In this document: positions 1 to 64,000 of the stretch, piece by piece
How the letters are laid out: each line of letters starts with the position of its first letter
How positions within the stretch are numbered: position 1 is the first letter of the stretch
Origin: an uncultured Alphaproteobacteria bacterium
GTDB lineage: Bacteria > Pseudomonadota > Alphaproteobacteria > RF32 > CAG-239
DNA: 64,000 bases
Reading direction: 5' to 3'
NCBI GenBank assembly: GCA_944392295.1
Contig: CALXWE010000005.1
Coordinates: 1-64,000, forward strand
The notes under the pieces: generated by a model
Database searches by the model: none
Told to the model about the DNA's origin: nothing
Seen by the model: only the letters and a program-made list of their open reading frames with translations
Program-made: the position numbers and the translations under genes

Positions 1-50
1 CTTTAAACGAAATCATAAACCGTTTTTTTTTTTTGCAATCAAAAAGAGTC
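1..50 (-). promoter_or_regulatory. Pseudopilin-type promoter/leader, copy A (window edge)
   Basis: Read on the minus strand this segment has TTGCAA (33-38), a 12-nt A tract (T tract 23-34 on the plus strand) and TATGAT (12-17), then the start of the leader found in front of the two pseudopilin genes of this window (31716-31790 and 53501-53586). It also shares the upstream string AGACTCTTTTTGATTGC with the 53.5-kb copy. The gene it drives would lie to the left of base 1. Promoter function is inferred from the -35/-10-like boxes with a 15-bp spacer. Confidence 0.6.
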
Positions 51-130
51 TCGCCCCACCAAGATGTGCGTTAATAAAGTAAAACTCCGCTTATAAAAGC
101 GGAGTTCGAAGCGTTTTTGTACGTAAAGTT

Positions 131-1720
131 TTAAGATATTTGTTCGCGTGTTTTTTTCAAAACAATTTTCGGAAAATCTTCTTTAACTTTACCCAAATGC
201 CAAGCATTACGAGCTAAAAATACTTTTTCGCCGTCATGATCTTCAGCAATATTTGCCAAAGATGAGTCTAAAAACTTCTGTAATTGTTCTTTATCATCAC
301 ACTCAATCCAACGAGCCGTATAATATTGAGTGGGCTCAAAAATAACCGGAATATTAAATTCAGTACGAATACGGTCAGCCATAACTTCAAACTGTAATAC
401 GCCTACGGCGCCGACAATCCATTCCGAACCTACAATCGGTTTAAACACGCTAGCTCCGCCTTCTTCGGCAATTTGCTGTAAGGCGTTGCCTAAGTGCTTA
501 GATTTTAACGGGTCGACAGCTCTTACCGATTTTAACAACTCCGGAGCAAAACTGGGTATACCTGTAAAGCGGAGTTTTTCGCCTTCGGTTAAAGTATCGC
601 CAATTCGGAGTTGTCCATGGTTAGGAATACCTATAATATCACCGGCATAAGCATCTTCTGCAAGTTCTCTTTCTTGGGCCAAGAACATTACCGGAGTTGG
701 TACTTTTAAAGATTTTCCGGTTCTTATTTGTTCCAAAGTCATACCGCGTTTGAAGTGTCCGGAACAAATCCGCATAAAAGCAATACGGTCACGATGTTTG
801 GGGTCCATATTAGCCTGAATTTTAAAAATAAAACCGGTTACTTTGTTTTCATCGGCATTTACGGTTCTTTCCACAGCCGGATGCGGTGTCGGCGTTGGAG
901 CAAACTTATGTAAACCTTGCAGTACTTCCAAAACACCAAAATTATTAATGGCGCTTCCGAAAAACACCGGAGTAAGAGAACCGTTAAGATATTCATTTAA
1001 GTCAAACTTGGGGCATAACTCACGCACCATTTCAACATCTTCACGAAGTTTACTCACGGCATGAGCCGGAAGTAAAGTATCAAGTTTTGGGTCATCAAGA
1101 CCTTTGCAGGTTTCAATAACCGAATTAACTTGTGACTTATCCCCGTTTTTATTCATTAAAATGAGCTGATCGTTTAATATATCATAACAACCCAAAAAAT
1201 CCTTGCCGCTGCCGATAGGCCAACTTGCAGGAGTTACATCCAAAGCCAAGGTTTTTTCAATATCATCTAAAAGAACAAACGGGTCCAAACCTTCACGGTC
1301 TAACTTGTTTATAAAGGTTAAAATCGGAATATTGCGCAAGCGGCAGACTTCAAACAATTTTTTAGTTTGCGATTCTATACCTTTGGCTGAATCTAAAACC
1401 ATTACGGCAGAATCCACGGCAGTTAATACACGATAAGTATCTTCTGAAAAGTCTTCGTGTCCTGGGGTATCCAACAGATTAAAAGTAATATTATCATAAT
1501 CAAAAGTCATAACTGAAGAAGCAACGGAAATACCGCGTTCTTGTTCAACTTTCATCCAGTCGGAATGTGCGCGTCTATTTTCGCCTCGAGCCTTAACGGC
1601 ACCAGCCTGTTGAATAGCGCCGCCAAAGAGCAATAATTTTTCGGTTAATGTTGTTTTACCGGCATCAGGGTGCGAAATAATCGCGAATGTTTTGCGCGGA
1701 TTAATTTTATTTTCGGGCAT
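131..1720 (-). CDS. prfC: Peptide chain release factor 3 (RF3)
   Basis: RF3 is a translational GTPase that removes RF1 or RF2 from the ribosome after peptide release. The 529-residue product matches the usual RF3 length. The G domain is intact: P-loop HPDAGKTT at residues 17-24, DTPGHED at 84-90 and NKLDREG around 138-144. The two EF-Tu-like beta-barrel domains follow, and the C-terminal third has the RF3 arrangement ending in VLKKTREQIS. The start ATG at 1720 is preceded by AGGAAA. The gene stands alone, facing away from tRNA-Leu and tig. Nothing odd is visible. Confidence 0.96.
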   Translation of the reverse strand: MPENKINPRKTFAIISHPDAGKTTLTEKLLLFGGAIQQAGAVKARGENRRAHSDWMKVEQERGISVASSVMTFDYDNITFNLLDTPGHEDFSEDTYRVLTAVDSAVMVLDSAKGIESQTKKLFEVCRLRNIPILTFINKLDREGLDPFVLLDDIEKTLALDVTPASWPIGSGKDFLGCYDILNDQLILMNKNGDKSQVNSVIETCKGLDDPKLDTLLPAHAVSKLREDVEMVRELCPKFDLNEYLNGSLTPVFFGSAINNFGVLEVLQGLHKFAPTPTPHPAVERTVNADENKVTGFIFKIQANMDPKHRDRIAFMRICSGHFKRGMTLEQIRTGKSLKVPTPVMFLAQERELAEDAYAGDIIGIPNHGQLRIGDTLTEGEKLRFTGIPSFAPELLKSVRAVDPLKSKHLGNALQQIAEEGGASVFKPIVGSEWIVGAVGVLQFEVMADRIRTEFNIPVIFEPTQYYTARWIECDDKEQLQKFLDSSLANIAEDHDGEKVFLARNAWHLGKVKEDFPKIVLKKTREQIS

Positions 1721-1861
1721 TTTTTTTCCTATTAAATTAAAAAGAAGTAATCGGTTGCGGGCATATTATAAAATTTTATTTAACAATACAATAGTTTTAT
1801 GATTTTTCTTGATTTAAATAAAAAAAAGGCTAGTATTCAAAAAAATGATTTCGTATTAACC

Positions 1862-1946
1862 GCGGGCGTGGTGAAATTGGTAGACACGCCAGACTTAGGA
1901 TCTGGTGTTGCAAAACGTGTGGGTTCAAGTCCCTCCGCCCGCACCA
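1862..1946 (+). tRNA. tRNA-Leu (anticodon TAG)
   Basis: An 85-nt class II tRNA. The acceptor arm GCGGGCG (1862-1868) pairs with CGCCCGC (1936-1942), followed by discriminator A and an encoded CCA. The anticodon stem CCAGA/TCTGG encloses loop CTTAGGA, giving anticodon TAG. There is a short variable arm typical of tRNA-Leu, and the T loop is GGTTCAAGTCC. It reads CUN leucine codons. Confidence 0.95.
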
Positions 1947-1968
1947 TCTTTTTTAAGATGGTTTTTTT
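1944..1968 (+). terminator. Terminator of tRNA-Leu
   Basis: The stem CCATCTT/AAGATGG with a TTTT loop is followed by seven T residues. The 5' arm uses the tRNA CCA end, so processing and termination signals overlap. Confidence 0.6.
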
Positions 1969-1986
1969 AATTAAAGAGTAGAACAT

Positions 1987-3348
1987 ATGAAGATTACAGA
2001 AAAAAAATCTAAAGGATTGAACAAAGAATATCAAGCAGTTATTTCGGCAGCTGATTTTGAAAAAGAAGTTGAAGCTAAGCTTGAAGAATTGGCAAAAACC
2101 GTCAAATTACCCGGTTTCCGTCCTGGTAAAGCACCTAAAGCAATGTTAAAGCAAAAATATCGCGCCAATGTTTTGGGTGAGGTTTTGGATGATATGTTAA
2201 GAAAAGGTGCCGATGAAGTAATTAAAGCCAACAATTTACGTCCGGCTGTAATGCCTGAAATTAATTTAACAACATTCAAAGACGGTCAAGATATTGAGTT
2301 TGACGTTGTTGTAGAAGTTCTGCCTGAAATCAAAGTAGGCGATTTTTCTAAGATTGAATTAGAAAAATTAATGTCTGAAGTTCCTGCTGAAGAAGTAGAA
2401 AAGGCTATTAAGTATGTGGCAGAAACTCGCAGAGAAAATGTTAAAGTAGAAGAAAATCGCCCGACCAAGAAGGGAGATATAGCCGTTATCGACTTTGTTG
2501 GCTCTATTGATGGAGTTGAGTTTAACGGTGGTAAAGGCGCCGGCTATCACTTAGAGTTAGGTTCTGGTTCTTTCATTCCCGGTTTTGAAGATCAATTAAT
2601 CGGTAAGAATGCCGGCGATAAGGTAGATGTTAAGGTAAAATTCCCTGAAGAATATCATGCTAAAGATTTAGCCGGCAAAGATGCAGTATTTGCTGTTGAA
2701 ATTAAAGAAATAAGAGAACCCAAAGAAGTTGTAGTTGATGATGAATTTGCTAAAACTTTGGGTGAAGAGAGTTTAGAGGCATTGCGTGCCAAAGTAACCG
2801 AGCGCATTAAAGCCGATTATGAGAACGTATCTAAGATTAAGTTAAAACGTGCTTTATTGGATGTATTAGATAAAGAATACAGTTTTGAAGTTCCGCAAAA
2901 ATTGGTAGATGCCGAGTATGATGGTATTGTAAAGCAATATGAACAAGCCAAAAAGTACAATCAACTTGACGAATATGAGAAGAACAAAGACGAAAAAGAT
3001 TTGTTGGCTGAATACAAAGAAATAGCTTTGCGCCGCGTTAAGTTAGGTTTATTGCTTTCTGAAGTTGGTTTAGGTGCCAAAATCACCATAGCTCCTGAAG
3101 ATATCAATAAAGCCATAGCTGCTGAAGCTCGTAAATACCCCGGACAAGAAAAAGCTGTGTTTGACTATTATTTGAAAAATAAAGAAGCCGTAGAAGCATT
3201 AAAGGCTCCAGTATTTGAAGAAAAGATAGTTGATTACGTTTTGGGACAAGTTAAATTAAATGAAAAGATTGTTCCGGTTGAAGAATTATACTCATTTGAA
3301 GAAGATAAAAAGGCAGAAGGAAACTCCAAAAAGTCTTCTAAAAAATAG
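1987..3348 (+). CDS. tig: Trigger factor, ribosome-bound chaperone and prolyl isomerase
   Basis: Trigger factor binds the ribosome exit tunnel and shields nascent chains. The 453-residue product has the expected three parts. The N-terminal ribosome-binding domain contains the signature GFRPGKAP near residues 43-50. An FKBP-type PPIase domain covers about 150-240 (GDIAVIDFVGSIDG, FIPGFEDQLIG). A helical C-terminal substrate-binding domain follows, with a Lys/Ser-rich tail ending SKKSSKK. In many bacteria tig precedes clpP-clpX; here it is followed by its own terminator and a gap with no gene, so that cluster is absent at this place. Confidence 0.96.
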   Translation: MKITEKKSKGLNKEYQAVISAADFEKEVEAKLEELAKTVKLPGFRPGKAPKAMLKQKYRANVLGEVLDDMLRKGADEVIKANNLRPAVMPEINLTTFKDGQDIEFDVVVEVLPEIKVGDFSKIELEKLMSEVPAEEVEKAIKYVAETRRENVKVEENRPTKKGDIAVIDFVGSIDGVEFNGGKGAGYHLELGSGSFIPGFEDQLIGKNAGDKVDVKVKFPEEYHAKDLAGKDAVFAVEIKEIREPKEVVVDDEFAKTLGEESLEALRAKVTERIKADYENVSKIKLKRALLDVLDKEYSFEVPQKLVDAEYDGIVKQYEQAKKYNQLDEYEKNKDEKDLLAEYKEIALRRVKLGLLLSEVGLGAKITIAPEDINKAIAAEARKYPGQEKAVFDYYLKNKEAVEALKAPVFEEKIVDYVLGQVKLNEKIVPVEELYSFEEDKKAEGNSKKSSKK

Positions 3349-3376
3349 TAGAAAAAAGTAATAAGAGCTTCGTAAG

Positions 3377-3405
3377 ACACCTCCGTTCAATACGGGGGTG
3401 TTTTT
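3377..3405 (+). terminator. Terminator after tig
   Basis: ACACCTCCG and CGGGGGTGT form a stem with loop TTCAATA, followed by five T residues. The 245 bases from 3406 to about 3650 hold no ORF, repeat or hairpin that I can support. Confidence 0.8.
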
Positions 3406-3652
3406 GTTAGTTGCTGTACAAAACGCCTTAAGTTTATTTTGTGGTTAATACCAAGGAGTAGGAACAATACTTTTATGCCAATAAGCATGGTTACACAGTA
3501 AGGTTTATAGCTGATTTATAATCCCCTGTTTAAATGGGATTATCTATTTAGTCTTACAAATGGGAAATAAATTCCAAGCAATAAAAAAGATTCAGATAGA
3601 TTGCTTCAAGAAGTCTTGTTTACAGACATAACTTGTCTACCGACATAAAACA

Positions 3653-3674
3653 AAGGCGCCATACGGCGCCTTTT
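3653..3674 (-). terminator. Terminator of the cysteine-rich gene pair
   Basis: A perfect stem AAGGCGCC/GGCGCCTT with loop ATAC (GTAT on the minus strand). It lies just downstream, on the minus strand, of the gene that ends at 3705. Confidence 0.7.
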
Positions 3675-3704
3675 GGGTGTTTGAAGAATATCATCCTTTC
3701 AGCG

Positions 3705-4724
3705 TTAGTTGGCAACCATTATGGCGTTAATTTGAACCACAGCCGGAGAGCGCCTGTCTATTTGCACTACAGCACCTGTGGGTAAACTTTCATTACCGAT
3801 ATATTCTATCCAATTTTTACCATTAACAGTAATTTGCTGAAATTCAGACCTCATTCCCCAACTACCAGCATAATTTGAGTATACCATTCTCAAGTGATAT
3901 TTCTCTCCATCCGTTAACGGAGCTGAAAAATTAACTGTAGTATCTTTGGATACAACAGGGTCTAACTGCTCAAACTCTCCACAAGTCATCCGATATTGAG
4001 CTGATGAAATCTCCTCTCCTGTATCAGGATCAGAGAAGACTACTTGAATCGACCAATCTCCTGGGTGACAAGTCTGCTGATCTGCAAAAGACGACATTCT
4101 TAAAGTAAGTATCAATTTAAAATCTCTGGTCATCGGCATAGAACATTGTCCATAAGTATTTCCATTATAAGCATAACAAACATCAGTCAAAACTCCGCCC
4201 TCAGCAGCACACTCATTGTATGAAACTCCAGGACATAAGTCTCTCCAATATGTTACACCGTCTCTTACGCAAGAATCATTTTCGCTAGCCTGCCTAACTT
4301 GTGGGTAGGATGTGGTCGTATATTGATATTCGCAAGAAGAAACACATTGTCCATAAATTTTGCCGGAATAGGTGGTGCAATTTGCTTCAAATTTATAATC
4401 CTCTCCACATTCTGATGCCAGTTGACCGGTACAAATTTCTTCATAGAAAGTTTCTCCGTCTCGTTTACACGAATCACTTCCCACCTTTATGGGATCTGTA
4501 CCAGAGTACTGGTAGGTACAATCATTTATTTTTACGCACTTTTTATAAGAAGTATCAAAAGGACAATATAGATAACCGTCTGATGCGCAAGTTGCATCAT
4601 CTGCAGTGCTAAAACCAAGAGCTGCACAATCGGGAAGCTGTTCACAGTTAACATCAGCCATAGATTTTTCGGTTAAACCGGCTACGACCAGTAAGCTTAA
4701 CCCCAAAACACCTAATAAACGCAT
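3705..4724 (-). CDS. Secreted cysteine-rich repeat protein, function unknown
   Basis: The product has 339 residues with a Sec-type signal peptide (MRLLGVLGLSLLVVAGLTEKSMA). The mature N-terminal part is rich in cysteine and contains CAALGF followed by CPFDTSYKKC, the same motif found in its neighbour (CAALGY ... CPFNSSYKWC) and in the protein at 21981 (CPYDSSYYRDC). Two further ~60-residue modules repeat the pattern CxRDGxTxxxxxCxGxxxxEC. The last ~150 residues are cysteine-poor and beta-rich. ATG 4724 has AAGGAG upstream. It forms an operon with the preceding gene (19-bp gap). The even spacing of cysteines suggests a disulphide-bonded periplasmic or surface protein; I do not recognise a named family. 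Confidence 0.8.
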   Translation of the reverse strand: MRLLGVLGLSLLVVAGLTEKSMADVNCEQLPDCAALGFSTADDATCASDGYLYCPFDTSYKKCVKINDCTYQYSGTDPIKVGSDSCKRDGETFYEEICTGQLASECGEDYKFEANCTTYSGKIYGQCVSSCEYQYTTTSYPQVRQASENDSCVRDGVTYWRDLCPGVSYNECAAEGGVLTDVCYAYNGNTYGQCSMPMTRDFKLILTLRMSSFADQQTCHPGDWSIQVVFSDPDTGEEISSAQYRMTCGEFEQLDPVVSKDTTVNFSAPLTDGEKYHLRMVYSNYAGSWGMRSEFQQITVNGKNWIEYIGNESLPTGAVVQIDRRSPAVVQINAIMVAN

Positions 4725-4743
4725 ATTTGCTACTCCTTATTCG

Positions 4744-5217
4744 TTATAATACAATACATTTAATTTGTGTGGCATCAGCCGGACAAGAGAAATACTCATC
4801 GCAATCTCCTTGACTGTCTGTATAGCCCAAAGTTTTACATAAAGACTTATCGGTCATTAACTCATAGAGCTTACCCTGCCAGCAGGTTTCGGTATCATAA
4901 TATCCTACTGGGCAAGTAGCCAGTTCGCAGTCATAACAAGTCAGGCCGTGATAATTAACGGTAGTACAGCTATATCCGTCAGAAGCCGAAAGCGGCAGCG
5001 AATAATAACGCCCGTCTTCACACTTATATTCTTTACACCATTTGTATGAGCTATTGAAAGGACATGTAATATATCCTTCCGGGCAAGAAATATTTTGCTT
5101 ATACCCTAAAGCTGCGCAAGACGGAGGCTGAGTGCATTCTTCACCGCAGGTCTGTGCAAAAGAGTTTTGCGCAGACATAAACAAGCAAATCAAAGCAAAA
5201 AAGACTAACTGTTTCAT
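4744..5217 (-). CDS. Secreted cysteine-rich protein, function unknown
   Basis: This is a 157-residue protein with a signal peptide (MKQLVFFALICLFMSAQNSFA) and about 20 cysteines. It carries CAALGY then CPFNSSYKWC, and near the C terminus a second partial copy (CKTLGY, CPADATQIKC), so it looks like a tandem of one small disulphide module. I chose ATG 5217; the only upstream alternative in frame is a TTG at 5232. The gene is first in a two-gene operon with the larger cysteine-rich gene at 3705. Its role is unknown; surface exposure is an inference from the signal peptide. Confidence 0.8.
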   Translation of the reverse strand: MKQLVFFALICLFMSAQNSFAQTCGEECTQPPSCAALGYKQNISCPEGYITCPFNSSYKWCKEYKCEDGRYYSLPLSASDGYSCTTVNYHGLTCYDCELATCPVGYYDTETCWQGKLYELMTDKSLCKTLGYTDSQGDCDEYFSCPADATQIKCIVL

Positions 5218-5295
5218 GGCACTACTACCCAATTAAACTTTATAGATATCATTCTATATTGTTTTTTACGGTTTTGCAACTTTAAAAGCAAACCG

Positions 5296-6363
5296 CTATT
5301 TATAAAGATTAAAAATATAGGCTTTCAAACGTAAGGGCAGTTTGGCTTTTTTATATGTCGGATTTTTTTTGATAAAGTCATGCCAATTTTTTGCCGAGAA
5401 GTTGTTGGTATCATAATATTCTGGAAATATCCAAAATTTGTTATCTAATAAGGATATGCAGCAATGTCCGAGGGTGGTAGATTTTAGCTCGGTATTAATT
5501 TTAGAAATGAGCGACAATATTTTTTCGGCACGTGGAGGATACTCATCTTTACCGACTTTTTTCAATAAAGCTGACAGTACCCGGAATTTAAGTTCGTCAT
5601 CTATTTCATAAAATTTGTTAAGTGAGCAGCTGTAGCCGTAATCAAACCAATTTTTGCAAGCGTTGTTGATAAATTTTTCGGTTTGTTTTTCCAAAAGATT
5701 GCGAGAAGATAGCAAGCGTTGCATAGTCTGTCCGATTCTTTGCGGAGTAATGCCGGTAGCTTTATAAAACTGAGGCAAGAAAAGGCGCATTTTAACACGT
5801 AAAAAGTCGGTACATTGATTACTTTCATCTTCGACCCATTTAAGGTTTTTATCAAGCAGATATTTTTTCATGATGTCGGGAGAGGTGTATAATAGAGGTC
5901 GTAAAATAAGTATATTATCTTTCTGGGAACATTCTTTCATTCCGCATAGACCATCAAGACCGCTGCCGCGTTGCAAGCGCATAAAAAACGTTTCAACTTG
6001 ATCGTTTAGATGATGAGCTGTCATAAGAATATTTATGCCATGAGCTTTGCACCATGAAGTAAGTAAATCATAGCGGGCGCTGCGAGCGGCTTCTTCAATA
6101 CCGGTTAGCTGTTGTTGGTGCTGCCAAACAAGAGTATGGTGTTCTATATTATGGTGTTTCATAATTTGTGCGACATATTCAGCTTCATCGGCAGCCGAAG
6201 GTCGTAAGTTATGATTAACCGTAAGAGCGATAATCTTATATCCGAGAGAGCAAAGCTCATCATTTAGCATCAAAACCAGAGCCAAAGAATCACTGCCGCC
6301 GGAAACTCCGACGGCAATAAATTTTTCTTGTAAATTATACTTTTCCAGAAATTGTTTAAACAT
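5296..6363 (-). CDS. tilS: tRNA(Ile)-lysidine synthase
   Basis: TilS converts C34 of tRNA-Ile(CAU) to lysidine so that it reads AUA and is charged with isoleucine; the substrate tRNA is encoded in this window at 56319. The 355-residue protein has the PP-loop ATPase motif SGGSDS at residues 20-25 and the family segment TAHHLNDQVETFFMRLQRGSG. The ATG at 6363 overlaps the cpoB stop codon (TAATG), which indicates translational coupling; an upstream TTG at 6372 is less likely. In many alphaproteobacteria tilS follows pal-cpoB, as here, but the usual next gene ftsH is not present. Confidence 0.93.
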   Translation of the reverse strand: MFKQFLEKYNLQEKFIAVGVSGGSDSLALVLMLNDELCSLGYKIIALTVNHNLRPSAADEAEYVAQIMKHHNIEHHTLVWQHQQQLTGIEEAARSARYDLLTSWCKAHGINILMTAHHLNDQVETFFMRLQRGSGLDGLCGMKECSQKDNILILRPLLYTSPDIMKKYLLDKNLKWVEDESNQCTDFLRVKMRLFLPQFYKATGITPQRIGQTMQRLLSSRNLLEKQTEKFINNACKNWFDYGYSCSLNKFYEIDDELKFRVLSALLKKVGKDEYPPRAEKILSLISKINTELKSTTLGHCCISLLDNKFWIFPEYYDTNNFSAKNWHDFIKKNPTYKKAKLPLRLKAYIFNLYK

Positions 6364-7223
6364 TATTGGCAATTATATTTTTTGGCTTCGGTTTTTGCTT
6401 TATTTTTAATATCGGCTGAGGCGTTTGGAAATTCGTTCGGCAGGTTAACAAACGCCAAACAAGCTTCATCTTTTTTATTAAGCTGAGCCATGGAAAGACC
6501 GAGTTTCAACAAACAGTCCGGACCTTTAGCGCCGGTTTTATATTGCTCATATCCCTTAGCAAAAGCCACGGCAGCTTTAGCAAAATTTTTATCATTGTAG
6601 TAAACTTCACCAAGCCAGTATTGAGCATTACCGGCAAGTTTGTCGGACGGAAATTTATCAAGTACCATCTGAAAATTTTGTTCGGCTTCAGCTGATTTTC
6701 CGGCTTTTAAAGCTTCTAAACCTTTAGTATATAAAGTATTAGCATCTGCATCTTGTTTAGCAGGAGTTAAATTCTGTAAATTTGCGGTTGAAATGCTATC
6801 ACCGACAATAGATTTCGGGGCTCCGTTAGCAACTGCGGCGTCAAATTTTTTGGGAGTTTGCAATGAGCCCTGTGCCGCCGGAATAGGTTTACCTTCCAAA
6901 AGTTTAAAGCGCACATCATTATCTTTATTCATAGTATCGATTTTGCTTTCAAGCTGAGTAATTTTATATTCAAGTTCATCAATTTTACCGTTTAGAGAGC
7001 GAATAATTTCATCATACTGGGTCATTTTTGCTTCAGTTTTACCGGGATTAACCAAATTAAGCGGAGCATCGGTATTTTCGCGGTAAACTTTACGCTGCAA
7101 AATCATCATTTCTTCTTTGAGGGCATCGATTTGTTCTTGTACGCCGATTAGTTCCTGAGAGTTAGCGTTATAAGATATAAGGGCAAGAGCCAAAACCAAA
7201 GTTGATAATGATAAGCGTTTCAT
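6363..7223 (-). CDS. cpoB: Tol-Pal system protein CpoB (YbgF)
   Basis: CpoB is a periplasmic protein that links Tol-Pal activity with peptidoglycan synthesis at division. The 286-residue product has a signal peptide, an N-terminal coiled coil (about residues 25-100, heptads such as IDALKEEMMILQRKV) and C-terminal TPR repeats (ANTLYTKGLEALKAGKSAEA, AQYWLGEVYYNDKNFAKA). ATG 7223 is chosen because GAGGT lies seven bases upstream; a GTG twelve bases earlier is part of that ribosome site. The gene lies between pal and tilS. A hairpin at 7297-7320 separates it from pal, so it may be partly attenuated or have its own promoter. Confidence 0.92.
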   Translation of the reverse strand: MKRLSLSTLVLALALISYNANSQELIGVQEQIDALKEEMMILQRKVYRENTDAPLNLVNPGKTEAKMTQYDEIIRSLNGKIDELEYKITQLESKIDTMNKDNDVRFKLLEGKPIPAAQGSLQTPKKFDAAVANGAPKSIVGDSISTANLQNLTPAKQDADANTLYTKGLEALKAGKSAEAEQNFQMVLDKFPSDKLAGNAQYWLGEVYYNDKNFAKAAVAFAKGYEQYKTGAKGPDCLLKLGLSMAQLNKKDEACLAFVNLPNEFPNASADIKNKAKTEAKKYNCQ

Positions 7224-7296
7224 ATAGTACCTCACAAATAAAACATTAAAACAAGCTCAATATAGAATAAAAGTTTACAATGTACAAGAACAAAAA

Positions 7297-7320
7297 AACG
7301 CACTTTAATTAAAGTGCGTT
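7297..7320. terminator. Bidirectional-type hairpin between pal and cpoB
   Basis: The stem AACGCACTTT/AAAGTGCGTT with loop AATT is flanked by A and T runs on both sides. On the minus strand it directly follows pal and precedes cpoB, so it should reduce read-through into cpoB-tilS. Confidence 0.75.
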
Positions 7321-7340
7321 TTTTCAAACCTCAGATAAGG

Positions 7341-7814
7341 TTACATGTTGCTTGATTTAACAACAGTAACGGCACGACGGTTTTGAGCCCAAGCGGCTTC
7401 GTTGTTGCCCAAAACAGCCGGACGTTCTTTACCGTAAGAAATTACGGAAATACGATCAGCAGCAACACCTTGAGATACTAAGTATTGTTTTACAGCGTTA
7501 GCACGGCGTTCACCCAAAGCCAAGTTGTATTCACGGGTACCTCTGTCATCGCAGTAACCTTGAACGATAACATTAACATTTTTATGTTTTCTGGCATTTA
7601 ACCATTCAACCTGAGTATCCAAAACTTCGGTAGCATTATTGGTTAAAGCAGAGCTATCAAAAGCAAAGAAAACTCTGTCTTCAGCGTTAGCCATAAAGTC
7701 GCGAGCTTCTTTATCTTCGCATTCGCTTCCGCCGAACAAACCGCCGTTAGAACCGAAAGATGAACAACCGGCCAAGAAAGCCATTGCACAGAACAAACTC
7801 AAAAGTTTTTTCAT
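7341..7814 (-). CDS. pal: Peptidoglycan-associated lipoprotein Pal
   Basis: Pal anchors the outer membrane to peptidoglycan as part of the Tol-Pal machine. The 157-residue product has a lipoprotein signal with lipobox LAGC (Cys17). Its OmpA-like peptidoglycan-binding domain covers about residues 48-155, with the conserved core GYCDDRGTREYNLALGERRA. Unlike most genomes, tolQ, tolR, tolA and tolB are not upstream: 221 bp without a gene and then an unrelated orphan gene are found there, so the Tol operon must be elsewhere or split. Confidence 0.95.
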   Translation of the reverse strand: MKKLLSLFCAMAFLAGCSSFGSNGGLFGGSECEDKEARDFMANAEDRVFFAFDSSALTNNATEVLDTQVEWLNARKHKNVNVIVQGYCDDRGTREYNLALGERRANAVKQYLVSQGVAADRISVISYGKERPAVLGNNEAAWAQNRRAVTVVKSSNM

Positions 7815-7998
7815 ATTATTTTCTCCATATGGTTTAAAATAAATTTTGTAAAATACAAAACTGTTTTAATTGCAAAACAACTAATACAGTAGATAAATTA
7901 AGAAATAAAAATGAATTTTTCAATAACAAAAGATAAAAAAATTATAAATTGTGGTTAAAGTATGTAAAAGTCATAGATAAACATATCAAAAACAAAGA

Positions 7999-8018
7999 AA
8001 GGGAGCCAAAGCTCCCTT
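7999..8018 (-). terminator. Terminator of the 8036 orphan gene
   Basis: The stem AAGGGAGC/GCTCCCTT is followed on the minus strand by TTCTTTGTTTTTG, directly after the gene that ends at 8036. Confidence 0.75.
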
Positions 8019-8035
8019 GATAACGGTCACAAAGA

Positions 8036-8770
8036 TTATTCTTCATAGACCAGATTTTTACCACGGACGGTAAAAAGACCGATTTTCGTTCCGTCCTGAT
8101 CGGAAAGCGCAAAGAACTCTTCCCGTTCGGCCTTGATGATAGCCGGAATTCCGCAGTTGATATCGCAGAATATCCAACCTTTGGCGATTTCGCCGGTCTG
8201 CTGATCCGGGATACCGACAGGCGTTGCCCATACCTGATAGGTTTTGCCTTTGAGGAAGTAACCGCAAGATTTGGTCTTGAAGGTTACCTCAAAGAGGCGA
8301 GGCAGACTGTTTTCGGGAGCAAAGTTCTGCAATCCGCGCTGAACACGGATAAAATCGAACATCTGTTTTACGGCCTTGGCGTTTCGATGTTCGCCGATAC
8401 CGAGCACCAAGCGGACCCGATCTTTCGGCAGCGACAGGTAGATTGAAGTGTCGTCCAGTACGACATCATCGTCATCTTTTGTCGCCGGCTCATACAGACT
8501 GTAGATTCTGCCGAAATTACGTGTTCTGTAAAGTCCGCCTTCACTTTTGTGAGGCAAAAAGCTTTGTACAAAAACGTAATCTTTGCCAAAGCGCAGATTA
8601 GCGTTAGGTGTTCGTTTATACTTTGCAACTCCGGCCAGGAACAAAAAACCGTCAGGAACTTGCAAATTTTCTTTGAGAGCTCTCCAGTTTTGAACAGATA
8701 CGGCCTCAAAATCACACATGGAAGAATTTGTTGGGCTATGTTTTTCGCCCTCCAATATTTGTGCATTCAT
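8036..8770 (-). CDS. Orphan protein of unknown function (SD-less gene)
   Basis: The product is a soluble-looking 244-residue protein with no signal peptide or membrane segment. I recognise no motif. Its body is GC-richer than the flanking native genes. The leader is ATAATTTATATTTATT-ATG with no ribosome site, although TTGACA (8826-8831) and TATCTT (8803-8808) form a 17-bp-spaced promoter. A strong terminator follows. It shares this architecture with the genes at 22468, 55707, 59365 and 63025. It sits between pal and the end of the division cluster and could be a horizontally acquired cassette. Confidence 0.75.
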   Translation of the reverse strand: MNAQILEGEKHSPTNSSMCDFEAVSVQNWRALKENLQVPDGFLFLAGVAKYKRTPNANLRFGKDYVFVQSFLPHKSEGGLYRTRNFGRIYSLYEPATKDDDDVVLDDTSIYLSLPKDRVRLVLGIGEHRNAKAVKQMFDFIRVQRGLQNFAPENSLPRLFEVTFKTKSCGYFLKGKTYQVWATPVGIPDQQTGEIAKGWIFCDINCGIPAIIKAEREEFFALSDQDGTKIGLFTVRGKNLVYEE

Positions 8771-8802
8771 AATAAATATAAATTATAGTTAAACATACAA
8801 GG

Positions 8803-8831
8803 AAGATAGAATATTTTGACAGTTTTGTCAA
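8803..8831 (-). promoter_or_regulatory. Promoter of the 8036 orphan gene with palindromic -35 region
   Basis: TTGACA and TATCTT are separated by 17 bp on the minus strand. The -35 box is one arm of the palindrome TTGACAGTTTTGTCAA, a possible operator. Confidence 0.6.
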
Positions 8832-8905
8832 CACGGTAAGTTTAAAAAGTTTCGATTACAAAAACAAAAAGAAGCGGTGTAAAAAAAAGGTTGGTACGAA
8901 AAGGA

Positions 8906-10651
8906 TTAATGCATAAAGGCAGCCTTAACGTGTTGACGTTGAGTATCTAAATCGAAATCGGCCTGAACATTAAGTTGAGGGGCGATTTGTTCAATTATTT
9001 TACCGCCTACGGGAGTAACGTTCCATCCGGCGGTAGTAAATCCCCAAGTTTCTTTACTACCCTTAGGTTCATCAAGTACTACCAAAAGAGCGTATTGTGG
9101 GTCAGATTGTGGAAGGGCGGCCAAAAACGAGGTCATAACCACTTTATTTTTATATTTACCGTTAACGAGTTTAAGAGCTGTTCCAGTTTTTCCGATTACC
9201 TGATATCCTGCGACATTAGCGTGTTTACCCGAGCCGTACACGACAACATCGCGGAGCAGGTTGCGCATATTTTGTGAAGTTTGTTCAGAGATAACGCGAC
9301 GCGCCTGATGCTCATTTTGCGATTTTATAATAGTTGGGTAGTGGTAAATTCCGCCATTAACGAGGGCGGAGAATGCAGAAATTATGTGCAGAGGGGTAAC
9401 GGATATTCCGTATCCGTAAGAAATGGTAGCCATACTATCATCGCGCCAACGTTTTTCGCTTAAGAATAGAGGTCGTGCTTTTTCGGCGACTTCAAAATCG
9501 GAAAGAGGCTTATCAAAGCCTAAGTTTTGCATAAACTGACGTTGTTTTTCTCTACCGACTCTACTGACCATAAGAGCCGAGCCTATATTTGAAGAATGGA
9601 TTAAAATTTCGCTTACGCTCAGCCAGCGATTTTCGCCGCGATAATCAGAGATAACGGCGCCCTGAATTTTAATTGGTTTAGTGGCATCAAACTTGTCATT
9701 TACTTTAACTTTGCCGCTTTCGAGAGCCAAGGCGGTATTAAAAGTTTTAAATACGGAGCCGGCTTCATAAACGCCTTGGGTAGCAAAGTTAAATAGCGAA
9801 CGGCTGCCGACGGGAATACTCAAATTCGGATTATAATCGGGAAGAGACACCATAGAAATGACTTCACCGGTTTTAACATTCATAACAATAGCGGTTGCAG
9901 CGTTAGCTTTAAATTTTTCCATACCTTTAAGGAGTTCTTCTCTTACGGTGTCTTGAATACCCATATCGACGGTAAGTTCCAAAGGTTTAGAAGATTCGGT
10001 TAAACGTTTATGCCAAGATTTTTCCAGACCGGCGAGTCCCTTGTTATCGATATTTGTATATCCCAAGATATGTGCAAACAGATTTTGGTGCGGATAGACG
10101 CGCTTTTCACTTTTTTGAAATTCGAGAGCAGGGATTCCAAGATTATTAACAGCAGCCTGCTGAGCCGGAGAGAGGTTATATTTAATCATAGAAAATGAAG
10201 TATTTTTCTTGAGTAATTTGTTAAGTAACTCGTCATAACTCATTTCCGGGAACAAGAGCGACAATTTTTCGGCAATATCCTGAGCATTTCTTACATGTTT
10301 AGGGTTAGCATACAAATTAACGGTAGGAAGAGAGGTAGCAACAACGGCGCCGTTTCTATCGACGATATCGGCTCTGGATATGGGGGTTCCGCTGTATATT
10401 TCGGTTTGTTCATCGGACGAATCAAATCCATGAAATTTAATTCCGTCTACCAAGCAAACATTAAATATACGGATAGCGATAATAAGGTAAACGGCTAAAA
10501 AGGCGAGTACGGCAAACAGCATACGTTGCCGACAAACGGAAAAAGCGAGGGTGTCGGCATTTTCTTCAAAAAAGACGGGACAATTTAGCTGAGACTGATT
10601 TTTCCCGAAGGTAAATTCATTATTATTTTTTGATAAATTAAGTCCGAGCAA
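8906..10651 (-). CDS. ftsI: Peptidoglycan D,D-transpeptidase FtsI (PBP3)
   Basis: FtsI cross-links septal peptidoglycan. The 581-residue protein has one N-terminal membrane segment (about 43-65), a dimerisation/pedestal domain, and a class B penicillin-binding transpeptidase domain with SVFK (catalytic Ser299, Lys302), SSN (353-355) and KTGTA (488-492). The start is a TTG at 10651 preceded by GAGG at good distance; the next ATG would begin inside the membrane segment. It is the last gene of the mraZ-rsmH-ftsL-ftsI cluster. The usual murE-murF-mraY genes do not follow; the cluster stops here. Confidence 0.94.
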   Translation of the reverse strand: MLGLNLSKNNNEFTFGKNQSQLNCPVFFEENADTLAFSVCRQRMLFAVLAFLAVYLIIAIRIFNVCLVDGIKFHGFDSSDEQTEIYSGTPISRADIVDRNGAVVATSLPTVNLYANPKHVRNAQDIAEKLSLLFPEMSYDELLNKLLKKNTSFSMIKYNLSPAQQAAVNNLGIPALEFQKSEKRVYPHQNLFAHILGYTNIDNKGLAGLEKSWHKRLTESSKPLELTVDMGIQDTVREELLKGMEKFKANAATAIVMNVKTGEVISMVSLPDYNPNLSIPVGSRSLFNFATQGVYEAGSVFKTFNTALALESGKVKVNDKFDATKPIKIQGAVISDYRGENRWLSVSEILIHSSNIGSALMVSRVGREKQRQFMQNLGFDKPLSDFEVAEKARPLFLSEKRWRDDSMATISYGYGISVTPLHIISAFSALVNGGIYHYPTIIKSQNEHQARRVISEQTSQNMRNLLRDVVVYGSGKHANVAGYQVIGKTGTALKLVNGKYKNKVVMTSFLAALPQSDPQYALLVVLDEPKGSKETWGFTTAGWNVTPVGGKIIEQIAPQLNVQADFDLDTQRQHVKAAFMH

Positions 10652-10667
10652 TTTTTCCTCTAAATTA

Positions 10668-11030
10668 TTAACGTTGAGCGTTTACCAAGCGTTTATACTG
10701 TTTTTTGGTCAGATTATTATATACATCTTCGCCATCAACAGATTCATACTCGAATGGTAACGCAGAATAGTTAATAATTTGTTCAGCTTTAACTTTATTT
10801 AGCAAAATATGTTCGGAGGCCAATTTTTTTAATCGGGAAGGAGTATTTAAGTGGCTCCATTCGGCTTTAAGTACGTGGATAGATTTAATATCGGACTGGA
10901 TATTATCGTTAATTTTAGCCAGTTCGAGTTCCAAATCGTGGACTTGATTTTTCAAGATAAAAGAGCCAAAGCAAACGACGCAGGTTAAAGTAAACCACAA
11001 AACGACGATAGCTGATTTAGTATTAATCAT
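10668..11030 (-). CDS. ftsL: Cell division protein FtsL
   Basis: FtsL is a small bitopic protein that joins FtsB/FtsQ at the septum and activates FtsWI. The 120-residue product has a short cytoplasmic N terminus, a membrane segment (about residues 7-26, AIVVLWFTLTCVVCFGSFIL) and a periplasmic coiled coil, followed by LNTPSRLKKLASEHILL, typical of FtsL. The ATG at 11030 has GGAGG five bases upstream and overlaps the rsmH stop. The call rests on position between rsmH and ftsI plus topology, because the family is poorly conserved in sequence. Confidence 0.85.
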   Translation of the reverse strand: MINTKSAIVVLWFTLTCVVCFGSFILKNQVHDLELELAKINDNIQSDIKSIHVLKAEWSHLNTPSRLKKLASEHILLNKVKAEQIINYSALPFEYESVDGEDVYNNLTKKQYKRLVNAQR

Positions 11031-11976
11031 GTAAGCCTCCTTTAGTTTCATCAAGCGGAGATTTAACGGCGAATCTGAGTTTAGCCGAGCGGGAGCGAGG
11101 GTTAGCGGCGCATTCTTGTTCAGACGGGTTAATAGCTTTAGAAACTTGAGTAAAAACCGTAGGTTTAAGGGGTTGAGATATTTGGGGCATATAGCGAGAT
11201 ACGCCGGCGGATTTTCCGTTTAAAGAGTTAAAAAAGTTTTTAACGATTCTGTCTTCAAGGGAGTGAAAATCGACTACGACGATTCTCCCCTGAGGGTTTA
11301 AGAGTTCGGTAGCCTGTGCAAGACCGTTTTTGAGTTCTTGGAGTTCATCATTAACGGCGATTCGCAAAGCTTGAAAGGTGCGAGTTGCGGGGTGTATGGC
11401 ATTAAAAGAGGGTTTAATTACCGAGCAGATAATTTGCGCCAGTTCGGTAGTTGTTTCAATTTTTTTATTTTGGCGATAGAGGGCGATTTTATGGGCGATT
11501 TGGCGTGATTTTTTTTCTTCGCCGAAATTATAGATTAAATCGGCAAGTTCGTGTTCGTCCATTGAGTTAACGATATCGGCGGCGGAAAGCCCGTTACAAG
11601 ACATACGCATATCAAGCGGGGCTTCTTTATTAAAAGAAAATCCGCGTAGAGGTTCATCAAGTTGCATAGAAGAAACGCCGATATCAAAAACAAAACCGTC
11701 CACGGGATTAGAGATAAGTTCTGCAATATTACCGAAGCGGCCGGATATAAAGGTAAAGCGGTTACCGAATTGTTGTTTAAATTCTTGAGCTCTGGGTAAA
11801 ACGTTAGGGTCGCGGTCAATAGCGATAAGGTTGCATTTAGCGGCATTAAGGATAGCAAGTGAGTATCCGCCGTTACCGAATGTGGCGTCCACATAAGTTT
11901 TATTATCTTGAGGGTTTAGGTATTCTAAAACCTCGTTGAGCATAACCGGAAAATGTTTATTATTAGCGGTTATCAA
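11023..11976 (-). CDS. rsmH: 16S rRNA m4C1402 methyltransferase RsmH
   Basis: RsmH (MraW) methylates N4 of C1402 in 16S rRNA using S-adenosylmethionine. The 317-residue protein has the SAM-binding motif DATFGNGGYS and the family signature GVSSMQLDEPLRGFSF. The start is a TTG at 11976 with GGAGG six bases upstream; it must be used because the conserved N-terminal HFPVMLNEVL lies before the first ATG. The TTG overlaps the mraZ stop as TTGA, the equivalent of an ATGA coupling. Confidence 0.95.
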   Translation of the reverse strand: MITANNKHFPVMLNEVLEYLNPQDNKTYVDATFGNGGYSLAILNAAKCNLIAIDRDPNVLPRAQEFKQQFGNRFTFISGRFGNIAELISNPVDGFVFDIGVSSMQLDEPLRGFSFNKEAPLDMRMSCNGLSAADIVNSMDEHELADLIYNFGEEKKSRQIAHKIALYRQNKKIETTTELAQIICSVIKPSFNAIHPATRTFQALRIAVNDELQELKNGLAQATELLNPQGRIVVVDFHSLEDRIVKNFFNSLNGKSAGVSRYMPQISQPLKPTVFTQVSKAINPSEQECAANPRSRSAKLRFAVKSPLDETKGGLHD

Positions 11977-12446
11977 AGTTCACCTCCGTTTTTAGAGGCA
12001 TTTAAGACGGGTCTTTTTTTCAAGACTTCGGCACGGATGCGAGCTTCTTCTTTTTCCCAATTTTCGGGGTTCCAGATTTGAAATTTACGACCTTTACCGA
12101 CAAACACGGCGGTATCGGTAATTTGGGCGTGTTTCAAGAGTTTTTCGGTTAACAAGATACGCCCGGTAGTATCAAAGGTAAAGCGTTTAGCATCACCAAA
12201 GATAAGGTTAGTTAAGTCATCTTGAGTTTGGGAGAAAAAGTCGGTTGAAGTTTCAATTTCGGAAGCAAGTTTTTCCAGCAGATCTTCAACACAACCTTCA
12301 ATACAAGGGGCAGTCAAGCTCCTATAGCAAACAATTTCGGAGTTAAGCTCTTTAACAATGGCACGATAATCGGCAGGTAGCGAAACTCTGCCTTTAGCAT
12401 CAACCTTGTTGATGATTGTGTCCATAAAGAGAAAAGTTTTTCTCAT
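11973..12446 (-). CDS. mraZ: Transcriptional regulator MraZ
   Basis: MraZ represses its own division/cell-wall operon. The 157-residue product has two SpoVT/AbrB-like domains, with the first signature VDAKGRVSLPADYR near residue 15 and the second FDTTGRILLTEKLLKHA. It is the first gene of the cluster. The start at 12446 is chosen over an ATG at 12425 because GGATAGG lies upstream, but this is not certain. Four direct repeats upstream are suitable MraZ operators. Confidence 0.94.
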   Translation of the reverse strand: MRKTFLFMDTIINKVDAKGRVSLPADYRAIVKELNSEIVCYRSLTAPCIEGCVEDLLEKLASEIETSTDFFSQTQDDLTNLIFGDAKRFTFDTTGRILLTEKLLKHAQITDTAVFVGKGRKFQIWNPENWEKEEARIRAEVLKKRPVLNASKNGGEL

Positions 12447-12483
12447 ATTGAGCCTATCCCCTTGAGTTAAAATCCATTATCTA

Positions 12484-12519
12484 TGGTATATCATGGTATT
12501 TTATGGGTTTCAATGGGAA
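12484..12519 (-). promoter_or_regulatory. MraZ operator: four TGG(G/T) boxes at exact 10-bp spacing, overlapping the promoter
   Basis: On the plus strand TGGTAT (12484), TGGTAT (12494), TGGGTT (12504) and TGGGAA (12514) recur every 10 bp. MraZ of E. coli is known to bind TGGGN direct repeats with 5-nt spacers. On the minus strand TTGAAA (12508-12513) and TATACC (12485-12490), with a 17-bp spacer, form a promoter inside the boxes, which fits autorepression of mraZ-rsmH-ftsL-ftsI. Confidence 0.8.
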
Positions 12520-12766
12520 ATTTTAGTATTTTGTTAACTGTTCTTGTTTTGTTCTATTGTAGATTCAATAAGATACGTCAAAAAGCGCAGAAAGCTAAGG
12601 GTGATAAAAATGATAAAAAAAAGTAAAAAAATGTGAAAAAAATAGTGAGTTGTTTAAAAGTTTTCAAAACACTCAATGGAAGTAGCATTTCAGGCGATTC
12701 GCAAGATGTTTAGGAATCGATTTTGGGAAAGATTACAAAGTCTGAAATAAAATATTTAAAAAGGGA

Positions 12767-12793
12767 AAAACGGCACTTAAGAAGCGCCGTTTT
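12767..12793. terminator. Terminator-like hairpin at the edge of the Bacteroidetes-like island
   Basis: The stem AAAACGGC/GCCGTTTT is extended by CTT/AAG around an A-C mismatch. T runs occur on both strands. It lies in the 400-bp gap 12447-12846, which otherwise holds only the MraZ operator and AT-rich sequence. A second hairpin, AGCCC/GGGCT with a T run (12823-12848), points to the right on the plus strand, where there is no matching gene. Confidence 0.55.
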
Positions 12794-12846
12794 TCTAAAT
12801 AATAATTTTGGGAGAACACCATAGCCCGCCTCCCATTGGGCTTTTT

Positions 12847-13584
12847 TTATTTCGCTCTGACACGGTTGCGTCCGCAACCGAAGTTGAACCCGAGCTGGAT
12901 ATATACCGAGCCCTGAACCCTTGTGTCATTGACATAGGTGTTAGGCAGGGTTTTGTACCCGGCTCTAACGGTGAGCGAATTTCCGGTGGCGAAGAACTGG
13001 CATCTGTATTCCAGTCCTCCACCGTAGGTTATACCGCTACCGTTATGTTTTATGGTAGTGGTATATGTGCCTTCCTCGGTCTCAGTTTCTACGGCGTAAC
13101 GATGCCTACCGTAGAGGTAGCCTACATTTCCGTAGAGGGAAAGGACATTTACATGCCACCCTTTGTTGAGGAGGTTGACATGGAACGCAGCGTCTGCTGC
13201 GTAGCTCCAATATCGCTTTCCCGGCTCTATAGATTCGGCATTATACTGCCTCGTCAGAGCCGAAGCTGAAACCCTGTACGACACCTTTTTGGCATCGTAC
13301 CGGAAGGAGAGGCCCATCTCCGGCGTGAAATATTCTTCCGGGAGCACGTATAAAGCTCCTGCAAATATTTCAACGCCGAAGCCCTCTGAATCAGCACTTT
13401 TCAAGACCGTCCCGTCCGAAGCCTGATAGGCTTGAATGTACGGGAGTGCTTCTAACCTTTCCTGCTCGTAGGCAGAAAGCGAGGCATCCCCGTTTTGGGA
13501 ACGGTTCATTTTGAACTCCTGTGCCGATGTCACCACCGGGGCCATGGTCAGCATGACTGCCATGGCTATAATTATTTTTTTCAT
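12847..13584 (-). CDS. Putative outer-membrane beta-barrel protein (Bacteroidetes-like)
   Basis: This 245-residue protein has a signal peptide ending VTSAQ, a style common in Bacteroidetes. The mature part alternates short amphipathic strands (GLSFRYDAKKVSYRVSASAL, LYGNVGYLYGRHRYAV, YGGGLEYRCQFF) and ends in a strand-like VYIQLGFNFGCG. This resembles small barrels such as the conjugative-transposon protein TraO, but the match is only general and low confidence. The leader lacks a ribosome site. GC content is visibly higher than in neighbours. It follows the large lipoprotein gene at 13722 in the same orientation (137-bp gap). Confidence 0.7.
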   Translation of the reverse strand: MKKIIIAMAVMLTMAPVVTSAQEFKMNRSQNGDASLSAYEQERLEALPYIQAYQASDGTVLKSADSEGFGVEIFAGALYVLPEEYFTPEMGLSFRYDAKKVSYRVSASALTRQYNAESIEPGKRYWSYAADAAFHVNLLNKGWHVNVLSLYGNVGYLYGRHRYAVETETEEGTYTTTIKHNGSGITYGGGLEYRCQFFATGNSLTVRAGYKTLPNTYVNDTRVQGSVYIQLGFNFGCGRNRVRAK

Positions 13585-13721
13585 ACCATTTTGGTTTTAA
13601 GAGAGGCGGATGGAAGATAATTTAATATCCGCCTCTCTGTATGTTGTGTTCTGTTTATCATTTTTATACTTGAAACAACATCAAACAAAACATTCAAATA
13701 TGTCGAATCAAGATTTTTTGC

Positions 13722-16127
13722 TTATCGCAGCTGCATAACTATCTGCCCATTATAGCTAATGGTGAGAACGCCATTCTCGGAAGACGAGAAGGTGTAGCCA
13801 TCAACTACATGAGAGAAGTTACCGTCACGCCAGTTCCACATAGCAAGGATGTACTTGCTAAGAGAACGAGTGACGACACCATTGTTGCTGTATATGATCG
13901 GATATTCATCCGAACGATACTCAGCAACTGCCGGAGCCCACTTGCCAACGGCATAAGAACCGTGGTTAGCGGAAGTGGTAAAATATCCGGAGTTGTACTC
14001 TTCGTTGAAGTTTCCTTCAACGAAGTAGCCAGCCAGGATATTGTTCACCTCCGGAAGGGTCTCGCTCATAGCGAACGGTACAGCCACTGCGCCGTTTTCG
14101 GTTCTGATAACGAGGCACTTCTTGGCATGGTCGCCAGCAGCCTCATCATCTGCCGGAACGGCAGATATACCAGCACCCAGAATCTTACCCCATTCTTCAG
14201 GGAGAGATTTCGGGAGGACAGCTATTTTAGCCTCAGCTTTCGCAGAAGCGTTGTAGCTATCACCAGAAATTGCGTAAACGGTGTTGATGTTGTTGACATA
14301 GTCGTAAACATCATACTGTGTTCCGTTTATGGTCTCCCTGGTCGGAGTAGCAGAGATACTTGAACCAGCTTCTACAATCTGCCAGTCAGCGTAGTCGAAT
14401 GACAAAGTATAGTACTCGTCGCTGTACACAGCCTTCTGGTAGTCATAGCTGTAGACATTCTTGAACACGTCAATACCGTTGTTAGCAGTAGATGAATACT
14501 GCATGTAACGGGTTGTAACAGTCCAGTTGCCCTGCTGGCTGGATGTCTCGTTTATCATAGACGAGCCGTTAGCCACGGTGGTATACTGGTTATTAGCCGT
14601 GTATATCCACTGGAGCTGAGGCTCACTGAAGTGACGATATAAATTCAGAGATATCTCACGAGTTTTCTCGCCTGATACGCTCCAAATCTCCACTTCCGTC
14701 CAACTAATCCTTTCGGTGTTGGCATCCACAACAACGCGAGACAAATTCTCGTATCTCTTGCCGACGATTTCATCAACCACCGGCTCAATTTCAAGAGCAC
14801 GCTCATAGGGGACAGCTACCGTATAGGTAGTCACATCCTCGGCGGCTTTGGTCTGTGCCATCGGGTTTTCCTTTTCCACCTCCACATCAAAGTAGAGGGT
14901 TATGGTAACGACCCTCAGTTCGTCATTGCTGGCGGCAGCATTTTCAGCAACCTCAGATCTGTTAAATCTGATGTTTCTGATACTGCTGTATACGAAAGTT
15001 GTATCACCATAGGCGAGGCTTTCGTAGTTCACACCGGCTTTGACTGCCTCACCCTCGTTGAACTTAAAGTTGTAGTCCAGTGAGGTAGCCGAGGTTACAA
15101 ACCTGCCGTCAGGAGTTCTCTTAACAACATCGGCGCTGTGCGACGAGTTAGAAAGAGATACCTCTGAAAGCTGTGCTTCAGTCTCCACATACACCCTCTC
15201 GGGCTGTGTAAAGAGTGCCTCAAGGTTGAGAGCCTTGAGGAATGCATCCCGGGAGATTTCTTCCTCGCCGTTCTTGTAAACGACGAGTTCTCCGGAGACT
15301 TCTTGAAGCTTTGTCTCCAGTGCCAGGGAGGCAACTGCAAACTCGGCTTCATATCCCGTATTCTCCACGACGGTTTCGTACTCGTCGGGAACAGGGACTT
15401 CCCCGTTCTTGTAAATACGGACATACGGTACACGTACCGTAAATGTCTCGTCGTAAGAACGTTTTTCGCACTTAACCTCAACATTGAAGTAAAGGTTAAC
15501 ATCAAACACGGTGGAGTCCGTGTTTGACAATGCCTGGTTTTCCTTTGCCTCAAACTTGTTATAAGAGACATTGGAAACCTCTGCGTATGCGAAGAGGGTG
15601 TCGGGGTTCTCCGACTTCAGAGCCTGCCACATAGCATTAGCAGAAACCTTCTCATTTGCATTAAATACAAATGAGTAGTCCCTGTTGTAGCTGATAGTGG
15701 TGAACTCATCATCCTTTTCCTCAGAAGAGGAAATTTCAGATTCGTTCTGACTCTTCAGAGCAACTTCTCCCAAGAGGTTCTCTTCAGCCACATACACCTT
15801 TTCAGGTGTCAGGCTAAAGTTGACCTCAAGGTTCAGATCTCTTGCAAATTCTTCTTCATGCAAGATGTCCTCACCCTGGAAGAAAACCTTCTCTCCGTAG
15901 ACACGCTGTTCTACGGTAAAAAGCTGATACGCAAGCGTATCAAACTCCAGAGAAAGCCCGGTATTTTCATACCGCATCCCTTCTTCCCCGGGGTTTTCAT
16001 TTCCTTTGAACTCCTGGTCAATACCCAAATGGGTTGTTGACCATTCCTCTTTTGAACAAGAGGAGAAAACGTTCATGGCGGCGATGGCAGCTACTGCGAT
16101 GGCCGCGAAAAATCTCATTCTTTTCAT
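13722..16127 (-). CDS. Large duplicated-domain lipoprotein, Bacteroidetes-like, function unknown
   Basis: The product has 801 residues. The lipoprotein signal MKRMRFFAAIAVAAIAAMN ends in FSSC followed by SKEEW, a typical Bacteroidetes pattern. After it come two similar ~200-residue modules (YENTGLSLEFDTLAYQL... and VENTGYEAEFAVASLALE...), each with PE-(K/R)-VYV, a YxFxFNxxE strand, an F(N/D)VEV strand and VPY(V/E)R. A Tyr/Ser/Asn-rich C-terminal domain ends YTFSSSENGVLTISYNGQIV. ATG 16127 follows AAAATTCAAAAAT, an SD-less leader. GC content and codon choice differ strongly from the flanks. A surface-lipoprotein role is inferred; no enzyme motif is seen. Confidence 0.78.
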   Translation of the reverse strand: MKRMRFFAAIAVAAIAAMNVFSSCSKEEWSTTHLGIDQEFKGNENPGEEGMRYENTGLSLEFDTLAYQLFTVEQRVYGEKVFFQGEDILHEEEFARDLNLEVNFSLTPEKVYVAEENLLGEVALKSQNESEISSSEEKDDEFTTISYNRDYSFVFNANEKVSANAMWQALKSENPDTLFAYAEVSNVSYNKFEAKENQALSNTDSTVFDVNLYFNVEVKCEKRSYDETFTVRVPYVRIYKNGEVPVPDEYETVVENTGYEAEFAVASLALETKLQEVSGELVVYKNGEEEISRDAFLKALNLEALFTQPERVYVETEAQLSEVSLSNSSHSADVVKRTPDGRFVTSATSLDYNFKFNEGEAVKAGVNYESLAYGDTTFVYSSIRNIRFNRSEVAENAAASNDELRVVTITLYFDVEVEKENPMAQTKAAEDVTTYTVAVPYERALEIEPVVDEIVGKRYENLSRVVVDANTERISWTEVEIWSVSGEKTREISLNLYRHFSEPQLQWIYTANNQYTTVANGSSMINETSSQQGNWTVTTRYMQYSSTANNGIDVFKNVYSYDYQKAVYSDEYYTLSFDYADWQIVEAGSSISATPTRETINGTQYDVYDYVNNINTVYAISGDSYNASAKAEAKIAVLPKSLPEEWGKILGAGISAVPADDEAAGDHAKKCLVIRTENGAVAVPFAMSETLPEVNNILAGYFVEGNFNEEYNSGYFTTSANHGSYAVGKWAPAVAEYRSDEYPIIYSNNGVVTRSLSKYILAMWNWRDGNFSHVVDGYTFSSSENGVLTISYNGQIVMQLR

Positions 16128-16493
16128 ATTTTTGAATTTTTTATTTTTTATTATTTCTTTTTTTAAAAATGAAAAAACAGATTTTAAGCACACCAAAATG
16201 TTATGAAAAATCTTTTCAATTTTCCAATAATGTCCATAAAAGCATACATAATCCTTATTTTTCTATTCTAATCTAACATAAAAAATACCAAAACACAAGC
16301 AAAAAACGTACGATTTTGTAAAATTTTGTCTATTATCGTCGTACAGCATTTATAACGGCTGTTTCTTGTTTATAAGCAGTTGTTTGTACGCTATAAAAGC
16401 CTCGCTTGCCGGTCGTTGTAGACAAATTTTGACAATAAGCTCATCTCGGGCGAAAAATAAGCACATTACTTATTTACCGACGTTAAAAATAAC
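16128..16493. other. AT-rich gap beside the island with an imperfect inverted repeat
   Basis: No credible gene is present. 16317-16332 and 16419-16434 form a 14/16 inverted repeat (TGTAAAATTTTGTCTA against TAGACAAATTTTGACA) about 86 bp apart. CGTACGA and TCGTCGTAC lie around the left arm. This could be a regulator site pair or a trace of a mobile element; I cannot decide from sequence alone. Confidence 0.35.
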
Positions 16494-16690
16494 TTGTAAA
16501 AAGTATGAACTTTATTTAACATAATCCCTGTCGCCGATTGGCGATGGTGTCCGAAAGACGCCTCAGTATAAAAACTCCTTACCAAGGGGAGTGGGTGAAA
16601 TAAGCGTATTTTTTACGGCGAATAAACCTGACTGCATACTGACAGTTTTTCGGCTCCCCGCTTTGAAGTTTTCAAAGCGGTTTTGTTTTA
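16494..16690 (+). ncRNA. Candidate structured RNA with own promoter and terminator
   Basis: TTGTAA (16494-16499) and TAACAT (16517-16522) with a 17-bp spacer can start a transcript near 16528. The following 160 nt contain successive hairpins: TCGCC-GATT-GGCGA, GGTGTC-CGAAA-GACGCC, and ACTCCTT-ACCAA-GGGGAGT. CTGTC near the 5' end can pair with GACAG near 16642. The RNA ends in the perfect stem CCGCTTTGAA/TTCAAAGCGG (16658-16680) and TTTTGTTTT. I do not recognise a known family (not tmRNA, RNase P or SRP). It may be a free small RNA or an attenuating leader of the HTH gene 22 bp downstream. Confidence 0.5.
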
Positions 16691-16711
16691 ACAAAAAAAG
16701 GAGCTTAACTT

Positions 16712-16942
16712 ATGAAATTAAATTCTTATATTCGCCGCAGGTTAGGGCGGCTACTCACCACATCGCGCCAAGACAGAAATTTGCATCTGGCTTATGTTGC
16801 TAAAGCTCTTAATATTTCCGTTCATGAACTTGATAGCATTGAAATAGGTTGTAAGAGCGCTAACTGGCGTAAATATCAAAAGTTGCTGGATTTTTATAAG
16901 CAGTCGGTCGAAGTTAGTCTGATAGATAACCCTAAACTTTAA
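16712..16942 (+). CDS. Small helix-turn-helix (XRE-like) protein
   Basis: This 76-residue basic protein has an HTH pattern (LHLAYVAKALNISVHELDSIE, then a second helical part NWRKYQKLLDFY) like Cro/CI-type regulators. The start ATG has AAAGGAG upstream. It lies directly behind the structured RNA candidate and ends at a bidirectional terminator. It may regulate its own leader or the island to its left; this is inference from position only. Confidence 0.65.
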   Translation: MKLNSYIRRRLGRLLTTSRQDRNLHLAYVAKALNISVHELDSIEIGCKSANWRKYQKLLDFYKQSVEVSLIDNPKL

Positions 16943-16950
16943 CCTAAAAA

Positions 16951-16971
16951 AGCTCCGAGTTTCTCGGAGCT
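16951..16971. terminator. Bidirectional terminator between the HTH gene and fabG
   Basis: The stem AGCTCCGAG/CTCGGAGCT is flanked by A and T runs. It serves the plus-strand HTH gene and the minus-strand fabD-fabG operon. Confidence 0.8.
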
Positions 16972-17000
16972 TTTAGTTTTTTTATTGCTCTTTGGCAAAA

Positions 17001-17738
17001 TTAAATCATTGCCATACCGCCGTTAACGTGCAAGGTTTGACCGGTAATGTATTGAGCCTCGTCCGATACCAAAAAGGCTACGGCGTTAGCAATGTCTTGA
17101 GCTTCGCCGAGTTTGGCTTCCGGAATTTTCTTTAATAAAGCAGCTTTTACATCTTCCGGCAAAACATCGGTCATCGGGGTGCGAATAAAGCCCGGAGCTA
17201 CCGAGTTTACGGTAATGCCTCTTGAACCAACTTCTTGAGCCAAGCATTTGTTCATGGCAATCATACCGGCTTTAGATGCCGAATAGTTAGCTTGACCGGC
17301 ATTACCCATAACGCCAACAACCGAGGCAATACCTACAATACGACCGTATCTTCTCTTCATCATGCCTCTAACAACAGCTTTGGCAAGCTTGAAACCGGCT
17401 GTTAAGTTTACATCTAATACCAACTGCCATTCTTCATCGCTCATACGCATAAATAAATTATCGCGTGTTAAACCGGCATTGTTAATCAAAATATCAATTT
17501 GACCGAATTTAGCTTCAACTTCTTTAATTAAGTTGGCAATTTCTTCAGCTTTGGATAAGTTAGCTACAAAGCATTCAACTCTTTCGCCTAATTCGGCTTT
17601 TAATTGTTCCATACGCTCGGCACGCATATCGGTCAATGCCAAAGTGGCACCCTGAGCATGCAATGTACGAGCAATTTTATCACCCAAACCGCCGGATGCA
17701 CCGGTAATTAAAGCAACTTTTCCATCAAGTCTAAACAT
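17001..17738 (-). CDS. fabG: 3-oxoacyl-[ACP] reductase FabG
   Basis: FabG reduces 3-oxoacyl-ACP with NADPH in fatty acid elongation. The 245-residue short-chain dehydrogenase has the cofactor motif TGASGGLG at residues 12-19, NNAG (about 86-89), the catalytic Ser in GIASVVG, and the Tyr-Lys pair in NYSASKAG. It follows fabD with a 21-bp gap, so they form one operon. The usual acpP and fabF genes do not follow; a terminator does. Confidence 0.96.
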   Translation of the reverse strand: MFRLDGKVALITGASGGLGDKIARTLHAQGATLALTDMRAERMEQLKAELGERVECFVANLSKAEEIANLIKEVEAKFGQIDILINNAGLTRDNLFMRMSDEEWQLVLDVNLTAGFKLAKAVVRGMMKRRYGRIVGIASVVGVMGNAGQANYSASKAGMIAMNKCLAQEVGSRGITVNSVAPGFIRTPMTDVLPEDVKAALLKKIPEAKLGEAQDIANAVAFLVSDEAQYITGQTLHVNGGMAMI

Positions 17739-17759
17739 ATTTCTATCCTTTTGTTAAAG

Positions 17760-18704
17760 TTATAAATTTTTTGCCAGCTCTTCAATTTCAGCCACGGAGC
17801 CGACCGAAACGGCATTAATTTCTTTGTCGCTTCTCTTGACAATACCCGAAAGAACTTTGCCTGCACCTAACTCAATAACATCGGTAACGCCTTGTTCTTT
17901 CATAAACATAACGGTTTCCCGCCATCTTACTGTTCCGGTAACTTGTTCTATTAAGTTTTTAATTATTTCTTTATGATTTGTAATCGGAGCAGCTAAAACG
18001 TTTGCAATTAACGGAATTTTAGCATCTTTGCTTTCAACTTGCATAAAAGCTCTGGCCATGGCTTCCGCAGCCGGTTGCATTAAAGGACTGTGAAAAGGAG
18101 CACTTACCGGCAATCTTATGCATCTTTTTGCACCAAACTCCGAAGCTATTTCCACAGCTTTTTCAATGGCTGCCGTATGTCCTGATAAAACTACTTGTCC
18201 GTCAGAATTATCATTGGCGGCAACACACAAATTTTTTTCATCGTTGCAAGCTTCAACCAAAGCATCAATATCCTTAAAAGATACGCCTAAAACCGCAGCC
18301 ATTCCGCCAACCCCTACGGGAACGGCTTTTTGCATGGCATCACCGCGGATTCTTAATAGTTTGGCGGTGTCTTCAATCGAAAATACTCCGGCACTGCAGG
18401 CGGCCGAATATTCACCCAAAGAGTGTCCGGCAACAAATGATGCTTTATCGGCTAATTTAATTCCAAACTCTTTTTCCAAAACCTTAACAACGGCTAAAGA
18501 ATGCGCCATTAACGCCGGCTGAGTATTGGCCGTTAATGTTAATTCGCTTTCCGGACCCTCGGTCATCAACTTAAATAAGTTTTGACCTAAAGCCTCGTTT
18601 ACTTCTTCAAATACTTCTCGAGCCGCAGCAAAGTTATCGGCCAAGTCCTTTCCCATACCCACAAACTGTGAACCTTGTCCGGGAAATACAAAAGCATATT
18701 TCAT
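17760..18704 (-). CDS. fabD: Malonyl-CoA:ACP transacylase FabD
   Basis: FabD loads malonyl groups onto acyl carrier protein. The 314-residue product has the N-terminal FPGQGSQFVGMG, the nucleophile in GHSLGEYS (Ser95) and the catalytic His in SAPFHSPLM (about residue 205). It is the first gene of the fabD-fabG operon, transcribed away from the glycosyltransferase gene; the 113-bp gap holds both promoters. Confidence 0.96.
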   Translation of the reverse strand: MKYAFVFPGQGSQFVGMGKDLADNFAAAREVFEEVNEALGQNLFKLMTEGPESELTLTANTQPALMAHSLAVVKVLEKEFGIKLADKASFVAGHSLGEYSAACSAGVFSIEDTAKLLRIRGDAMQKAVPVGVGGMAAVLGVSFKDIDALVEACNDEKNLCVAANDNSDGQVVLSGHTAAIEKAVEIASEFGAKRCIRLPVSAPFHSPLMQPAAEAMARAFMQVESKDAKIPLIANVLAAPITNHKEIIKNLIEQVTGTVRWRETVMFMKEQGVTDVIELGAGKVLSGIVKRSDKEINAVSVGSVAEIEELAKNL

Positions 18705-18817
18705 TAATAAAAACCTTTCACTTATTAATTATTTATTGGGAATTTAGGTTTACTTTATTTAAAAGTCAAGAATTTATCCGTTAACCCTTGTAGGCTCTGT
18801 ATAAGTAAGGAGGAAAA

Positions 18818-19639
18818 ATGTTTGTAAACAAAAAAGTATCGGTAGTTACGGTTGCCCATAACTGCTCACGCTTTTTAACCTCCGCATTTAAGTCTTTTGC
18901 TTATCAAGACTATGAAAATATGGAATGGATAATCGTAAACGATGCCTCAACTGATAGTACCGCCGCAAAACTTCAAAAATATCGGCAAAAAGACGCCAGA
19001 GTTAAACTATGTCTTAATAAACAGCGCAAAGGTTATGACGATTCGTACAGTTTTGCCATTTCTAAGGCTACCGGCGATTATATTGCCTTTTTGGAACCAG
19101 AAAATTTTTGGGTTAAAAATAAAATTTCCCGACAGGTTGGCTTTATGCTGCGTTATAACGCTGCTTTAAGTCATACCAGTTACGCATTTGCCGACGGTAA
19201 ATATAATCTGCTCCCCGTCGGCTGCCGACATATCGAGCCTAAAGTAAATTTACTCAACTTTGGCAAAGATACCGATATTTGTCTTTCTACTTTTATGCTT
19301 AATCGGGAAGAGGTTAAAGACTTGTTTCCTATGCCCGATGATAAAAAAGAAGTCGGGTTCGTTATGTACCTAATGCAAAAAGGAATGGTCTCTCAGGGAA
19401 TGTCAGATATCCTTTCTTTGTGCCGCCCTAAGTTTGATTATCCGATACGTCAAAAACATCTGGAAAATATGAAAAAATTGTACGACCAAATGGATAAAAA
19501 TAATATAAAAGTGCCCAGCTTGCTAAGTTATGAAGTTTACAAGGCTTCTAATATTGCCGGCGTAAAACTTGAACCTTCAAGTTGTATAGGCATTGATGTC
19601 GTACAAAGTTTAAATGAACTTAAAAAATTTAAATTATAA
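18818..19639 (+). CDS. Family 2 (GT-A) glycosyltransferase
   Basis: The 273-residue protein begins with the GT2 fold signature VSVVTVAHNCSRFLTSAFKS and WIIVNDASTDST, followed by the acidic region GDYIAFLEPENFW in place of the usual DDD/DxD motif. It probably transfers a sugar to a cell-surface polymer. AAGGAGG precedes the ATG at good spacing. It is nine bases ahead of ftsK and likely cotranscribed; functional linkage is not obvious. The acceptor is unknown. Confidence 0.85.
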   Translation: MFVNKKVSVVTVAHNCSRFLTSAFKSFAYQDYENMEWIIVNDASTDSTAAKLQKYRQKDARVKLCLNKQRKGYDDSYSFAISKATGDYIAFLEPENFWVKNKISRQVGFMLRYNAALSHTSYAFADGKYNLLPVGCRHIEPKVNLLNFGKDTDICLSTFMLNREEVKDLFPMPDDKKEVGFVMYLMQKGMVSQGMSDILSLCRPKFDYPIRQKHLENMKKLYDQMDKNNIKVPSLLSYEVYKASNIAGVKLEPSSCIGIDVVQSLNELKKFKL

Positions 19640-19648
19640 GGATGAACT

Positions 19649-21919
19649 ATGGCAAAAAAAAATAAAAAAAAGCAAGATACCAAATTAAAACGCTTTATGA
19701 TTAAATTTAGTGGATTGCTGCTCATTCTGGCAGCTCTGGCTGTGTATGTTTCCTTGGCAACCTATAATCCTGCCGATCCGGCCTTTAATAATCAAAATGA
19801 TAATGTACCGCTTAACTTGCTTGGCAGATTCGGTGCTAATTTGGCCGAGTTTGTTCTATTTGCCTTTGGTGTTTCGCTGCCGCTGTTTTTACTCGGATGG
19901 CTGGTCTGGGGCTATGGTTTAATTCGTCATAATGTTATTATTGAAGCTAAAATAAGAGTTCTGGCCTTTGTTATCGGTACAATTACTACTTCAACGTTTT
20001 TAAATCTGGTTTGTTATCATCGCTTCGGCAATTATGGTCTGGGCGGTAAACCGGCGCAAAAATTGGCCGCCTCTTTGCAAACTTATTTTAATGACTTAAA
20101 TCTGCCCTATGCTAAGTATATTCTGGCCGCTGTTTTGCTCATAATCAGCTTAATGTCACTTAATTTGGTGCTGGGTATAACCATAAAAGATTGGTACAAA
20201 TGTTTAAGTTATGTACTCAAAAACATAGTACTCTTTGCTCGTTATGCTTTCAAAAATATTAAAAAACTGATGACATTGTTGGTTCGTAAATCAGAACATA
20301 GTACTGCACAAGCCAAAGTCGAACCGCAGCTGCGTCAAGAGCCGGTGTTAAAAACCGAGCCTGCTCCCAAGCCTCAGCCGGTTAAAAAAGAAGCTCCCGC
20401 CAAAAAATCTAAAACCGATGATGACGGCTATCAGTATCCTGATATTAACTTGCTTTCTCGTCCCAAAGATAAAGGTGGAAATGAAGTAAGCCAAAAAGAA
20501 CTTGAAAATACGGCCCATGAACTTGAAGGCGTTTTACAAGAATTTGGCGTCAACGGTAAAATTGTTAAAGTACGTCCCGGTCCGGTGGTAACTTTATACG
20601 AACTTGAACCGGCTCCCGGTACCAAAACGGCGCGCGTTATCGGTTTGGCCGATGATATTGCCCGCTCTATGTCGGCAGTTTCGGTGCGTATTGCCGTAGT
20701 ACCCGGTTCTAATACCATAGGTATTGAGCTTCCGAACGCCAAACGTGAAACCGTATGGCTTAAAGATTTGCTCTCAGATCCGATGTTTAAGGAAAGTAAA
20801 AATACCTTAAATATTGTTTTGGGCAAAGATATCGGTGGTAAAAATACCTACGCCGACTTAGCAAAAATGCCGCACTTGCTGGTTGCCGGTACCACAGGTT
20901 CCGGTAAGTCGGTAGGTGTTAACTCCATGATTTTATCATTGTTGTATCGTATGCGCCCCGAAGAATGTAAATTTATTTTAATCGACCCTAAAATGCTTGA
21001 GTTTTCGATGTATAACGGCATTCCGCACTTGCTTACGCCGGTTATTACCGATCCGGCCAAAGCGGTTATCGGCTTAAAATGGGCAGTACGCGAAATGGAA
21101 GAACGTTATCGTAAAATGGCACAGCTTAATGTTCGTAATATTTCGGGCTATAACCAAAAACTAAAAGAATTAAAAGAAAGCGGCGAAAAATTAACCCGTA
21201 CCATTCAAGTCGGTTTTGATCCCGAAACCGGTAAACCCGTGTATGAAGAACAAGAACTGGATACAACCCCGTTGCCATATATTGTTATCGTCGTTGATGA
21301 AATGGCCGACTTAATGTTGGTTGCCGGAAAAGAAGTTGAAGCAGCCATTCAACGTTTGGCACAAATGGCGCGTGCTGCAGGTTTGCACTTAATTATGTCA
21401 ACCCAACGTCCGTCGGTAGATGTTATTACCGGTACCATTAAAGCCAACTTCCCAAGCCGTATCAGTTTTCAGGTAACATCTAAAATTGACAGCCGCACCA
21501 TTTTAGGAGAGCAGGGTGCCGAACAGCTCTTAGGTATGGGCGATATGCTCTATATGCCTGCCGGCTTAAGACCTTTGCGTGTTCACGGCAGCTTTGTAAA
21601 AGACAGTGAAGTTGAGGCTGTAGTAGATTTCTTGAAAAAACAACGCGCTCCCGAATATGTTGAAGCCGTTACCGAAGGCGAACTTAATACCAAAGATTCT
21701 CCGGCCGTGTTCGATTCAACTTCTATGGGAGCCAGCGACAATGATCTTTATGCGCAGGCTTTGGCTATTGTTCGCAATGATAAAAAAGCCTCTACCAGTT
21801 ATATTCAACGTAAACTGCGTATCGGCTATAACCGCGCTGCCGCCCTTATTGACCGTATGGAAGAAGAGGGTATTGTATCGGCAGCCGATCATGTGGGTAG
21901 AAGAGAAGTTATAGGCTAG
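19649..21919 (+). CDS. ftsK: DNA translocase FtsK
   Basis: FtsK couples division to chromosome segregation by pumping DNA at the septum. The 756-residue protein has an N-terminal membrane domain with about four segments (residues 15-190), a short Pro/Lys/Gln-rich linker (about 220-255), and the motor: Walker A GTTGSGKSVGVN and Walker B YIVIVVDEMADLM. The C-terminal gamma winged helix (QALAIVRNDKKASTSYIQRK) reads KOPS-type sites. The linker is short compared with E. coli FtsK, as usual for alphaproteobacteria. Confidence 0.96.
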   Translation: MAKKNKKKQDTKLKRFMIKFSGLLLILAALAVYVSLATYNPADPAFNNQNDNVPLNLLGRFGANLAEFVLFAFGVSLPLFLLGWLVWGYGLIRHNVIIEAKIRVLAFVIGTITTSTFLNLVCYHRFGNYGLGGKPAQKLAASLQTYFNDLNLPYAKYILAAVLLIISLMSLNLVLGITIKDWYKCLSYVLKNIVLFARYAFKNIKKLMTLLVRKSEHSTAQAKVEPQLRQEPVLKTEPAPKPQPVKKEAPAKKSKTDDDGYQYPDINLLSRPKDKGGNEVSQKELENTAHELEGVLQEFGVNGKIVKVRPGPVVTLYELEPAPGTKTARVIGLADDIARSMSAVSVRIAVVPGSNTIGIELPNAKRETVWLKDLLSDPMFKESKNTLNIVLGKDIGGKNTYADLAKMPHLLVAGTTGSGKSVGVNSMILSLLYRMRPEECKFILIDPKMLEFSMYNGIPHLLTPVITDPAKAVIGLKWAVREMEERYRKMAQLNVRNISGYNQKLKELKESGEKLTRTIQVGFDPETGKPVYEEQELDTTPLPYIVIVVDEMADLMLVAGKEVEAAIQRLAQMARAAGLHLIMSTQRPSVDVITGTIKANFPSRISFQVTSKIDSRTILGEQGAEQLLGMGDMLYMPAGLRPLRVHGSFVKDSEVEAVVDFLKKQRAPEYVEAVTEGELNTKDSPAVFDSTSMGASDNDLYAQALAIVRNDKKASTSYIQRKLRIGYNRAAALIDRMEEEGIVSAADHVGRREVIG

Positions 21920-21980
21920 TAAAAAGAGTTTGTTGCATTTTTTTGCAAAATCAGATACATTAAAACAAGGAGGATATCAT

Positions 21981-22334
21981 ATGAAAATACTTAAAACCTT
22001 AACCATAGCTCTTTTTTTAGTTGGAGTGTCAAGCACGTTATCATTTGCCGGCGTAACCTTTTTACCGGGATCTTCTTATGGTAGTGCCGGTTCGGCCAAT
22101 TCCGGAAATACAACTCAACCGTCGCAGCAAGATTCTGAAACCAGATGCAAAAATGCCGGATATTACTATACGTCATGCGGTGAAAATGAGGTGCTGACCG
22201 AACGCTGCCCTTATGATAGCTCATATTATCGTGATTGCTGCGAAACCGACTATAAGTATACCAGACAAGAATGCCTTAATGCCGGCTTGAGCTATTCTCG
22301 CAAGAGCTGCGGTGGTCTTTATAAATGTCTGTAA
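21981..22334 (+). CDS. Small secreted cysteine-rich protein, same motif as the 3.7-5.2 kb pair
   Basis: This 117-residue protein has a signal peptide (MKILKTLTIALFLVGVSSTLSFA), a Gly/Ser/Asn-rich spacer and a cysteine-rich C terminus with CPYDSSYYRDC, matching CPFDTSYKKC and CPFNSSYKWC of the proteins at 3705 and 4744. Two CKNAGYYY / CLNAGLSY half-repeats are visible. ATG 21981 is chosen because AGGAGG stands nine bases upstream. It follows ftsK by 61 bp and ends at its own terminator. Function unknown. Confidence 0.8.
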   Translation: MKILKTLTIALFLVGVSSTLSFAGVTFLPGSSYGSAGSANSGNTTQPSQQDSETRCKNAGYYYTSCGENEVLTERCPYDSSYYRDCCETDYKYTRQECLNAGLSYSRKSCGGLYKCL

Positions 22335-22362
22335 TCTTTACGTAAATTAATAATCTAAACAG

Positions 22363-22385
22363 CCTCCCGTTAAGGGAGGTTTTTT
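22363..22385 (+). terminator. Terminator after the small cysteine-rich gene
   Basis: The stem CCTCCC/GGGAGG with loop GTTAA is followed by a T run. Confidence 0.8.
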
Positions 22386-22407
22386 ATATATTTAAATAAA
22401 GTAACTC

Positions 22408-22433
22408 TTGACAAAATCGCTAATATGTGTCAA
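22408..22433 (+). promoter_or_regulatory. Palindromic TTGACA-N14-TGTCAA upstream of the 22468 orphan gene
   Basis: TTGACA (22408-22413) and TGTCAA (22428-22433) form an inverted repeat enclosing TAATAT. A similar TTGACA/TGTCAA palindrome lies at the 8036 gene. A well-spaced -10 box is not obvious, so this may be operator rather than core promoter. Confidence 0.4.
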
Positions 22434-22467
22434 AAATAAAACCATCTAATATTAAATATAAATAATT

Positions 22468-22728
22468 ATGGGAATAATAGAAGAAAAGGCGGAAATGATA
22501 GTTGATAGACTATATCCGCTTGCAGCACAAAACAGAAGGATTGTTAAACAGCTTGTTATTAATACCCTTCAAGACAGGGAATTCCAGCAATTATGGGAAC
22601 AAGCTTATTTCCGTCGTCAAGGGGAGCTCTCTGAAGAAGATGAGGTTTTTTTGTATGAAACATACATTAACAACCGCAATATGGGAGCTATTTCGGAGAG
22701 ATGCCTGAAGGCACTTGACGAACGCTGA
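22468..22728 (+). CDS. Orphan 86-residue protein (SD-less gene)
   Basis: This is a charged, helix-rich protein without signal peptide; I recognise no family. The leader TAAATATAAATAATT-ATG has no ribosome site, unlike the ftsK-side genes. It stands alone between two terminators, with no partner gene. The architecture matches the orphan genes at 8036, 55707, 59365 and 63025. Confidence 0.7.
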   Translation: MGIIEEKAEMIVDRLYPLAAQNRRIVKQLVINTLQDREFQQLWEQAYFRRQGELSEEDEVFLYETYINNRNMGAISERCLKALDER

Positions 22729-22747
22729 TAATAAACCATAAAACAAA

Positions 22748-22770
22748 AAGCACCGAAATTATCGGTGCTT
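22748..22770. terminator. Bidirectional terminator between the 22468 gene and cysS
   Basis: The stem AAAGCACCGA/TCGGTGCTTT is followed by TTGTTT on the plus strand and TTTTGTTTT on the minus strand. Confidence 0.8.
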
Positions 22771-22775
22771 TTTGT

Positions 22776-24161
22776 TTAAGCTTTTTTCCAGGTTGTTCCT
22801 GTCGGGGAATCTTCCAAGATAATGCCTTTAAGTTTTAATTCTTCACGAATTTTATCGGCGGTTGCCCAGTCTTTGTTCTTTTTGGCCTCGGCACGAGCGG
22901 CAATTTTTTCCTCAATTTCTTTAGCCTCATTGTCGTCTTCAATCATTCCGCCCTTAAACCAAGCCTCAGGTGTTTGGTATAAAAGTCCGAGAAGCTCGGC
23001 ACTGGCTAAAAACTCACCTTTTAATTTGGCTTTTTCTTGCTCGGTTTCGGCCTTATTTAAGGCTCCTGCTAACTCGTGCAATACGGCCAAAGCTGCCGGA
23101 GTGTTTAAGTCATCGGCCAAAGCGTCTACAAGTTTATTGTTAGGCTCACTTGGTAAAGCTTCAATATCCGCAACTTTTAACAAGGCATTATAAAACTTAT
23201 CAAGTACGGCCTTAGACTGTTCCAAACCGCTAAACGTAAAGTTAAACGGCTGATGATAATGGGTAGTCAAAAACAGCAGTCTTAAAGCCTCTGCCGGATA
23301 TTTTTGCAATATCTCGTCAACGTTATGGAAGTTGCCCAATGATTTTGACATTTTTACGCCGTCAACCATCAGCATACCGGCATGTACCCAATAGTGTGCA
23401 AAATGCGAGCCCTCAAAAGCGCAGGTAGATTGAGCACATTCGTTTTCATGGTGCGGAAAAATTAAGTCAGCCCCGCCGCCGTGAATGTCAAAATCATTGC
23501 CGAGTAGTTTGGAACTCATTGCCGAGCATTCCAAGTGCCACCCCGGACGTCCGTATCCCCATGGGCTGTCCCATCCGGGCTGGTCGGCTTCCGACGGCTT
23601 CCACAAAATAAAATCGGCCGGATTCTTTTTATAATCGGCAACTTCAATGCGAGCTCCTGCTAACATTTCTTTCATGGAACGACCTGATAAAAAGCCATAG
23701 TTAGGCATGGAATCAACGTCAAACAAAACATGACCTTGAGCCTCGTAAGCATGACCGTTTGCCAGCAGCCTTTTAACCAGCTCAATCATTTCAGCAATAT
23801 ATTCGGTAGCTCTCGGACGATAGTTAGGACTTAAAACATTAAGCTTTGCCATGTCTTCAATATACCAATTATAAGTTTGTTCGGTAATTTCACGTATCGG
23901 CTTGCCGGTTTGTTGATGCTTTGCTAAAATTTTATCATCAACATCGGTAATGTTAGATACGTAAGTTACGTGATTTTTACCGTAAACCTGACACAACAAT
24001 CTGTATAATACATCAAACACAACCGAAGTTTTGGCATTGCCCAAATGAGCTCTGTCGTAAACGGTCGGACCGCAAACATACATACGCACATTATTGGCAT
24101 CAATAGGTGTAAATTCATCTTTGCGTTGTTTTAAGGTATTATGCAGATAAACTGTGGTCAT
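22776..24161 (-). CDS. cysS: Cysteinyl-tRNA synthetase
   Basis: CysRS charges tRNA-Cys. The 461-residue class I synthetase has CGPTVYDRAHLGNA (HIGH-type motif near residue 37), zinc-site residues in the expected places (Cys29, ECSAMS, the His pair in FPHHENECAQ) and KMSKSLGN as the KMSKS loop. AAGGA precedes the ATG. It follows gltX with a 12-bp gap and should share its transcript. Confidence 0.96.
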   Translation of the reverse strand: MTTVYLHNTLKQRKDEFTPIDANNVRMYVCGPTVYDRAHLGNAKTSVVFDVLYRLLCQVYGKNHVTYVSNITDVDDKILAKHQQTGKPIREITEQTYNWYIEDMAKLNVLSPNYRPRATEYIAEMIELVKRLLANGHAYEAQGHVLFDVDSMPNYGFLSGRSMKEMLAGARIEVADYKKNPADFILWKPSEADQPGWDSPWGYGRPGWHLECSAMSSKLLGNDFDIHGGGADLIFPHHENECAQSTCAFEGSHFAHYWVHAGMLMVDGVKMSKSLGNFHNVDEILQKYPAEALRLLFLTTHYHQPFNFTFSGLEQSKAVLDKFYNALLKVADIEALPSEPNNKLVDALADDLNTPAALAVLHELAGALNKAETEQEKAKLKGEFLASAELLGLLYQTPEAWFKGGMIEDDNEAKEIEEKIAARAEAKKNKDWATADKIREELKLKGIILEDSPTGTTWKKA

Positions 24162-24172
24162 TTTGGTTTCCT

Positions 24173-25495
24173 TTAAGCTTTTTGTCCTTTAAGACGTTTT
24201 AATACTTTATCATAGCCGATAAGCGGTAACAAAACTTTTAATTCCGGTCCGTTATCCAAACCGGTCAAAGCCTTGCGGATAGGATGAAACAGCTCTTTGC
24301 CTTTTTTGGCGGTTTTAGCTTTAATTTCATTCATCCATAAATTAAATGTTTCATCATTCCAAGGCTCGGAAGGTAATAATTCGGCACCGGCATCGGTAAC
24401 CGAAGTTTCTTCCATAATCGGTTGAACTTCGCCGTTGCAGATGTTGTTCCACAAATTAAAATCTTCTACGGTATTTAAGTTGGCACGAACTTTATTCCAA
24501 AAATCTTCACTGCCGTTTATGCGACCGGCAACATTGGCATAAGGCAGATGACGAATATATTTTAAGTTAAAGTGCTTTAATTCTTCTTCATCAAACTTAG
24601 GCTGAGCCCGTCCGATTTTGGTAAAGTCCAAAGTTTGAGCAAGTTCTTCCAAAGAATAGAACGGTTCAATAGCCTCTGATGTACCGAGTTTAGCCAAAAA
24701 TGAGCATATAGCCATATTTTCAACGCCTTCAGCCTTTAATTCACGCACGCCGAGACTTCCTAAACGTTTGGAAAGTTTACCTTCTTTACCTGTCAAAAGA
24801 GGCAAGTGGGCAAAAGTCGGAACTTTACCGCCGATAGCTTCAAACATTTGAATTTGTGAGGCGGTATTGGTAACATGGTCTTCACCTCTTACGATATGTG
24901 TAATACCGAAATCACAGTCATCAATAACCGACGGTAAATGATACAAATAAGAGCCGTCTTCACGAATGATAATCGGGTCGCTTAAATTTTGAGCTTCATA
25001 TTTAATATGCCCTCTTATGGCATCATCCCAAGCAATTTCTCCATCCAACAATTTAAAACGATAGTGAGGCTTTCTTCCCTCAGCTTCAAAGCGGGCAATA
25101 TCATCTTTGGTATATTGCAAAGCTTGGCGGTCATAAATCGGGGGCAGACCTTTTGACATGGCGCGTTTACGTTTAAACTCCAATTCTTCGGGAGTTTCGT
25201 AACAAGGATAAATTCTGCCTTGAGCTTTGAGTTTTTCGGTAATTTCATTATAACGTTCAAAGCGAGCTGATTGTCGAGCCTCTTCGCTCCAAGTTAAACC
25301 GAGCCAGATAAGACTTTCGCGCAAAGAATCTTCATATTCTTTTTTAGAACGTAAAAAGTCGGTATCATCAATACGGAGCATAAATTCTCCGCCCATTTTT
25401 TTTGCCCACAACCAGTTAAACAAAGCAGTACGAGTGTTACCGATATGCATATGTCCTGTGGGACTTGGTGCAAACCTTACTTTAATTTTAGTCAT
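24173..25495 (-). CDS. gltX: Glutamyl-tRNA synthetase
   Basis: GluRS charges tRNA-Glu (and, in many alphaproteobacteria, tRNA-Gln for later amidation). The 440-residue protein has FAPSPTGHMHIGNTRTALFN at the N terminus and KLSKRLGS as the KMSKS-type loop. At 440 residues it is shorter than E. coli GltX (471); alphaproteobacteria often carry two copies, and this could be either paralogue (GltX1 or GltX2). It is first in the gltX-cysS operon. Confidence 0.93.
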   Translation of the reverse strand: MTKIKVRFAPSPTGHMHIGNTRTALFNWLWAKKMGGEFMLRIDDTDFLRSKKEYEDSLRESLIWLGLTWSEEARQSARFERYNEITEKLKAQGRIYPCYETPEELEFKRKRAMSKGLPPIYDRQALQYTKDDIARFEAEGRKPHYRFKLLDGEIAWDDAIRGHIKYEAQNLSDPIIIREDGSYLYHLPSVIDDCDFGITHIVRGEDHVTNTASQIQMFEAIGGKVPTFAHLPLLTGKEGKLSKRLGSLGVRELKAEGVENMAICSFLAKLGTSEAIEPFYSLEELAQTLDFTKIGRAQPKFDEEELKHFNLKYIRHLPYANVAGRINGSEDFWNKVRANLNTVEDFNLWNNICNGEVQPIMEETSVTDAGAELLPSEPWNDETFNLWMNEIKAKTAKKGKELFHPIRKALTGLDNGPELKVLLPLIGYDKVLKRLKGQKA

Positions 25496-25567
25496 TTTAA
25501 ACTACCTTTATTATAAAAATCTGGAGTATGTTATACAGATTATCAGATAATTTCAACTTTAAAATAC

Positions 25568-26230
25568 TTATTGATACAGCAATTTTTGCTGAGCATTTTG
25601 CTCGTTGGAAACGGTTAAAGTTTCTAAATCTTCCAAAAACCAAGAAACCTCTTCGTCAGCTTCGGTCATCATGGTATAAAAGCGGTTGCGATAGGTTAAG
25701 ATTAGGCTGCTTTCCCCGATTTTTAGATCGTAAATTTTTATTTTGCCGTCGGTCTTGGCAACCTTAAATTCCAGCATAATATAACTTAAGTTTTCCGAAG
25801 CCATATTTTCCGGTAAATTAACTTTGCAAAAGATATCGGTAAAATTGCCGTTGATACGAGCTGAAGTAATTTCAAAATCAATACCGTCGGTATTAAAGTC
25901 CAGTGGGTAGTTTTTATACAAGCTTAAAACGTAGCGATTAAACAAGGTAAGATAAGCTTGCTTTTGCTCAGCATCAAAAATTTTCCAGTATTTACCGATA
26001 ACAAACTTGGCAATATAAGAAGTATCAACATCTTCATTAAACATTTTATCCAAGGTGTCGTATTTGCTTTGTAAATCGGGGTTTCCCAGAGCATCTATTA
26101 ATTCATGTCCGGTATTTTGTGCCCAACTGGCAGCCTCGGCTTCGTCCACGGGAGAAGTCTTTGCTCTTACATCAAAGGCAAAGAGCATAAAAACGGCGGT
26201 GATAAGTTGTAAAAAAATCTTACTTTTCAT
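25568..26230 (-). CDS. mlaC: MlaC/Ttg2D-family periplasmic phospholipid carrier
   Basis: The 220-residue protein has a signal peptide (MKSKIFLQLITAVFMLFAFDVRA) and the MlaC fold pattern: AKFVIGKYWKIFDAEQKQAYLTLFNRYVLSLYKNY is typical of the family, followed by beta strands carrying IFCKVNLPENM and KIYDLKIGESSLI. MlaC shuttles phospholipids between the outer membrane and the MlaFEDB transporter. ATG 26230 has AAGGT upstream; an earlier ATG lacks a ribosome site. The other mla genes are not in this window, so the gene symbol is by family. Confidence 0.8.
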   Translation of the reverse strand: MKSKIFLQLITAVFMLFAFDVRAKTSPVDEAEAASWAQNTGHELIDALGNPDLQSKYDTLDKMFNEDVDTSYIAKFVIGKYWKIFDAEQKQAYLTLFNRYVLSLYKNYPLDFNTDGIDFEITSARINGNFTDIFCKVNLPENMASENLSYIMLEFKVAKTDGKIKIYDLKIGESSLILTYRNRFYTMMTEADEEVSWFLEDLETLTVSNEQNAQQKLLYQ

Positions 26231-26290
26231 AAAAAATACCTTAACATAAATCATCAAACAATAAAAGTTTAATATACAAAGGTTAATAAA

Positions 26291-27304
26291 ATGAAATTAA
26301 AGTTATCTTTGGCCGCAATTTTTTCGGTTATGTGTGTTTTTCAAGCTCATGCCGTTGGAACAACGCTTCGCCCCATTTTAAATACGGATGTTATACGCTG
26401 TGGCAGCGATTTAAGTGTTAAGTCGTATGCATATAAGGAAGACGGTGAGTGGAAAGGTTTTGATGCCGATATATGCAGGGCTTTTGCCTGGGCTATATAC
26501 GGTGATGGCAGTCGCTTTGAGATGGTGGACGTCAGACCATATAATGTGGGGCGTTCATTAAAGGGCGGTTTAATAGATGTTATGTTAAGCGGCGGAGTAT
26601 TTTCTGCCGGAGTTGAGGGTAAGCAGCAAGCTGAAGCAATTGGGCTTCTTTACTACGACAGACAAATGTTTGCCGCCAAAGATGCTCCCGAAGACATTAC
26701 GTCTATGGATTATTTTAAGGGCAAAAGAGTTTGTGTCTCAACAGATTCCGATTATTTGGATAATTTAAAAGATTATAATCTAAAATACGGATTAGATTTG
26801 CAAATTTTACCGTTTAATTCGCCGAGTAAGGCCAAACAGGCGTTTTTATTAAAACGTTGTGAATTGTTTACCAGTCGGGGTATGCTTTTAGAAGGTATGC
26901 TTATGGAAAGCCCACAAAAAGGCGTACGTATTTTACCTGAAGAGTTTGCATATAAACCTGTTTATGCCTTTGTTGCCCAAAATAACAACAAACTTCGTGT
27001 AGCTTTAAAATGGGCATTGAACGCATTGTATTTGGCTGAAGAAATGGGAGTAAGCCAAAAGAATGTAGGAATTTTAATCGGCAATGAAGATATATCAGCA
27101 CGTAACTTGCTTGGAGACGACGATTTATTGTGGTTGTCATTTGGGTTAAAACCGCAATGGGTTCGTCAGGCAGTAGGCAATGTCGGCAACATGGGTGAAA
27201 TTTATGAGCGTAACCTAGGCACCGATTCTAAAATCAAATTAAATCGCGGCAAAGCTAATTTAATTAAAAACGGTGGTGTTGTTCATGCTGAGCAATTCAG
27301 ATAA
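26291..27304 (+). CDS. Amino-acid ABC transporter substrate-binding protein (SBP family 3)
   Basis: The 337-residue protein has a signal peptide (ending QAHA) and a type 2 periplasmic binding fold: DVIRCGSDLS, WKGFDADICRAFAWAIYGDG and later FKGKRVCVSTDSDYLDNL with SPSKAKQAFLLKRCELFTS. This order is like AapJ/BztA general amino-acid binding proteins of alphaproteobacteria. The permease and ATPase genes are not adjacent. It is transcribed divergently from mlaC and ends at a terminator. Confidence 0.85.
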   Translation: MKLKLSLAAIFSVMCVFQAHAVGTTLRPILNTDVIRCGSDLSVKSYAYKEDGEWKGFDADICRAFAWAIYGDGSRFEMVDVRPYNVGRSLKGGLIDVMLSGGVFSAGVEGKQQAEAIGLLYYDRQMFAAKDAPEDITSMDYFKGKRVCVSTDSDYLDNLKDYNLKYGLDLQILPFNSPSKAKQAFLLKRCELFTSRGMLLEGMLMESPQKGVRILPEEFAYKPVYAFVAQNNNKLRVALKWALNALYLAEEMGVSQKNVGILIGNEDISARNLLGDDDLLWLSFGLKPQWVRQAVGNVGNMGEIYERNLGTDSKIKLNRGKANLIKNGGVVHAEQFR

Positions 27305-27340
27305 AACAGGTAGCTAAGATAAAACGATTGAGTTTCTTAA

Positions 27341-27367
27341 AAAACTACCGAATTATTCGGTAGTTTT
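27341..27367 (+). terminator. Terminator after the SBP gene
   Basis: The stem AAAACTACCGAA/TTCGGTAGTTTT is followed by a T run. Confidence 0.85.
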
Positions 27368-27460
27368 TTTTAAGCAAATTATGACAATGGCAAAATAGTC
27401 AAGAATAAAAGATAATATAGTCGAGTAGATAAGTTTAATAGATTTCGTTGTAGCATAAAA

Positions 27461-27488
27461 AAAGGGGATGTAAAAACATCCCCCTTTT
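27461..27488 (-). terminator. Terminator of the porin-like gene
   Basis: The stem AAAGGGG(G)ATG/CATCCCCTTT, on the minus strand directly after the gene that ends at 27503, is followed by a T run. Confidence 0.8.
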
Positions 27489-27502
27489 AAATGTTCTGTT
27501 TA

Positions 27503-28261
27503 TTAGAACAATACTTTTACATGAGCACCGGCGGTGTAGTTGTAATCAACATCTTTGGTATCCGTGCCATCCAATTGATAAGCACCGAATACGCCGAGAG
27601 CCAAATTATCGGTTAAGTAGTAATCGGCTTTGGCTTCAGCCCACAAATCATTGGTGTTTTTGCCATCGGTATTGAAGTTATAACGCAAACCTAAATCAAG
27701 AGCGTACTTACCGAAGTTTTTGTAAACAGCGGCTTTAACGGATTGATCTAATTCACGGTTGCCGTCATCAATATTTCCGGAAATAGTATAAGACATATAA
27801 GGTGTCAAACCATTGCAAAGTTCATAACCGACTTTTACCTCACCGCCTAATTCCTTGTACCAATCGTTAGTTGCCGAACGGCCAAGCCAAGATTGCGGTT
27901 CATATGTTAAATAACTAACTGCGGCTTGTACCCACAAATTGTTATATTGAGTAGTATATTTAGCACCTAATTGATATGCAAAGTTGTGATCATTGTTAAA
28001 TTCACCTTGAGTATCAAACAAGTTGGCAATCGTTGCGTTAACGCTGATTTCATCAGTAATACCATATTCCAAAGTTTCAGCAGCGGAATATTCTTCGGTT
28101 ACGACATCGTTATCTAATTTTTCACGAGCATATTCTACGCTGGTATCCGATGTAAATTGACCTTTAGCAGGTGTAAAAAACGGATTGGTAATATCAGCAG
28201 CCATAGCTTGAGATGTAAACAAAACGGCAGCACTTGCCATTAACATAGTTTTATAATTCAT
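27503..28261 (-). CDS. Outer-membrane beta-barrel (porin-like) protein
   Basis: The 252-residue protein has a clean signal peptide (MNYKTMLMASAAVLFTSQAMA). Alternating amphipathic strands follow: LEYGITDEISVNATIANLF, NNLWVQAAVSYLTYEPQSW, ALDLGLRYNFNTDGKN, DNLALGVFGAYQLDG, ending AGAHVKVLF with a terminal Phe, the classic outer-membrane insertion signal. ATG 28261 has AAGGAG upstream. The pore substrate is unknown. Confidence 0.8.
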   Translation of the reverse strand: MNYKTMLMASAAVLFTSQAMAADITNPFFTPAKGQFTSDTSVEYAREKLDNDVVTEEYSAAETLEYGITDEISVNATIANLFDTQGEFNNDHNFAYQLGAKYTTQYNNLWVQAAVSYLTYEPQSWLGRSATNDWYKELGGEVKVGYELCNGLTPYMSYTISGNIDDGNRELDQSVKAAVYKNFGKYALDLGLRYNFNTDGKNTNDLWAEAKADYYLTDNLALGVFGAYQLDGTDTKDVDYNYTAGAHVKVLF

Positions 28262-28436
28262 GATAAACTCCTTTATCTGTTTTTGATACATAACACATTA
28301 AATGTTACAAGCCAATAGTACAACTAAATTATGAAAAATCAACCAAAATATAAACTTTCAGGTAGGTATGTTAGTTAACAAAATGTTGCATGATGTTGCA
28401 AGGACAAATTTATGCAAAGGTATCAATGGGTTAACA

Positions 28437-28470
28437 AAAAAGAGATGCTGTATAGAAGCATCTCTTTTTT
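28437..28470. terminator. Terminator downstream of pgk
   Basis: The stem AGAGATGCT/AGCATCTCT is flanked by A and T runs on both strands and lies 25 bp after the pgk stop. Confidence 0.8.
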
Positions 28471-28492
28471 TACGGGCAATAGTGAAAACTTA

Positions 28493-29704
28493 CTATTTTT
28501 TCATAACGGCAACACCTGGGAGTTCTTTACCTTCCATCCACTCAAGGAAAGCACCGCCTGCGGTAGAGATGTAGGTAAATTTGTCGGCGACACCGGCGTT
28601 GGTTAAGGCTGAAACGGTATCACCGCCGCCGGCAACAGAAATAAGTTTTCCGGCCAATGTTAATTCGGCAGCTTTTTGAGCAACTTTGTTGGTAGCGTTA
28701 TCAAAAGGCACCATTTCAAAAACACCCAAAGGACCATTCCAAACCAAAGTTTTGCATTCTTCTAATTTAGCATTAATTTGGGCAATGGTTTTTTCGCCAA
28801 CGTCCAGCAGTTCCCAACCTTCAGCAGGAATATGTTCCAAATCAACGGTTTTATGCTCGGCATTGGGTTTAAATTCTTTGGCAGCAACCAAATCAACCGG
28901 CAAGATAATTTCACAGTTGTTATCCTGAGCGGTTTTCATAATTTCTTTGGCTGTATCAATCATATCCATTTGCACCAAAGAGTTATTTTCGTTAACTGTT
29001 TCAAAGCCTTTAGCTCTTAAGAAGGTGTGAGCCATACCGCCGGAGATAACGAGTTTATTTACTTTTTTAACCAAGTTGTTTAACAAGTCAAGCTTAGTAG
29101 AAACCTTAGAGCCGCCGACAATAGCCATTAACGGACGTTCCGGATTGTTTAAGCCTTTAGTTAAAGCATCAACTTCTTCTTCCATTAACAAGCCCATAAC
29201 GGAAGGAATTTGCTCAGCAGCGGCCACCATTGAAGCATGAGCGCGGTGAGCGGTAGAAAAGGCATCGGAAACATAAACATCTGCAGGTTTAACTAACTCT
29301 TTAGCCCAGTCGACATTGCCTTTTTTCTCTTCATCGTAAAAGCGTAAATTTTCTAAGAGCAAAACTTCATCGTTTTTCATATTTTTGATAGCTTTTTCAA
29401 CTTCAGGACCGATACAGTCGCTAACAAAAACAACTTTAGAACCTAAAGCCTTTTGTAATTCGGGAGCGACATGGCTCAAAGAATTTTTCATATCGCCTTT
29501 GCCTTCGGGGCGACCGAAGTGAGAAATAACTACAACCTTAGCGCCTTTATTCATTAAATATTTGATGGTAGGAACGGTACGATCAATACGAGCAGTATTG
29601 GTAACTTTAAAATTTTCATCCATCGGCACATTTAAGTCGGCACGGAGCATAACAACCTTGCCGTTCAAGTTATCTAAATCTTCAATTGTTCTGTAATTTT
29701 GCAT
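28493..29704 (-). CDS. pgk: Phosphoglycerate kinase
   Basis: Pgk makes ATP from 1,3-bisphosphoglycerate in glycolysis. The 403-residue protein has the N-domain signature VVMLRADLNVPMD, ISHFGRPEGK, and the C-domain VAGGGDTVSAL and STAGGAFLEWMEGKELPGV. It lies 89 bp downstream of gap in the same direction, the common gap-pgk order. Confidence 0.97.
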   Translation of the reverse strand: MQNYRTIEDLDNLNGKVVMLRADLNVPMDENFKVTNTARIDRTVPTIKYLMNKGAKVVVISHFGRPEGKGDMKNSLSHVAPELQKALGSKVVFVSDCIGPEVEKAIKNMKNDEVLLLENLRFYDEEKKGNVDWAKELVKPADVYVSDAFSTAHRAHASMVAAAEQIPSVMGLLMEEEVDALTKGLNNPERPLMAIVGGSKVSTKLDLLNNLVKKVNKLVISGGMAHTFLRAKGFETVNENNSLVQMDMIDTAKEIMKTAQDNNCEIILPVDLVAAKEFKPNAEHKTVDLEHIPAEGWELLDVGEKTIAQINAKLEECKTLVWNGPLGVFEMVPFDNATNKVAQKAAELTLAGKLISVAGGGDTVSALTNAGVADKFTYISTAGGAFLEWMEGKELPGVAVMKK

Positions 29705-29793
29705 TAACTTTTCCCCATAAAATATATCCCCGCAAATAACGATATAATACCTTAAAGATAAATATCATTATTATACGGGGATAAGTTTAAAAA

Positions 29794-30888
<1,095 letters not shown>

Positions 30889-30971
30889 TTAAAATAAAAC
30901 CTTTAATCGCCTGCTAATTTAGCATTAAAGATTAAATTTTCAAGTTAAAAATGCAATAAGTAAGCAGGATT

Positions 30972-31715
30972 TCATTTTCCAAAAGCAATGTTCATGTAAC
31001 AAGTGGTGGATTGGGAATCACAAACTTCACAACGCTCGTGCATTTTGGTTATATTCAATTTATTAAGTTTTTCAGAATAATAATTGCTTTTGCCGCCGGA
31101 AATAAGCCATTCCCATTTTTCCCCTTCCGAAGTTCCGCGTCTGAATTGCAGATGAAGTATATCCTGATAAAATTCTTTGGCGGTTTGTAATATATTAAAG
31201 CAGCTGTCGCGGCCGTTTTGAGTATTATCAATCGTGATGCGAACACCGAGTGATGGCGTACTTGTGCTGTAAATGTAATATTTGGTATGTAAAACATCAT
31301 AAATACTATTGGTGTCCGGCCGGCCGCTGGATGTCACTCCCTGCATGGTTGTCGGAAAAGCATTCAGTTTCCAGAAAATGGATGTGTTGGCACATTCATA
31401 TGCAGCGTTGCACGTAAAAGCATTGGGCGTGTGTAAAAGCTCAATCATATTATTAAAAATCAGATTGATTTGTTCGGTCTGTTTATTGAGCTTGTATTTC
31501 ATCATCGCTTTGGAATAACCGCTCATGGCACCAACCGATAAGACGCCGATGATGGCAAGAACGCCCAACATCTCCACCATACTTCTTCCGGAAAAAGTCG
31601 CATCTACTGGCAATTTTGCTCCTCGTGTACCTTTTATTGTACACGTCGTCACAAAATTGCTGCGTATCTGCATCTTTTTACGAAAGATTGAACGCCAAAG
31701 TTCATTAAATTTCAT
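30972..31715 (-). CDS. Type IV pilin-like (pseudopilin) protein with extended leader
   Basis: The 247-residue protein contains the prepilin pattern G-RSMVE followed by a hydrophobic helix (MLGVLAIIGVLSVGAMSGY) and KYKLNKQTEQ, almost identical to the protein at 52886. Cleavage after Gly43 by prepilin peptidase is expected, leaving Glu5. The C-terminal domain is variable and ends with a CxxCxxxxxxC cluster (ERCEVCDSQSTTC), also shared in spacing with the 52886 protein. Relative to that protein, 36 residues are inserted after MKFNEL; they are encoded by a palindromic element (31590-31697) and lie in the part removed on maturation. CGGAGG precedes the ATG. Confidence 0.85.
   Translation of the reverse strand: MKFNELWRSIFRKKMQIRSNFVTTCTIKGTRGAKLPVDATFSGRSMVEMLGVLAIIGVLSVGAMSGYSKAMMKYKLNKQTEQINLIFNNMIELLHTPNAFTCNAAYECANTSIFWKLNAFPTTMQGVTSSGRPDTNSIYDVLHTKYYIYSTSTPSLGVRITIDNTQNGRDSCFNILQTAKEFYQDILHLQFRRGTSEGEKWEWLISGGKSNYYSEKLNKLNITKMHERCEVCDSQSTTCYMNIAFGK
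31590..31697 (-). repeat. In-frame palindromic element inserted in the pseudopilin leader
   Basis: The insert is 108 nt (36 codons, no stop). Its core 31592-31679 is an imperfect palindrome with nested matching arms: AAAAAG..GCA (31592-31603 against 31669-31679), GCAATTTTG (31610-31618) against CAAAATTGC (31652-31660), and CGTGTAC (31624-31630) against GTACACG (31639-31645), with an 8-nt loop. The paralogue at 52886 has MKFNEL joined directly to GRSMVE. In size, palindromy and in-frame insertion it resembles Rickettsia palindromic elements; homology to them is not claimed. Confidence 0.8.
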
Positions 31716-31790
31716 CTAAAAACCTCCGAGTTTAGTTCGTTAAAGGACTTTAAACGAAATCATAAACCGTTTTTTTTTTTTGCAACTTTA
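31716..31790 (-). promoter_or_regulatory. Pseudopilin promoter/leader, copy B, with 12-nt A tract
   Basis: On the minus strand TTGCAA (31780-31785), an A tract of 12 (31770-31781) and TATGAT (31759-31764) are separated by 15 bp. A ~42-nt leader ending CGGAGGTTTTTAG-ATG follows. The block is nearly identical to 53501-53586 and to 1-50. Confidence 0.65.
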
Positions 31791-31852
31791 AAAGGAATAA
31801 GGCGCGATTTTTTAACAATCCCGCCTTATTTAGAAAACAACTCTATTATAAA

Positions 31853-31881
31853 AGCACCTCCTTGTTTTGTAAGGAGGTGCT
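31853..31881 (-). terminator. Terminator of the 1108-residue protein gene
   Basis: The stem AGCACCTCCTT/AAGGAGGTGCT is followed by TTTAT on the minus strand, 15 bp after the stop codon. Confidence 0.85.
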
Positions 31882-31895
31882 GGGTTCAAAGTCTG

Positions 31896-34800
31896 TTATT
31901 CTTTGCTGTTTTGCCCAAAACGTCTGAGCATTCTTGCAGCTTTTCTAGAACTTAAAACTTTCTCTTTTTCAGGAGCAGTTTCTCCTTCAAGCTGTGACAT
32001 TCCGGTGATAACAACCTTTCTTACCTGACGCTCATCCGGAGCTTCCATCGGCTCTACATGAAGCGGGGTATTATCTACATTGATAGGTTCTGCATCGACA
32101 TGTATGTCGGGTTCCGGAATATTTACCATAAACGGAATATTAATCGGAGTCTTAACCAAATCAATCGGAGTATCTTCCACCTTAATAGGCTCTTCTTCAA
32201 TTACCACATCAGGTAAAACAGGTATAGGCAATTCATTGCTGGGTACTCTTATCCACTCACCATCATCGTCATGACAATCTTTTGCCAAGCTCAAGCCGGT
32301 AAGTTGCGTGTTTTCTTTACCTGTTGCCAATAAATCATCAGTACTGTCTAACAGTTTGTTAATGCTCAAAGCTTGCTCGGCAGTAATTTTTTCGCCGCAA
32401 CCTAACAAGTTTATCAAAGCCTCCATTTCTTCCTGATGCTGATAAAAACGCTGGTTACTGTGAATTATAGTCATAATTGCTGTGCTATCCTTGGCTTTTA
32501 ATCCGTCGGGGAATATCTCTTTCAAGCCTTCGTTTATGGTGGCTTTGTCTGCATAGGTGTTTTCCTGAGCAAACCTTACCAAAGCACCCATTTTATCGTC
32601 TTCCAAGTTCAAATTAAGAGTTTCAAATTTATTTTCCAGATAATCGGCGCCTGAAGGAGTTTCTCTTAAAGTTCCGTCGCCAACCTCATAGGCTTTACGC
32701 ATAAAGGCATACAAGCGATTAAACTTATATAAAATTTCCTCTTTGGTTTTATCCGGGAAGTTCTCCATAGCTCCGTCCAGATTCATATAAGCTCTGTCCA
32801 AAGTTACCTCTTCACCGGTTGCTGATTTCAAAGTTCCCTCAGTGGTGCTTACCAAAATATTATATTCATTTTTTGATATTCCCATATCCTCAGAATATGT
32901 TTTCGGGAACAATCCTGAAATAGTTTCCTCTTGTATGTTAATGTTGCTTTGATCGCTAATGTTTTCTGTAGAATATGTTTTCGGGAACAATCCTGAAATA
33001 GTTTCCTCTTGTATGTTAATGTTGCTTTGATCGCTAATGTTTTCTGTTACAGGTGCTACCACAGGTGCTACGCTGTTTTTTTGTGTTACGGTATCAGCTG
33101 CAGAGATTTTTGGTTCATCTGTACGGTAAAACACTCTACTGATCCAGCCTATGAAGCCTTTACCTTCACCATCTTTAGCTGGTTGGTCGGGAATAGTATC
33201 TTTAACCGTGTCATGATTTACGTTAACATCAGCATCTACTTCCCCATGAGATTGACCATGTGCAAAACCTGCGGCCTGGAAAGCAACGTTTAATCCCAAA
33301 CCTACCAAAGCAGCGGTTGCAGCCTGTTTGAATTCAGCAGCTTTTTCTTTATTGTCAGGATCTTTAGCTGATACAACATAAGCAACCGAAGCATCAGCTA
33401 ACTGGGCAACCGTAGCGGTGCCGGCGCGTCCTAAGCTAATAGCATGACGTGTTTCGGCAATATTAGAGGCCAAAGTTACGTTTAATCCTTCTTTAGCGCC
33501 GTTCGCCAAAGTAGCAGCGCTATCAGCGGCTTCCAGCCCGTCTTTCAACCAAGCAAAACCGGCAGCGGCCAAAGCTGTATTAATTGCTCCGCCGATAATA
33601 TAAGAGCGTTTATCTTTACGAGAAGACATCTTGTTTTTCCAAGCTTGCTTCAAAGCTTGCGTAAACGGTAACGGCTTTTCGCCGGCTTCTCTCTTTTTGC
33701 GGTTAATTTTACGCATTTCGGCAATTATCGGATAAACCCAAGCACCGGCAGCGTGATATGCCGCGTAAGCGGCAACAGCAGGTACCAAAACCGGAGCAGC
33801 ACCAGCTGTGGCGGCACCGGCAGCAGCGGCGGCTGTCCAATAGCCAAACGCAGCGTTGGCGGCAACATTACCGATTAACTTAAATTTGTTATCACTGAAA
33901 CTACCTTTAATATTTTTCCAAATTTCGTAACGATTTTTGGATATATTATTAGCCAGTTGTTCAAATTTATTCTTCTTTTTTTGCAAGTTATTGGCAAGCA
34001 ATGTAAATTTATCGGCAGCCTTGGCGGCAATGTTTTCGGTATTTCCAGAAACTTTACGAGTCGCATTCAATAAATTTTCTTGAGCTTTATGACGCAAAGC
34101 TTTAATGTAGTTTTCAACCTTTATGGCAGTATCGGCGCAAGAGCTCAAAATAGCATCTGTTTTAACTTTAATTGCTTTGCCGCCGTTTATAATACCGTTA
34201 AAAATCTCGGTAGCTGTTTTAACTTGCTTATCAATATATTTTTTATAAGCATCAGAACCTATTTTCTGTTCTTCTTTTGTCGGTCGTGATAATTGCGAAG
34301 CAACAGCAGCTTGGGCAAAGTCAGCAAAAAAGATGGTCTTAATTTCATCTTTAAGGGCTTTAACCTGATCTTTTTTGCTCATTTGAGCAAAGGTTTCGCT
34401 TCCGCTGAAAACGGTTTGAGCTTTAAGTTTTGCTCCTTCAAACAACAAAGATAAATAATCTTTTTTGCCTTTATCATCTAAAGTTTGTCCGCTGACGCTG
34501 TCAACAACCTCGGTTCTTTCAACATATTTGGCAACATCTTGATTATTCTTTTCTTTGATAAATTTCTCAAAAGAATAACCATCCGTAAGCGCTTCAATAC
34601 TACGGTCATTTTTTTCATACAAGCCGGAATCTTTGCTTTCCAGGTTATTTTCTTTTTCAAAATTTTTAGTTCTGCTTAAAAAGTCTTTCAAAACCGGATT
34701 ATTGGGATCTTGTTGCTTAATAACTTCCAAAGCTTCTTGGACTTTTGAGTAAGAGTAAGTATCCAAATCTCCCTTTAAGATGTTAAGAGCTTCATCAACA

Positions 34801-35222
34801 GTCATTTTGGCTGTCTTTTTAGTTTCTTTTTTCTCGGTATCTTTTGTAACGGAGTCCAAAGTTTGTTTCGGATTCATAAGCTGTTTTTCCATTTTTTGAG
34901 AAATTTCCAAATATGAAAAAGCATCCAAGTTTTCTTTTAAGGAATGCAGAGCCAAGCGTACCTTGTAATAAGGAGCACTTTCCCAATCACCGTTAACAAG
35001 AGCCAAGGCCTCATCCTTAGGCATAGCTTCATTTTCTTTGGCAAAATTGCGAGCCTTATTATCAATCACTTCGGCAAATTTCAAATACGAGTAACCATCC
35101 ATAGTGTCTTTCAAAACACGTAAGGCTTCTCGTACTTCGCGATAAGGTCTTTTTTCCCATTCGCCCTTAAATAAGGCGGCAGCCTTTTGCTCGGTCATTT
35201 TGTTTGCAACATTCTTTGCCAT
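31896..35222 (-). CDS. Very large protein of unknown function with N-terminal helical repeats
   Basis: The product has 1108 residues and no signal peptide. Residues ~1-165 hold three related ~50-residue repeats (KAAALFKGEWEKRPYREVREAL, EALALVNGDWESAPYYKVRLAL, EALNILKGDLDTYSYSKVQEAL). Residues ~250-450 are helical and Lys-rich. An Ala-rich hydrophobic stretch (~455-500, AANAAFGYWTAAAAAGAATAG) and further Ala-rich segments to ~660 could insert in a membrane. A perfect 26-residue tandem duplication lies near 725-776. The C-terminal ~110 residues are Pro/Val/Ile/Asp-rich and low complexity. GGGAG precedes ATG 35222. It is monocistronic. No family recognised; a secreted effector or surface role is only a guess. 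Confidence 0.85.
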   Translation of the reverse strand: MAKNVANKMTEQKAAALFKGEWEKRPYREVREALRVLKDTMDGYSYLKFAEVIDNKARNFAKENEAMPKDEALALVNGDWESAPYYKVRLALHSLKENLDAFSYLEISQKMEKQLMNPKQTLDSVTKDTEKKETKKTAKMTVDEALNILKGDLDTYSYSKVQEALEVIKQQDPNNPVLKDFLSRTKNFEKENNLESKDSGLYEKNDRSIEALTDGYSFEKFIKEKNNQDVAKYVERTEVVDSVSGQTLDDKGKKDYLSLLFEGAKLKAQTVFSGSETFAQMSKKDQVKALKDEIKTIFFADFAQAAVASQLSRPTKEEQKIGSDAYKKYIDKQVKTATEIFNGIINGGKAIKVKTDAILSSCADTAIKVENYIKALRHKAQENLLNATRKVSGNTENIAAKAADKFTLLANNLQKKKNKFEQLANNISKNRYEIWKNIKGSFSDNKFKLIGNVAANAAFGYWTAAAAAGAATAGAAPVLVPAVAAYAAYHAAGAWVYPIIAEMRKINRKKREAGEKPLPFTQALKQAWKNKMSSRKDKRSYIIGGAINTALAAAGFAWLKDGLEAADSAATLANGAKEGLNVTLASNIAETRHAISLGRAGTATVAQLADASVAYVVSAKDPDNKEKAAEFKQAATAALVGLGLNVAFQAAGFAHGQSHGEVDADVNVNHDTVKDTIPDQPAKDGEGKGFIGWISRVFYRTDEPKISAADTVTQKNSVAPVVAPVTENISDQSNINIQEETISGLFPKTYSTENISDQSNINIQEETISGLFPKTYSEDMGISKNEYNILVSTTEGTLKSATGEEVTLDRAYMNLDGAMENFPDKTKEEILYKFNRLYAFMRKAYEVGDGTLRETPSGADYLENKFETLNLNLEDDKMGALVRFAQENTYADKATINEGLKEIFPDGLKAKDSTAIMTIIHSNQRFYQHQEEMEALINLLGCGEKITAEQALSINKLLDSTDDLLATGKENTQLTGLSLAKDCHDDDGEWIRVPSNELPIPVLPDVVIEEEPIKVEDTPIDLVKTPINIPFMVNIPEPDIHVDAEPINVDNTPLHVEPMEAPDERQVRKVVITGMSQLEGETAPEKEKVLSSRKAARMLRRFGQNSKE
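32893..33047 (-). repeat. 78-bp tandem duplication inside the 1108-residue gene
   Basis: Two copies with period 78 bp (starting at 32893 and 32971) encode a 26-residue unit containing ENISDQSNINIQEETISGLF. The copies are essentially identical in DNA, so the duplication is recent or maintained by slippage. Confidence 0.9.
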
Positions 35223-35444
35223 TTTCTAGACACTCCCATTGAGTAAAGTTTCATTAATTGAGGGCAGTATACACTAAAAAAAAGTGTATTTCAACAACTT
35301 TTTTGTCGAAATTTTGAATAAAAATCAGATTGATGTCAAAAATTTTTACTTATAACAAAACCGCTTAACATAAAAAAATTGCTTGCTTTATAATTAATCA
35401 TAGACTATAACCGCCTAAAAGTAAAGAACTTTCGGGGTAAAACC

Positions 35445-36527
35445 ATGCGTGTAGATATTTTTGATTTTGATTTAGACAAAAGCTTAATAGCCAAAGAGCC
35501 GGTAAATCCGCGTGATAGTTCCAAACTGCTTGATTTATCGGAAGAAGACGCCATATATGACCGTCATTTTTACGACTTGCCGAATATTTTAAAAAAGGGC
35601 GATGTCTTGGTATTTAACGATACCAAGGTTATTCCGGCTCGTTTATACGGTGCTCGCGGTGAGGCTCTGGTCGAGGTTACGTTATATCACCCCGAAAACG
35701 GCAAAACCTGGTGGTCGTTTATCAAAAATTCCAAACGCTTAAAGGCCGGAGATGAGGTTCATTTCTATACGGACGAAATTGCTGTTCAAGACAGCGATTT
35801 TTCGGCTATTGTTTTGGAAAAGAACGGTGAAGACGGGGTATTGTTGGAGTTTACCTGCGATGTCGATTCTTTGGGACATATGCTTGAAAAATACGGTTCT
35901 ATGCCTCTGCCTCCTTATATCAAACGCGATAAACCCGGACATGGACTGTGGAATAAATATAATGACAAAGAAAATTATCAGACCGTTTATGCTAAATATG
36001 AAGGTGCGGTAGCTGCTCCTACGGCAGGGCTGCACTTTACGCAAAACGTGCTTGATGCGCTTGATAAAAAGGGCGTTCAAAGAGTGTTTTTAACCTTGCA
36101 CGTCGGAGCCGGTACTTTTTTGCCGGTTAAGGTTGATGATACCGATAATCATAAAATGCATGCCGAGTACGGCATTATTTCTCAAAATACGGCAGACATT
36201 ATTAATCAGGCCAAAAAAGAGGGCAGACGGATTATTGCGGTAGGAACGACCTCGGTACGCTTGCTGGAAAGTGCTGCCGATGAACAAGGGATTTTGCATC
36301 CGTTTACCGGCGAGACCAATATTTTTATCACTCCGGGCTATAAATTCCGCATTATCGATATGATAATTACCAATTTTCATCTTCCAAAATCGACCTTGTT
36401 TATGCTTATTTGCGCCATTGCCGGCACCGAAAGAATGAAAAAAGCCTATCAGCATGCTATGGATAATAGATATCGCTTTTATTCTTACGGCGACAGCTCC
36501 ATTTTAAAGTGCGTAAATAAAATTTAA
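35445..36527 (+). CDS. queA: S-adenosylmethionine:tRNA ribosyltransferase-isomerase
   Basis: QueA forms epoxyqueuosine in tRNA anticodons by adding the ribosyl group of SAM to 7-aminomethyl-7-deazaguanine. The 360-residue protein has all family blocks: PRDSSKLLDL, GDVLVFNDTKVIPARLYG, GSMPLPPYIKR, YQTVYAKYEGAVAAPTAGLH and VGTTSVRLLES. The partner tgt gene is not adjacent, although it often is in proteobacteria. Confidence 0.96.
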   Translation: MRVDIFDFDLDKSLIAKEPVNPRDSSKLLDLSEEDAIYDRHFYDLPNILKKGDVLVFNDTKVIPARLYGARGEALVEVTLYHPENGKTWWSFIKNSKRLKAGDEVHFYTDEIAVQDSDFSAIVLEKNGEDGVLLEFTCDVDSLGHMLEKYGSMPLPPYIKRDKPGHGLWNKYNDKENYQTVYAKYEGAVAAPTAGLHFTQNVLDALDKKGVQRVFLTLHVGAGTFLPVKVDDTDNHKMHAEYGIISQNTADIINQAKKEGRRIIAVGTTSVRLLESAADEQGILHPFTGETNIFITPGYKFRIIDMIITNFHLPKSTLFMLICAIAGTERMKKAYQHAMDNRYRFYSYGDSSILKCVNKI

Positions 36528-36578
36528 ACCATCATTGTTGTATACATAGATTGATGGTAAAATTTTACGGGGGATATT

Positions 36579-37724
36579 ATGCCTGCAGTCGGGCTTGGCA
36601 AATTGTTTACAACAACTAAAGTATCGCATTTGTCGATATTATTGCTTGCCGTTGCCTCATTTTGGTATAGCGCCCATGCCGGTTTTAACTTTATAGGCTT
36701 AAGTTTCTTGTATTTGTGCTTTTATGCCGTAAGTTTATTGAATATAGTTTTATTATTACTTGTTCGTCAGTCTAAAACACTGTTTTGCACTTTATGGCTG
36801 TTGGTCAGCGGCTTGTTTCTTAATAATTTGAAAACACAATACGGCCTAGAAGATATTTATCATCCACAGTTTATTGTTTTATTGCTTTTATTACCGTGCA
36901 ACTGGCTTTTTTTGCTTACACAAGACGAAGAAAATTTATATTCACAACGTAATTTTAAATATTTATGCGCCTTTTTGTTGCAAATAATTTTAATTGAAAA
37001 GGCTTCGGCTTTTTTGCCGATTGTAGATGATGCTGTTATGCCGTGGTTTGTAGGAGAATGGCTGTTGGCAGCTTTTGCCATGCTGGTTTGGCAAAGCATT
37101 AATAACAAAATAAAAAATTCGGGCATAATGACGGCTTTTTTAAGTTTAAGTTTATCCTTTATTTTTTATGCAGATTTTGCCGCTGTGGCGATTTTTATGT
37201 TTACGGCGGCTTTAATTTTACTGGCAATCAATGTTCAAAACTGTATTTATACATTTTTTCGAGATGAACTTACCGGAGTTTACGGGCGGCGCACATATTA
37301 CCGCCATGCCGGTTCCAAGTTTCCGTTAAAGTATAGTTTGGGTGTTATCTGCATTGACGATTATCCTAAATTGTTAAAAGTTTTTGGTGTTCGTAAGGTT
37401 GAAAATCTTACCAGAATGATAGTTTCCAAAATTATGGCTGCCAATACCGGAGCTGATATCTACCGCTATAATGACGATGAATTTATTTTAGTTTTTAACA
37501 ATGAAGATAAAAAGCAAAGCTACGAATATTTAGAGGCTATCCGCCGCAGTATTGCCGGTTCGGAGTTTGTTCTCTCTTCTCATCAAATTGTTAAGGTTAC
37601 GATTTCGGCAGGTGTATCGGAAAAGAAACGCAGCGATGCCGATGCCGAAGTTGTTTTAACCCGCACGCGTGAAGTTCTGCAAAAAGCTTATAAGTTTACG
37701 CAAAACTTAACATCAAAGGCTTAA
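36579..37724 (+). CDS. Membrane protein with a degenerate GGDEF domain
   Basis: The 381-residue protein has about seven hydrophobic segments in residues 1-225, then a GGDEF-type domain beginning FFRDELTGVYGRRTYY. The active-site loop reads RYNDDEF instead of R-GGDEF, and the inhibitory-site arginine (RxxD) is not present (NTGAD). Diguanylate cyclases normally need the glycines, so this copy may bind rather than make c-di-GMP, or be inactive. GGGGGA precedes the ATG. Its end overlaps the convergent lgt gene by 12 bp. Confidence 0.85.
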   Translation: MPAVGLGKLFTTTKVSHLSILLLAVASFWYSAHAGFNFIGLSFLYLCFYAVSLLNIVLLLLVRQSKTLFCTLWLLVSGLFLNNLKTQYGLEDIYHPQFIVLLLLLPCNWLFLLTQDEENLYSQRNFKYLCAFLLQIILIEKASAFLPIVDDAVMPWFVGEWLLAAFAMLVWQSINNKIKNSGIMTAFLSLSLSFIFYADFAAVAIFMFTAALILLAINVQNCIYTFFRDELTGVYGRRTYYRHAGSKFPLKYSLGVICIDDYPKLLKVFGVRKVENLTRMIVSKIMAANTGADIYRYNDDEFILVFNNEDKKQSYEYLEAIRRSIAGSEFVLSSHQIVKVTISAGVSEKKRSDADAEVVLTRTREVLQKAYKFTQNLTSKA

Positions 37725-38522
37725 ATCTAAGTCAGTTCTTTTAACGGCTTTATAAAGAACAAATGCACCAAGAATAATAAACGGCAAAGACAAAAGTTGC
37801 CCCATTGTTATATGATAAAATATAAATCCCAGCTGAGCATCGGGTTCTCTAAATTGCTCAACAAAAGCCCTGAAACAGCCATACCCTATCAAAAACACCC
37901 CCGAAACAAAACCACGGTGTTGGCGAACATACCGATTTTGCCACAACAGATTAAGGATAATAAACAACAAAATTCCTTCCAAGCAAGCTTCATACAGTTG
38001 CGACGGATGCCGCGGCAGATAACCTCCGCTCGGGAACTTTATTGCCCAAGGAACATTGCTGACTCTTCCCCACAATTCATCATTGGTAAAGTTGGCAAGT
38101 CGGCCTAAAAAAATACCTATCGGAGCATACAAGGCTGCCAAATCGGTAATACTTAAAAACTTATAACCGTATTTTTTGCAAACCAAATAAATGGCAATTA
38201 TTACGCCGATAATTCCGCCGTGAAACGACATTCCTCCGTGCCAAATGGCAAATATTTCAAGCGGGTGCTGCCAAAATATACTTTGTCCGTAAAACAAGAC
38301 ATATCCGAGCCTGCCGCCCAGGATTATGCCCAAGGTTACATAAAAAACAATATCTTCAAGAGCGGCTTTGGTAATGGGCAGATTAAACTTTTTAATATTA
38401 CGAGCCACCAAAAACCAAGCGGCAATAATCCCTACAAGATAAGCCATTGAATACCAACGAATAGCAACCGGACCTACGGAAAATATAATAGGTGAAATTG
38501 CGGGATATTCTAAACCGGACAT
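37713..38522 (-). CDS. lgt: Prolipoprotein diacylglyceryl transferase
   Basis: Lgt adds diacylglycerol to the lipobox cysteine, the first step for the lipoproteins in this window (Pal and others). The 269-residue polytopic protein has HGGMSFHGGIIG and the signature GRLANFTNDELWGR, with the usual second Gly of GRxGNF replaced by Ala. ATG 38522 with AAGGA upstream is preferred over an in-frame TTG two codons earlier. Confidence 0.95.
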   Translation of the reverse strand: MSGLEYPAISPIIFSVGPVAIRWYSMAYLVGIIAAWFLVARNIKKFNLPITKAALEDIVFYVTLGIILGGRLGYVLFYGQSIFWQHPLEIFAIWHGGMSFHGGIIGVIIAIYLVCKKYGYKFLSITDLAALYAPIGIFLGRLANFTNDELWGRVSNVPWAIKFPSGGYLPRHPSQLYEACLEGILLFIILNLLWQNRYVRQHRGFVSGVFLIGYGCFRAFVEQFREPDAQLGFIFYHITMGQLLSLPFIILGAFVLYKAVKRTDLDLSL

Positions 38523-38763
38523 CTTCAATCCTTTACTGTTTGTTTATTTTGATTAAAGGTATATTAATAAAATTAACATAATCCACATATAAAAATTTTC
38601 ACTTACGCACAAAAAATATAACTCATTGATAAAAGGTAAAATTACTGTCGTATAATTTTTTATCAAAGGGCAATTTGGTGGAAAACTTTTTAATTTTATT
38701 GCCTGAAACGACTCGGTGTTGCACTGTAAAAACAGTTAATTTTTTTATTGCAAGGACGTCAAA

Positions 38764-39249
38764 ATGTTATCGGCATCACAAATTGAGCTCAAAGATAATC
38801 CGATAGATACGGTGGAAAATATTTTTCACAGTAAATCTTTAGAGTTTGAGCGCCGCAACGTAAATGAAGTTGTGGTTGAGGTTGAAGGCAAATGGGATAA
38901 TATGCTTTTGTTTTTTGCCTGGGAAGAGCATTTACGATGCCTGCATATTTCGTGTTTATTGAATATAGACGCGCATCAAGCCGATACCAAAAAAATTTTT
39001 GAACTTTTAGCGCTGGTTAATGAAGATTTATGGCTCGGACACTTTTCATATTGGCAAGAGCATCAAATGCCGGTATTTAAGCATTCGGTAATATTAAGAG
39101 AACACGAAGAAGGTTTTGAAGAAAAGTTAAACCAAATTATCTCCATTGCCGTCAGCGAATGTGAACATATGTACCCGATATTTAAGGCGGTTTTAACCCA
39201 AAATTTAAGTCCGCAGCAAGCCTTGTTTCCGAGCAGATTGGTAATGTAA
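38764..39249 (+). CDS. YbjN-domain protein
   Basis: The 161-residue protein matches the YbjN family found in most alphaproteobacteria: NPIDTVENIFHSKSLEFERRN, a central beta sheet (VVVEVEGKWDNMLLFFAWEE) and LLALVNEDLWLGHFSYW. The family is a type III secretion chaperone-like fold linked to stress and regulation, but its exact role is not established. It is convergent with the ABC exporter gene (7-bp gap). Confidence 0.85.
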   Translation: MLSASQIELKDNPIDTVENIFHSKSLEFERRNVNEVVVEVEGKWDNMLLFFAWEEHLRCLHISCLLNIDAHQADTKKIFELLALVNEDLWLGHFSYWQEHQMPVFKHSVILREHEEGFEEKLNQIISIAVSECEHMYPIFKAVLTQNLSPQQALFPSRLVM

Positions 39250-39256
39250 TCTGCGC

Positions 39257-41023
39257 TTAAGCGTTTTTAAATTGAGCGTTATAAAGAGCGGCATAAGCTC
39301 CGCCGGATTTTTTAAGCAGTTCTTCATGCGTACCGCTTTCAATAATTTTACCGTCATTTACCACAACTATTTGACCGGCATTTTTAATAGTTGATAAACG
39401 GTGGGCAATAACAAATACGGTACGATTGGACATTAAGTTTTCAATAGCTTTTTGCACAACGGCTTCCGATTTATTATCAAGAGCCGAGGTAGCTTCATCC
39501 AAAATCACGATTGGAGCATCTTTAATTAAAGCGCGAGCAATAGCGAGCCTTTGTTTTTGTCCGCCGGAAAGCGAAGTTCCGCGTTCGCCGATTTCGGTAT
39601 CAAGACCATGTTCAAGTCCGGCAACAAATGTATCAAGATAAACCATTTTCAAAACCTTATTGATTTCTTCTTCGGTAGCATCAGGCTTACCAAGCAGAAT
39701 GTTTTCTCTGATTGTTCCCGAAAATAAGAAGTTATCTTGAAATACGACGGAAATATTATTTCGAAGCGATTCTAAAGAATATTTTTTAATATCAACACCG
39801 TCGATTAAAATTTTTCCGCCTGTAGTATCGTAAAATCTGGGCAGCAGATTTACGAGAGTAGTTTTACCTCCGCCGGAATTTCCGACAATGGCAATATTGC
39901 TTCCGGCTTTAACTTTCAGATTAATATTTTTTAAGACGGGAACTCCTGGAACATATTCAAAAGCAACGTTCTGAAATTCGATACCTTGTTTTACGTGGCG
40001 CAAAGTCTTGGAGTTATGTGCGTTTTCAATTTTCGGCTGAATGTTTAAGATATCAATAATACGCTCAATGGCCAAAAAAGAAATCTGTACGTTATTAAAA
40101 CTCTTACCGATGCTTTTAATCGGGGTATAGAGCAACACCAAAGCGGTAATAAAGGAAACGAAATTACCTGCCGAAATTTTACCTTCAACGATAAGGGTGC
40201 TGCCATACCAAATAACTCCGCCGATACCGGCCGATACGATAATATGCATCAACGGCGTCATCCAGCCGGTTTTCTGCACTATTTTCATTGTTAATTTAAA
40301 AATAACCTTTAACGTGGCATCAAATTTAGAATATATGTACGACTGTAAATTGTACGAAGATATGGTTTTATTGCCATTGTGCGTTTCATTATAATTGGTA
40401 TAAATTTTGGTAGTTTCTTCAACACTTCTGGCAATACTGTTTTTAATACGTCTTTTTACGGACGTTAACGGCAGCAAAGCGCCAAACAAGAAGATTATGG
40501 CAATAATGGACAGTTGCCAAGAATTATAAATAAGCACGCAAACCAAAGAAACCGATGAAAAGAAGCGTGAAAAGAAAGTTTTCAAGTTTTCCAACAAACC
40601 CGTGCAAGCGGTATCGGTATCGGTAGAAAAGCGCTGAATAACCACGCCCGAATCATTATCATCAAAAAACGAAGTTTCAAGGCTTAAAAGTTTTTTAAAC
40701 AGAGCACGTTTAACATCATGATTAATTTTGGTACCGACCCAAGTATTAAGGTAAGTAGCGGCATAATTAAGACCGCCCTGTACGGAAGTAAAAGCAATTA
40801 TCAAAAAAGGAATATAAGTCGGAGATTGAGCAGATTTATCAACCAAAACAATATCCATATACGGCTTTAAGGCCAAGGCAACTACTGAGTCTAAAGCACC
40901 TATCGGTATACTGATTAAAATTGCGAGCAATGCTCTGAAAGCGTAGGGCTTTACAAAGGGCCACATAGCCTGATAGTGCTGATGAAAGCTCATTTTAAGT
41001 TCAACGGGAACGTTTTTAGCCAT
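39257..41023 (-). CDS. MsbA-like ABC exporter (transmembrane and ATPase domains fused)
   Basis: The 588-residue half-transporter has six membrane segments (about 25-310), then an ABC domain with Walker A GNSGGGKTTLVN, signature LSGGQKQR, Walker B VILDEATSALD and switch His in IAHRLST. It resembles MsbA and lipid/drug exporters of alphaproteobacteria; lipid A-core flipping is the likely job, but substrate cannot be read from sequence. The DUF1294 gene lies 18 bp upstream in the same direction. Confidence 0.88.
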   Translation of the reverse strand: MAKNVPVELKMSFHQHYQAMWPFVKPYAFRALLAILISIPIGALDSVVALALKPYMDIVLVDKSAQSPTYIPFLIIAFTSVQGGLNYAATYLNTWVGTKINHDVKRALFKKLLSLETSFFDDNDSGVVIQRFSTDTDTACTGLLENLKTFFSRFFSSVSLVCVLIYNSWQLSIIAIIFLFGALLPLTSVKRRIKNSIARSVEETTKIYTNYNETHNGNKTISSYNLQSYIYSKFDATLKVIFKLTMKIVQKTGWMTPLMHIIVSAGIGGVIWYGSTLIVEGKISAGNFVSFITALVLLYTPIKSIGKSFNNVQISFLAIERIIDILNIQPKIENAHNSKTLRHVKQGIEFQNVAFEYVPGVPVLKNINLKVKAGSNIAIVGNSGGGKTTLVNLLPRFYDTTGGKILIDGVDIKKYSLESLRNNISVVFQDNFLFSGTIRENILLGKPDATEEEINKVLKMVYLDTFVAGLEHGLDTEIGERGTSLSGGQKQRLAIARALIKDAPIVILDEATSALDNKSEAVVQKAIENLMSNRTVFVIAHRLSTIKNAGQIVVVNDGKIIESGTHEELLKKSGGAYAALYNAQFKNA

Positions 41024-41041
41024 GAAAGAATAATCCTGATA

Positions 41042-41479
41042 TTAAATAAAGTTCAAAAAGTTCAAAACATAATAGATTACGGCAAGCTGAATTACCAGCA
41101 CCAACCAAAACAAGCTCTGATAGCTTTTTTTCTTGGTTTTGTGATGAAATACGCGTTGAGCAATAAAAGCCCCCGGCCAACCTCCCAGCAATTCAAGTGC
41201 ATGGAGCTGAACCTCGGGCACTCGCCAGTTGCCTCTGACGGCAGCACGCTTATCCGAGCCGTAAGCAATAACGGTTACAATATTAATTGCAACCAGATGA
41301 TATGCCAAAAACAACAAAAATGTTTTATAGGCAAGCGGCGGCAATTTAAACAGATGTGTTTCAGTATAGTAGGCAGCCCCAATCATCAATCCGAAATAAA
41401 TTAAAAAGAACGGATTTTTCTGTAAAGGTCTTATTAAGACCAGCATTGCCACCAAAATAGTTGTAAAAGCAATAATCAT
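41042..41479 (-). CDS. DUF1294 membrane protein
   Basis: This 145-residue protein has four hydrophobic segments and the DUF1294 core YGSDKRAAVRGNWRVPEVQL followed by LLGGWPGAFIAQRVFHHKT. Function unknown in the family. ATG 41479 has GAGG upstream; an in-frame TTG four codons earlier is part of the leader. It probably shares a transcript with the MsbA-like gene. Confidence 0.85.
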   Translation of the reverse strand: MIIAFTTILVAMLVLIRPLQKNPFFLIYFGLMIGAAYYTETHLFKLPPLAYKTFLLFLAYHLVAINIVTVIAYGSDKRAAVRGNWRVPEVQLHALELLGGWPGAFIAQRVFHHKTKKKSYQSLFWLVLVIQLAVIYYVLNFLNFI

Positions 41480-41624
41480 ATTATACCTCAATTACGGGGA
41501 ATTTATAATATTTTTTTTAAAAAGGCAAATACAATTATCTTAAAAATAACTATAAAATAAAAATTGCATTTAAGATAATAATTTACTAACATATAGGCAT
41601 AAATTTACGTAAAGGAGAAGATAA

Positions 41625-42410
41625 ATGAAAAAAGTTATAACGTTAGTTGCCATGGCGGCACTAAGCGGTTGTGTTGCAACTCATTATGAAGAGTGCCAAC
41701 CCAAAAAACAGCAACCTTGCCCCGCGGTGGTAACTTATCAAGAAGTTAAGAGCACCCCTCAACCCGAGTATGTATATTATAATCCGTGCCGCTGTGCATA
41801 CCGCCCGGATAATTCTCGCCCGGTATTGCGTCCTCGCGTAAAAGAAGAAGTTGTGGTCAAGCAAAATCGCCGCAACTGCCCACCGGATAATCAGATGATA
41901 AATTGCGGCTGCGGATATTGCAAAACCTTTCAGCAACAACCCACGCCGACAGCAAATGTTGGTCAAGAGGTAAGAGTTAATAATTACTCGGTTGTTGATT
42001 ACGTAGCCCCCCAAGGCTTGGTTCCGGTTATGCCCGAAGCTTATACTTTGGCATCTAACCGTGCTTTGAACCGTATGCTTAAAGATACGGCATTAATTTA
42101 TCAACAAAGCCCGGATATTAAATTGTTTATAAAAGAGGCTTCGCTTGATGCCGCAGATCTTCCTCAAGGCTCGGATGAAGGTGTTAAGAGTATGAAGCGT
42201 CAGTTACAAAATTCGCATACTTTTAATGTGGTTGATGATATATCGCAAGCCGATTATTATCTTGAAACCAAAATTAATTGGCTCGATACCCCGAGTAAAA
42301 CGGTTCCGGCCATTAAGTATCAAGTTAAGTTATTTGATACCAAAGGTAAACAAATCAACGAATGGGTAGAAGTAATTAAACAAGCCGATAATTCTAAAAT
42401 TTGGTTATAG
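41625..42410 (+). CDS. Cysteine-rich lipoprotein, possibly LpoB/CsgG-like
   Basis: The 261-residue lipoprotein has a short signal with lipobox LSGC (Cys16). Residues 20-110 hold many Cys and Pro residues (CRCAYRPDNSRP, CGCGYCKTFQQ). The C-terminal half (DTALIYQQSPDIKLFIKEASL ... VVDDISQADYYLETKINWL) resembles the alpha/beta domain of LpoB/CsgG-type proteins, a weak match. AAAGGAG precedes the ATG. The gene directly precedes the secreted protein at 42420 (nine-base gap), so the two likely act together at the cell surface. Confidence 0.75.
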   Translation: MKKVITLVAMAALSGCVATHYEECQPKKQQPCPAVVTYQEVKSTPQPEYVYYNPCRCAYRPDNSRPVLRPRVKEEVVVKQNRRNCPPDNQMINCGCGYCKTFQQQPTPTANVGQEVRVNNYSVVDYVAPQGLVPVMPEAYTLASNRALNRMLKDTALIYQQSPDIKLFIKEASLDAADLPQGSDEGVKSMKRQLQNSHTFNVVDDISQADYYLETKINWLDTPSKTVPAIKYQVKLFDTKGKQINEWVEVIKQADNSKIWL

Positions 42411-42419
42411 TAATAAAAA

Positions 42420-43316
42420 ATGCTGAAACTATGTGTGCTGATTTTGGCGCTTTTTGTAAGTAAAGCGCAGGCTCAAGAACTTGAAACGCAGGCGTTGGAG
42501 GTTTACGGCAACGCCTGCGAGAAGGTTATTGACGGTGAGAGTAAATCAAGCACGCGTGTTCGCGCCTCGGATAAGGCTGTATTTTTGGGTATTAAGCGTT
42601 TGCCGTTGTTAAACGATGCCAAAAATTCCTTAAACGAACATGATTTAAATGTTATGGTATACCGTTTGGTTGATGAGCATATTCAAGATTTATCGGTATC
42701 TACCAAAGAAGAAACCGAAGATAAAGTATGTGTTGAAATTAAGGGCTGGCTTAATCCTCAAGATGTAGAGCGTGTAAAAAGCGAGTTTATATCTAATGCG
42801 GCGCCTGTTAAGGAAGCAACTCCCGAAATGGTTGCTGCCGTTGCCGAGGAGGTAAATGAAGAAGTAGCCATTACCCCGCAAAATCCGGAAAGTTTAGCCT
42901 TGCTGCACATAAGCCCGCTTGAATATTATAACGGCGCTAAATCGGCAAAATATGCCAAGATTTTGGAAGAACAGTTTGCCGATAATCCGTACTTTTATTT
43001 GACCGAAGATGCCGAAATTGCCGATTATGTAATTGTACCCAAGCTGCTTAAGGCCAAGGTAGATAAGCTCGATGCCGGACACAAAAGATTACAAATGGTG
43101 GTTTTACTTGAAATAAGCGGGCTCAAAGACGAGATTGTTAATGAATATCAAAATCGTTTTGTTTTATTCGGTGCCGAAGAAGATGAGCAACAAACTGCCT
43201 CACGCTTATTGGAAAAGCTTTTGGAAAATGCCGGCGACGGAGCTTTGCGCAAAATTGAACATAACGAACAAATCCGCCAGGAAAAACAAGAGCTCGGTCG
43301 CGCTATTTCTGAATAA
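42420..43316 (+). CDS. Secreted protein of unknown function, partner of the 41625 lipoprotein
   Basis: The 298-residue protein has a signal peptide (MLKLCVLILALFVSKAQA). The mature part has two alpha/beta halves; the second (LALLHISPLEYYNGAKSAKYAKILEEQF ... IADYVIVPKLLKAKVDKL) shares the ADY-hydrophobic strand pattern with the upstream lipoprotein. No ribosome site is visible before the ATG, so translation is probably coupled to the upstream gene. No recognised family. Confidence 0.72.
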   Translation: MLKLCVLILALFVSKAQAQELETQALEVYGNACEKVIDGESKSSTRVRASDKAVFLGIKRLPLLNDAKNSLNEHDLNVMVYRLVDEHIQDLSVSTKEETEDKVCVEIKGWLNPQDVERVKSEFISNAAPVKEATPEMVAAVAEEVNEEVAITPQNPESLALLHISPLEYYNGAKSAKYAKILEEQFADNPYFYLTEDAEIADYVIVPKLLKAKVDKLDAGHKRLQMVVLLEISGLKDEIVNEYQNRFVLFGAEEDEQQTASRLLEKLLENAGDGALRKIEHNEQIRQEKQELGRAISE

Positions 43317-43332
43317 AACGTTTTTTTATAAT

Positions 43333-43770
43333 TTATTTTTCCAGCATAAAAGTTACCGGTCCGTCATTTATTAAATCAACTTTCATATCAGCCTGAAAAA
43401 TACCGTTTTGGACTTCAATTCCATAACTTTTAAGTTGTTCGGAAAAGTATAGGTATAAATCTTTGGCAATATCCGGAGCAGCGGCATTTTCAAACCCCGG
43501 ACGATTCCCTCTGGAGGTGTCGCCGGCTAAGGTAAATTGTGATACGACGATAATTTTACCTTTTACATCCAAAACCGATAAGTTCATTTTTTGATTTTCA
43601 TCTTCAAAGATTCTTAAATGTGCGGATTTTTTTGCCAAATAATCGGCCTGTTGCTGCGTATCGTTTTTTTCAACACCTAAAAAAATCAGTAATCCGTGCT
43701 CTATCTGGGCTACTTTTTGATTGTTAACGGTAACACCTGCTTGTTTAACTCTTTGTAATAAGGCTTTCAT
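43333..43770 (-). CDS. dtd: D-aminoacyl-tRNA deacylase
   Basis: Dtd removes D-amino acids mischarged on tRNA. The 145-residue protein has SQFTLAGDTSRGNRPGFENAA, the active-site motif, and the C-terminal GPVTFMLEK with the invariant Gly-Pro. The start MKALLQRVKQAGVTV is typical. It lies 14 bp behind the SpmA-SpmB gene in the same direction. Confidence 0.95.
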   Translation of the reverse strand: MKALLQRVKQAGVTVNNQKVAQIEHGLLIFLGVEKNDTQQQADYLAKKSAHLRIFEDENQKMNLSVLDVKGKIIVVSQFTLAGDTSRGNRPGFENAAAPDIAKDLYLYFSEQLKSYGIEVQNGIFQADMKVDLINDGPVTFMLEK

Positions 43771-43784
43771 AATAAAATCATCTC

Positions 43785-45011
43785 CTAAAAGAAAATGTAT
43801 GATAAATAAATGGCGGCAACAATTCCGGCAAAGTCGGCAAGTAGGGCACAGGGCAACGCCGATCGGGTTTTAACGATTTTCACGGCTCCGAAATAAACGG
43901 CCAATACGTAAAACGTAGTTTCGGTAGAACCTTGAATAACCGAGGCACAAAATCCTTCAAAACTGTCGGCACCGAAAGTTTGTAAAGTTTCAATCATCAT
44001 GGCACGTGCTCCGCTTCCTGATAACGGTTTCATTAAAGCAGTTGGCAACGCCGGAACAAAAGCTCCGTCAGAACCGCACGATAGGGCAATTTTTTCAACA
44101 AAGTTTACAAACAAGTCCATAATACCCGATGCTCTTAAAGCGGCAATGGCGGTAAGCATGGCCACCAAGTACGGAATAATTTTAACGGCAATGTCAAAAC
44201 CTTCTTTGGCGCCTTGAATAAAAGTTTCGTATACATTGAGTTTTTTAATGGCTCCGGCAACAATAAAGGCGGTAATTATAAAAAACAAAATAAAATTACC
44301 GGCACTTTCGGAATATTTTAAACGAACGGTATCATCCAACGATGCAAAATAGTATGCCAAACCGGCAATAAATATAAAAAATCCGCCGATGTAGGATAAT
44401 ACGGTTTTATTAAATATATCAAGTTTTTGCGTATAGGCCACGGCTAAAAAGCCGACCAAAGTGGAAACGGAAGTTGCAATTAAAATCGGAATAAACACGG
44501 CACACGGATTTGTTGAACCAAGTTCCGAACGATACATTAAAATATTAATCGGCACAATGGTAACGGCGGAAGCATTAATCACCATAAACAAAATCTGCGC
44601 ATTGGAGGCGGTATCTTTTTTAGGGTTAAGCTCCTGCATTTGCTCCATGGCTTTTAAGCCCATGGGAGTTGCGGCATTGTCAAGTCCCAACATATTAGCG
44701 GCCATATTCATAACGATGGAACCTATCGCCGGATGATTATCGGGAATTTGCGGCATAATCTTACGAAACAAAGGGGTTAAGGCTTTTGCCAGTAAATTAG
44801 TCAGCCCCGAAAGTTCGGCAATTTTTAATAATCCCAGCCACAAGCAGAGCATACCCGTTAAGTTAATGGAAATGGTAAAAGCACTTTTGGCGGCGGCAAA
44901 CAAATCATTAACAACGGTTGTCCAAATTTGCGCATCTCCTACAACAAAAGCCTGATATGAAGCGCCAATAAAAGACAGTACAAAAAACAAAATCCAGATA
45001 ACGTTTAACAT
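43785..45011 (-). CDS. Fused SpmA-SpmB nucleoside-recognition membrane protein
   Basis: The 408-residue polytopic protein joins two Gate/nucleoside-recognition halves. The N-terminal half resembles SpmA (MAANMLGLDNAATPMGLKAMEQMQ). The C-terminal half resembles SpmB (LPTALMKPLSGSGARAMM, VIQGSTETTFYVLAVYFGAV). In Bacillus these are separate spore maturation proteins; fused forms are known in non-sporulating proteobacteria, where the transported substrate is unknown. ATG 45011 has GAGGAA upstream. Confidence 0.85.
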   Translation of the reverse strand: MLNVIWILFFVLSFIGASYQAFVVGDAQIWTTVVNDLFAAAKSAFTISINLTGMLCLWLGLLKIAELSGLTNLLAKALTPLFRKIMPQIPDNHPAIGSIVMNMAANMLGLDNAATPMGLKAMEQMQELNPKKDTASNAQILFMVINASAVTIVPINILMYRSELGSTNPCAVFIPILIATSVSTLVGFLAVAYTQKLDIFNKTVLSYIGGFFIFIAGLAYYFASLDDTVRLKYSESAGNFILFFIITAFIVAGAIKKLNVYETFIQGAKEGFDIAVKIIPYLVAMLTAIAALRASGIMDLFVNFVEKIALSCGSDGAFVPALPTALMKPLSGSGARAMMIETLQTFGADSFEGFCASVIQGSTETTFYVLAVYFGAVKIVKTRSALPCALLADFAGIVAAIYLSYIFF

Positions 45012-45141
45012 ATATTCCTCGCAAGTTTGCAAACCATAGTTAAAATAACAAATAAGTATGAAAATAATTTTAATGTTTTATTTAATAAAGAGGTTTTATG
45101 ATGACCTAAAAGTAACTTAAAAAACAGGAGAGGAGCTGATT

Positions 45142-45708
45142 ATGAATATTATACTAGGAATTATTGCTGCGGTAATCGTAGTCGGATTTTATGGAATATA
45201 CGTAAGTTTGATTAAAAAAAGAAACAAGGTAAAAGAAGCCTCATCGGGTATAGATGTGCAACTTAAAAAGCGTTACGATTTAATACCCAATTTACTGCAA
45301 ATGGCGCAAAAATTTATGACCCATGAAAAAGATTTAATGACGGAGATTGTCCGTTTAAGAAGCGAGGCAATGAAAAAGAGCTTTAATGAAAATCCGCAAG
45401 AAACCATCAAGGTAACCGAAGAACTTGACGCTCGTCTTAAAGATTTTTGGTTATCGGTAGAAAATTATCCCGATTTAAAATCCAATCAGACGATGTTACA
45501 AGCCATGCAAAGCTTTAATGAAGTTGAAGAGCATATTGCTGCTGCCCGCCGCTTTTATAATGCTGCACTTAATGAATTAAAAAATACGGCCGAAATTTTC
45601 CCCGGAAACATTGTTGCCTCAATAGTGGGAGTTAAGGCAGATATGCCGTTTTTTGAGGCCGAAGCTGCCGCCAAAGAACGCATTGACGTATCAAGGTTTA
45701 TGAAATGA
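45142..45708 (+). CDS. lemA: LemA family protein
   Basis: The 188-residue protein has an N-terminal membrane anchor (residues 2-22) and the LemA helical core KRYDLIPNLLQMAQKFMTHEKDL. The family is membrane-attached with the helical bundle outside the cytoplasm; its function is not settled. The stop overlaps the start of the DUF3137 gene (ATGA), showing coupling. GGAGAGGAG precedes the ATG. Confidence 0.9.
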   Translation: MNIILGIIAAVIVVGFYGIYVSLIKKRNKVKEASSGIDVQLKKRYDLIPNLLQMAQKFMTHEKDLMTEIVRLRSEAMKKSFNENPQETIKVTEELDARLKDFWLSVENYPDLKSNQTMLQAMQSFNEVEEHIAAARRFYNAALNELKNTAEIFPGNIVASIVGVKADMPFFEAEAAAKERIDVSRFMK

Positions 45709-46676
45709 TATTTTTAAGCAACGAAGAAAAAGCGCAGTATACCGAATCTAAGGCTCGCTTTGAGGCGTATTACAATAAGGTATTGTTACCGCTGTTAGAG
45801 CAAAAAGAAGAGTTTCGTTTAAGATGCGTCGGCAGATTTAAAAAGTTGGCAGTTATGGCGCTTGTTATTTTGCCGATATTTATAGGCTTTGCTTTGTTTT
45901 GCCAGATTGATGTCAAAACGGATATTTTATGGAATGTCTTTTTAGCTTTGTGCGCTATTTTTATTTATGTATTGCGAGCTCCGTTTGTAGAATATCGTCA
46001 TAAAATTAAAAATGACGTAATGGGTGAATTTATCAAGTTTTTTACCGGGTTTTCATATGTCCAGGGCAAGCGGATGGATGAACACTTAATGAGCGAAAGT
46101 CTGATTTTTCCGGATTATGACGAATATACGGCAGATGATTGTTTTTTCGGAAAATATGACGATGTCGAAGTAAGTGTGTATGAGCAAACCTTAAAAGAAA
46201 TTCGCCACGGCGCCAAAGGACAGCGTTATAAAGTAACGGTATTTGAGGGTATATCGGTTGAACTGGGTATGAACAAACCCTTCAAAGGACAGACAATAGT
46301 CATTAAAGATTTAGGTATATTTAATTGCTTTAAAAGCTTTAAGCATATGGAAAGGGTAAAGTTGGAAGACGTAGTTTTTGAAAAAGAGTTTGAAGTTTTT
46401 TCCGACAATCAGATAGAAGCACGTTATTTACTGACTACCGCCTTTATGGAAAGAGTGTTAGAACTTAAAAAATTATATGCCGGTAAAACCATTCAGATAA
46501 GTTTTTATAATAAACATATATTGATAAATATAGATACCAATGAGGATATGTTTGAAGCTTGTTCATTTTTCAAAAGCAACATAAATCAAGCAAGATTTTT
46601 AAGAGTTTTTGATGAGTTTTGGACCATTTTTTCAATTATAAATATCTTAAAGCTTAACAGGCATATAGGTATGTAA
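45705..46676 (+). CDS. DUF3137 membrane protein
   Basis: The 323-residue protein has a soluble N-terminal helix, two membrane segments (about 48-90) and a large soluble domain with FPDYDEYTADDCFFGKYDDV, the DUF3137 pattern. DUF3137 genes often follow lemA, as here with a 4-base overlap. Role unknown. Confidence 0.85.
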   Translation: MIFLSNEEKAQYTESKARFEAYYNKVLLPLLEQKEEFRLRCVGRFKKLAVMALVILPIFIGFALFCQIDVKTDILWNVFLALCAIFIYVLRAPFVEYRHKIKNDVMGEFIKFFTGFSYVQGKRMDEHLMSESLIFPDYDEYTADDCFFGKYDDVEVSVYEQTLKEIRHGAKGQRYKVTVFEGISVELGMNKPFKGQTIVIKDLGIFNCFKSFKHMERVKLEDVVFEKEFEVFSDNQIEARYLLTTAFMERVLELKKLYAGKTIQISFYNKHILINIDTNEDMFEACSFFKSNINQARFLRVFDEFWTIFSIINILKLNRHIGM

Positions 46677-46690
46677 AAAAGGCAAAATAA

Positions 46691-46713
46691 AAAGCGGTTT
46701 TTTAGACCGCTTT
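46691..46713. terminator. Bidirectional terminator between DUF3137 and the split membrane gene
   Basis: The stem AAAGCGGT/ACCGCTTT is flanked by A and T runs. It overlaps the 3' end of the minus-strand gene. Confidence 0.75.
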
Positions 46714-47376
46714 TTGTTTTTTAATAAGGTGGTATTGCCACATAATAAGCATAACAAGGTATGGCAAAAACATTTCCGAACCTTCCTCCAGCAAAGCCCA
46801 TATTTCTATTTGATTTTGCGGTAAGTAAACGCCGTCATGGGCTTTACGCCAGTTGGAAGGAAATCTGTCGGCAAACTTAGCGCAAACCAAAACCGTACAT
46901 AAAACAGCAGTTGACCAGGTTACGGTATTTAGTTTAAAAAATGATGTAATCAAAAATTTGGTATATTTTACTGCCAAGTAAGCAAGCGCTGCAAAAATTA
47001 CTAAAAGTACCAAACCGAACACTATCTTTTCACCCCACGGATTATTCGGATTTAAGAAAAAGCGCGATTTAAAAGGAGTAGTATCGGTCTTAGACAAGTA
47101 GTGTTAAATGCCGGCCTCACGTAAAAAGGCACACATACCGAGGAACAAATAAACACCCCAAGATGTAATTTTATCGGTATAATCCTGTGCTAAATACATC
47201 ATGGAAGCGAGCATCAAGATGTAGCCGATATTAGTGAAAATTTCAATAATTTCACCTTCTTGGGTAATGATAAACTTTTGCTCGGGGAAAAATATTAATA
47301 CCGTGCAAATTAGAGTAAGCCAAGCCAAAGTAAAGGCAATCGGCGTAAATAAATAAGAAAGAAAAAGTTTTTTCAT
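46702..47376 (-). pseudogene. Membrane protein gene interrupted by one in-frame stop codon
   Basis: Two open segments, 47104-47376 (90 residues, MKKLFLSYLF...FLREAGI) and 46702-47097 (from a TTG, MSKTDTTPFKSRFF...), are in the same frame and separated only by TAA (47104-47106) and two codons: ...R-E-A-G-I-stop-H-Y-L-S-K-T-D-T-T. Read through, the 224-residue protein would have about five membrane segments and the NPNNPWGEKI, KFADRFPSN and LLEEGSEMFLP blocks of a known small membrane family in which REAGI(Q) runs on into the TDTT region. A CAA to TAA change explains the break. The second half has no ribosome site of its own. Confidence 0.75.
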
Positions 47377-47520
47377 GGTCCGTATCTCAAAATTATCTCA
47401 AAAAATATAACCGAATATATACTTCAAGTTGTGCGGAAAGGAATATTTTTTATAAAAAAATTAAAAGCTGTGGGTAAATAAGAATTTATATTGTTAAGGA
47501 GTTTTTGTGTAAAACAAAAA

Positions 47521-47548
47521 ATCCTCGTATCTGAAGCAATACGAGGAT
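47521..47548 (-). terminator. Terminator of the 700-residue protein gene
   Basis: The stem ATCCTCGTAT/ATACGAGGAT is followed on the minus strand by TTTTTTGTTTT. Confidence 0.85.
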
Positions 47549-47570
47549 TACAGATATTACAAATTATGGA

Positions 47571-49673
47571 CTATTTACGGTCTTGAGGCTTCATAACTTC
47601 AGGAGCCTTAGGAGCCGAGTTCATAATTTTTTCGGTAACGGGTTTATAAACCGTTTGCTGCCAAGGACTGGGCTTGTCATAAAGCTTTTCGCAAATTGAA
47701 AGTCCGACGCTTCTGAGAGCCGTTTCCGTAGGCAAGAACAAATCCATACCTTTTTCGGTTTTTTCCGTACTGTGAGCCACACCGTTAATAGTTCCGTGGG
47801 CATCGATTAAAACTCCGCCGATGGTAACGTTTTGGACAAAGGTATCCATCATAATTTCAGAGCCTTTATCTTCCGAATAACGGTAACCCGAAACCTTGCC
47901 GCTGTTATCAATATAGTTTTCGCCGTCGGCAAAATTATCAACATCAAGCATACCCAAAACCATAAATCCGTCTTGGTTAACTTTAGGCAGGTTTAGGTTA
48001 AGAGAAAGCGGTGTGTAGTTTGTGGTCTCATCTAACATGATAAGGGCAATATTTTTGCTGGGGTTAACGCGCACGGCGCGACCGGTAAGTTTTTTACCGT
48101 TAATGGTTTTCATATTATAAGAGTTATGGTCTTTATCAACCAAATCGGCAGAGGTTAAAACAAACGATTCTGATATAATAAGACCGGCGCCTTTTTTACC
48201 GTTGGTATTTTCTATTTCAACAACGGAAGCTCTGACTTTATATAAATTTTCAGGGCTTAAAACATCATAAGGAGGTCTGTCGACAATGCATAAGCTGTCA
48301 AAAGACTTGGTGTCTTGCTGCATATCAACCCAAGTATCATCAACTACAAACATTTTGCCGTCAGATGAAACACCGCTGCTTTCGGTAACCAAATTATCAA
48401 ATTGTTGATAATCGGTAACCACTCCGGCATTTTCAAGAACAACCGGGGTTGTAGGGGTTGCTGGAGTGCATCCGCAAGACTGTGTTAAAGCTGCGCAAGC
48501 CGGAGCATTAGTTTGCGGGCAAATAATCTGACACTGTTTAAAACATTGCAGTTCTTTCTGGAACTGGCATTTTGCCGGATTAAGAGCAATTTCTTCATCA
48601 ATCAAGGCGTTGCGCTGAGCGGTTAATTCTTCTGGGGTTAAGCGTACCATAAGTTGGTCTTCAAAGCCCGGTAGGTTACGCAAATTGCTTACGGCATCGG
48701 CGAAAGCATCTTCAACAAGTTTAATTTCGCCGTCTTTCATACCGTCATATAAATCGCTGTATCCGGTAGTTGAGCCTTCCCACAAAACCTGAGTTTTGGT
48801 TAAGTTGGTTAACCTCCAAACGACGGTCATTTCGGCAGAGCCGGTACGCGTATTTTGTTTTTGAACATCTTTCCAGTCATAACCGTCGCAAACGTTCATA
48901 AAGAAGTCGGTAATTTCGGCGGTTAAGATATATTCCGGCAAGGGTGAAGGAGTAGTTTGCAAGCACAAATCATCGGGGATTTTTACCAGATTATAGCAAT
49001 CGCCTGTAACCTCTTCAAACACCTTATTAAAGTTCATATCTTTTTCCATAATGCGGCCTTGATTTAAGATAGCCTCTTTATCGTAGCGGCGGCAGCCGAA
49101 TATACGGAAACGATAATTACCTAATTTTTCGCCGTAATCGGAACTATCGGAAAGGTTAAAATCGACGTGTTCCAAGAACAAAGGAGCCATAGCACAGCAA
49201 TCTCTGGCAACGGCCTGATAAATATAAGGAGTATAAGGAACAAGATAATTGGCAACTCTGGGCTTGGGCTGCTCGCAAGTTTCGCAAGGACCGGTATCAA
49301 ACAATGGGCCGCTGTTATGGCAGGTTACGCAAGGTCCGCCCGGAAAGAGGCTCCCGTCTTTATCTATAGGGCCGTTATCGCAATCTTTGCAAGGTCCGCC
49401 CGGGAAAAGGCTTCCGTCTTTATCGGTCGTGGTGGTTCCGACATTGTTGGCTGTTACCACGGTTGTTTGTTTTTTAACAACCACGTTTTGCTTAGGAGAG
49501 GTATAATTTACCAAACTGTTTTTGGACGGATTGCGGCGCTGAGCCATCATATCTTTAATTGAATATGGCGCTTGTCTTGACGCGGCCGAAAGCTCTGAAG
49601 GCGTAGCCAGAGCAAAAATCAGCAAAGCCGTTACCGAACTAAGCAGTAATTTGGTTAACCTAGATGTATTCAT
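47571..49673 (-). CDS. Secreted multidomain protein with inactive trypsin-like domain
   Basis: The product has 700 residues with a signal peptide (ending ELSAA). Three CxxC units follow at about 95-140 (GGPCKDC, GGPCVTC, TGPCETC), two of them inside the repeat DKDGSLFPGGPC. A middle domain (about 150-345) has a LpoB/CsgG-like strand pattern (YILTAEITDFF, GSAEMTVVWRLTNLTKTQVLWEGS). A second cysteine cluster lies near 365-405. Residues 477-660 align with HtrA/trypsin folds, but the catalytic positions are Asp510 (for His), Asn541 (for Asp) and Ile618 (for Ser). AAGGAG precedes the ATG. Likely a periplasmic binding or structural protein; no enzymatic activity expected. Confidence 0.82.
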   Translation of the reverse strand: MNTSRLTKLLLSSVTALLIFALATPSELSAASRQAPYSIKDMMAQRRNPSKNSLVNYTSPKQNVVVKKQTTVVTANNVGTTTTDKDGSLFPGGPCKDCDNGPIDKDGSLFPGGPCVTCHNSGPLFDTGPCETCEQPKPRVANYLVPYTPYIYQAVARDCCAMAPLFLEHVDFNLSDSSDYGEKLGNYRFRIFGCRRYDKEAILNQGRIMEKDMNFNKVFEEVTGDCYNLVKIPDDLCLQTTPSPLPEYILTAEITDFFMNVCDGYDWKDVQKQNTRTGSAEMTVVWRLTNLTKTQVLWEGSTTGYSDLYDGMKDGEIKLVEDAFADAVSNLRNLPGFEDQLMVRLTPEELTAQRNALIDEEIALNPAKCQFQKELQCFKQCQIICPQTNAPACAALTQSCGCTPATPTTPVVLENAGVVTDYQQFDNLVTESSGVSSDGKMFVVDDTWVDMQQDTKSFDSLCIVDRPPYDVLSPENLYKVRASVVEIENTNGKKGAGLIISESFVLTSADLVDKDHNSYNMKTINGKKLTGRAVRVNPSKNIALIMLDETTNYTPLSLNLNLPKVNQDGFMVLGMLDVDNFADGENYIDNSGKVSGYRYSEDKGSEIMMDTFVQNVTIGGVLIDAHGTINGVAHSTEKTEKGMDLFLPTETALRSVGLSICEKLYDKPSPWQQTVYKPVTEKIMNSAPKAPEVMKPQDRK

Positions 49674-49691
49674 TATAAATCTCCTTAAAGT

Positions 49692-51209
49692 TTACTGTGC
49701 CGGCATTATATGGCGAAAGTTTAATGCTTCGGCGATATGCATTTTAAGCACTTTTGTTTCATTTTGCAAGTCTGCAATTGTTCTTGCTAACCTCAAAGTA
49801 CGATGATAACCGCGAGCCGACAGTTTAAAACGGTCAGCAAAGTTAATCAAGAGTTGTTTTGCTTCCTCATCCAAATTTACGGCATCTTCCAATAAAGAGC
49901 CTTTAAGTTGAGAATTGGTATTTAAGTCAGGGGCGCCTAATTTGATGAAACGATCTTTTTGTATTTTTCGGGCACTAACCACGCGTTTTAGTACATCTTT
50001 GGAACTTTCGCTTTTGTTTTTATCAAAAATTTCCCAAGGATTAACGGGTGGAACAAAGACATGAATATCAATTCTGTCCATAAGCGGGCCGGAAATTTTA
50101 GACTGATATTCCTGACCGCAAAGCGGGGCTTTGGGGCATTCTTGACCGGCAACGCCCAAATAGCCGCAGCGGCAGGGGTTCATGGCGGCAATTAGCTGAA
50201 AGTGAGCCGGATAAGTATGGTGATATTCGGCTCTTGAGACGCTTACATAGCCTGTTTCAAGAGGTTGACGTAAAGCCTCTAAAGTTGCACGGCTAAATTC
50301 GGGCAATTCATCAAGAAACAGAACGCCGTTATGAGCCAAAGATATTTCCCCCGGCATAGCTTTTCTGCCTCCGCCGACCAAGGCTGCGCCAGATGCGCTG
50401 TGGTGAGGGTCGCGATAAGGGCGCGAAAAATCGAGTTCGCCGTTTTTTAACTCTCCGGCGATTGAGTGGATAACGCAAGTTTCCAGAGCCTCTTGCGGGG
50501 TAAGCGGCGGTAAAATGGAAGTAAGTCTGGCCGCGAGCATAGATTTTCCGGCTCCCGGAGGTCCGACCATCAGCATATTATGAGCGCCGGCGGCGGCAAT
50601 TTCGAGGGCGCGTTTAGCGGCTTCTTGTCCTTTAATGTCGGCCAGATCCAAATTGTTTGATGTTTCAAGTCTTTTTTTAGCGGTCGGAAAGGGCAGAGTT
50701 TGCACGCCTTTAAAATGATTAATAAGCGAGAGCAAATCGGGAGCGGCGACAATCGTTTTTAAGCCGCCCCAAACAGCTTCACTGCCTTGAGCTTGCGGGC
50801 AGATAAGCCCTTTATTTTGCTGATTGGCTCTGATAGCGACCGGCAACACACCGTTAACCGGCATAATGGTATTATCAAGTCCGAGTTCGCCTAAAGCGAC
50901 ATAATCGGCAATTTCTTCCTGAGGCAAGATTTGCATACAGGTTAAAATGCCAAGAGCAATAGGCAAGTCAAAATGCGAGCCTTCTTTTAACAGATTAGCC
51001 GGAGCCAGGTTTACGGTAACACGTTTAGCCGGAAAGCTGATACCTATGGACTGGAAGGCAGCTTTAACGCGTTCTTTACTTTCGGCGACGGTTTTATCGG
51101 GCAGACCGACGATAGTAAAAGCCGGAATTCCGGAGCTTATTTGCACCTGAACGTCGACATCGGCGATATCCAGCCCGTTAAAAGCAATAGTGTTAACTTT
51201 AGCCTGCAT
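49692..51209 (-). CDS. comM: ComM/YifB family AAA+ ATPase
   Basis: ComM is a hexameric helicase that promotes branch migration during natural transformation. The 505-residue protein has an N-terminal Lon-like domain (IVGLPDKTVAESKERVKAA), Walker A GPPGAGKSMLAARL, FLDELPEFSR as Walker B region, and a zinc-type CRCGYLG...C...C segment. It lies four bases after a small lipoprotein gene. The link with the pseudopilins of this window (competence-type pili) is suggestive only. Confidence 0.93.
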   Translation of the reverse strand: MQAKVNTIAFNGLDIADVDVQVQISSGIPAFTIVGLPDKTVAESKERVKAAFQSIGISFPAKRVTVNLAPANLLKEGSHFDLPIALGILTCMQILPQEEIADYVALGELGLDNTIMPVNGVLPVAIRANQQNKGLICPQAQGSEAVWGGLKTIVAAPDLLSLINHFKGVQTLPFPTAKKRLETSNNLDLADIKGQEAAKRALEIAAAGAHNMLMVGPPGAGKSMLAARLTSILPPLTPQEALETCVIHSIAGELKNGELDFSRPYRDPHHSASGAALVGGGRKAMPGEISLAHNGVLFLDELPEFSRATLEALRQPLETGYVSVSRAEYHHTYPAHFQLIAAMNPCRCGYLGVAGQECPKAPLCGQEYQSKISGPLMDRIDIHVFVPPVNPWEIFDKNKSESSKDVLKRVVSARKIQKDRFIKLGAPDLNTNSQLKGSLLEDAVNLDEEAKQLLINFADRFKLSARGYHRTLRLARTIADLQNETKVLKMHIAEALNFRHIMPAQ

Positions 51210-51213
51210 CTCT

Positions 51214-51534
51214 TTACCACCTCGGAATTACTTCACCTTTTCTCCAGCGGCGAGTAGGATAAGTGTCGGCTTTTAAGAAGTCATACTGAGCGGGAAATTG
51301 CGGAATATCTTTTAAGCGGACATAGCCTTTTTGTTCAAAATGTTTAGCGCAATCATCTGCCGATAAGTTTTGCGAGGCAAAGCAGTAGAGGAGCACTCTG
51401 GATTTTAGGTTTTGCAAAGCAATAACGTTATCTTGAGCAAGCGGAACGTCATAAACGGGCTCTTGCTTAGTTGAGGAGCAGGCGCCGATAAATAAACACA
51501 AAGCCGCAATGGCTGATATTTTCAAATGTTTCAT
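51214..51534 (-). CDS. Small lipoprotein of unknown function
   Basis: The 106-residue protein has a signal peptide with lipobox IGAC (Cys19) and a short basic C terminus (YPTRRWRKGEVIPRW). AAGGA precedes ATG 51534. It is immediately upstream of comM in the same operon. I do not recognise a family. Confidence 0.75.
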   Translation of the reverse strand: MKHLKISAIAALCLFIGACSSTKQEPVYDVPLAQDNVIALQNLKSRVLLYCFASQNLSADDCAKHFEQKGYVRLKDIPQFPAQYDFLKADTYPTRRWRKGEVIPRW

Positions 51535-51726
51535 GGGTATAAAATCCTTATAAATACTGCCAAGATAATATCAATTATTTATTAAAATAACCTTTATAAA
51601 AAAACACTTGCAAAAATAAAGTTTTAGGTTATATTAGCGCTTGTCCTTGCCGTAGAAGTTTTTTTACGGCTATACATTAACCGGGCGGAAACGCCCATTT
51701 GTTGAGAATCCATAAGGAGATTTTAT

Positions 51727-52074
51727 ATGTCAAATTACGAGAGCGTGCTCATTGCACGTCAAGATCTCGGCGCTTCTCAAGTAAACAGCCTTGTATCAGA
51801 ATTGAGCGAAGCTGTAAAGAAAGAGGGCGGTGAGGTAGTAAAGGTAGATAACTGGGGTTTAAAAAACCTTGCTTATCGTATTAAAAAGAACCGCAAAGGT
51901 TATTATGTTTTATTAAACATTGTAGCTCCAGCCAAAGCAATTTTTGAATATGAACGTTTAATGCGTTTGAACGAAGACATCATTCGTTACATGACCATTA
52001 AAGTAGAAGAATTCAACAACGAGATGACATCTGATGAAGATGTAGCAGCTGTTGAAGCCGAAGTTGAAGCATAA
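51727..52074 (+). CDS. rpsF: 30S ribosomal protein S6
   Basis: The 115-residue protein starts [15 protein letters not shown] and has [23 protein letters not shown], the S6 core, with an acidic C-terminal tail ([13 protein letters not shown]). It is the first gene of rpsF-rpsR-rplI. AAGGAG precedes the ATG. The 190-bp upstream gap holds GCCGTAGAAGTTTTTTTACGGC, a hairpin that may be part of a ribosomal-protein leader. Confidence 0.97.
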
Positions 52075-52085
52075 GGAGAGATAAG

Positions 52086-52310
52086 ATGGCAAAACAAACA
52101 TTTTTCAAAAGAAAATCTTGTCCTTTCTCCGGTGAAAACGCTTTGAGAATTGACTACAAAGATGTAAAACTTCTTTCCAGATTTATCTCTGAAAGAGGAA
52201 AGATTATTCCGAGTCGTATCACTTCTGTTTCAGCCAAGAAGCAAAGAGAATTGGCTCGTGCCATTAAACGTGCACGTTACATCGGCTTATTGCCGTATGT
52301 GGCTCAATAA
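52086..52310 (+). CDS. rpsR: 30S ribosomal protein S18
   Basis: The 74-residue protein has the S18 core [19 protein letters not shown] and [22 protein letters not shown]. It binds S6 in the 30S platform, which fits its place between rpsF and rplI. Confidence 0.97.
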
Positions 52311-52325
52311 GGGGAGGGTTTGGAA

Positions 52326-52811
52326 ATGGAAATCATTCTTCTTGAACACGTAGAAAAATTAGGCAAAATGGGTGATAAAGTAAATGTAAAGAACGGCTAT
52401 GCCCGTAACTATTTATTGCCCAGCAAAAAAGCATTGCGTGCAACCGAGGCAAACGTTGCTTTCTTTGAAAAGCAAAAAGCTGAATTAGAAGCACATAACA
52501 AGGCTTTACTTGAAAAAGCAACTGAAAAAGCTGAAGCTTTGAAAGGTTTCAAAGCCGTACTTATTCGTCAAGCAGCCGAAACCGGACAATTATATGGTTC
52601 TGTTACCATTCGTGACATTGCCGCAGCAATTAAAGAAGCCGGTTTTGATGTTGAGCGTAGATATGTTTACTTAGAAAAACCCATTAAAGATTTGGGTGTA
52701 TACCAAGTAAAATTAAACTTGCATCCTGAAGTTTCACAAACAATTTTGGTAAACGTAGCCAGAACTGCTGATGAAGCTGCTAAGCAAGAAAAAGCTTTTT
52801 CGCAAGAATAA
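52326..52811 (+). CDS. rplI: 50S ribosomal protein L9
   Basis: The 161-residue protein has the L9 signature GDKVNVKNGYARNYLLPSKKA and a long connecting helix. The ATG at 52326 (MEIILLEHVEKLG) is the family start; a TTG two codons earlier is in the leader GGGGAGGG. Last gene of rpsF-rpsR-rplI. Confidence 0.96.
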   Translation: MEIILLEHVEKLGKMGDKVNVKNGYARNYLLPSKKALRATEANVAFFEKQKAELEAHNKALLEKATEKAEALKGFKAVLIRQAAETGQLYGSVTIRDIAAAIKEAGFDVERRYVYLEKPIKDLGVYQVKLNLHPEVSQTILVNVARTADEAAKQEKAFSQE

Positions 52812-52832
52812 TAGCTTTGTAAGCAAAATAAA

Positions 52833-52860
52833 AAAACCTCTGCCGATAAGCAGAGGTTTT
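52833..52860 (+). terminator. Terminator after rplI
   Basis: The stem AAAACCTCTGC/GCAGAGGTTTT is followed by TATTTT. Confidence 0.85.
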
Positions 52861-52885
52861 TATTTTGTCTGAGTGCAACGAAGTT

Positions 52886-53500
52886 CTAATTATTATAATA
52901 ATCCCAATTAACAAAAACATGACATCCTTTCACACCCTCACATACCCGACACATATCATCCATATCAGCGATGGTCATATCGCGTAAGCAGTTTCCTTCG
53001 GAGCATAAGGCGTCACCATACTTACGATCTAAAGCATCAACAGTATCATCGCTATTATAACGGTGTATATAGCTAAAATCAATTAAATGGCTACGTTCTT
53101 TGGCAAGAGCTAGTAAATTGCGACAAATTTCCATATTTAACTCTGAGTTATTAGTAATTTTAATACCTAAAGCAAATCCCGGGTGATGATTTTCAATCCA
53201 AATAGAGGAGTTAAATACATCAAAAACATAGCTACTTCCGGCATTGTTTTTCATACCATCGGGTATGGCATTAAGTTTTACCAGTAAAGGGATAAGCATT
53301 TCAGAGTTATCGTTACGTAATTTTTCAGTATTTATCAAAGTATAATCCAAAAGTTGAGATATTTGCTCGGTTTGTTTATTAAGCTTATATTTAGTCATGG
53401 CTTTAGAGTAGCCGGAAATAGCCCCGACGGAAAGTACACCGATAATGGCAAGAACGCCCAACATTTCGACCATAGACCGCCCAAGTTCATTAAATTTCAT
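52886..53500 (-). CDS. Type IV pilin-like (pseudopilin) protein
   Basis: The 204-residue protein begins MKFNELGRSMVEMLGV, with a six-residue leader, prepilin cleavage expected after Gly7, and a hydrophobic helix. After KYKLNKQTEQ the sequence diverges from the paralogue at 30972 but keeps a terminal CxxCxxxxxC cluster (DMCRVCEGVKGC). Such proteins assemble into pili or secretion pseudopili; which one is unknown. The leader is a conserved element (53501-53586). The DNA of the first ~70 codons is far more similar between paralogues than the rest. Confidence 0.85.
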   Translation of the reverse strand: MKFNELGRSMVEMLGVLAIIGVLSVGAISGYSKAMTKYKLNKQTEQISQLLDYTLINTEKLRNDNSEMLIPLLVKLNAIPDGMKNNAGSSYVFDVFNSSIWIENHHPGFALGIKITNNSELNMEICRNLLALAKERSHLIDFSYIHRYNSDDTVDALDRKYGDALCSEGNCLRDMTIADMDDMCRVCEGVKGCHVFVNWDYYNN

Positions 53501-53586
53501 CTAAAAACCTCCGAAGTTTTGTTCGTTAAAGGCATTTAAACAAAATCATAAACCGTTTTTTTTTTTTTGCAATCAAAAAGAGTCTA
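53501..53586 (-). promoter_or_regulatory. Pseudopilin promoter/leader, copy C, with 13-nt A tract
   Basis: On the minus strand TTGCAA (53567-53572), an A tract of 13 (53556-53568) and TATGAT (53545-53550) are separated by 16 bp, one more than in the other two copies. The leader ends CGGAGGTTTTTAG-ATG. Confidence 0.65.
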
Positions 53587-53606
53587 GGCTCTGCAAAGTT
53601 TATGCC

Positions 53607-55592
53607 TTACAGATTTTTAAGAGCCAGAGCTTCCAGTTCTTTTAGCTTGTCGCGATAAAGAGCGGCTTGTTCAAACTCTAAGTTAAGAGCGGCCTCTTTC
53701 ATAAGTTTGGTATATTCTTTAATTTTCTTTTCAACGTTTTTAATTTCTTCAACCTTTTGCGTATCATCTTTAACAAAATCGGTTTCGGTCATTTCTTTTA
53801 AGGTAGAAGAAATACTCTTTTTAATGGTTTGCGGAGTAATGCCGTTAGCCAGATTATATTTGATTTGTTTTTCGCGGCGCCGATTCGTTTCATCTAAGGC
53901 CTGTTTAATAGAGCCGGTGATTTTATCGGCATACAAAATAACTCTTCCGTTGGCATTACGAGCTGCACGCCCGATAGTTTGAATAAGTGAACGAGTGGAA
54001 CGTAAAAAGCCTTCTTTATCGGCATCAAGTATGGCAACCAATGAACATTCAGGAATATCCAAACCTTCGCGAAGTAAGTTAATACCGACCAGAACATCAA
54101 ACTTGCCAAGACGTAAATCACGGATAATTTCAATACGTTCCAAGGTATCAATATCCGAGTGCATATAACGAACTTTAATATCGTTATCATTTAAGTATTC
54201 GGTTAAATCTTCCGCCATTTTTTTGGTTAAGGTTGTAACCAAAACTCTTTCACCTTTGGCGGCGGTTTTGACACATTCATCCATTAAGTCATCAACCTGA
54301 TTTTCAACCGGGCGGATAATACATAACGGATCGGTCAAGCCGGTCGGGCGAATAATCTGTTCGGCAAAGGTTCCGCCGCTTTGTTGGAGTTCCCAATCTC
54401 CGGGGGTTGCCGAAACAAAAATACTTTGCGGACGCATGGCATCCCATTCTTCAAACTTTAACGGACGGTTATCAATACACGACGGCAAGCGGAAGCCATA
54501 ATCGGCAAGCGTGCTTTTACGATTAAAGTCGCCTCGATACATAGCCCCTATTTGCGGTATGGAAATATGACTTTCATCTACAAACAACAGGGCGTTTTTG
54601 GGAAAATATTCAAACAAGGTCGGCGGTGGTTCACCCGGATTACGCCCGGTTAAATAGCGCGAATAATTTTCAATACCCTTGCAATGACCGGTAGTTTCAA
54701 GCATTTCAAGATCAAAACGAGTGCGTTGTTCCAAGCGCTGTGCTTCTAAGAGTTTATTTTGCGATTTTAACTCTTGCAGACGGATTTGCAAATCTTCTCT
54801 GATGTGGGTAATAGCTTGCGATAAAGCGGGTCTAGGGGTTACATAGTGATTGGCCGGATAAACGGTAATTTCTTTTAAATCGGCAGTTTTTTTGGAGGTA
54901 AGAGCATCAATTTCGGTAATGCTTTCGATTTCATCGCCAAAGAAAGATATTCGCCAAGCGCGGTCTTCATAGTGAGCCGGAAAAATATCTAAAGTATCAC
55001 CGTTTACTCTAAAAGTACTACGCACAAAGTTTATTTGATTGCGTTCATATTGCAGTTCTGCCAAGTTACGATAAATATCTTGTGGGTCAATAACATCACC
55101 AACTTTTAAGCCAAAAGCCATGGAAGAATACGATTCCATACTGCCCAAACCGTATATGCATGAAACAGAGGCGACGATAATAACATCATTTTCTTCCAAA
55201 ACGTTACGAGTTGCACCATGGCGCATACGATCGATTTGTTCATTGATAGCCGAATCTTTTTCAATATAAGTATCGGTTTTAGGAATATAGGCTTCAGGTT
55301 GGTAGTAATCGTAATACGAAACAAAATACTCAACCTTATTGTGCGGGAAAAATTCTTTCATTTCCGAGTAGAGTTGAGCGGCCAAAATTTTATTTGGAGC
55401 CATAATCAAGGCCGGTCTTTGGGCTTGTTCGATAATTTTAGCCATGGTAAAAGTTTTACCCGAGCCCGTAACGCCTAACAAAACTTGCGAACGTTGTCCG
55501 TTTTCAAGTCCCTGACATAATTCGGCAATAGCCTGGGGTTGGTCTCCCGAAGGCGTAAACGGACTTTCTAATTTAAACTTTTTTTGCTGCAT
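53607..55592 (-). CDS. uvrB: Excinuclease ABC subunit B
   Basis: UvrB is the damage-verifying helicase of nucleotide excision repair. The 661-residue protein has Walker [13 protein letters not shown], the beta-hairpin [12 protein letters not shown], helicase motifs ([23 protein letters not shown]-type segment [12 protein letters not shown]) and a C-terminal UVR domain ([19 protein letters not shown]). ATG 55592 has GAGG upstream; an upstream in-frame start would add residues unlike the family. Usual length is about 670. Confidence 0.96.
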
Positions 55593-55648
55593 ATAAACCT
55601 CACGGGGCAGATTATAAGAGCATTTATAAAAAATAAAACAAAAAAGTA

Positions 55649-55677
55649 TTGTCAAGATTAAAAAAAAGTATTACGAT
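55649..55677 (+). promoter_or_regulatory. Promoter of the 55707 orphan gene
   Basis: TTGTCA (55649-55654) and TACGAT (55672-55677) are separated by 17 bp. Confidence 0.55.
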
Positions 55678-55706
55678 TTTGTCCATAAACCAATAATTTA
55701 CAAATT

Positions 55707-56201
55707 ATGATAACAGATAAGTTAGAAATGGCAGAAAAAGATGTATATGCTGCCATAACATTGGGGACATCCGTTATTTTCGGTTACATAACGGTAGAAC
55801 TCGGAGAATTTTTGGAGGCATACTATCAACTTAACAGATGGCAAAAAAAGCTTGGAAAAGGAAACATGACGACGCTTGACAAGCTTTTAGCGCGTTATGA
55901 ATACGAGCTTGGCAATTACAAGTTTTTAGCTGATAAGTATGTTCAAATGCGAGACAAGCTCGAGGATATTCTGCGTAAGAAGAGTGGAGAATCGTATCAG
56001 GAAGATTTACGCATTTCGGTAGAATATCTTATGGAGCTGCTATCTGCTGACGAAGATATTCCGCAGGAGGATATGTCTGAGGAGGCATTGAATCACATGG
56101 AAGAAGTAATGTCAACGATGACCAAAGAATCCGAGGTGGTTGATAAAGCCGGAAAAATGGGCTTTTTATACATACCGATTGGCAAAGGTCCCGTCAGTTA
56201 A
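55707..56201 (+). CDS. Orphan 164-residue protein (SD-less gene)
   Basis: This is an acidic, mostly helical protein (YEYELGNYKFLADKYVQMRDKLEDILRKK) with a possible weak hydrophobic helix near residues 16-32. No family recognised. The leader AATAATTTACAAATT-ATG has no ribosome site. A strong terminator follows. It stands alone between uvrB and tRNA-Ile and shares the cassette-like layout of the genes at 8036, 22468, 59365 and 63025. Confidence 0.7.
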   Translation: MITDKLEMAEKDVYAAITLGTSVIFGYITVELGEFLEAYYQLNRWQKKLGKGNMTTLDKLLARYEYELGNYKFLADKYVQMRDKLEDILRKKSGESYQEDLRISVEYLMELLSADEDIPQEDMSEEALNHMEEVMSTMTKESEVVDKAGKMGFLYIPIGKGPVS

Positions 56202-56220
56202 GTAGAGAAGTAGACAAGAA

Positions 56221-56247
56221 GCACCTGTAAAGAGACAGGTGCTTTTT
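56221..56247 (+). terminator. Terminator after the 55707 gene
   Basis: The stem GCACCTGT/ACAGGTGC is followed by TTTTTGTTT. Confidence 0.85.
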
Positions 56248-56318
56248 GTTTAGCAATAAAAAAATAAAATTAATTCTTGACTAAGCAAAGATAATAAATT
56301 ATGTTGCAAAGCGGTGAC

Positions 56319-56395
56319 GGGCCCTTAGCTCAGTTGGTTAGAGCAGGCCGCTCATAACGGTCTGGTCGTTGGTTCGAGTCCATCAGGGCCCACCA
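56319..56395 (+). tRNA. tRNA-Ile (anticodon CAU, lysidine-modified)
   Basis: A 77-nt tRNA. The acceptor GGGCCCT pairs with AGGGCCC, then A-CCA encoded. The anticodon stem GGCCG/CGGTC has loop CTCATAA (CAT). The sequence follows the pattern of E. coli tRNA-Ile2 (GGCCCCTTAGCTCAG...CTCATAA...GGGGCC) and not elongator or initiator Met, so C34 should be changed to lysidine by the TilS encoded at 5296. A terminator (56398-56427) follows. Confidence 0.88.
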
Positions 56396-56397
56396 AT

Positions 56398-56427
56398 AAA
56401 AAAAGCTCCTTGACGGAGCTTTTTTTA
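56398..56427. terminator. Terminator after tRNA-Ile
   Basis: The stem AAAAGCTCC/GGAGCTTTT is followed by a T run. The sequence is symmetric (A run before, T run after). Confidence 0.8.
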
Positions 56428-56552
56428 TTGGTGGGGCGCCGAGTTGTTAACGAGCAAGCAAGTGATAACGCCGCAAAGCGAGTGTTACAACTCAAGTGAC
56501 CGCAGCGAGTTAGCGATTGCTGTTAATAAAGCAGAGCTTACGAGCCAGACAT

Positions 56553-56720
56553 CCATAAAAAAACTCTCCCTTGCGGAGAGTTTTTTTTATGGTGAGATTT
56601 AGACCGCTCGAACCAACGGGCGTTGGTTTGACTACCAGGGATAGGCGAGACGGGGGTATCGCCGGTTTTGCCCTTGGGCAAAAATCCCGCCTGTGCAACT
56701 CAAGCGAAGCGAAGAGTAGT
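56553..56720. repeat. tRNA-associated repeat unit 1
   Basis: This 168-bp unit is nearly identical to 56734-56899. It opens with a bidirectional hairpin (ACTCTCC/GGAGAGT), then contains CTCGAACCAACGG, the reverse complement of a tRNA T-arm, and a GC-rich stretch with inverted repeats (TTTTGCCCTTGGGCAAAAA). It ends AGAGTAGT and is followed by CCATCAGGGCCCACCA (56721-56736), an exact copy of the tRNA-Ile 3' end at 56380-56395. Apparent open frames here are by-products of the repeat. Confidence 0.85.
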
Positions 56721-56733
56721 CCATCAGGGCCCA

Positions 56734-56899
56734 CCATAAAAAACTCTCCCTTGCGGAGAGTTTTTTTATGGTGAGATTTAGACCGCTCGAACCAACGGGC
56801 GTTGGTTTGACTACCAGGGATAGGCGAGACGGGGGTATCGCCGGTTTTGCCCTTGGGCAAAAATCCCGCCTGTGCAACTCAAGCGAAGCGAAGAGTAGT
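56734..56899. repeat. tRNA-associated repeat unit 2
   Basis: The second copy, period about 181 bp, differs from unit 1 mainly in the lengths of A and T runs. It ends AGAGTAGTCCATAAG without the tRNA 3' copy. The remaining sequence to 57040 holds no credible gene; 56430-56552 has a partial third similarity (CAACTCAAG..GCGA) but no gene. Confidence 0.85.
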
Positions 56900-57040
56900 C
56901 CATAAGAGAGCTAGCGCTTCTGCTTTTCTTGGTTATTGGAAATATTCTCTTTAAGGCAGCAGCCTTCTTCATCCGACGTCCAACAATTATCGCGGCTTAT
57001 ATTTTGTAAGGCATCAGGTTGAGCTTATCATCTTTATTTT

Positions 57041-59176
57041 TTACAACAACAAAGACAAAGCCTGTTTAAAATCTTCATCTGAGAGCTTTTGATTATAATT
57101 GCCCGAGGCAAAGCCCATCAGATAATCAACGGCACGATATCCCTTAGTATCAACCATATTTTTATCGGCTCCGTTATCCAGCAACAATTTAATCATGTCT
57201 AAATCGGCATTTTCGGCGGCATACATTAAAGCCGTACGGTTATCTCGTGACAATCCCCAATATTTTTCTGTTTGAGTAACGGCATTTACATCAGCTCCGG
57301 CTTTGATTAAAAATTTTGCACTTTCCGTTAAATTAAATTGAGCGGCAACCATAAGCGGAGTTTTGTTAATATTGTTACGGGCATTGACATTGGATTCCAA
57401 ATCATACTGTTTTTGGTCTTCTGCACTCATGTTTTCTGTTATTTCCGTAAGTAATTTCAAGTAATCGGGATTTTGTACGGCAATATGAATTAACGGTGCT
57501 TTATTGTAAAAATTCATCTGATTTTTTTGTTGTTCCAAAAAGTTTGAAGACAAAACAAAATCTTTAACTTCATTTAAGGGTTTGTTTTCTATCATCAATG
57601 TTCTGAGATTAAGCGGAATTTCATCATATTCGCAACGCGTTCCGAAGGGGGCGGTAAACAGTAAGTTTTCGGTTACTAGCTGAGCCTTTTCCTCAGAAAA
57701 TTTGCGATTGTTAATAAAATAATCCATTAAAATTTTTTGTGTTTCCAAATAAGATTGTTTTATTTTATCAAAAACTTTACGATTTTCCAATGATACATAA
57801 GACCAAGCTTCATAAGGGTATTTTAAATTATATTTTTTTAGGTTTTCGGGAACAATACCTAAAAAGCCGCTATCTACCGTAAAAGCTTGCTGCCCCTGAT
57901 GGAAAAAGCGTGCGGTCCCTCCATGCTTGGATAAAAAATATCCGTCAGCTTGCTCGGTAAGAGCAATATATTCATACAAAGCTTGAAAAGGAAATTGTTT
58001 ATAGTCATAATCGTAATAACAGGCTAACCGAGGAACAAAATTATCACGGTTGCCGCCAAAATACGGAGCCGTAACAACAATAATCTCCGGCATTTTTTTG
58101 GCAACGCCGCAATAAAGTTCAGCAAATTGCGTATCAACCAGCGATTTATCGGATGCGGTGGTAAATACTTCAATTAAATAATCTTTACTGATAGGGGTAT
58201 CGTTTTCGGCCAGTTCATTGGCAAATTTTTGTTGAAACTCCTCTTTGTTGTAGCGTCTTGAATAGTTTTTATCATCACCGAAGGCTTTAACTACTTCGCG
58301 CAAGTTATCTTTGATTTCTTTGTTTTTTTCTGGGAAGTAAGCCTGTAAAAACATGGCTAACTGCAATTTTTTAGTCAAAGTATTGGCATTTTTAAATGTT
58401 TCATAGGCTTTTTGCGGATTATATTCCATAAAAGTTACGGCCTCTTCCCAAGTCCAATCGCCTTCGGGGGGAACAGTTTTTTTAAGCTCGGCGACTTCTT
58501 GAGTTTCCTCTTTTTGATTACGGACTTTATACTGATTAAGAATTTCCGTATAATATTTCAGAGGATTTTGAGCATAATTTACGGCCGATGATAATTTAGC
58601 GGGATTTTCATCTTCAGTATATTCGTGATAATTAAGGGTATTACAAGTTGGGTAAAAAGTTGTTATGTCATAACAAGTTTCATAGGCTTTTCGGGGCTTT
58701 ATTTGAGAGGCTATTTTGGAAAAAGAAAAAGCTGATAGCAACATCGGATTAGCGTTACTGGAATAAGGGCAATATTCAAATTCACATTGGATTTCATCCA
58801 AAATTTTAAATACTTCATATAAATTACCGTTATTGGCGGCAATAGAAAGTTTATTTTGAGTTTCTTTTAATTCTTTCTTGGAAGTATCGTCATATTGTTT
58901 GTTAATAATCTGTTCAAACAAGGGAGCAATAGATTTATCAAATTGCTGCAAGTATGCGGTTGTGGCTTTATCATCATCACGTGCATTGGCTACAAAGGCG
59001 TTTACCAATGGAGCAAAAGGCTCATTTGATTGCACATATTGTGCATCTGCCGAATTTATTTTGCGTAGTTCCTGTTTTGCAAAATCGTAGGGTGATGTAT
59101 CATCATCTGATCTAAGAGCTGTAGCGGCATTGATTGATAATAAAACAGACATTGCATAAAAGATAATTTTTTTCAT
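57041..59176 (-). CDS. Secreted ankyrin-repeat protein
   Basis: The 711-residue protein has a signal peptide (MKKIIFYAMSVLLSINAATA). Residues 20-570 are helical and of unknown family, with several cysteines and a Tyr-rich core. The C-terminal ~130 residues contain ankyrin repeats (KTPLMVAAQFNLTESAKFLI, RTALMYAAENADLDMIKLLL, DTKGYRAVDYLM). AGGGG precedes ATG 59176. It is monocistronic. Ankyrin repeats usually bind proteins; with the signal peptide it would act in the periplasm or outside. A host-directed function is possible but not shown. Confidence 0.82.
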   Translation of the reverse strand: MKKIIFYAMSVLLSINAATALRSDDDTSPYDFAKQELRKINSADAQYVQSNEPFAPLVNAFVANARDDDKATTAYLQQFDKSIAPLFEQIINKQYDDTSKKELKETQNKLSIAANNGNLYEVFKILDEIQCEFEYCPYSSNANPMLLSAFSFSKIASQIKPRKAYETCYDITTFYPTCNTLNYHEYTEDENPAKLSSAVNYAQNPLKYYTEILNQYKVRNQKEETQEVAELKKTVPPEGDWTWEEAVTFMEYNPQKAYETFKNANTLTKKLQLAMFLQAYFPEKNKEIKDNLREVVKAFGDDKNYSRRYNKEEFQQKFANELAENDTPISKDYLIEVFTTASDKSLVDTQFAELYCGVAKKMPEIIVVTAPYFGGNRDNFVPRLACYYDYDYKQFPFQALYEYIALTEQADGYFLSKHGGTARFFHQGQQAFTVDSGFLGIVPENLKKYNLKYPYEAWSYVSLENRKVFDKIKQSYLETQKILMDYFINNRKFSEEKAQLVTENLLFTAPFGTRCEYDEIPLNLRTLMIENKPLNEVKDFVLSSNFLEQQKNQMNFYNKAPLIHIAVQNPDYLKLLTEITENMSAEDQKQYDLESNVNARNNINKTPLMVAAQFNLTESAKFLIKAGADVNAVTQTEKYWGLSRDNRTALMYAAENADLDMIKLLLDNGADKNMVDTKGYRAVDYLMGFASGNYNQKLSDEDFKQALSLLL

Positions 59177-59281
59177 TTTCAGCCCCTTTAAATACTTATT
59201 TTCCTGTTAAAGGGTATTTGAGCAACAATTAAAAGTCAACAGTCTTTTGAGATGATATAACAGCAATTTTAAAAATTTATC

Positions 59282-59309
59282 TTGCCAAAAGTTGACAAAG
59301 TGCTACAAT
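59282..59309 (+). promoter_or_regulatory. Promoter of the 59365 orphan gene
   Basis: TTGCCA (59282-59287) and TACAAT (59304-59309) are separated by 16 bp. Confidence 0.6.
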
Positions 59310-59364
59310 AAAAATCGGAAAATAATTATTAACCGAGGGCGAAAGCTCTCACAAAAAAAGTATT

Positions 59365-59553
59365 ATGGAAACAAAAATTGGAAAAGTTTGTCTTATTATT
59401 GCTATGCTTGGCATAGTTGCTTTCTGGGCATTCGGTTTTAGCGGACATATGTCTGCCTCAGCCGCATCGTTTTTCACAGCCGGCGTTGCCGCGTTTTTCT
59501 GCCTGGCAAGTGAGGGCATAGCAAAGCTTCGTCGGTATCGGCGAGGTTTTTAA
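59365..59553 (+). CDS. Orphan 62-residue membrane protein (SD-less gene)
   Basis: The small protein has two hydrophobic helices (about 7-24 and 30-48) and a basic C terminus (KLRRYRRGF), so the tail should stay in the cytoplasm. The leader ends AAAAGTATT-ATG with no ribosome site. The terminator after it is similar to the one after the 62687 gene. No family recognised. Confidence 0.65.
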   Translation: METKIGKVCLIIAMLGIVAFWAFGFSGHMSASAASFFTAGVAAFFCLASEGIAKLRRYRRGF

Positions 59554-59574
59554 GACAAACCAAAAGACAAAAAA

Positions 59575-59601
59575 AGGTGGGATTTTATTAAGTCCCATCT
59601 T
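59575..59601 (+). terminator. Terminator after the 59365 gene
   Basis: GGTGGGA and TCCCATC form the stem, followed by TTTTTTAC. AAAAAGGTGGGATTT is shared with the 3' end of the minus-strand gene at 62687. Confidence 0.75.
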
Positions 59602-59722
59602 TTTTACTTTTAAAAATCATAATTATTACGATTGTTGAAAAATATTATATAGCTAAATAAAAATATTGACACCATTTATGTAATACTGTTATACCTAAAA
59701 AGTAATGCAATAAAGGAATGGT

Positions 59723-59848
59723 ATGAACGTTTTTAATAACACATGTTTCTCTTCTGTTTTCCAAGCATCTCAGCTTGGAACAAATACCATTATTGCCGCT
59801 CAAATTCTAATCATCAACATTTTGGTCTTGTTGATTATTAACCTCTGA
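59723..59848 (+). CDS. 41-residue hydrophobic peptide, possible leader peptide
   Basis: ATG 59723 has AAAGGAATGGT upstream. The peptide MNVFNNTCFSSVFQASQLGT continues into a hydrophobic helix (IIAAQILIINILVLLIINL). It ends 105 bp before the 608-residue gene. It could be a small membrane protein or a translated leader. The gap between it and the next gene holds AATCGACAAGCCGATTT, a weak hairpin. Confidence 0.5.
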   Translation: MNVFNNTCFSSVFQASQLGTNTIIAAQILIINILVLLIINL

Positions 59849-59953
59849 GCATTTTCATTTCATTTTATTTTTAGTTGGCTTGGGTGCTTGGAGGAATAAA
59901 AATCGACAAGCCGATTTCACGTGCGTTTAAATCAATCAGTAAAGAGAAATAAA

Positions 59954-61780
59954 ATGAATGAATATGGTAAAACAGTTTTAAAATATAAGCCCGAATTTTC
60001 TTATTTAGATACCAGAGAACCCTTAAAAGCCACTTACTCGGATGGTAGCAAAGCCCCGTATAATCCGCAGGTTTTTCCGTATGCAAGAGATTTTTTATCA
60101 ACCCTGTTGCAAAGAGTGTATAACACATATGCCGCCATCACCAAACCGGAAGACTGCGAAAAATTATGCAAAGAATTAGCCTCGCAGCTTAAGCAAGATT
60201 TTCGTTTTGATTTTTCCGATCACTTAGGTCCGATGCGTCAGCGAGATAAAAGAGGCGCCGACAGTGATGTTAAAGAAAACGATTATAATATGTTTCACTC
60301 TTGCTATAAGTTTGTCAATCAGGCGGCAAGAGCCAAAAGTTTTGGCGAGAAATTTAATTTATCTTTGATGTCGGGACGTGTTAATGCCGATAATCAAACC
60401 GGAGCAGAAATTTGTGATCCGTTTGTTTTTGGTCCGGCATTATATTTGTACAGCAAAGCTTATAGTAAAGTTATAGCCATGACTTTGCCCGGATTTGATA
60501 CGCCTGAAAAAGTTATGTCGTTGCAGTTGCATGAAAAAGAAATGAAAAAAGATATGCTGGCTCAAAAAGCGCAAGCCGCCAAGGCGTTAAAAATGCGTTG
60601 GCACTTTTTAATCAATCAAAAATTTATGCCGGAAAATATGAGTTTTAAAGATTTAAGCATTGATACCGTAAAAGATTTATCTAAGTTGCATACAAAACTG
60701 CTTACTGAATTATCTTCTCGCATTGAGGGGCAATATCAAGCCGATGTCCATATGTTAAAAAAGGTTATGAAGTTGCTGCATAAACAAATGACATATCATC
60801 ACGAAAAAGGCACACCGGCCAGCGAGCTCTCATCGGTACAATTAGCATCATTGCATGCTATGCAGGCAAATGAACTGTTAAAAGATAGTTCGGTAATTCA
60901 GGTAAGCATTGAAGCCGAAAAGCCTATATATTCATTGCTGGCGGAAATTTTACAAGATGACGATTCTTTAACGTCCAAAATTTTTGATAATCCGCAAACC
61001 AGAGCCGTTTTTGAAATGGAGATGAAAAAAATTCATACGGTAAAAGATTCTGACAGTTACGGTAATTTGTTAGATTGTATGATTTCAATAGATAGTAATA
61101 AAATGCCGGCTTATGCCAAAACTTCGGGAGGAGAGTATAGTCATTCAATGAGCCGCGAGCAAATGGTTGAGGCGCTTAAAAAAGGCGAAGCCATGCCCAA
61201 GGTTTCGTTTATGTTGGCGGTTTTATTAATGGAAACCGGCGCTAAAATTGAAGGCGGAAGTTCACAAATAGTGTATGCTAAACGCATTAAAGAAGCCGTT
61301 AATAAAGTATTTGACGTTGCAGTTAGTCAGCCAGAGTTTGATAACGCCGATATTAATAACCGCCGCCAGATAATCGATTCTTTCAATTATCGCACGGCAC
61401 AGGCGCAAATTTGGGGCGTAAAAGAAGACGGAGAGGTGCTTGGCTATCGCAATTTAATTGACGGTAGTGTTAAAATAGATGATAATCTGCTGTCGGCAAT
61501 AGCTGAGCTGCCTTCGCAAGATGCATTTGAAGCGGCTGCCGTTCACCGATTTTATGAATTTGTAAGTAAACAAAACATAAGTAATGAAGATATGAGTAAA
61601 GCCAAAACCGACTTAGGCAAACGATTGTTAACGTTTAAAGATAACAGCGATTACGCCGGTTTGTTATCAGACGGCAGTGAGATGTATCAAGAACTTGCCG
61701 CCATAATCAATAATGATGAAAATGTTAAAAAGCATCATTTTGCCGAAGCCGTCAAATTTAAGCAACAAGAGGGAAGATAA
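59954..61780 (+). CDS. 608-residue protein of unknown function
   Basis: No signal peptide or membrane helix is present. The protein is mainly helical and rich in Lys, Met and Leu. A long helical stretch (about 185-300: EKEMKKDMLAQKAQAAKALK, HMLKKVMKLLHKQMTYHHEK) may be a coiled coil. I recognise no motif. ATG 59954 is preceded by AAAGAG. The stop is four bases before the ldcA-like gene, so the two are in one operon; a role connected with cell wall turnover is a guess from that. Confidence 0.8.
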   Translation: MNEYGKTVLKYKPEFSYLDTREPLKATYSDGSKAPYNPQVFPYARDFLSTLLQRVYNTYAAITKPEDCEKLCKELASQLKQDFRFDFSDHLGPMRQRDKRGADSDVKENDYNMFHSCYKFVNQAARAKSFGEKFNLSLMSGRVNADNQTGAEICDPFVFGPALYLYSKAYSKVIAMTLPGFDTPEKVMSLQLHEKEMKKDMLAQKAQAAKALKMRWHFLINQKFMPENMSFKDLSIDTVKDLSKLHTKLLTELSSRIEGQYQADVHMLKKVMKLLHKQMTYHHEKGTPASELSSVQLASLHAMQANELLKDSSVIQVSIEAEKPIYSLLAEILQDDDSLTSKIFDNPQTRAVFEMEMKKIHTVKDSDSYGNLLDCMISIDSNKMPAYAKTSGGEYSHSMSREQMVEALKKGEAMPKVSFMLAVLLMETGAKIEGGSSQIVYAKRIKEAVNKVFDVAVSQPEFDNADINNRRQIIDSFNYRTAQAQIWGVKEDGEVLGYRNLIDGSVKIDDNLLSAIAELPSQDAFEAAAVHRFYEFVSKQNISNEDMSKAKTDLGKRLLTFKDNSDYAGLLSDGSEMYQELAAIINNDENVKKHHFAEAVKFKQQEGR

Positions 61781-61784
61781 CAAT

Positions 61785-62666
61785 ATGAAAAAAATAGGGA
61801 TAATTTCGCCGTCTATGCCGCTGACTTCACCTATTGAAACAGCAGCGGCGGTGGAGCGTTTAAAACAGCATAACATTGAATGCAAGTTTTTTACGCAGGG
61901 TGATAAAATTGCAGAATTTGAAGCTTGCCAAAACAGTGATGTCGAGCTGGTAATGGCTTCGCGCGGCGGATTTAACAGCATAGAACTTTTGCCGCGGCTT
62001 AATTTTGGCAGCATAAAAAAACCGCTGTGCGGATATTCGGATATTACGGTGTTATTAAACGCCATATTATCGCAAACCGCAAAAGTGCAGTTTTTAGGAC
62101 CTAATTTAAAAGCGCTTAATACGGATATTGAAGATTATGCAATAAATAATTTCATACAAACGGTATGGCAAGAACATCCTGTTGAATATGAGGCTTCCGA
62201 GCGATATATTGATACGCACGTTTCAAAAGAAAAAGAGTATTTAAACGTAGGTCCCGAAGTTATTAATAATGGTGAAGCCGAAGGTTATTTGGTGGGCGGA
62301 AATTTATGTTCACAGCTTATGTTGTGCGGCACTAAATATTACCCTGTATATAACAATATGATATTGGTAGCAGAGGAAGATGATTTATGCGGCGAGCATA
62401 CGCTTGATATGTTTATGCGTAACTTATGGGCGTTATTTAATTATAGCTTTGCCGCAAATATTAAAGGTCTGATAATCGGCAGATTTATGCATAACAGCAA
62501 AGTAAATAAGCAAGAGCTTATTGCTAAACTCCGCAAGATGGAGGTTTTAAAATCCATACCAGTTATTGCCGATTTTGATACCGGGCATACCTTGCCGCAG
62601 ATGACTTTACCGCTTGGTAAAAAAGCCGTTTTGAGCACCGTATCAAAACACAAGCTTAAATTTTAA
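61785..62666 (+). CDS. ldcA: Muramoyltetrapeptide (LD-) carboxypeptidase, peptidase family S66
   Basis: S66 enzymes trim the terminal D-Ala from recycled tetrapeptides, or process microcin-type substrates (MccF group). The 293-residue protein has the oxyanion region ASRGGFNSIELL, the nucleophile serine in GYSDITVLLNA, the catalytic Glu region (LVAEEDDLCGEHTLDMF) and the His in DFDTGHTLPQMTLPLG. ATG 61785 with GAGGGAAG upstream is preferred over earlier starts inside the upstream gene. It is the second gene of the operon. Confidence 0.85.
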   Translation: MKKIGIISPSMPLTSPIETAAAVERLKQHNIECKFFTQGDKIAEFEACQNSDVELVMASRGGFNSIELLPRLNFGSIKKPLCGYSDITVLLNAILSQTAKVQFLGPNLKALNTDIEDYAINNFIQTVWQEHPVEYEASERYIDTHVSKEKEYLNVGPEVINNGEAEGYLVGGNLCSQLMLCGTKYYPVYNNMILVAEEDDLCGEHTLDMFMRNLWALFNYSFAANIKGLIIGRFMHNSKVNKQELIAKLRKMEVLKSIPVIADFDTGHTLPQMTLPLGKKAVLSTVSKHKLKF

Positions 62667-62673
62667 ATAAAAA

Positions 62674-62704
62674 AAGGGGGATTTTATTAAATCCCACCTT
62701 TTTG
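62674..62704. terminator. Shared terminator of ldcA and the 62687 gene
   Basis: GGGGGAT and ATCCCaCC form a stem with A and T runs on either side. It overlaps the 3' end of the minus-strand gene. Confidence 0.75.
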
Positions 62705-63025
62705 TTTTCTGTTGTTGATTTCATCATCAACAATCCGTTTTAGCCTTGCCTCCCGAAACGAGCCACCGTTTTCGAGGATTCTCTGCAAGAAAATAGCCTG
62801 GACTTGCAAATCTCCCAACGAAGCATTGCGGGCATACTCACGCATACGAGCTTCTTCTTTGGCAATGTTTTCCATAAATTCTTGCTGCTGCTGTTTTTTT
62901 AACTTTTCTTGTTTTTTACGTTCGGCAAACTTAATCATTTGGTAAACGGTAAACAAGAGGACGCAGCTTACAACGAATGCGGCACATAGTGCAAAAACAG
63001 CATCTAATAGACTGAAAGTTATCAT
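62687..63025 (-). CDS. Orphan 112-residue membrane-anchored coiled-coil protein (SD-less gene)
   Basis: A single N-terminal membrane helix (about residues 7-31) is followed by a highly charged coiled coil (KFAERKKQEKLKKQQQQEFM) and a short C-terminal domain. ATG 63025 follows AAACAAACAATT with no ribosome site. TTGACA (63085-63090) and TACTCT (63062-63067) form a 17-bp-spaced promoter. Layout as in the other SD-less orphan genes. No family recognised. Confidence 0.65.
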   Translation of the reverse strand: MITFSLLDAVFALCAAFVVSCVLLFTVYQMIKFAERKKQEKLKKQQQQEFMENIAKEEARMREYARNASLGDLQVQAIFLQRILENGGSFREARLKRIVDDEINNRKQKGGI

Positions 63026-63061
63026 AATTGTTTGTTTTAAAATAATACAACTTGTTGGATA

Positions 63062-63090
63062 AGAGTAGCAATAAATTCGTTGAGTGTCAA
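63062..63090 (-). promoter_or_regulatory. Promoter of the 62687 orphan gene
   Basis: TTGACA and TACTCT are separated by 17 bp on the minus strand. Confidence 0.6.
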
Positions 63091-63201
63091 ATAAAATAAC
63101 GGTTAAGAATTTACGCACAATCCGGCTAAAAATTCTTGACTTAAAGCCCCCTCTAAAAATTATAATAAATCAAAATGTTAATTGTTAAGAGGAGATGCTC
63201 C

Positions 63202-64000
63202 ATGAACCGACGCGAATTTTTAATGTCAACTTTGGCAGCCTTTGCTTTAGCTGCTTTACCACGCTTAACTTTTGCCGAAGTCATTCCAGTATCGGAAGCG
63301 GTAAAAAAGCAGATTAACCTTAAAAACAAACTCGGATTCGGCTTTATGCGCCTGCCTCTTAAAGATCCGCAAGACCAAACTTCCATTGATTATACAACCT
63401 TAAATAAAATGGTCGATAAGTTTATTGAAAGAGGCTTTACTTATTTTGATACGGCTTGGATGTATATGGGTTATGAAAGTGAAAACGCGTTACGAAAATC
63501 GGTAGTTGAGCGTTATCCTCGCAGTAAGTTTACGGTTGCCAGCAAAATGCCTATTGGTATGCTTAAAAGCGCCGAGCAACAGGAAGAAATTTTTAATAAA
63601 CAACTGCAAAAAACCGGGGTTGATTATTATCTGGTGCACAACGTTAATGCCAACACCATAGATAATGCCCGAAAATATGATACATTTAAATTTATTGCCG
63701 ATAAGAAAAAGGAAGGCAAAATTAAAAAAATCGGTTTTTCTTTTCATGATAATCCCGAACTTTTGGAAGAAGTATTAAAAGAGCATCCCGAAGTTGAGTT
63801 TGTGCAGTTGCAAATCAATTATATAGACTGGGATAACCCGAGCATTCAATCGCGTAAATGTTATGAAGTGGCTCAAAAATACAACAAGCCGGTAATTGTT
63901 ATGGAGCCGATAAAAGGCGGCAGCTTGGCAGTTGTTCCGCCCAAAGTTGAACAGATATTCAAAAATGCCGAGCCGGATATGTCGGTAGCCTCTTGGGCAA
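63202..64000 (+). CDS. Tat-exported aldo-keto reductase (5' part; runs off the window)
   Basis: 266 codons are visible with no stop before the edge. The N terminus MNRREFLMSTLAAFALAALP is a twin-arginine signal. The AKR barrel follows: GFGFMRLPL, the catalytic DTAWMYMGYESE (Asp and Tyr), SKMP (Lys) and LVHN (His), so the tetrad is complete. Members of this group often continue with a C-terminal ferredoxin-like 4Fe-4S segment, which would lie outside. GAGGAGA precedes the ATG. Confidence 0.85.
   Translation, partial: MNRREFLMSTLAAFALAALPRLTFAEVIPVSEAVKKQINLKNKLGFGFMRLPLKDPQDQTSIDYTTLNKMVDKFIERGFTYFDTAWMYMGYESENALRKSVVERYPRSKFTVASKMPIGMLKSAEQQEEIFNKQLQKTGVDYYLVHNVNANTIDNARKYDTFKFIADKKKEGKIKKIGFSFHDNPELLEEVLKEHPEVEFVQLQINYIDWDNPSIQSRKCYEVAQKYNKPVIVMEPIKGGSLAVVPPKVEQIFKNAEPDMSVASWA

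Follow-up and report, generated by a model that had tools for sequence, protein, structure and literature searches.

Why does an uncultured alphaproteobacterium carry, next to mraZ, two genes whose translation starts and signal peptides resemble those of another phylum? The pair, one gene for a lipoprotein (LIP) and one for a putative outer-membrane protein (OMP), lies in a window of 64,000 nucleotides, the whole stretch of DNA analysed here. A sequence-only reading attributed it to transfer from a gut Bacteroidetes, while allowing for misassembly. We favour a different answer, with a probability of roughly 0.7: that this is a native two-gene locus, lineage-specific and vertically inherited, which encodes a probably surface-displayed modular lipoprotein and its barrel partner and is not a recent import.

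Composition and setting of the pair

The compositional oddity that first drew attention to these genes is real. Of the 51 genes in the window that encode 130 aa or more, OMP and LIP take ranks 1 and 2 for both GC3 and codon-usage divergence. Their GC contents are 50.8% and 46.7%, compared with a mean of 40.2% (sd 3.2), and their GC3 values 0.58 and 0.53, compared with 0.37 (sd 0.06). Across the family GC3 exceeds that of the neighbouring genes by 0.086 on average (p 8e-5); it is higher in 22 of 29 genomes and lower in G020, G024, G532 and others. Raised GC3 is compatible with foreign or specially constrained genes, and it counts against a native reading.

The pair is flanked by mraZ (11973-12446), as reported earlier, and by fabG (17001-17738). 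Gene neighbourhoods differ even inside the window's genus, implying that the pair moves. None of the ten other genomes examined has a gene of the fabG side beside mraZ, and therefore no empty site can be defined. Some neighbours are nevertheless common to several genera; from their sequences we take these to be fabD-ftsK in G000, G028 and G562, pgk-gapA in G001 and G581, an MlaC-like gene in g11 and G581, and RNase J-birA in G002 and G553. They may hint at old positions, and we do not lean on them. The likely start of LIP is the ATG at 16127, the TTG-initiated frame to 16196 being merely the mechanical longest one. The features of the locus are collected in Table 1.

Table 1. Features of the LIP/OMP locus, in window coordinates
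Feature	Position	Strand	Basis
Terminator-like hairpin behind the OMP gene	12765..12795	minus	sequence
OMP, 245 aa, signal peptide ending VTSAQ	12847-13584	minus	ORF
A-run at -14..-11 of OMP start, no Shine-Dalgarno	13595..13598	minus	start-region analysis
Intergenic hairpin, 12-bp stem, ending 15 nt before OMP ATG, no T-run after	13600..13638	minus	fold -22 kcal/mol, z -6.0
LIP, 801 aa, a lipoprotein built of a signal, modules A1 and A2, module B and a C-terminal domain	13722-16127	minus	ORF
C-terminal domain (about aa 641-801)	13725..14207	minus	common to g3 prophage virion-region protein
Module B (about aa 452-640)	14208..14774	minus	profile A4 positions 1-190; repeated matches in other genera
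Module A2 (about aa 255-443)	14799..15365	minus	38% identical to A1
Module A1 (about aa 54-237)	15417..15968	minus	alignment of A1 with A2
Lipobox and acidic export-like signal FSSC-SKEE (then W)	16044..16067	minus	sequence; fits C-X-K-(D/E)2-X (PMC5080379)
A-run at -14..-11 of LIP start, no Shine-Dalgarno	16138..16141	minus	start-region analysis
Leader element TTGAAAAGATTTTTCAT, conserved, with the form of a small hairpin or palindrome	16203..16219	minus	exact match
Possible extended -10 promoter element	16270..16280	minus	inferred from conserved TATG-TA-ATT block in leader alignment

A modular lipoprotein and its predicted partner

The two modules of about 200 residues proposed for LIP are clearly related (38% identity over 192 columns, E 7e-31). 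Copies of module B are multiplied in relatives, up to a maximum of five in G020. The C-terminal domain also occurs in genus g3, in a protein from the virion region of a prophage (hhalign of A6 with A8, probability 99.4, E 3e-21). LIP itself belongs to no Pfam, NCBIfam or PHROG family, and PDB sequence searches gave no match for A1 or A6 and one for A5 (E 0.033), over the signal-peptide end. Structure models were unusable (mean pLDDT 35 and 33), so that the barrel and binding roles discussed below are predictions from sequence patterns. In its variable repeat number, fast divergence and Pro/Glu/Lys/Asp-rich G020 repeats the LIP family recalls bacterial modular adhesins with Ig-like repeats; it differs from them in that its members match Pfam repeats only once, with a single fn3 domain (1 of 19 members, E 0.0084). 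The modules may form an adhesin-like or ligand-binding stalk that ends in a C-terminal binding domain.

Both signals described in the sequence-only reading are present, FSSC followed by SKEEW in LIP and VTSAQ in OMP. The optimum of the Bacteroidetes lipoprotein export signal (LES) is C-X-K-(D/E)2-X (PMC5080379), which the C-S-K-E-E-W of the window fits. The LIP family as a whole is acid-rich at +2..+6, with a mean of 2.0 acidic residues compared with 0.45 in 11 other lipoproteins (p 9e-6). The family's signals vary, however, many having D or E at +2. LIP would be exported, lipidated at Cys24 and probably set out on the cell surface.

The suggestion that the neighbouring gene encodes a partner of LIP gains support from gene order: for 21 of 22 collected OMP relatives the gene immediately upstream codes for a lipoprotein and runs in the same direction, and a LIP-adjacent OMP is found in both G001 and G002 (63-67% identity). 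Pfam barrel matches among these 22 relatives are weak, one to OMP_b-brl (E 1.9e-4) and one to OMP_b-brl_2 (E 0.0075), and the window OMP matches neither PF13505 nor PF13568, nor any other Pfam family above cut-off. OMP is probably an outer-membrane β-barrel, and may be co-expressed with LIP as its barrel partner and form a complex with it. SusC/SusD-type pairs likewise place a lipoprotein gene beside an outer-membrane protein gene, but TonB-dependent transporters are far larger than the 245 residues of OMP. The SusD-like_3 domain (PF14322) is absent from this genome (0/1), the Bacteroides control being positive. The protein family, which lacks a Pfam, NCBIfam or PHROG entry, is a promising source of candidate surface adhesins in an uncultured lineage.

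Translation starts and leaders

The absence of Shine-Dalgarno (SD) sequences proposed for the two genes extends to their relatives. None of 55 LIP/OMP starts, those of the window included, has an SD match of even 3 bases, whereas at least 4 bases are matched in 161 of 363 neighbour genes over the fetched loci (p 2e-13 at the 4-base threshold), a rate that is a lower bound and probably an underestimate, the control starts having been chosen mechanically. The ascription of AGGAG sites to the surrounding genes is thus borne out in part. In place of an SD sequence, the family has A at -13 in 52 of 55 starts, compared with 195 of 363 for neighbours, and at least three A in -14..-11 in 48 of 55, compared with 116 of 363. 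Paralogues in these counts are not independent, but with one gene per genome and kind A at -13 is still found in 44 of 46. For these counts five prophage or distant matches were removed from the LIP set, and partial ORFs were excluded; OMP L197_7 was dropped, having been missed by the signal regex. The start assigned to the LIP L204_6 (TTG) is probably wrong, and that of L029_2 may be as well.

The Bacteroidetes start motif is also A at -14 to -11 (PMC6847099), and the non-SD initiation regions of that phylum (PMC6847099, PMC3155529) share with LIP and OMP the lack of SD, the A peak at these positions, the avoidance of G and the toleration of a hairpin about 20 nt upstream. The Bacteroidetes look of these starts is real and lineage-wide. 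In Bacteroidetes, however, such starts are phylum-wide, whereas here they mark one gene class, and the remaining genes of these genomes show G peaking as usual between -10 and -8. We offer only tentatively, as something rather less than probable, the idea that two start grammars operate in one genome: SD for ordinary genes, and a Bacteroidetes-type A(-14 to -11) signal, maintained by selection from genus to genus, for surface lipoproteins and their barrels as a class apart, which would reach the surface by an LES-like route outside Bacteroidota.

Upstream hairpins are a further property of part of the family. A stem with at least six GC pairs precedes 10 of 21 OMPs and none of 149 controls. 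The leader element TTGAAAAGATTTTTCAT is the sole window site with fewer than three mismatches; its 15-mer core precedes 10 of 34 LIPs, which belong without exception to g1, g5 and g14, and none of 359 controls. The Bacteroidetes -7 element TAnnTTTG is not enriched upstream of LIP. The sole Rfam match, to a nematode snoRNA at 12750-12836, falls below its cut-off and is taken as chance.

Inheritance and origin of the locus

The pair is inherited vertically within genera. Within the same family, a narrow LIP profile (A4) matches 39 of 152 genomes and 7 of 16 genera, and a broad one (A6) 64 of 123 genomes and 11 of 16 genera, a patchy distribution in which some matches are prophage proteins with the C-terminal domain alone in common. 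In the class sample the LIP profile is found in 2 of 385 genomes, both of the window's genus, and in no other family. All three genomes of the genus have the pair, the two congeners, G001 and G002, at other loci. In a tree of 45 LIP domains six genera each form one clade, with 5 changes, the minimum, and g1, g5 and g14 nest as they do in the host tree. In samples of Bacteroidota, searched as whole genomes with LIP profiles lying outside module A, there was no match in 15 Bacteroidales, a further set of 393 Bacteroidales or 395 Bacteroidota (overlapping draws). LIP matched no phage or plasmid record, and the g3 prophage protein no phage. Pattern scans with a single LIP sequence in genome and viral contigs, and with profile A4 and the prophage profile A8 in viral contigs, were also negative, although a scan of this kind depends on short stretches of exact identity and its negative result weighs little.

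How, then, did the pair come by its foreign appearance? A recent move of the pair to this genome from a gut Bacteroidetes would account for the odd composition and signals, but with no LIP match in the Bacteroidota sampled and no donor found, with presence across the family, genus-by-genus clades in the tree and a leader element shared with g5 and g14, it is unsupported and very improbable. An assembly chimera with Bacteroidetes DNA, to which the 24-contig assembly and the GC jumps at the island borders might point, is still harder to credit, because both congeners carry the same pair, signals and leader at other loci; the pair also recurs in other genera, genome contamination is 0.11%, and the genome has no SusD-like_3 domain.

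More serious is an ancient acquisition, in which a founder pair, obtained from Bacteroidota or another non-SD donor when the genera had not yet separated, kept its start and export signals while its coding sequence diverged beyond recognition. This concerns origin, and is compatible with a locus that is native today. The shared A motif (PMC6847099), the acidic lipoprotein signals and the raised GC3 all favour it, as does a T in position -1, which 75% of the family's starts and 61% of 83 Bacteroides plasmid genes have, compared with 33% of neighbours. The OMP profile also weakly matches 13 of 393 Bacteroidales, but these matches (E 4e-5 to 9e-4) cover mostly the signal-peptide end, and we do not count them as homologues. 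Since the Bacteroidota genomes, plasmids and phages searched yielded no LIP relative, and TAnnTTTG is not enriched, we regard ancient acquisition as a real possibility, though less than probable. Alternatively, the genes might be weakly expressed ones with AT-rich leaders, their non-SD starts being passive and involving no special mode of initiation, and A-rich leaders are indeed common in AT-rich genomes. The A-run is fixed in position, however, its motif scores exceeding those obtained after shuffling each sequence (p 9e-19), and G occurs within -20..-8 in 9% of family starts compared with 88% of neighbours. Exported-like controls match at least 4 SD bases in 20 of 71 cases, even though at least 11 of the 71 belong, by the tree, to the same lipoprotein class. 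Passive starts are thus improbable.

For the native two-gene locus that we favour, a plausible course of expression can be proposed. A promoter of the ordinary housekeeping type, lying upstream of LIP, would probably drive transcription of the pair, and the transcript would pass through the leader with its conserved small hairpin. Both genes would be translated without SD, from the A-rich stretch, where Bacteroidetes mRNAs are thought to contact ribosomal protein S1, and S1 may be used here too. The hairpin between the genes probably shields or insulates the LIP message and could set the LIP:OMP ratio. LIP would then extend its modules from the cell surface, with OMP in the outer membrane beside it.

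Odd composition, missing SD sequences and signal peptides can together imitate recent transfer, and an apparent case of it becomes here a sharper question: how a family seen only in one proteobacterial lineage comes to carry, throughout the genera sampled, another phylum's start and lipoprotein signals. Should the motif at these starts prove functional, SD and non-SD initiation could be compared in these genomes as they occur naturally, within a single cell.

Composition and start signals of the gene pair

The window makes up the opening 64 kb of a 127.6-kb contig in a genome of 1.43 Mb (24 contigs; completeness 99.3%, contamination 0.11%), and small gut genomes of this kind may resemble the group called RF32 or CAG-239. 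Both genes, LIP and OMP, are present as the sequence-only reading had described them. For LIP, the ATG at 16127 is the most probable start, in preference to the TTG that opens the longest frame. Their odd composition is real, the two ranking highest of 51 genes for both GC at third codon positions (GC3) and codon-use deviation, and the two modules noticed in LIP are indeed homologous (38% identity). LIP has no match to a curated family and OMP none above cut-off, and predicted structure models were too poor for use.

The claim that these genes lack Shine-Dalgarno (SD) sites extends to their relatives. When 55 LIP and OMP starts were set by signal peptide, with the upstream sequence left out of account, none had at least three SD bases, whereas 161 of 363 neighbouring genes had at least four (p = 2e-13 for the difference at that threshold). 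Position-specific profiles show adenine at −14, −13, −12 and −11 in 79, 94, 82 and 71% of LIPs and 81, 95, 90 and 57% of OMPs. G is nearly absent, and the base at −1 is T in 85% of LIPs and 57% of OMPs; in neighbouring genes G peaks between −10 and −8. The adenine at −13 is present in 52 of the 55 starts, across all seven genera represented, and the motif is fixed in position beyond mere AT-richness (p = 9e-19 relative to shuffled versions of these sequences). Scored on control genes, it gives high ranks to additional members of this lipoprotein class. Starts in Flavobacterium johnsoniae have the same excess of adenines from −14 to −11, described as characteristic of Bacteroidetes and perhaps a bS1 site (PMC6847099), and 83 annotated Bacteroides plasmid genes share the tendency, but more weakly.

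In 50 family sequences, a few probably misplaced by the regular expression, the five positions after the lipidated cysteine hold a mean of 2.0 acidic residues and serine precedes the cysteine in 80%, compared with 0.45 and 18% for 11 other lipoproteins from the same loci. The CSKEEW of the window fits the best form of the Capnocytophaga export signal (PMC5080379).

Inheritance within the family

Do these signals mark a recent island from a gut Bacteroidetes, as had been proposed, or a misassembly? A chimera or stray import is contradicted by both other genomes of the genus (G001 and G002), in which LIP and OMP again adjoin each other. Identities to the window proteins are 56-59% for LIP and 63-67% for OMP, and 68-70% between G001 and G002 for the pair; these lie within the range of other proteins from the same genomes, which we take to be TilS (53-55%), RsmH (68%) and Pal (94-96%), so the pair's rate of change is like that of other fast-evolving genes. 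Within the same bacterial family, 39 of 152 genomes match the narrow LIP profile A4 and 64 of 123 match the broad profile A6 (11 of 16 genera, some prophage relatives counted in). The same profiles match none of 15 and none of 393 Bacteroidales genomes, and none in a sample of 395 Bacteroidota genomes, these whole-genome searches covering LIP other than module A. In a class sample of 385, matches are confined to two genomes drawn from the window's genus, which, with the 64 of 123, shows that the profiles work. In a tree of 45 LIP domains six genera form one clade each, which requires the fewest changes possible. G001 groups with G002, the window branches outside them, and genus g5 and then g14 follow. 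A host tree from three proteins gives the same order; in both trees, support for how g1, g5 and g14 branch among themselves is weak.

We conclude that this gene class has been inherited in the lineage rather than freshly transferred, although the clues that suggested transfer are themselves true. The class may have been founded by genes received long ago from an organism without SD starts, or it may have reached the same signals independently; the raised GC3, seen in 22 of 29 genomes, fits the former or a special constraint.

Pairing, modules and probable role

A co-directional lipoprotein gene lies directly upstream (gap 43-241 nt) of 21 of the 22 collected OMP relatives, the exception being in genome G015, and in three g11 genomes OMP is flanked by lipoproteins on both sides. 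The lipoproteins span 224 to 1710 residues, partial ones counted in, and vary in B-module number. The LIP C-terminal domain also accounts for most of a protein that prophages of genus g3 encode among their virion genes (hhalign 99.4%, E = 3e-21), and this sharing hints at a binding domain. These phage genes do have SD sites, and the protein has no match in phage records. In the most likely reading, LIP is a modular lipoprotein that would be displayed on the cell surface in the manner of an adhesin, with OMP as its barrel partner. Literature searches brought up nothing on this family, which is thin evidence that it is new in print.

In genome G020 an apparently single lipoprotein is divided across two contig ends within a long EEPKDEPKDEPTV repeat, and repeats of this kind are a probable cause of assembly breaks in these genes. 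RNase J-birA, fabD-ftsK, pgk-gapA and an MlaC-like gene recur as neighbours in different genera (L197, L029, L201, L034, L194, L028), a pattern that would fit movement of the pair between a small number of old sites.

Upstream elements and neighbouring features

A 15-base element, G(A/G)AAA(A/G)ATTTTTCAT, is kept in LIP leaders of g1, g5 and g14 (10 of 34 LIPs, 0 of 359 controls) and is absent from the second lipoproteins of g5. The conserved element GAAAAGATTTTTCAT, which precedes LIP in three genera, may act either at the RNA level as a hairpin or at the DNA level as an operator; some g3 leaders have a longer hairpin with the same GAAAAG...CTTTTC base. Upstream of LIP there is no enrichment of the Bacteroidetes −7 promoter element. 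A helix-turn-helix protein with an SD site (HTH_31, E = 3.5e-5, below cut-off), encoded divergently from LIP and immediately upstream of it, is a possible regulator.

Stems with at least six GC pairs precede 10 of 21 OMPs and none of the 34 LIPs or 149 controls. The window hairpin is strong (−22 kcal/mol, z = −6.0) and ends 15 nt ahead of the OMP start; in Prevotella, translation was unimpeded by a hairpin lying about 20 nt upstream (PMC3155529).

Features and their locations
Feature	Location	Strand	Remark
Nematode snoRNA match (Rfam)	window 12750-12836	−	29.5 bits
Leader element GAAAAGATTTTTCAT	window 16203-16219		also leaders in L028, L029, L033, L034, L039, L191, L192, L194, L195
Helix-turn-helix protein	window 16712-16942	+	76 aa
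Protein with high-scoring start	window 55707-56201	+	164 aa
tRNA-Met gene	window 56319
g3 prophage virion-region proteins with LIP C-terminal domain	L213:5440-6132, L214:5962-6702, L223:5319-6038, L220:5109-5849
Divided lipoprotein, G020	L039:11705-12556, L031:3-677

The snoRNA match, which falls below the gathering score of 60 bits, was rejected as chance since it overlaps the terminator-like hairpin. The 164-residue protein has no Pfam match; its start scores high (8.6) on the family motif, and its gene just precedes that of tRNA-Met.

What the first reader, a model, noticed from the sequence alone, without database searches (positions are those of the whole stretch)
31590..31697. In-frame palindromic element inside a pseudopilin gene, resembling Rickettsia palindromic elements
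Seen: the pseudopilin at 30972 has 36 extra codons between MKFNEL and GRSMVE compared with its paralogue at 52886. The 108-bp insert is an imperfect palindrome with three nested arm pairs (AAAAAG..GCA, GCAATTTTG/CAAAATTGC, CGTGTAC/GTACACG). It has no stop in the reading frame. Known: Rickettsia and Wolbachia carry palindromic elements of about 100-150 bp that insert in frame in protein genes. Inference: this could be an independent element of the same kind in another alphaproteobacterial order. Its site is well chosen, since it falls in the leader removed by prepilin peptidase and so would not alter the mature protein.
Basis: partly seen in the sequence, partly recalled or inferred. Interest (0 to 1): 0.82.

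Follow-up and report, generated by a model that had tools for sequence, protein, structure and literature searches.

The report
Mobile DNA palindrome in pilin leaders
A 108-letter, hairpin-forming DNA repeat that occurs across a whole family of uncultured Alphaproteobacteria, mostly right behind the stop codons of ordinary genes, has also entered pilin-like genes in frame and is read as part of the disposable leader, which makes it a likely independent counterpart of the 'protein-coding palindromes' known from Rickettsia.

Summary
Window 31581-31688 (minus strand) is an exact 108-bp (36-codon) insert relative to the paralogue at 52886. It folds at -45.2 kcal/mol (z = -8.3). It is one member of a dispersed repeat family. 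The window's genome has 14 strong copies: 12 in frame in pilin-like genes, 2 non-coding. A covariance model finds the element in 84 of 101 genomes of the same family and almost nowhere else. The arms covary heavily, while the apical CGTGTAC/GTACACG stem, the internal loops and the spacings stay fixed. It is not in Rfam.

Outside pilins it sits at gene 3' ends, typically starting at the stop codon itself (59 of 82 copies against 5% for control edges), in one orientation. Orthologous gene ends within a genus are filled or empty. In pilin leaders it is read in two frames, stacked up to four deep, and evolves almost neutrally as peptide (pN/pS about 0.8 against 0.15 next door).

Reservations: coding copies only in pilin leaders, no target duplication seen, no mobilising enzyme identified. 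Best filed as a new variant of palindromic MITE/RPE-like repeats.

The parts
31581..31688 (-). The palindromic element (108 bp, 36 codons), inserted between codons S9 and M of the prepilin; equivalent register 31590-31697
   Evidence: Covariance model R1 match 1-108, 102.7 bits; empty paralogues
31639..31645 (-). 5' half of apical stem CGTGTAC, nearly invariant in sequence
31624..31630 (-). 3' half of apical stem GTACACG
31652..31660 (-). Inner arm GCAATTTTG (covaries between copies)
31610..31618 (-). Inner arm partner CAAAATTGC
31660..31666 (-). Conserved TRCGMMG motif (here TACGCAG): TAC pairs with GTA, rest is internal loop
31605..31610 (-). Conserved CMAGYA motif (here CCAGTA)
31681..31687 (-). 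Outer arm TCTTTCG (copy-specific)
   Evidence: fold; covariation
31584..31590 (-). Outer arm partner CGGAAGA; overlaps the GRS codons that rebuild the cleavage site G|RSMVE
30972..31715 (-). Host gene, prepilin/pseudopilin-like protein (247 aa)
   Evidence: ORF; only sub-threshold N_methyl and PilS hits; 52 such genes in the genome
52886..53500 (-). Paralogue without the element (empty site GAACTTGGGCGGTCT|ATGGTCGAA)
31759..31785 (-). Conserved upstream block of the pilin family: TTGC-A12-CGGTT-TATGAT, promoter-like
   Evidence: promoter function is inference

Best explanation
It is a non-autonomous, mobile, structure-conserved palindromic repeat of a family spread through one alphaproteobacterial family. 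Its usual home is the 3' end of genes, where it abuts the stop codon and forms the hairpin of a terminator-like 3' end. In at least two genera it entered prepilin leaders in frame, between GRS and MVE, where the extra peptide is tolerated because the leader should be cut off and the insert ends in a new GRS that restores the cleavage site. It then spread among the ~50 paralogous pilins by further movement or by recombination, sometimes stacking. Shown by computation: the family, the conserved fold, the in-frame positions in two frames, filled and empty sites, near-neutral peptide evolution, and near-identical copies at unrelated genes. Inferred: mobility by an unknown trans-acting enzyme that recognises the hairpin, terminator function, and removal of the leader.
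For: 11 full copies in the own genome by BLAST; 84 of 101 family genomes by covariance model, up to >=22 copies each, essentially confined to the family; 20/34/31 matches in the three genomes of the genus. 23 of 35 pairs with changes on both sides, 94.4% of cells paired against 73.2% in shuffles, covariation 0.576 against 0.166. Two reading frames and tandem stacks in leaders. Stop-codon abutment 59/82 against 5% control. Filled/empty orthologous gene ends. Within-genome copies up to 95-98% identical, including at different genes (FadL and OmpA ends in G004). Element diverges less (third positions 0.125) than the adjacent pilin codons (0.62), pN/pS 0.77-0.87 against 0.15-0.16. Prepilin peptidase present.
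Against: No target-site duplication and no enzyme identified; coding copies only in pilin leaders; no transposition event observed between strains (one genome per species held); within pilins, gene conversion or exchange of the leader could explain the spread without transposition.
Confidence: 0.74

Rival explanations
1. Cis-acting RNA element: the hairpin is kept because its transcript works (terminator, 3'-end stabiliser, RNase target; in pilins a translational brake near the start codon), and its spread is by ordinary duplication and recombination.
For: Covarying stems with conserved internal loops; position at gene 3' ends with AAAA/TTTT outer arms; overlap with the probable ribosome-binding site just upstream of the yidC-like gene in genera g7/g2.
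Against: Present or absent at orthologous gene ends within one genus; the conserved strand is antisense to 3'-end host genes but sense in pilins; G.U pairs are rare (127 of ~3150 cells) and not biased to the mRNA strand at 3' ends; near-identical copies at unrelated genes.
Confidence: 0.3
2. The element entered an ancestral pilin once and all coding copies are simple passengers of pilin gene duplication.
For: All in-frame copies of this type in the own genome are at the same site; neighbouring pilins share variants (C4:30177 and C4:31978).
Against: Element third positions differ by 0.125 while adjacent pilin third positions differ by 0.62, and the 30 nt of leader before the start codon differ by 0.31 (4 gene copies); different frames, a second palindrome type and different stacking orders occupy the same site.
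Confidence: 0.2
3. REP-like repeat moved by a RAYT/IS200-type Y1 transposase.
For: Hairpin with conserved bulges; 3'-end preference.
Against: Y1 transposase (PF01797) not found in many element-rich genomes, e.g. G001, G004, G018, G021, G036, G045, G047; length and architecture differ from REPs.
Confidence: 0.04
4. attC-like integron recombination sites.
For: Imperfect 108-bp hairpin with a GTTAGAC-like outer motif in some copies.
Against: No integron integrase above the curated cut-off in 54 genomes; arms extend beyond the motif; no cassette arrays seen.
Confidence: 0.02
5. Ordinary conserved part of the prepilin protein (a long signal or leader peptide).
For: In frame, in several paralogues.
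Against: 20 of the 37 paralogues whose leader was read have a 6-residue leader; related DNA is read in different frames (65-69% DNA identity, 19-36% peptide identity); pN/pS about 0.8.
Confidence: 0.02

Closest known systems
Rickettsia palindromic elements (RPE) and Wolbachia palindromic elements
   Same: About 100-150 bp palindromes with long stem-loops, found both between genes and in frame inside protein genes, mechanism of spread unknown (PMC10969869, PMC2229807, PMC3767692).
   Different: Here coding copies were found only in prepilin leaders, at one site, in two frames and in stacks; non-coding copies abut stop codons; no sequence homology to RPEs was tested or shown; host is probably not Rickettsiales (inference).
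SPRITE of Streptococcus pneumoniae
   Same: Terminator-like repeat with AAAA/TTTT ends, enriched close to gene 3' ends, no target duplication established (PMC3049150).
   Different: SPRITE is an 18-bp duplex plus U-rich tract in a Firmicute; this is a 108-bp multi-loop hairpin with covarying arms and in-frame coding copies.
ERIC / YPAL / NEMIS (bacterial MITEs)
   Same: 100-170 bp palindromes, mostly intergenic, some fused in frame to genes (PMC2229807).
   Different: Those have conserved terminal repeats and mostly target duplications; here the outer arms vary freely and the conserved parts are the apical stem and the internal loops.
REP/BIME elements with RAYT transposases
   Same: Hairpins at gene 3' ends, found in clusters.
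   Different: REPs are short (14-40 nt, PMC12306157); Y1 transposase is absent from many element-rich genomes.
QMITE of Coxiella burnetii
   Same: MITEs reported to carry reading frames that join protein genes (PMC10969869, PMC5896051).
   Different: Different host class; not compared by sequence here.

Membership tests
Rickettsia palindromic element (RPE) | Palindrome of about 100-150 bp with long stem-loop | tested here: met
   108 bp, -45.2 kcal/mol, z -8.3; model of 108 positions, 35 pairs
Rickettsia palindromic element (RPE) | Inserted in frame in protein-coding genes without destroying them | tested here: met
   12 pilin copies in the own genome, more in G001, G002, G018
Rickettsia palindromic element (RPE) | In-frame copies in many unrelated proteins | tested here: not met
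   Only prepilin leaders; the 82 non-pilin copies examined are intergenic or at gene ends
Rickettsia palindromic element (RPE) | Also present between genes | tested here: met
   Most copies outside genus g1
Rickettsia palindromic element (RPE) | Sequence relationship to described RPE families | not tested
MITE (general) | Terminal inverted repeats shared by all copies | tested here: not met
   Outer arms are inverted repeats but differ between copies
MITE (general) | Target-site duplication | tested here: inconclusive
   Empty pilin site GGTCA|ATGG shows none; TA occurs at both ends in many 3'-end copies, not in all
MITE (general) | Parent transposon with matching ends | not tested
   No search for a transposon with matching ends was made
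REP/RAYT | Y1 (RAYT) transposase in the genome | tested here: not met
   Absent in many element-rich genomes
Integron attC | Integron integrase | tested here: not met
   0 of 54 genomes over cut-off of TIGR02249
Known structured RNA (Rfam 15) | Match to a curated family | tested here: not met
   Only a few matches, all below the gathering scores

The most novel reading that the evidence does not exclude
A mobile element class that is recognised by its folded shape (fixed internal loops and apical GTAC stem, free arms), that enters the genome precisely at the stop codons of genes by a mechanism not yet known, and that builds prepilin leaders by in-frame accretion of palindromes.
Probability: 0.3. 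Interest if true: 0.85.

Novelty: new variant of a known kind. Interest (0 to 1): 0.66.

Why it matters
Protein-coding palindromes have been treated as a peculiarity of Rickettsia and Wolbachia. A further, apparently independent case in another alphaproteobacterial family would show that in-frame palindrome invasion is a recurrent process, and would suggest what makes it tolerable: a leader that is cut off. The family is large (about a hundred genomes) and has filled and empty sites and two reading frames, so questions left open for RPEs (what moves them, is the peptide or the DNA selected) become directly testable. The precise stop-codon position is unexplained and could point to a new targeting mechanism or to recruitment of mobile hairpins as terminators.

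Tried and rejected
Ordinary protein segment: rejected by empty paralogues, frame differences and near-neutral pN/pS. Known RNA family: Rfam gave nothing above its thresholds. RAYT/Y1 mobilisation: poor co-occurrence. Integron attC: no integrase. Insertion into loops of pre-existing terminators: attractive because outer arms differ by site, but empty orthologous sites show an ordinary terminator a short way downstream with unrelated sequence, so it was not supported. Inverted duplication of the target's GRS codons as origin of the outer arm: not supported, because the empty site aligns with GRS on the left and the right GRS belongs to the insert. RNA-strand test by G.U against A.C counts: 127 against 83 in the conserved strand, too weak and not independent. 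Phase-variable promoter by poly-A length: A-tract is 12 in 19 of 22 leaders, so no support.

Full report
OBSERVATION. The gene at 30972-31715 (minus strand) reads MKFNELWRS-IFRKKMQIRSNFVTTCTIKGTRGAKLPVDATFSGRS-MVEMLGVLAIIGVLSV..., the paralogue at 52886 reads MKFNELGRS-MVEMLGVLAI.... The extra DNA is exactly 108 bp. Because WRS/GRS flanks both sides, two registers are possible; empty paralogues (for example GAACTTGGACGGTCA|ATGGTCGAA) and the covariance model put it at 31581-31688, 9 nt from the quoted interval.

OTHER COPIES IN THE GENOME. BLAST with the insert found 11 full-length copies in the 1.43 Mb genome, all just behind the start codon of pilin-like genes. The genome has 52 such genes; of the 37 leaders read, 20 have the short 6-residue form, the others carry this element, a second palindrome type, both, or a remnant. 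A covariance model adds one more pilin copy in another reading frame (C17:4109) and two non-coding copies (C4:29223, C17:4894), 14 strong copies in all, plus six weak matches to the second palindrome type.

OTHER GENOMES. BLAST of the 108 bp found the core in 37 of 176 genomes searched. Aligning 22 copies from many genomes showed one architecture: outer arm, TRCGMMG, 11 nt, CGACGTGTAC, 6-9 nt loop, GTACACGAG, 11 nt, CMAGYA, outer arm, with the spacings nearly invariant. 23 of 35 pairs carry changes on both sides, 94.4% of cells pair (73.2% when shuffled; 35-53% when slid by 1-3 columns), covariation score 0.576 against 0.166. The model finds it in 84 of 101 genomes of the family, in 1 of the same order, and weakly in 2 others, with up to at least 22 copies per genome, the scoring limit. 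Rfam has no such family.

WHERE IT SITS. I examined 82 non-pilin copies. In 59 the stop codon of an open frame of at least 90 codons, on the opposite strand, lies within 20 nt of the element's 3' edge, against 5.1% of random edges; on the other edge it is 5 of 82. The distance peaks at 0 (19 copies) and 46 lie within 4 nt; nine more use a stop codon 10-12 nt inside the arm. Host genes, recognised by inspection of their sequence, include pnp, dnaK, pgk, rho, infB, clpX, kdsB, recR, mutL and ileS. Within one genus the same gene end is filled in some species and empty in others: the FabG-like gene is filled in G004, G045, G076, G084, G097 and empty in G018, G036, G052, G060, where an ordinary terminator follows a short spacer (G004 itself); pnp and pgk behave alike. 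Copies at unrelated genes of one genome can be 95% identical (FadL and OmpA ends in G004), while copies of different genera never exceeded 82%. Many loci are tandem arrays with truncated units.

IN PILINS. In genera g1 and g3 the element lies between GRS and MVE (or MIE). In g1 it is read in two frames: '...QIRSNFVTTCTIKGTRGAKL...' and '...GADAQPCLSDVYKNGTRAKRRQ...'; G018 (g3) uses the second kind of frame too. DNA identity between these types is 65-69% but peptide identity 19-36%. Up to four palindromes are stacked in one leader (G001:C1:68331-68684, 399-aa protein). The peptide evolves nearly neutrally, pN/pS 0.77 and 0.87 against 0.15 and 0.16 in the first 37 pilin codons behind it. In the own genome the element differs by 0.12 between paralogues, the 30 nt before the start codon by 0.31 and the third positions of the adjacent pilin codons by 0.62 (only four copies). 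The element is thus younger than, or homogenised or constrained independently of, its host genes. The insert ends in GRS, which rebuilds the cleavage site G|RSMVE; a prepilin peptidase is present. The pilin identity itself rests on the N-terminal motif; family models give only sub-threshold N_methyl matches.

MECHANISM. Shown: a dispersed, structure-conserved repeat with filled and empty sites. Inferred: it moves, with help from an unknown enzyme that reads the hairpin. Y1/RAYT transposase is absent from many element-rich genomes and no integron integrase passes its cut-off. The pairs are almost all Watson-Crick (2740 of 3150 cells; 127 G.U, 83 A.C), which suits DNA-level palindromes. Correction of quasi-palindromes by template switching (general knowledge) could create covariation without selection, but would erase the conserved internal loops, so these are probably recognised by something. 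The stop-codon position is unexplained.

COMPARISON. It works like a Rickettsia palindromic element (size, fold, in-frame tolerance, intergenic copies; PMC10969869, PMC2229807, PMC3767692), but one hallmark, in-frame copies in many unrelated proteins, was tested and not met, so I do not file it as an RPE. For its 3'-end habit the nearest analogue is SPRITE (PMC3049150).

LIMITS. One genome per species, mostly draft metagenome assemblies; gene calls by open frames; copy numbers capped in the large search; the pilin statistics rest on few, related copies; paper searches cover open-licence papers only, so an earlier description elsewhere cannot be excluded.

Noticed in passing
Genome G000: 52 pilin-like genes in a 1.43 Mb genome, with a near-identical N terminus and very divergent C-terminal parts, several in tandem.
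   Followed up: partly
window 31759-31785 and the same place in other pilins: Most read pilin leaders share an upstream block TTGC-A12-CGGTTTATGATTT; the A tract lies between possible -35 and -10 boxes but is 12 long in 19 of 22 cases.
   Followed up: partly
L004, L006, L007, L008, L163, L164, L165: A second palindrome type (TTTTAGYGTAC..GTACRTGAA) also lies in frame in pilin leaders, alone or behind the first; in L004 the A run is one base shorter than in L006 and the frame is broken.
   Followed up: partly
L254, L255, L256, L268, L218, L285: A third palindrome type (GTCATGTAC..GTACACTCC) behind pnp, pgk and other genes; its tip also carries GTAC.
   Followed up: partly
L113, L120, L124, L127, L131: In genera g7 and g2 the element sits 4 nt before the start codon of a yidC-like gene, with the probable ribosome-binding site AAAGGA inside its outer arm in g7.
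   Followed up: no
L047, L060, L066, L234: Tandem arrays in which one complete unit is joined to units that lack the 3' outer arm.
   Followed up: no
G101, G111, G150: A few matches outside the family (E 3e-9 to 3e-4), possible old members, transfers or chance.
   Followed up: no
Contig ends of G000, G001, G002 (e.g. L005, L007, L184, L188): Several contigs end inside or near pilin leaders with the element, so repeats probably break the assembly and copy numbers are underestimates.
   Followed up: no
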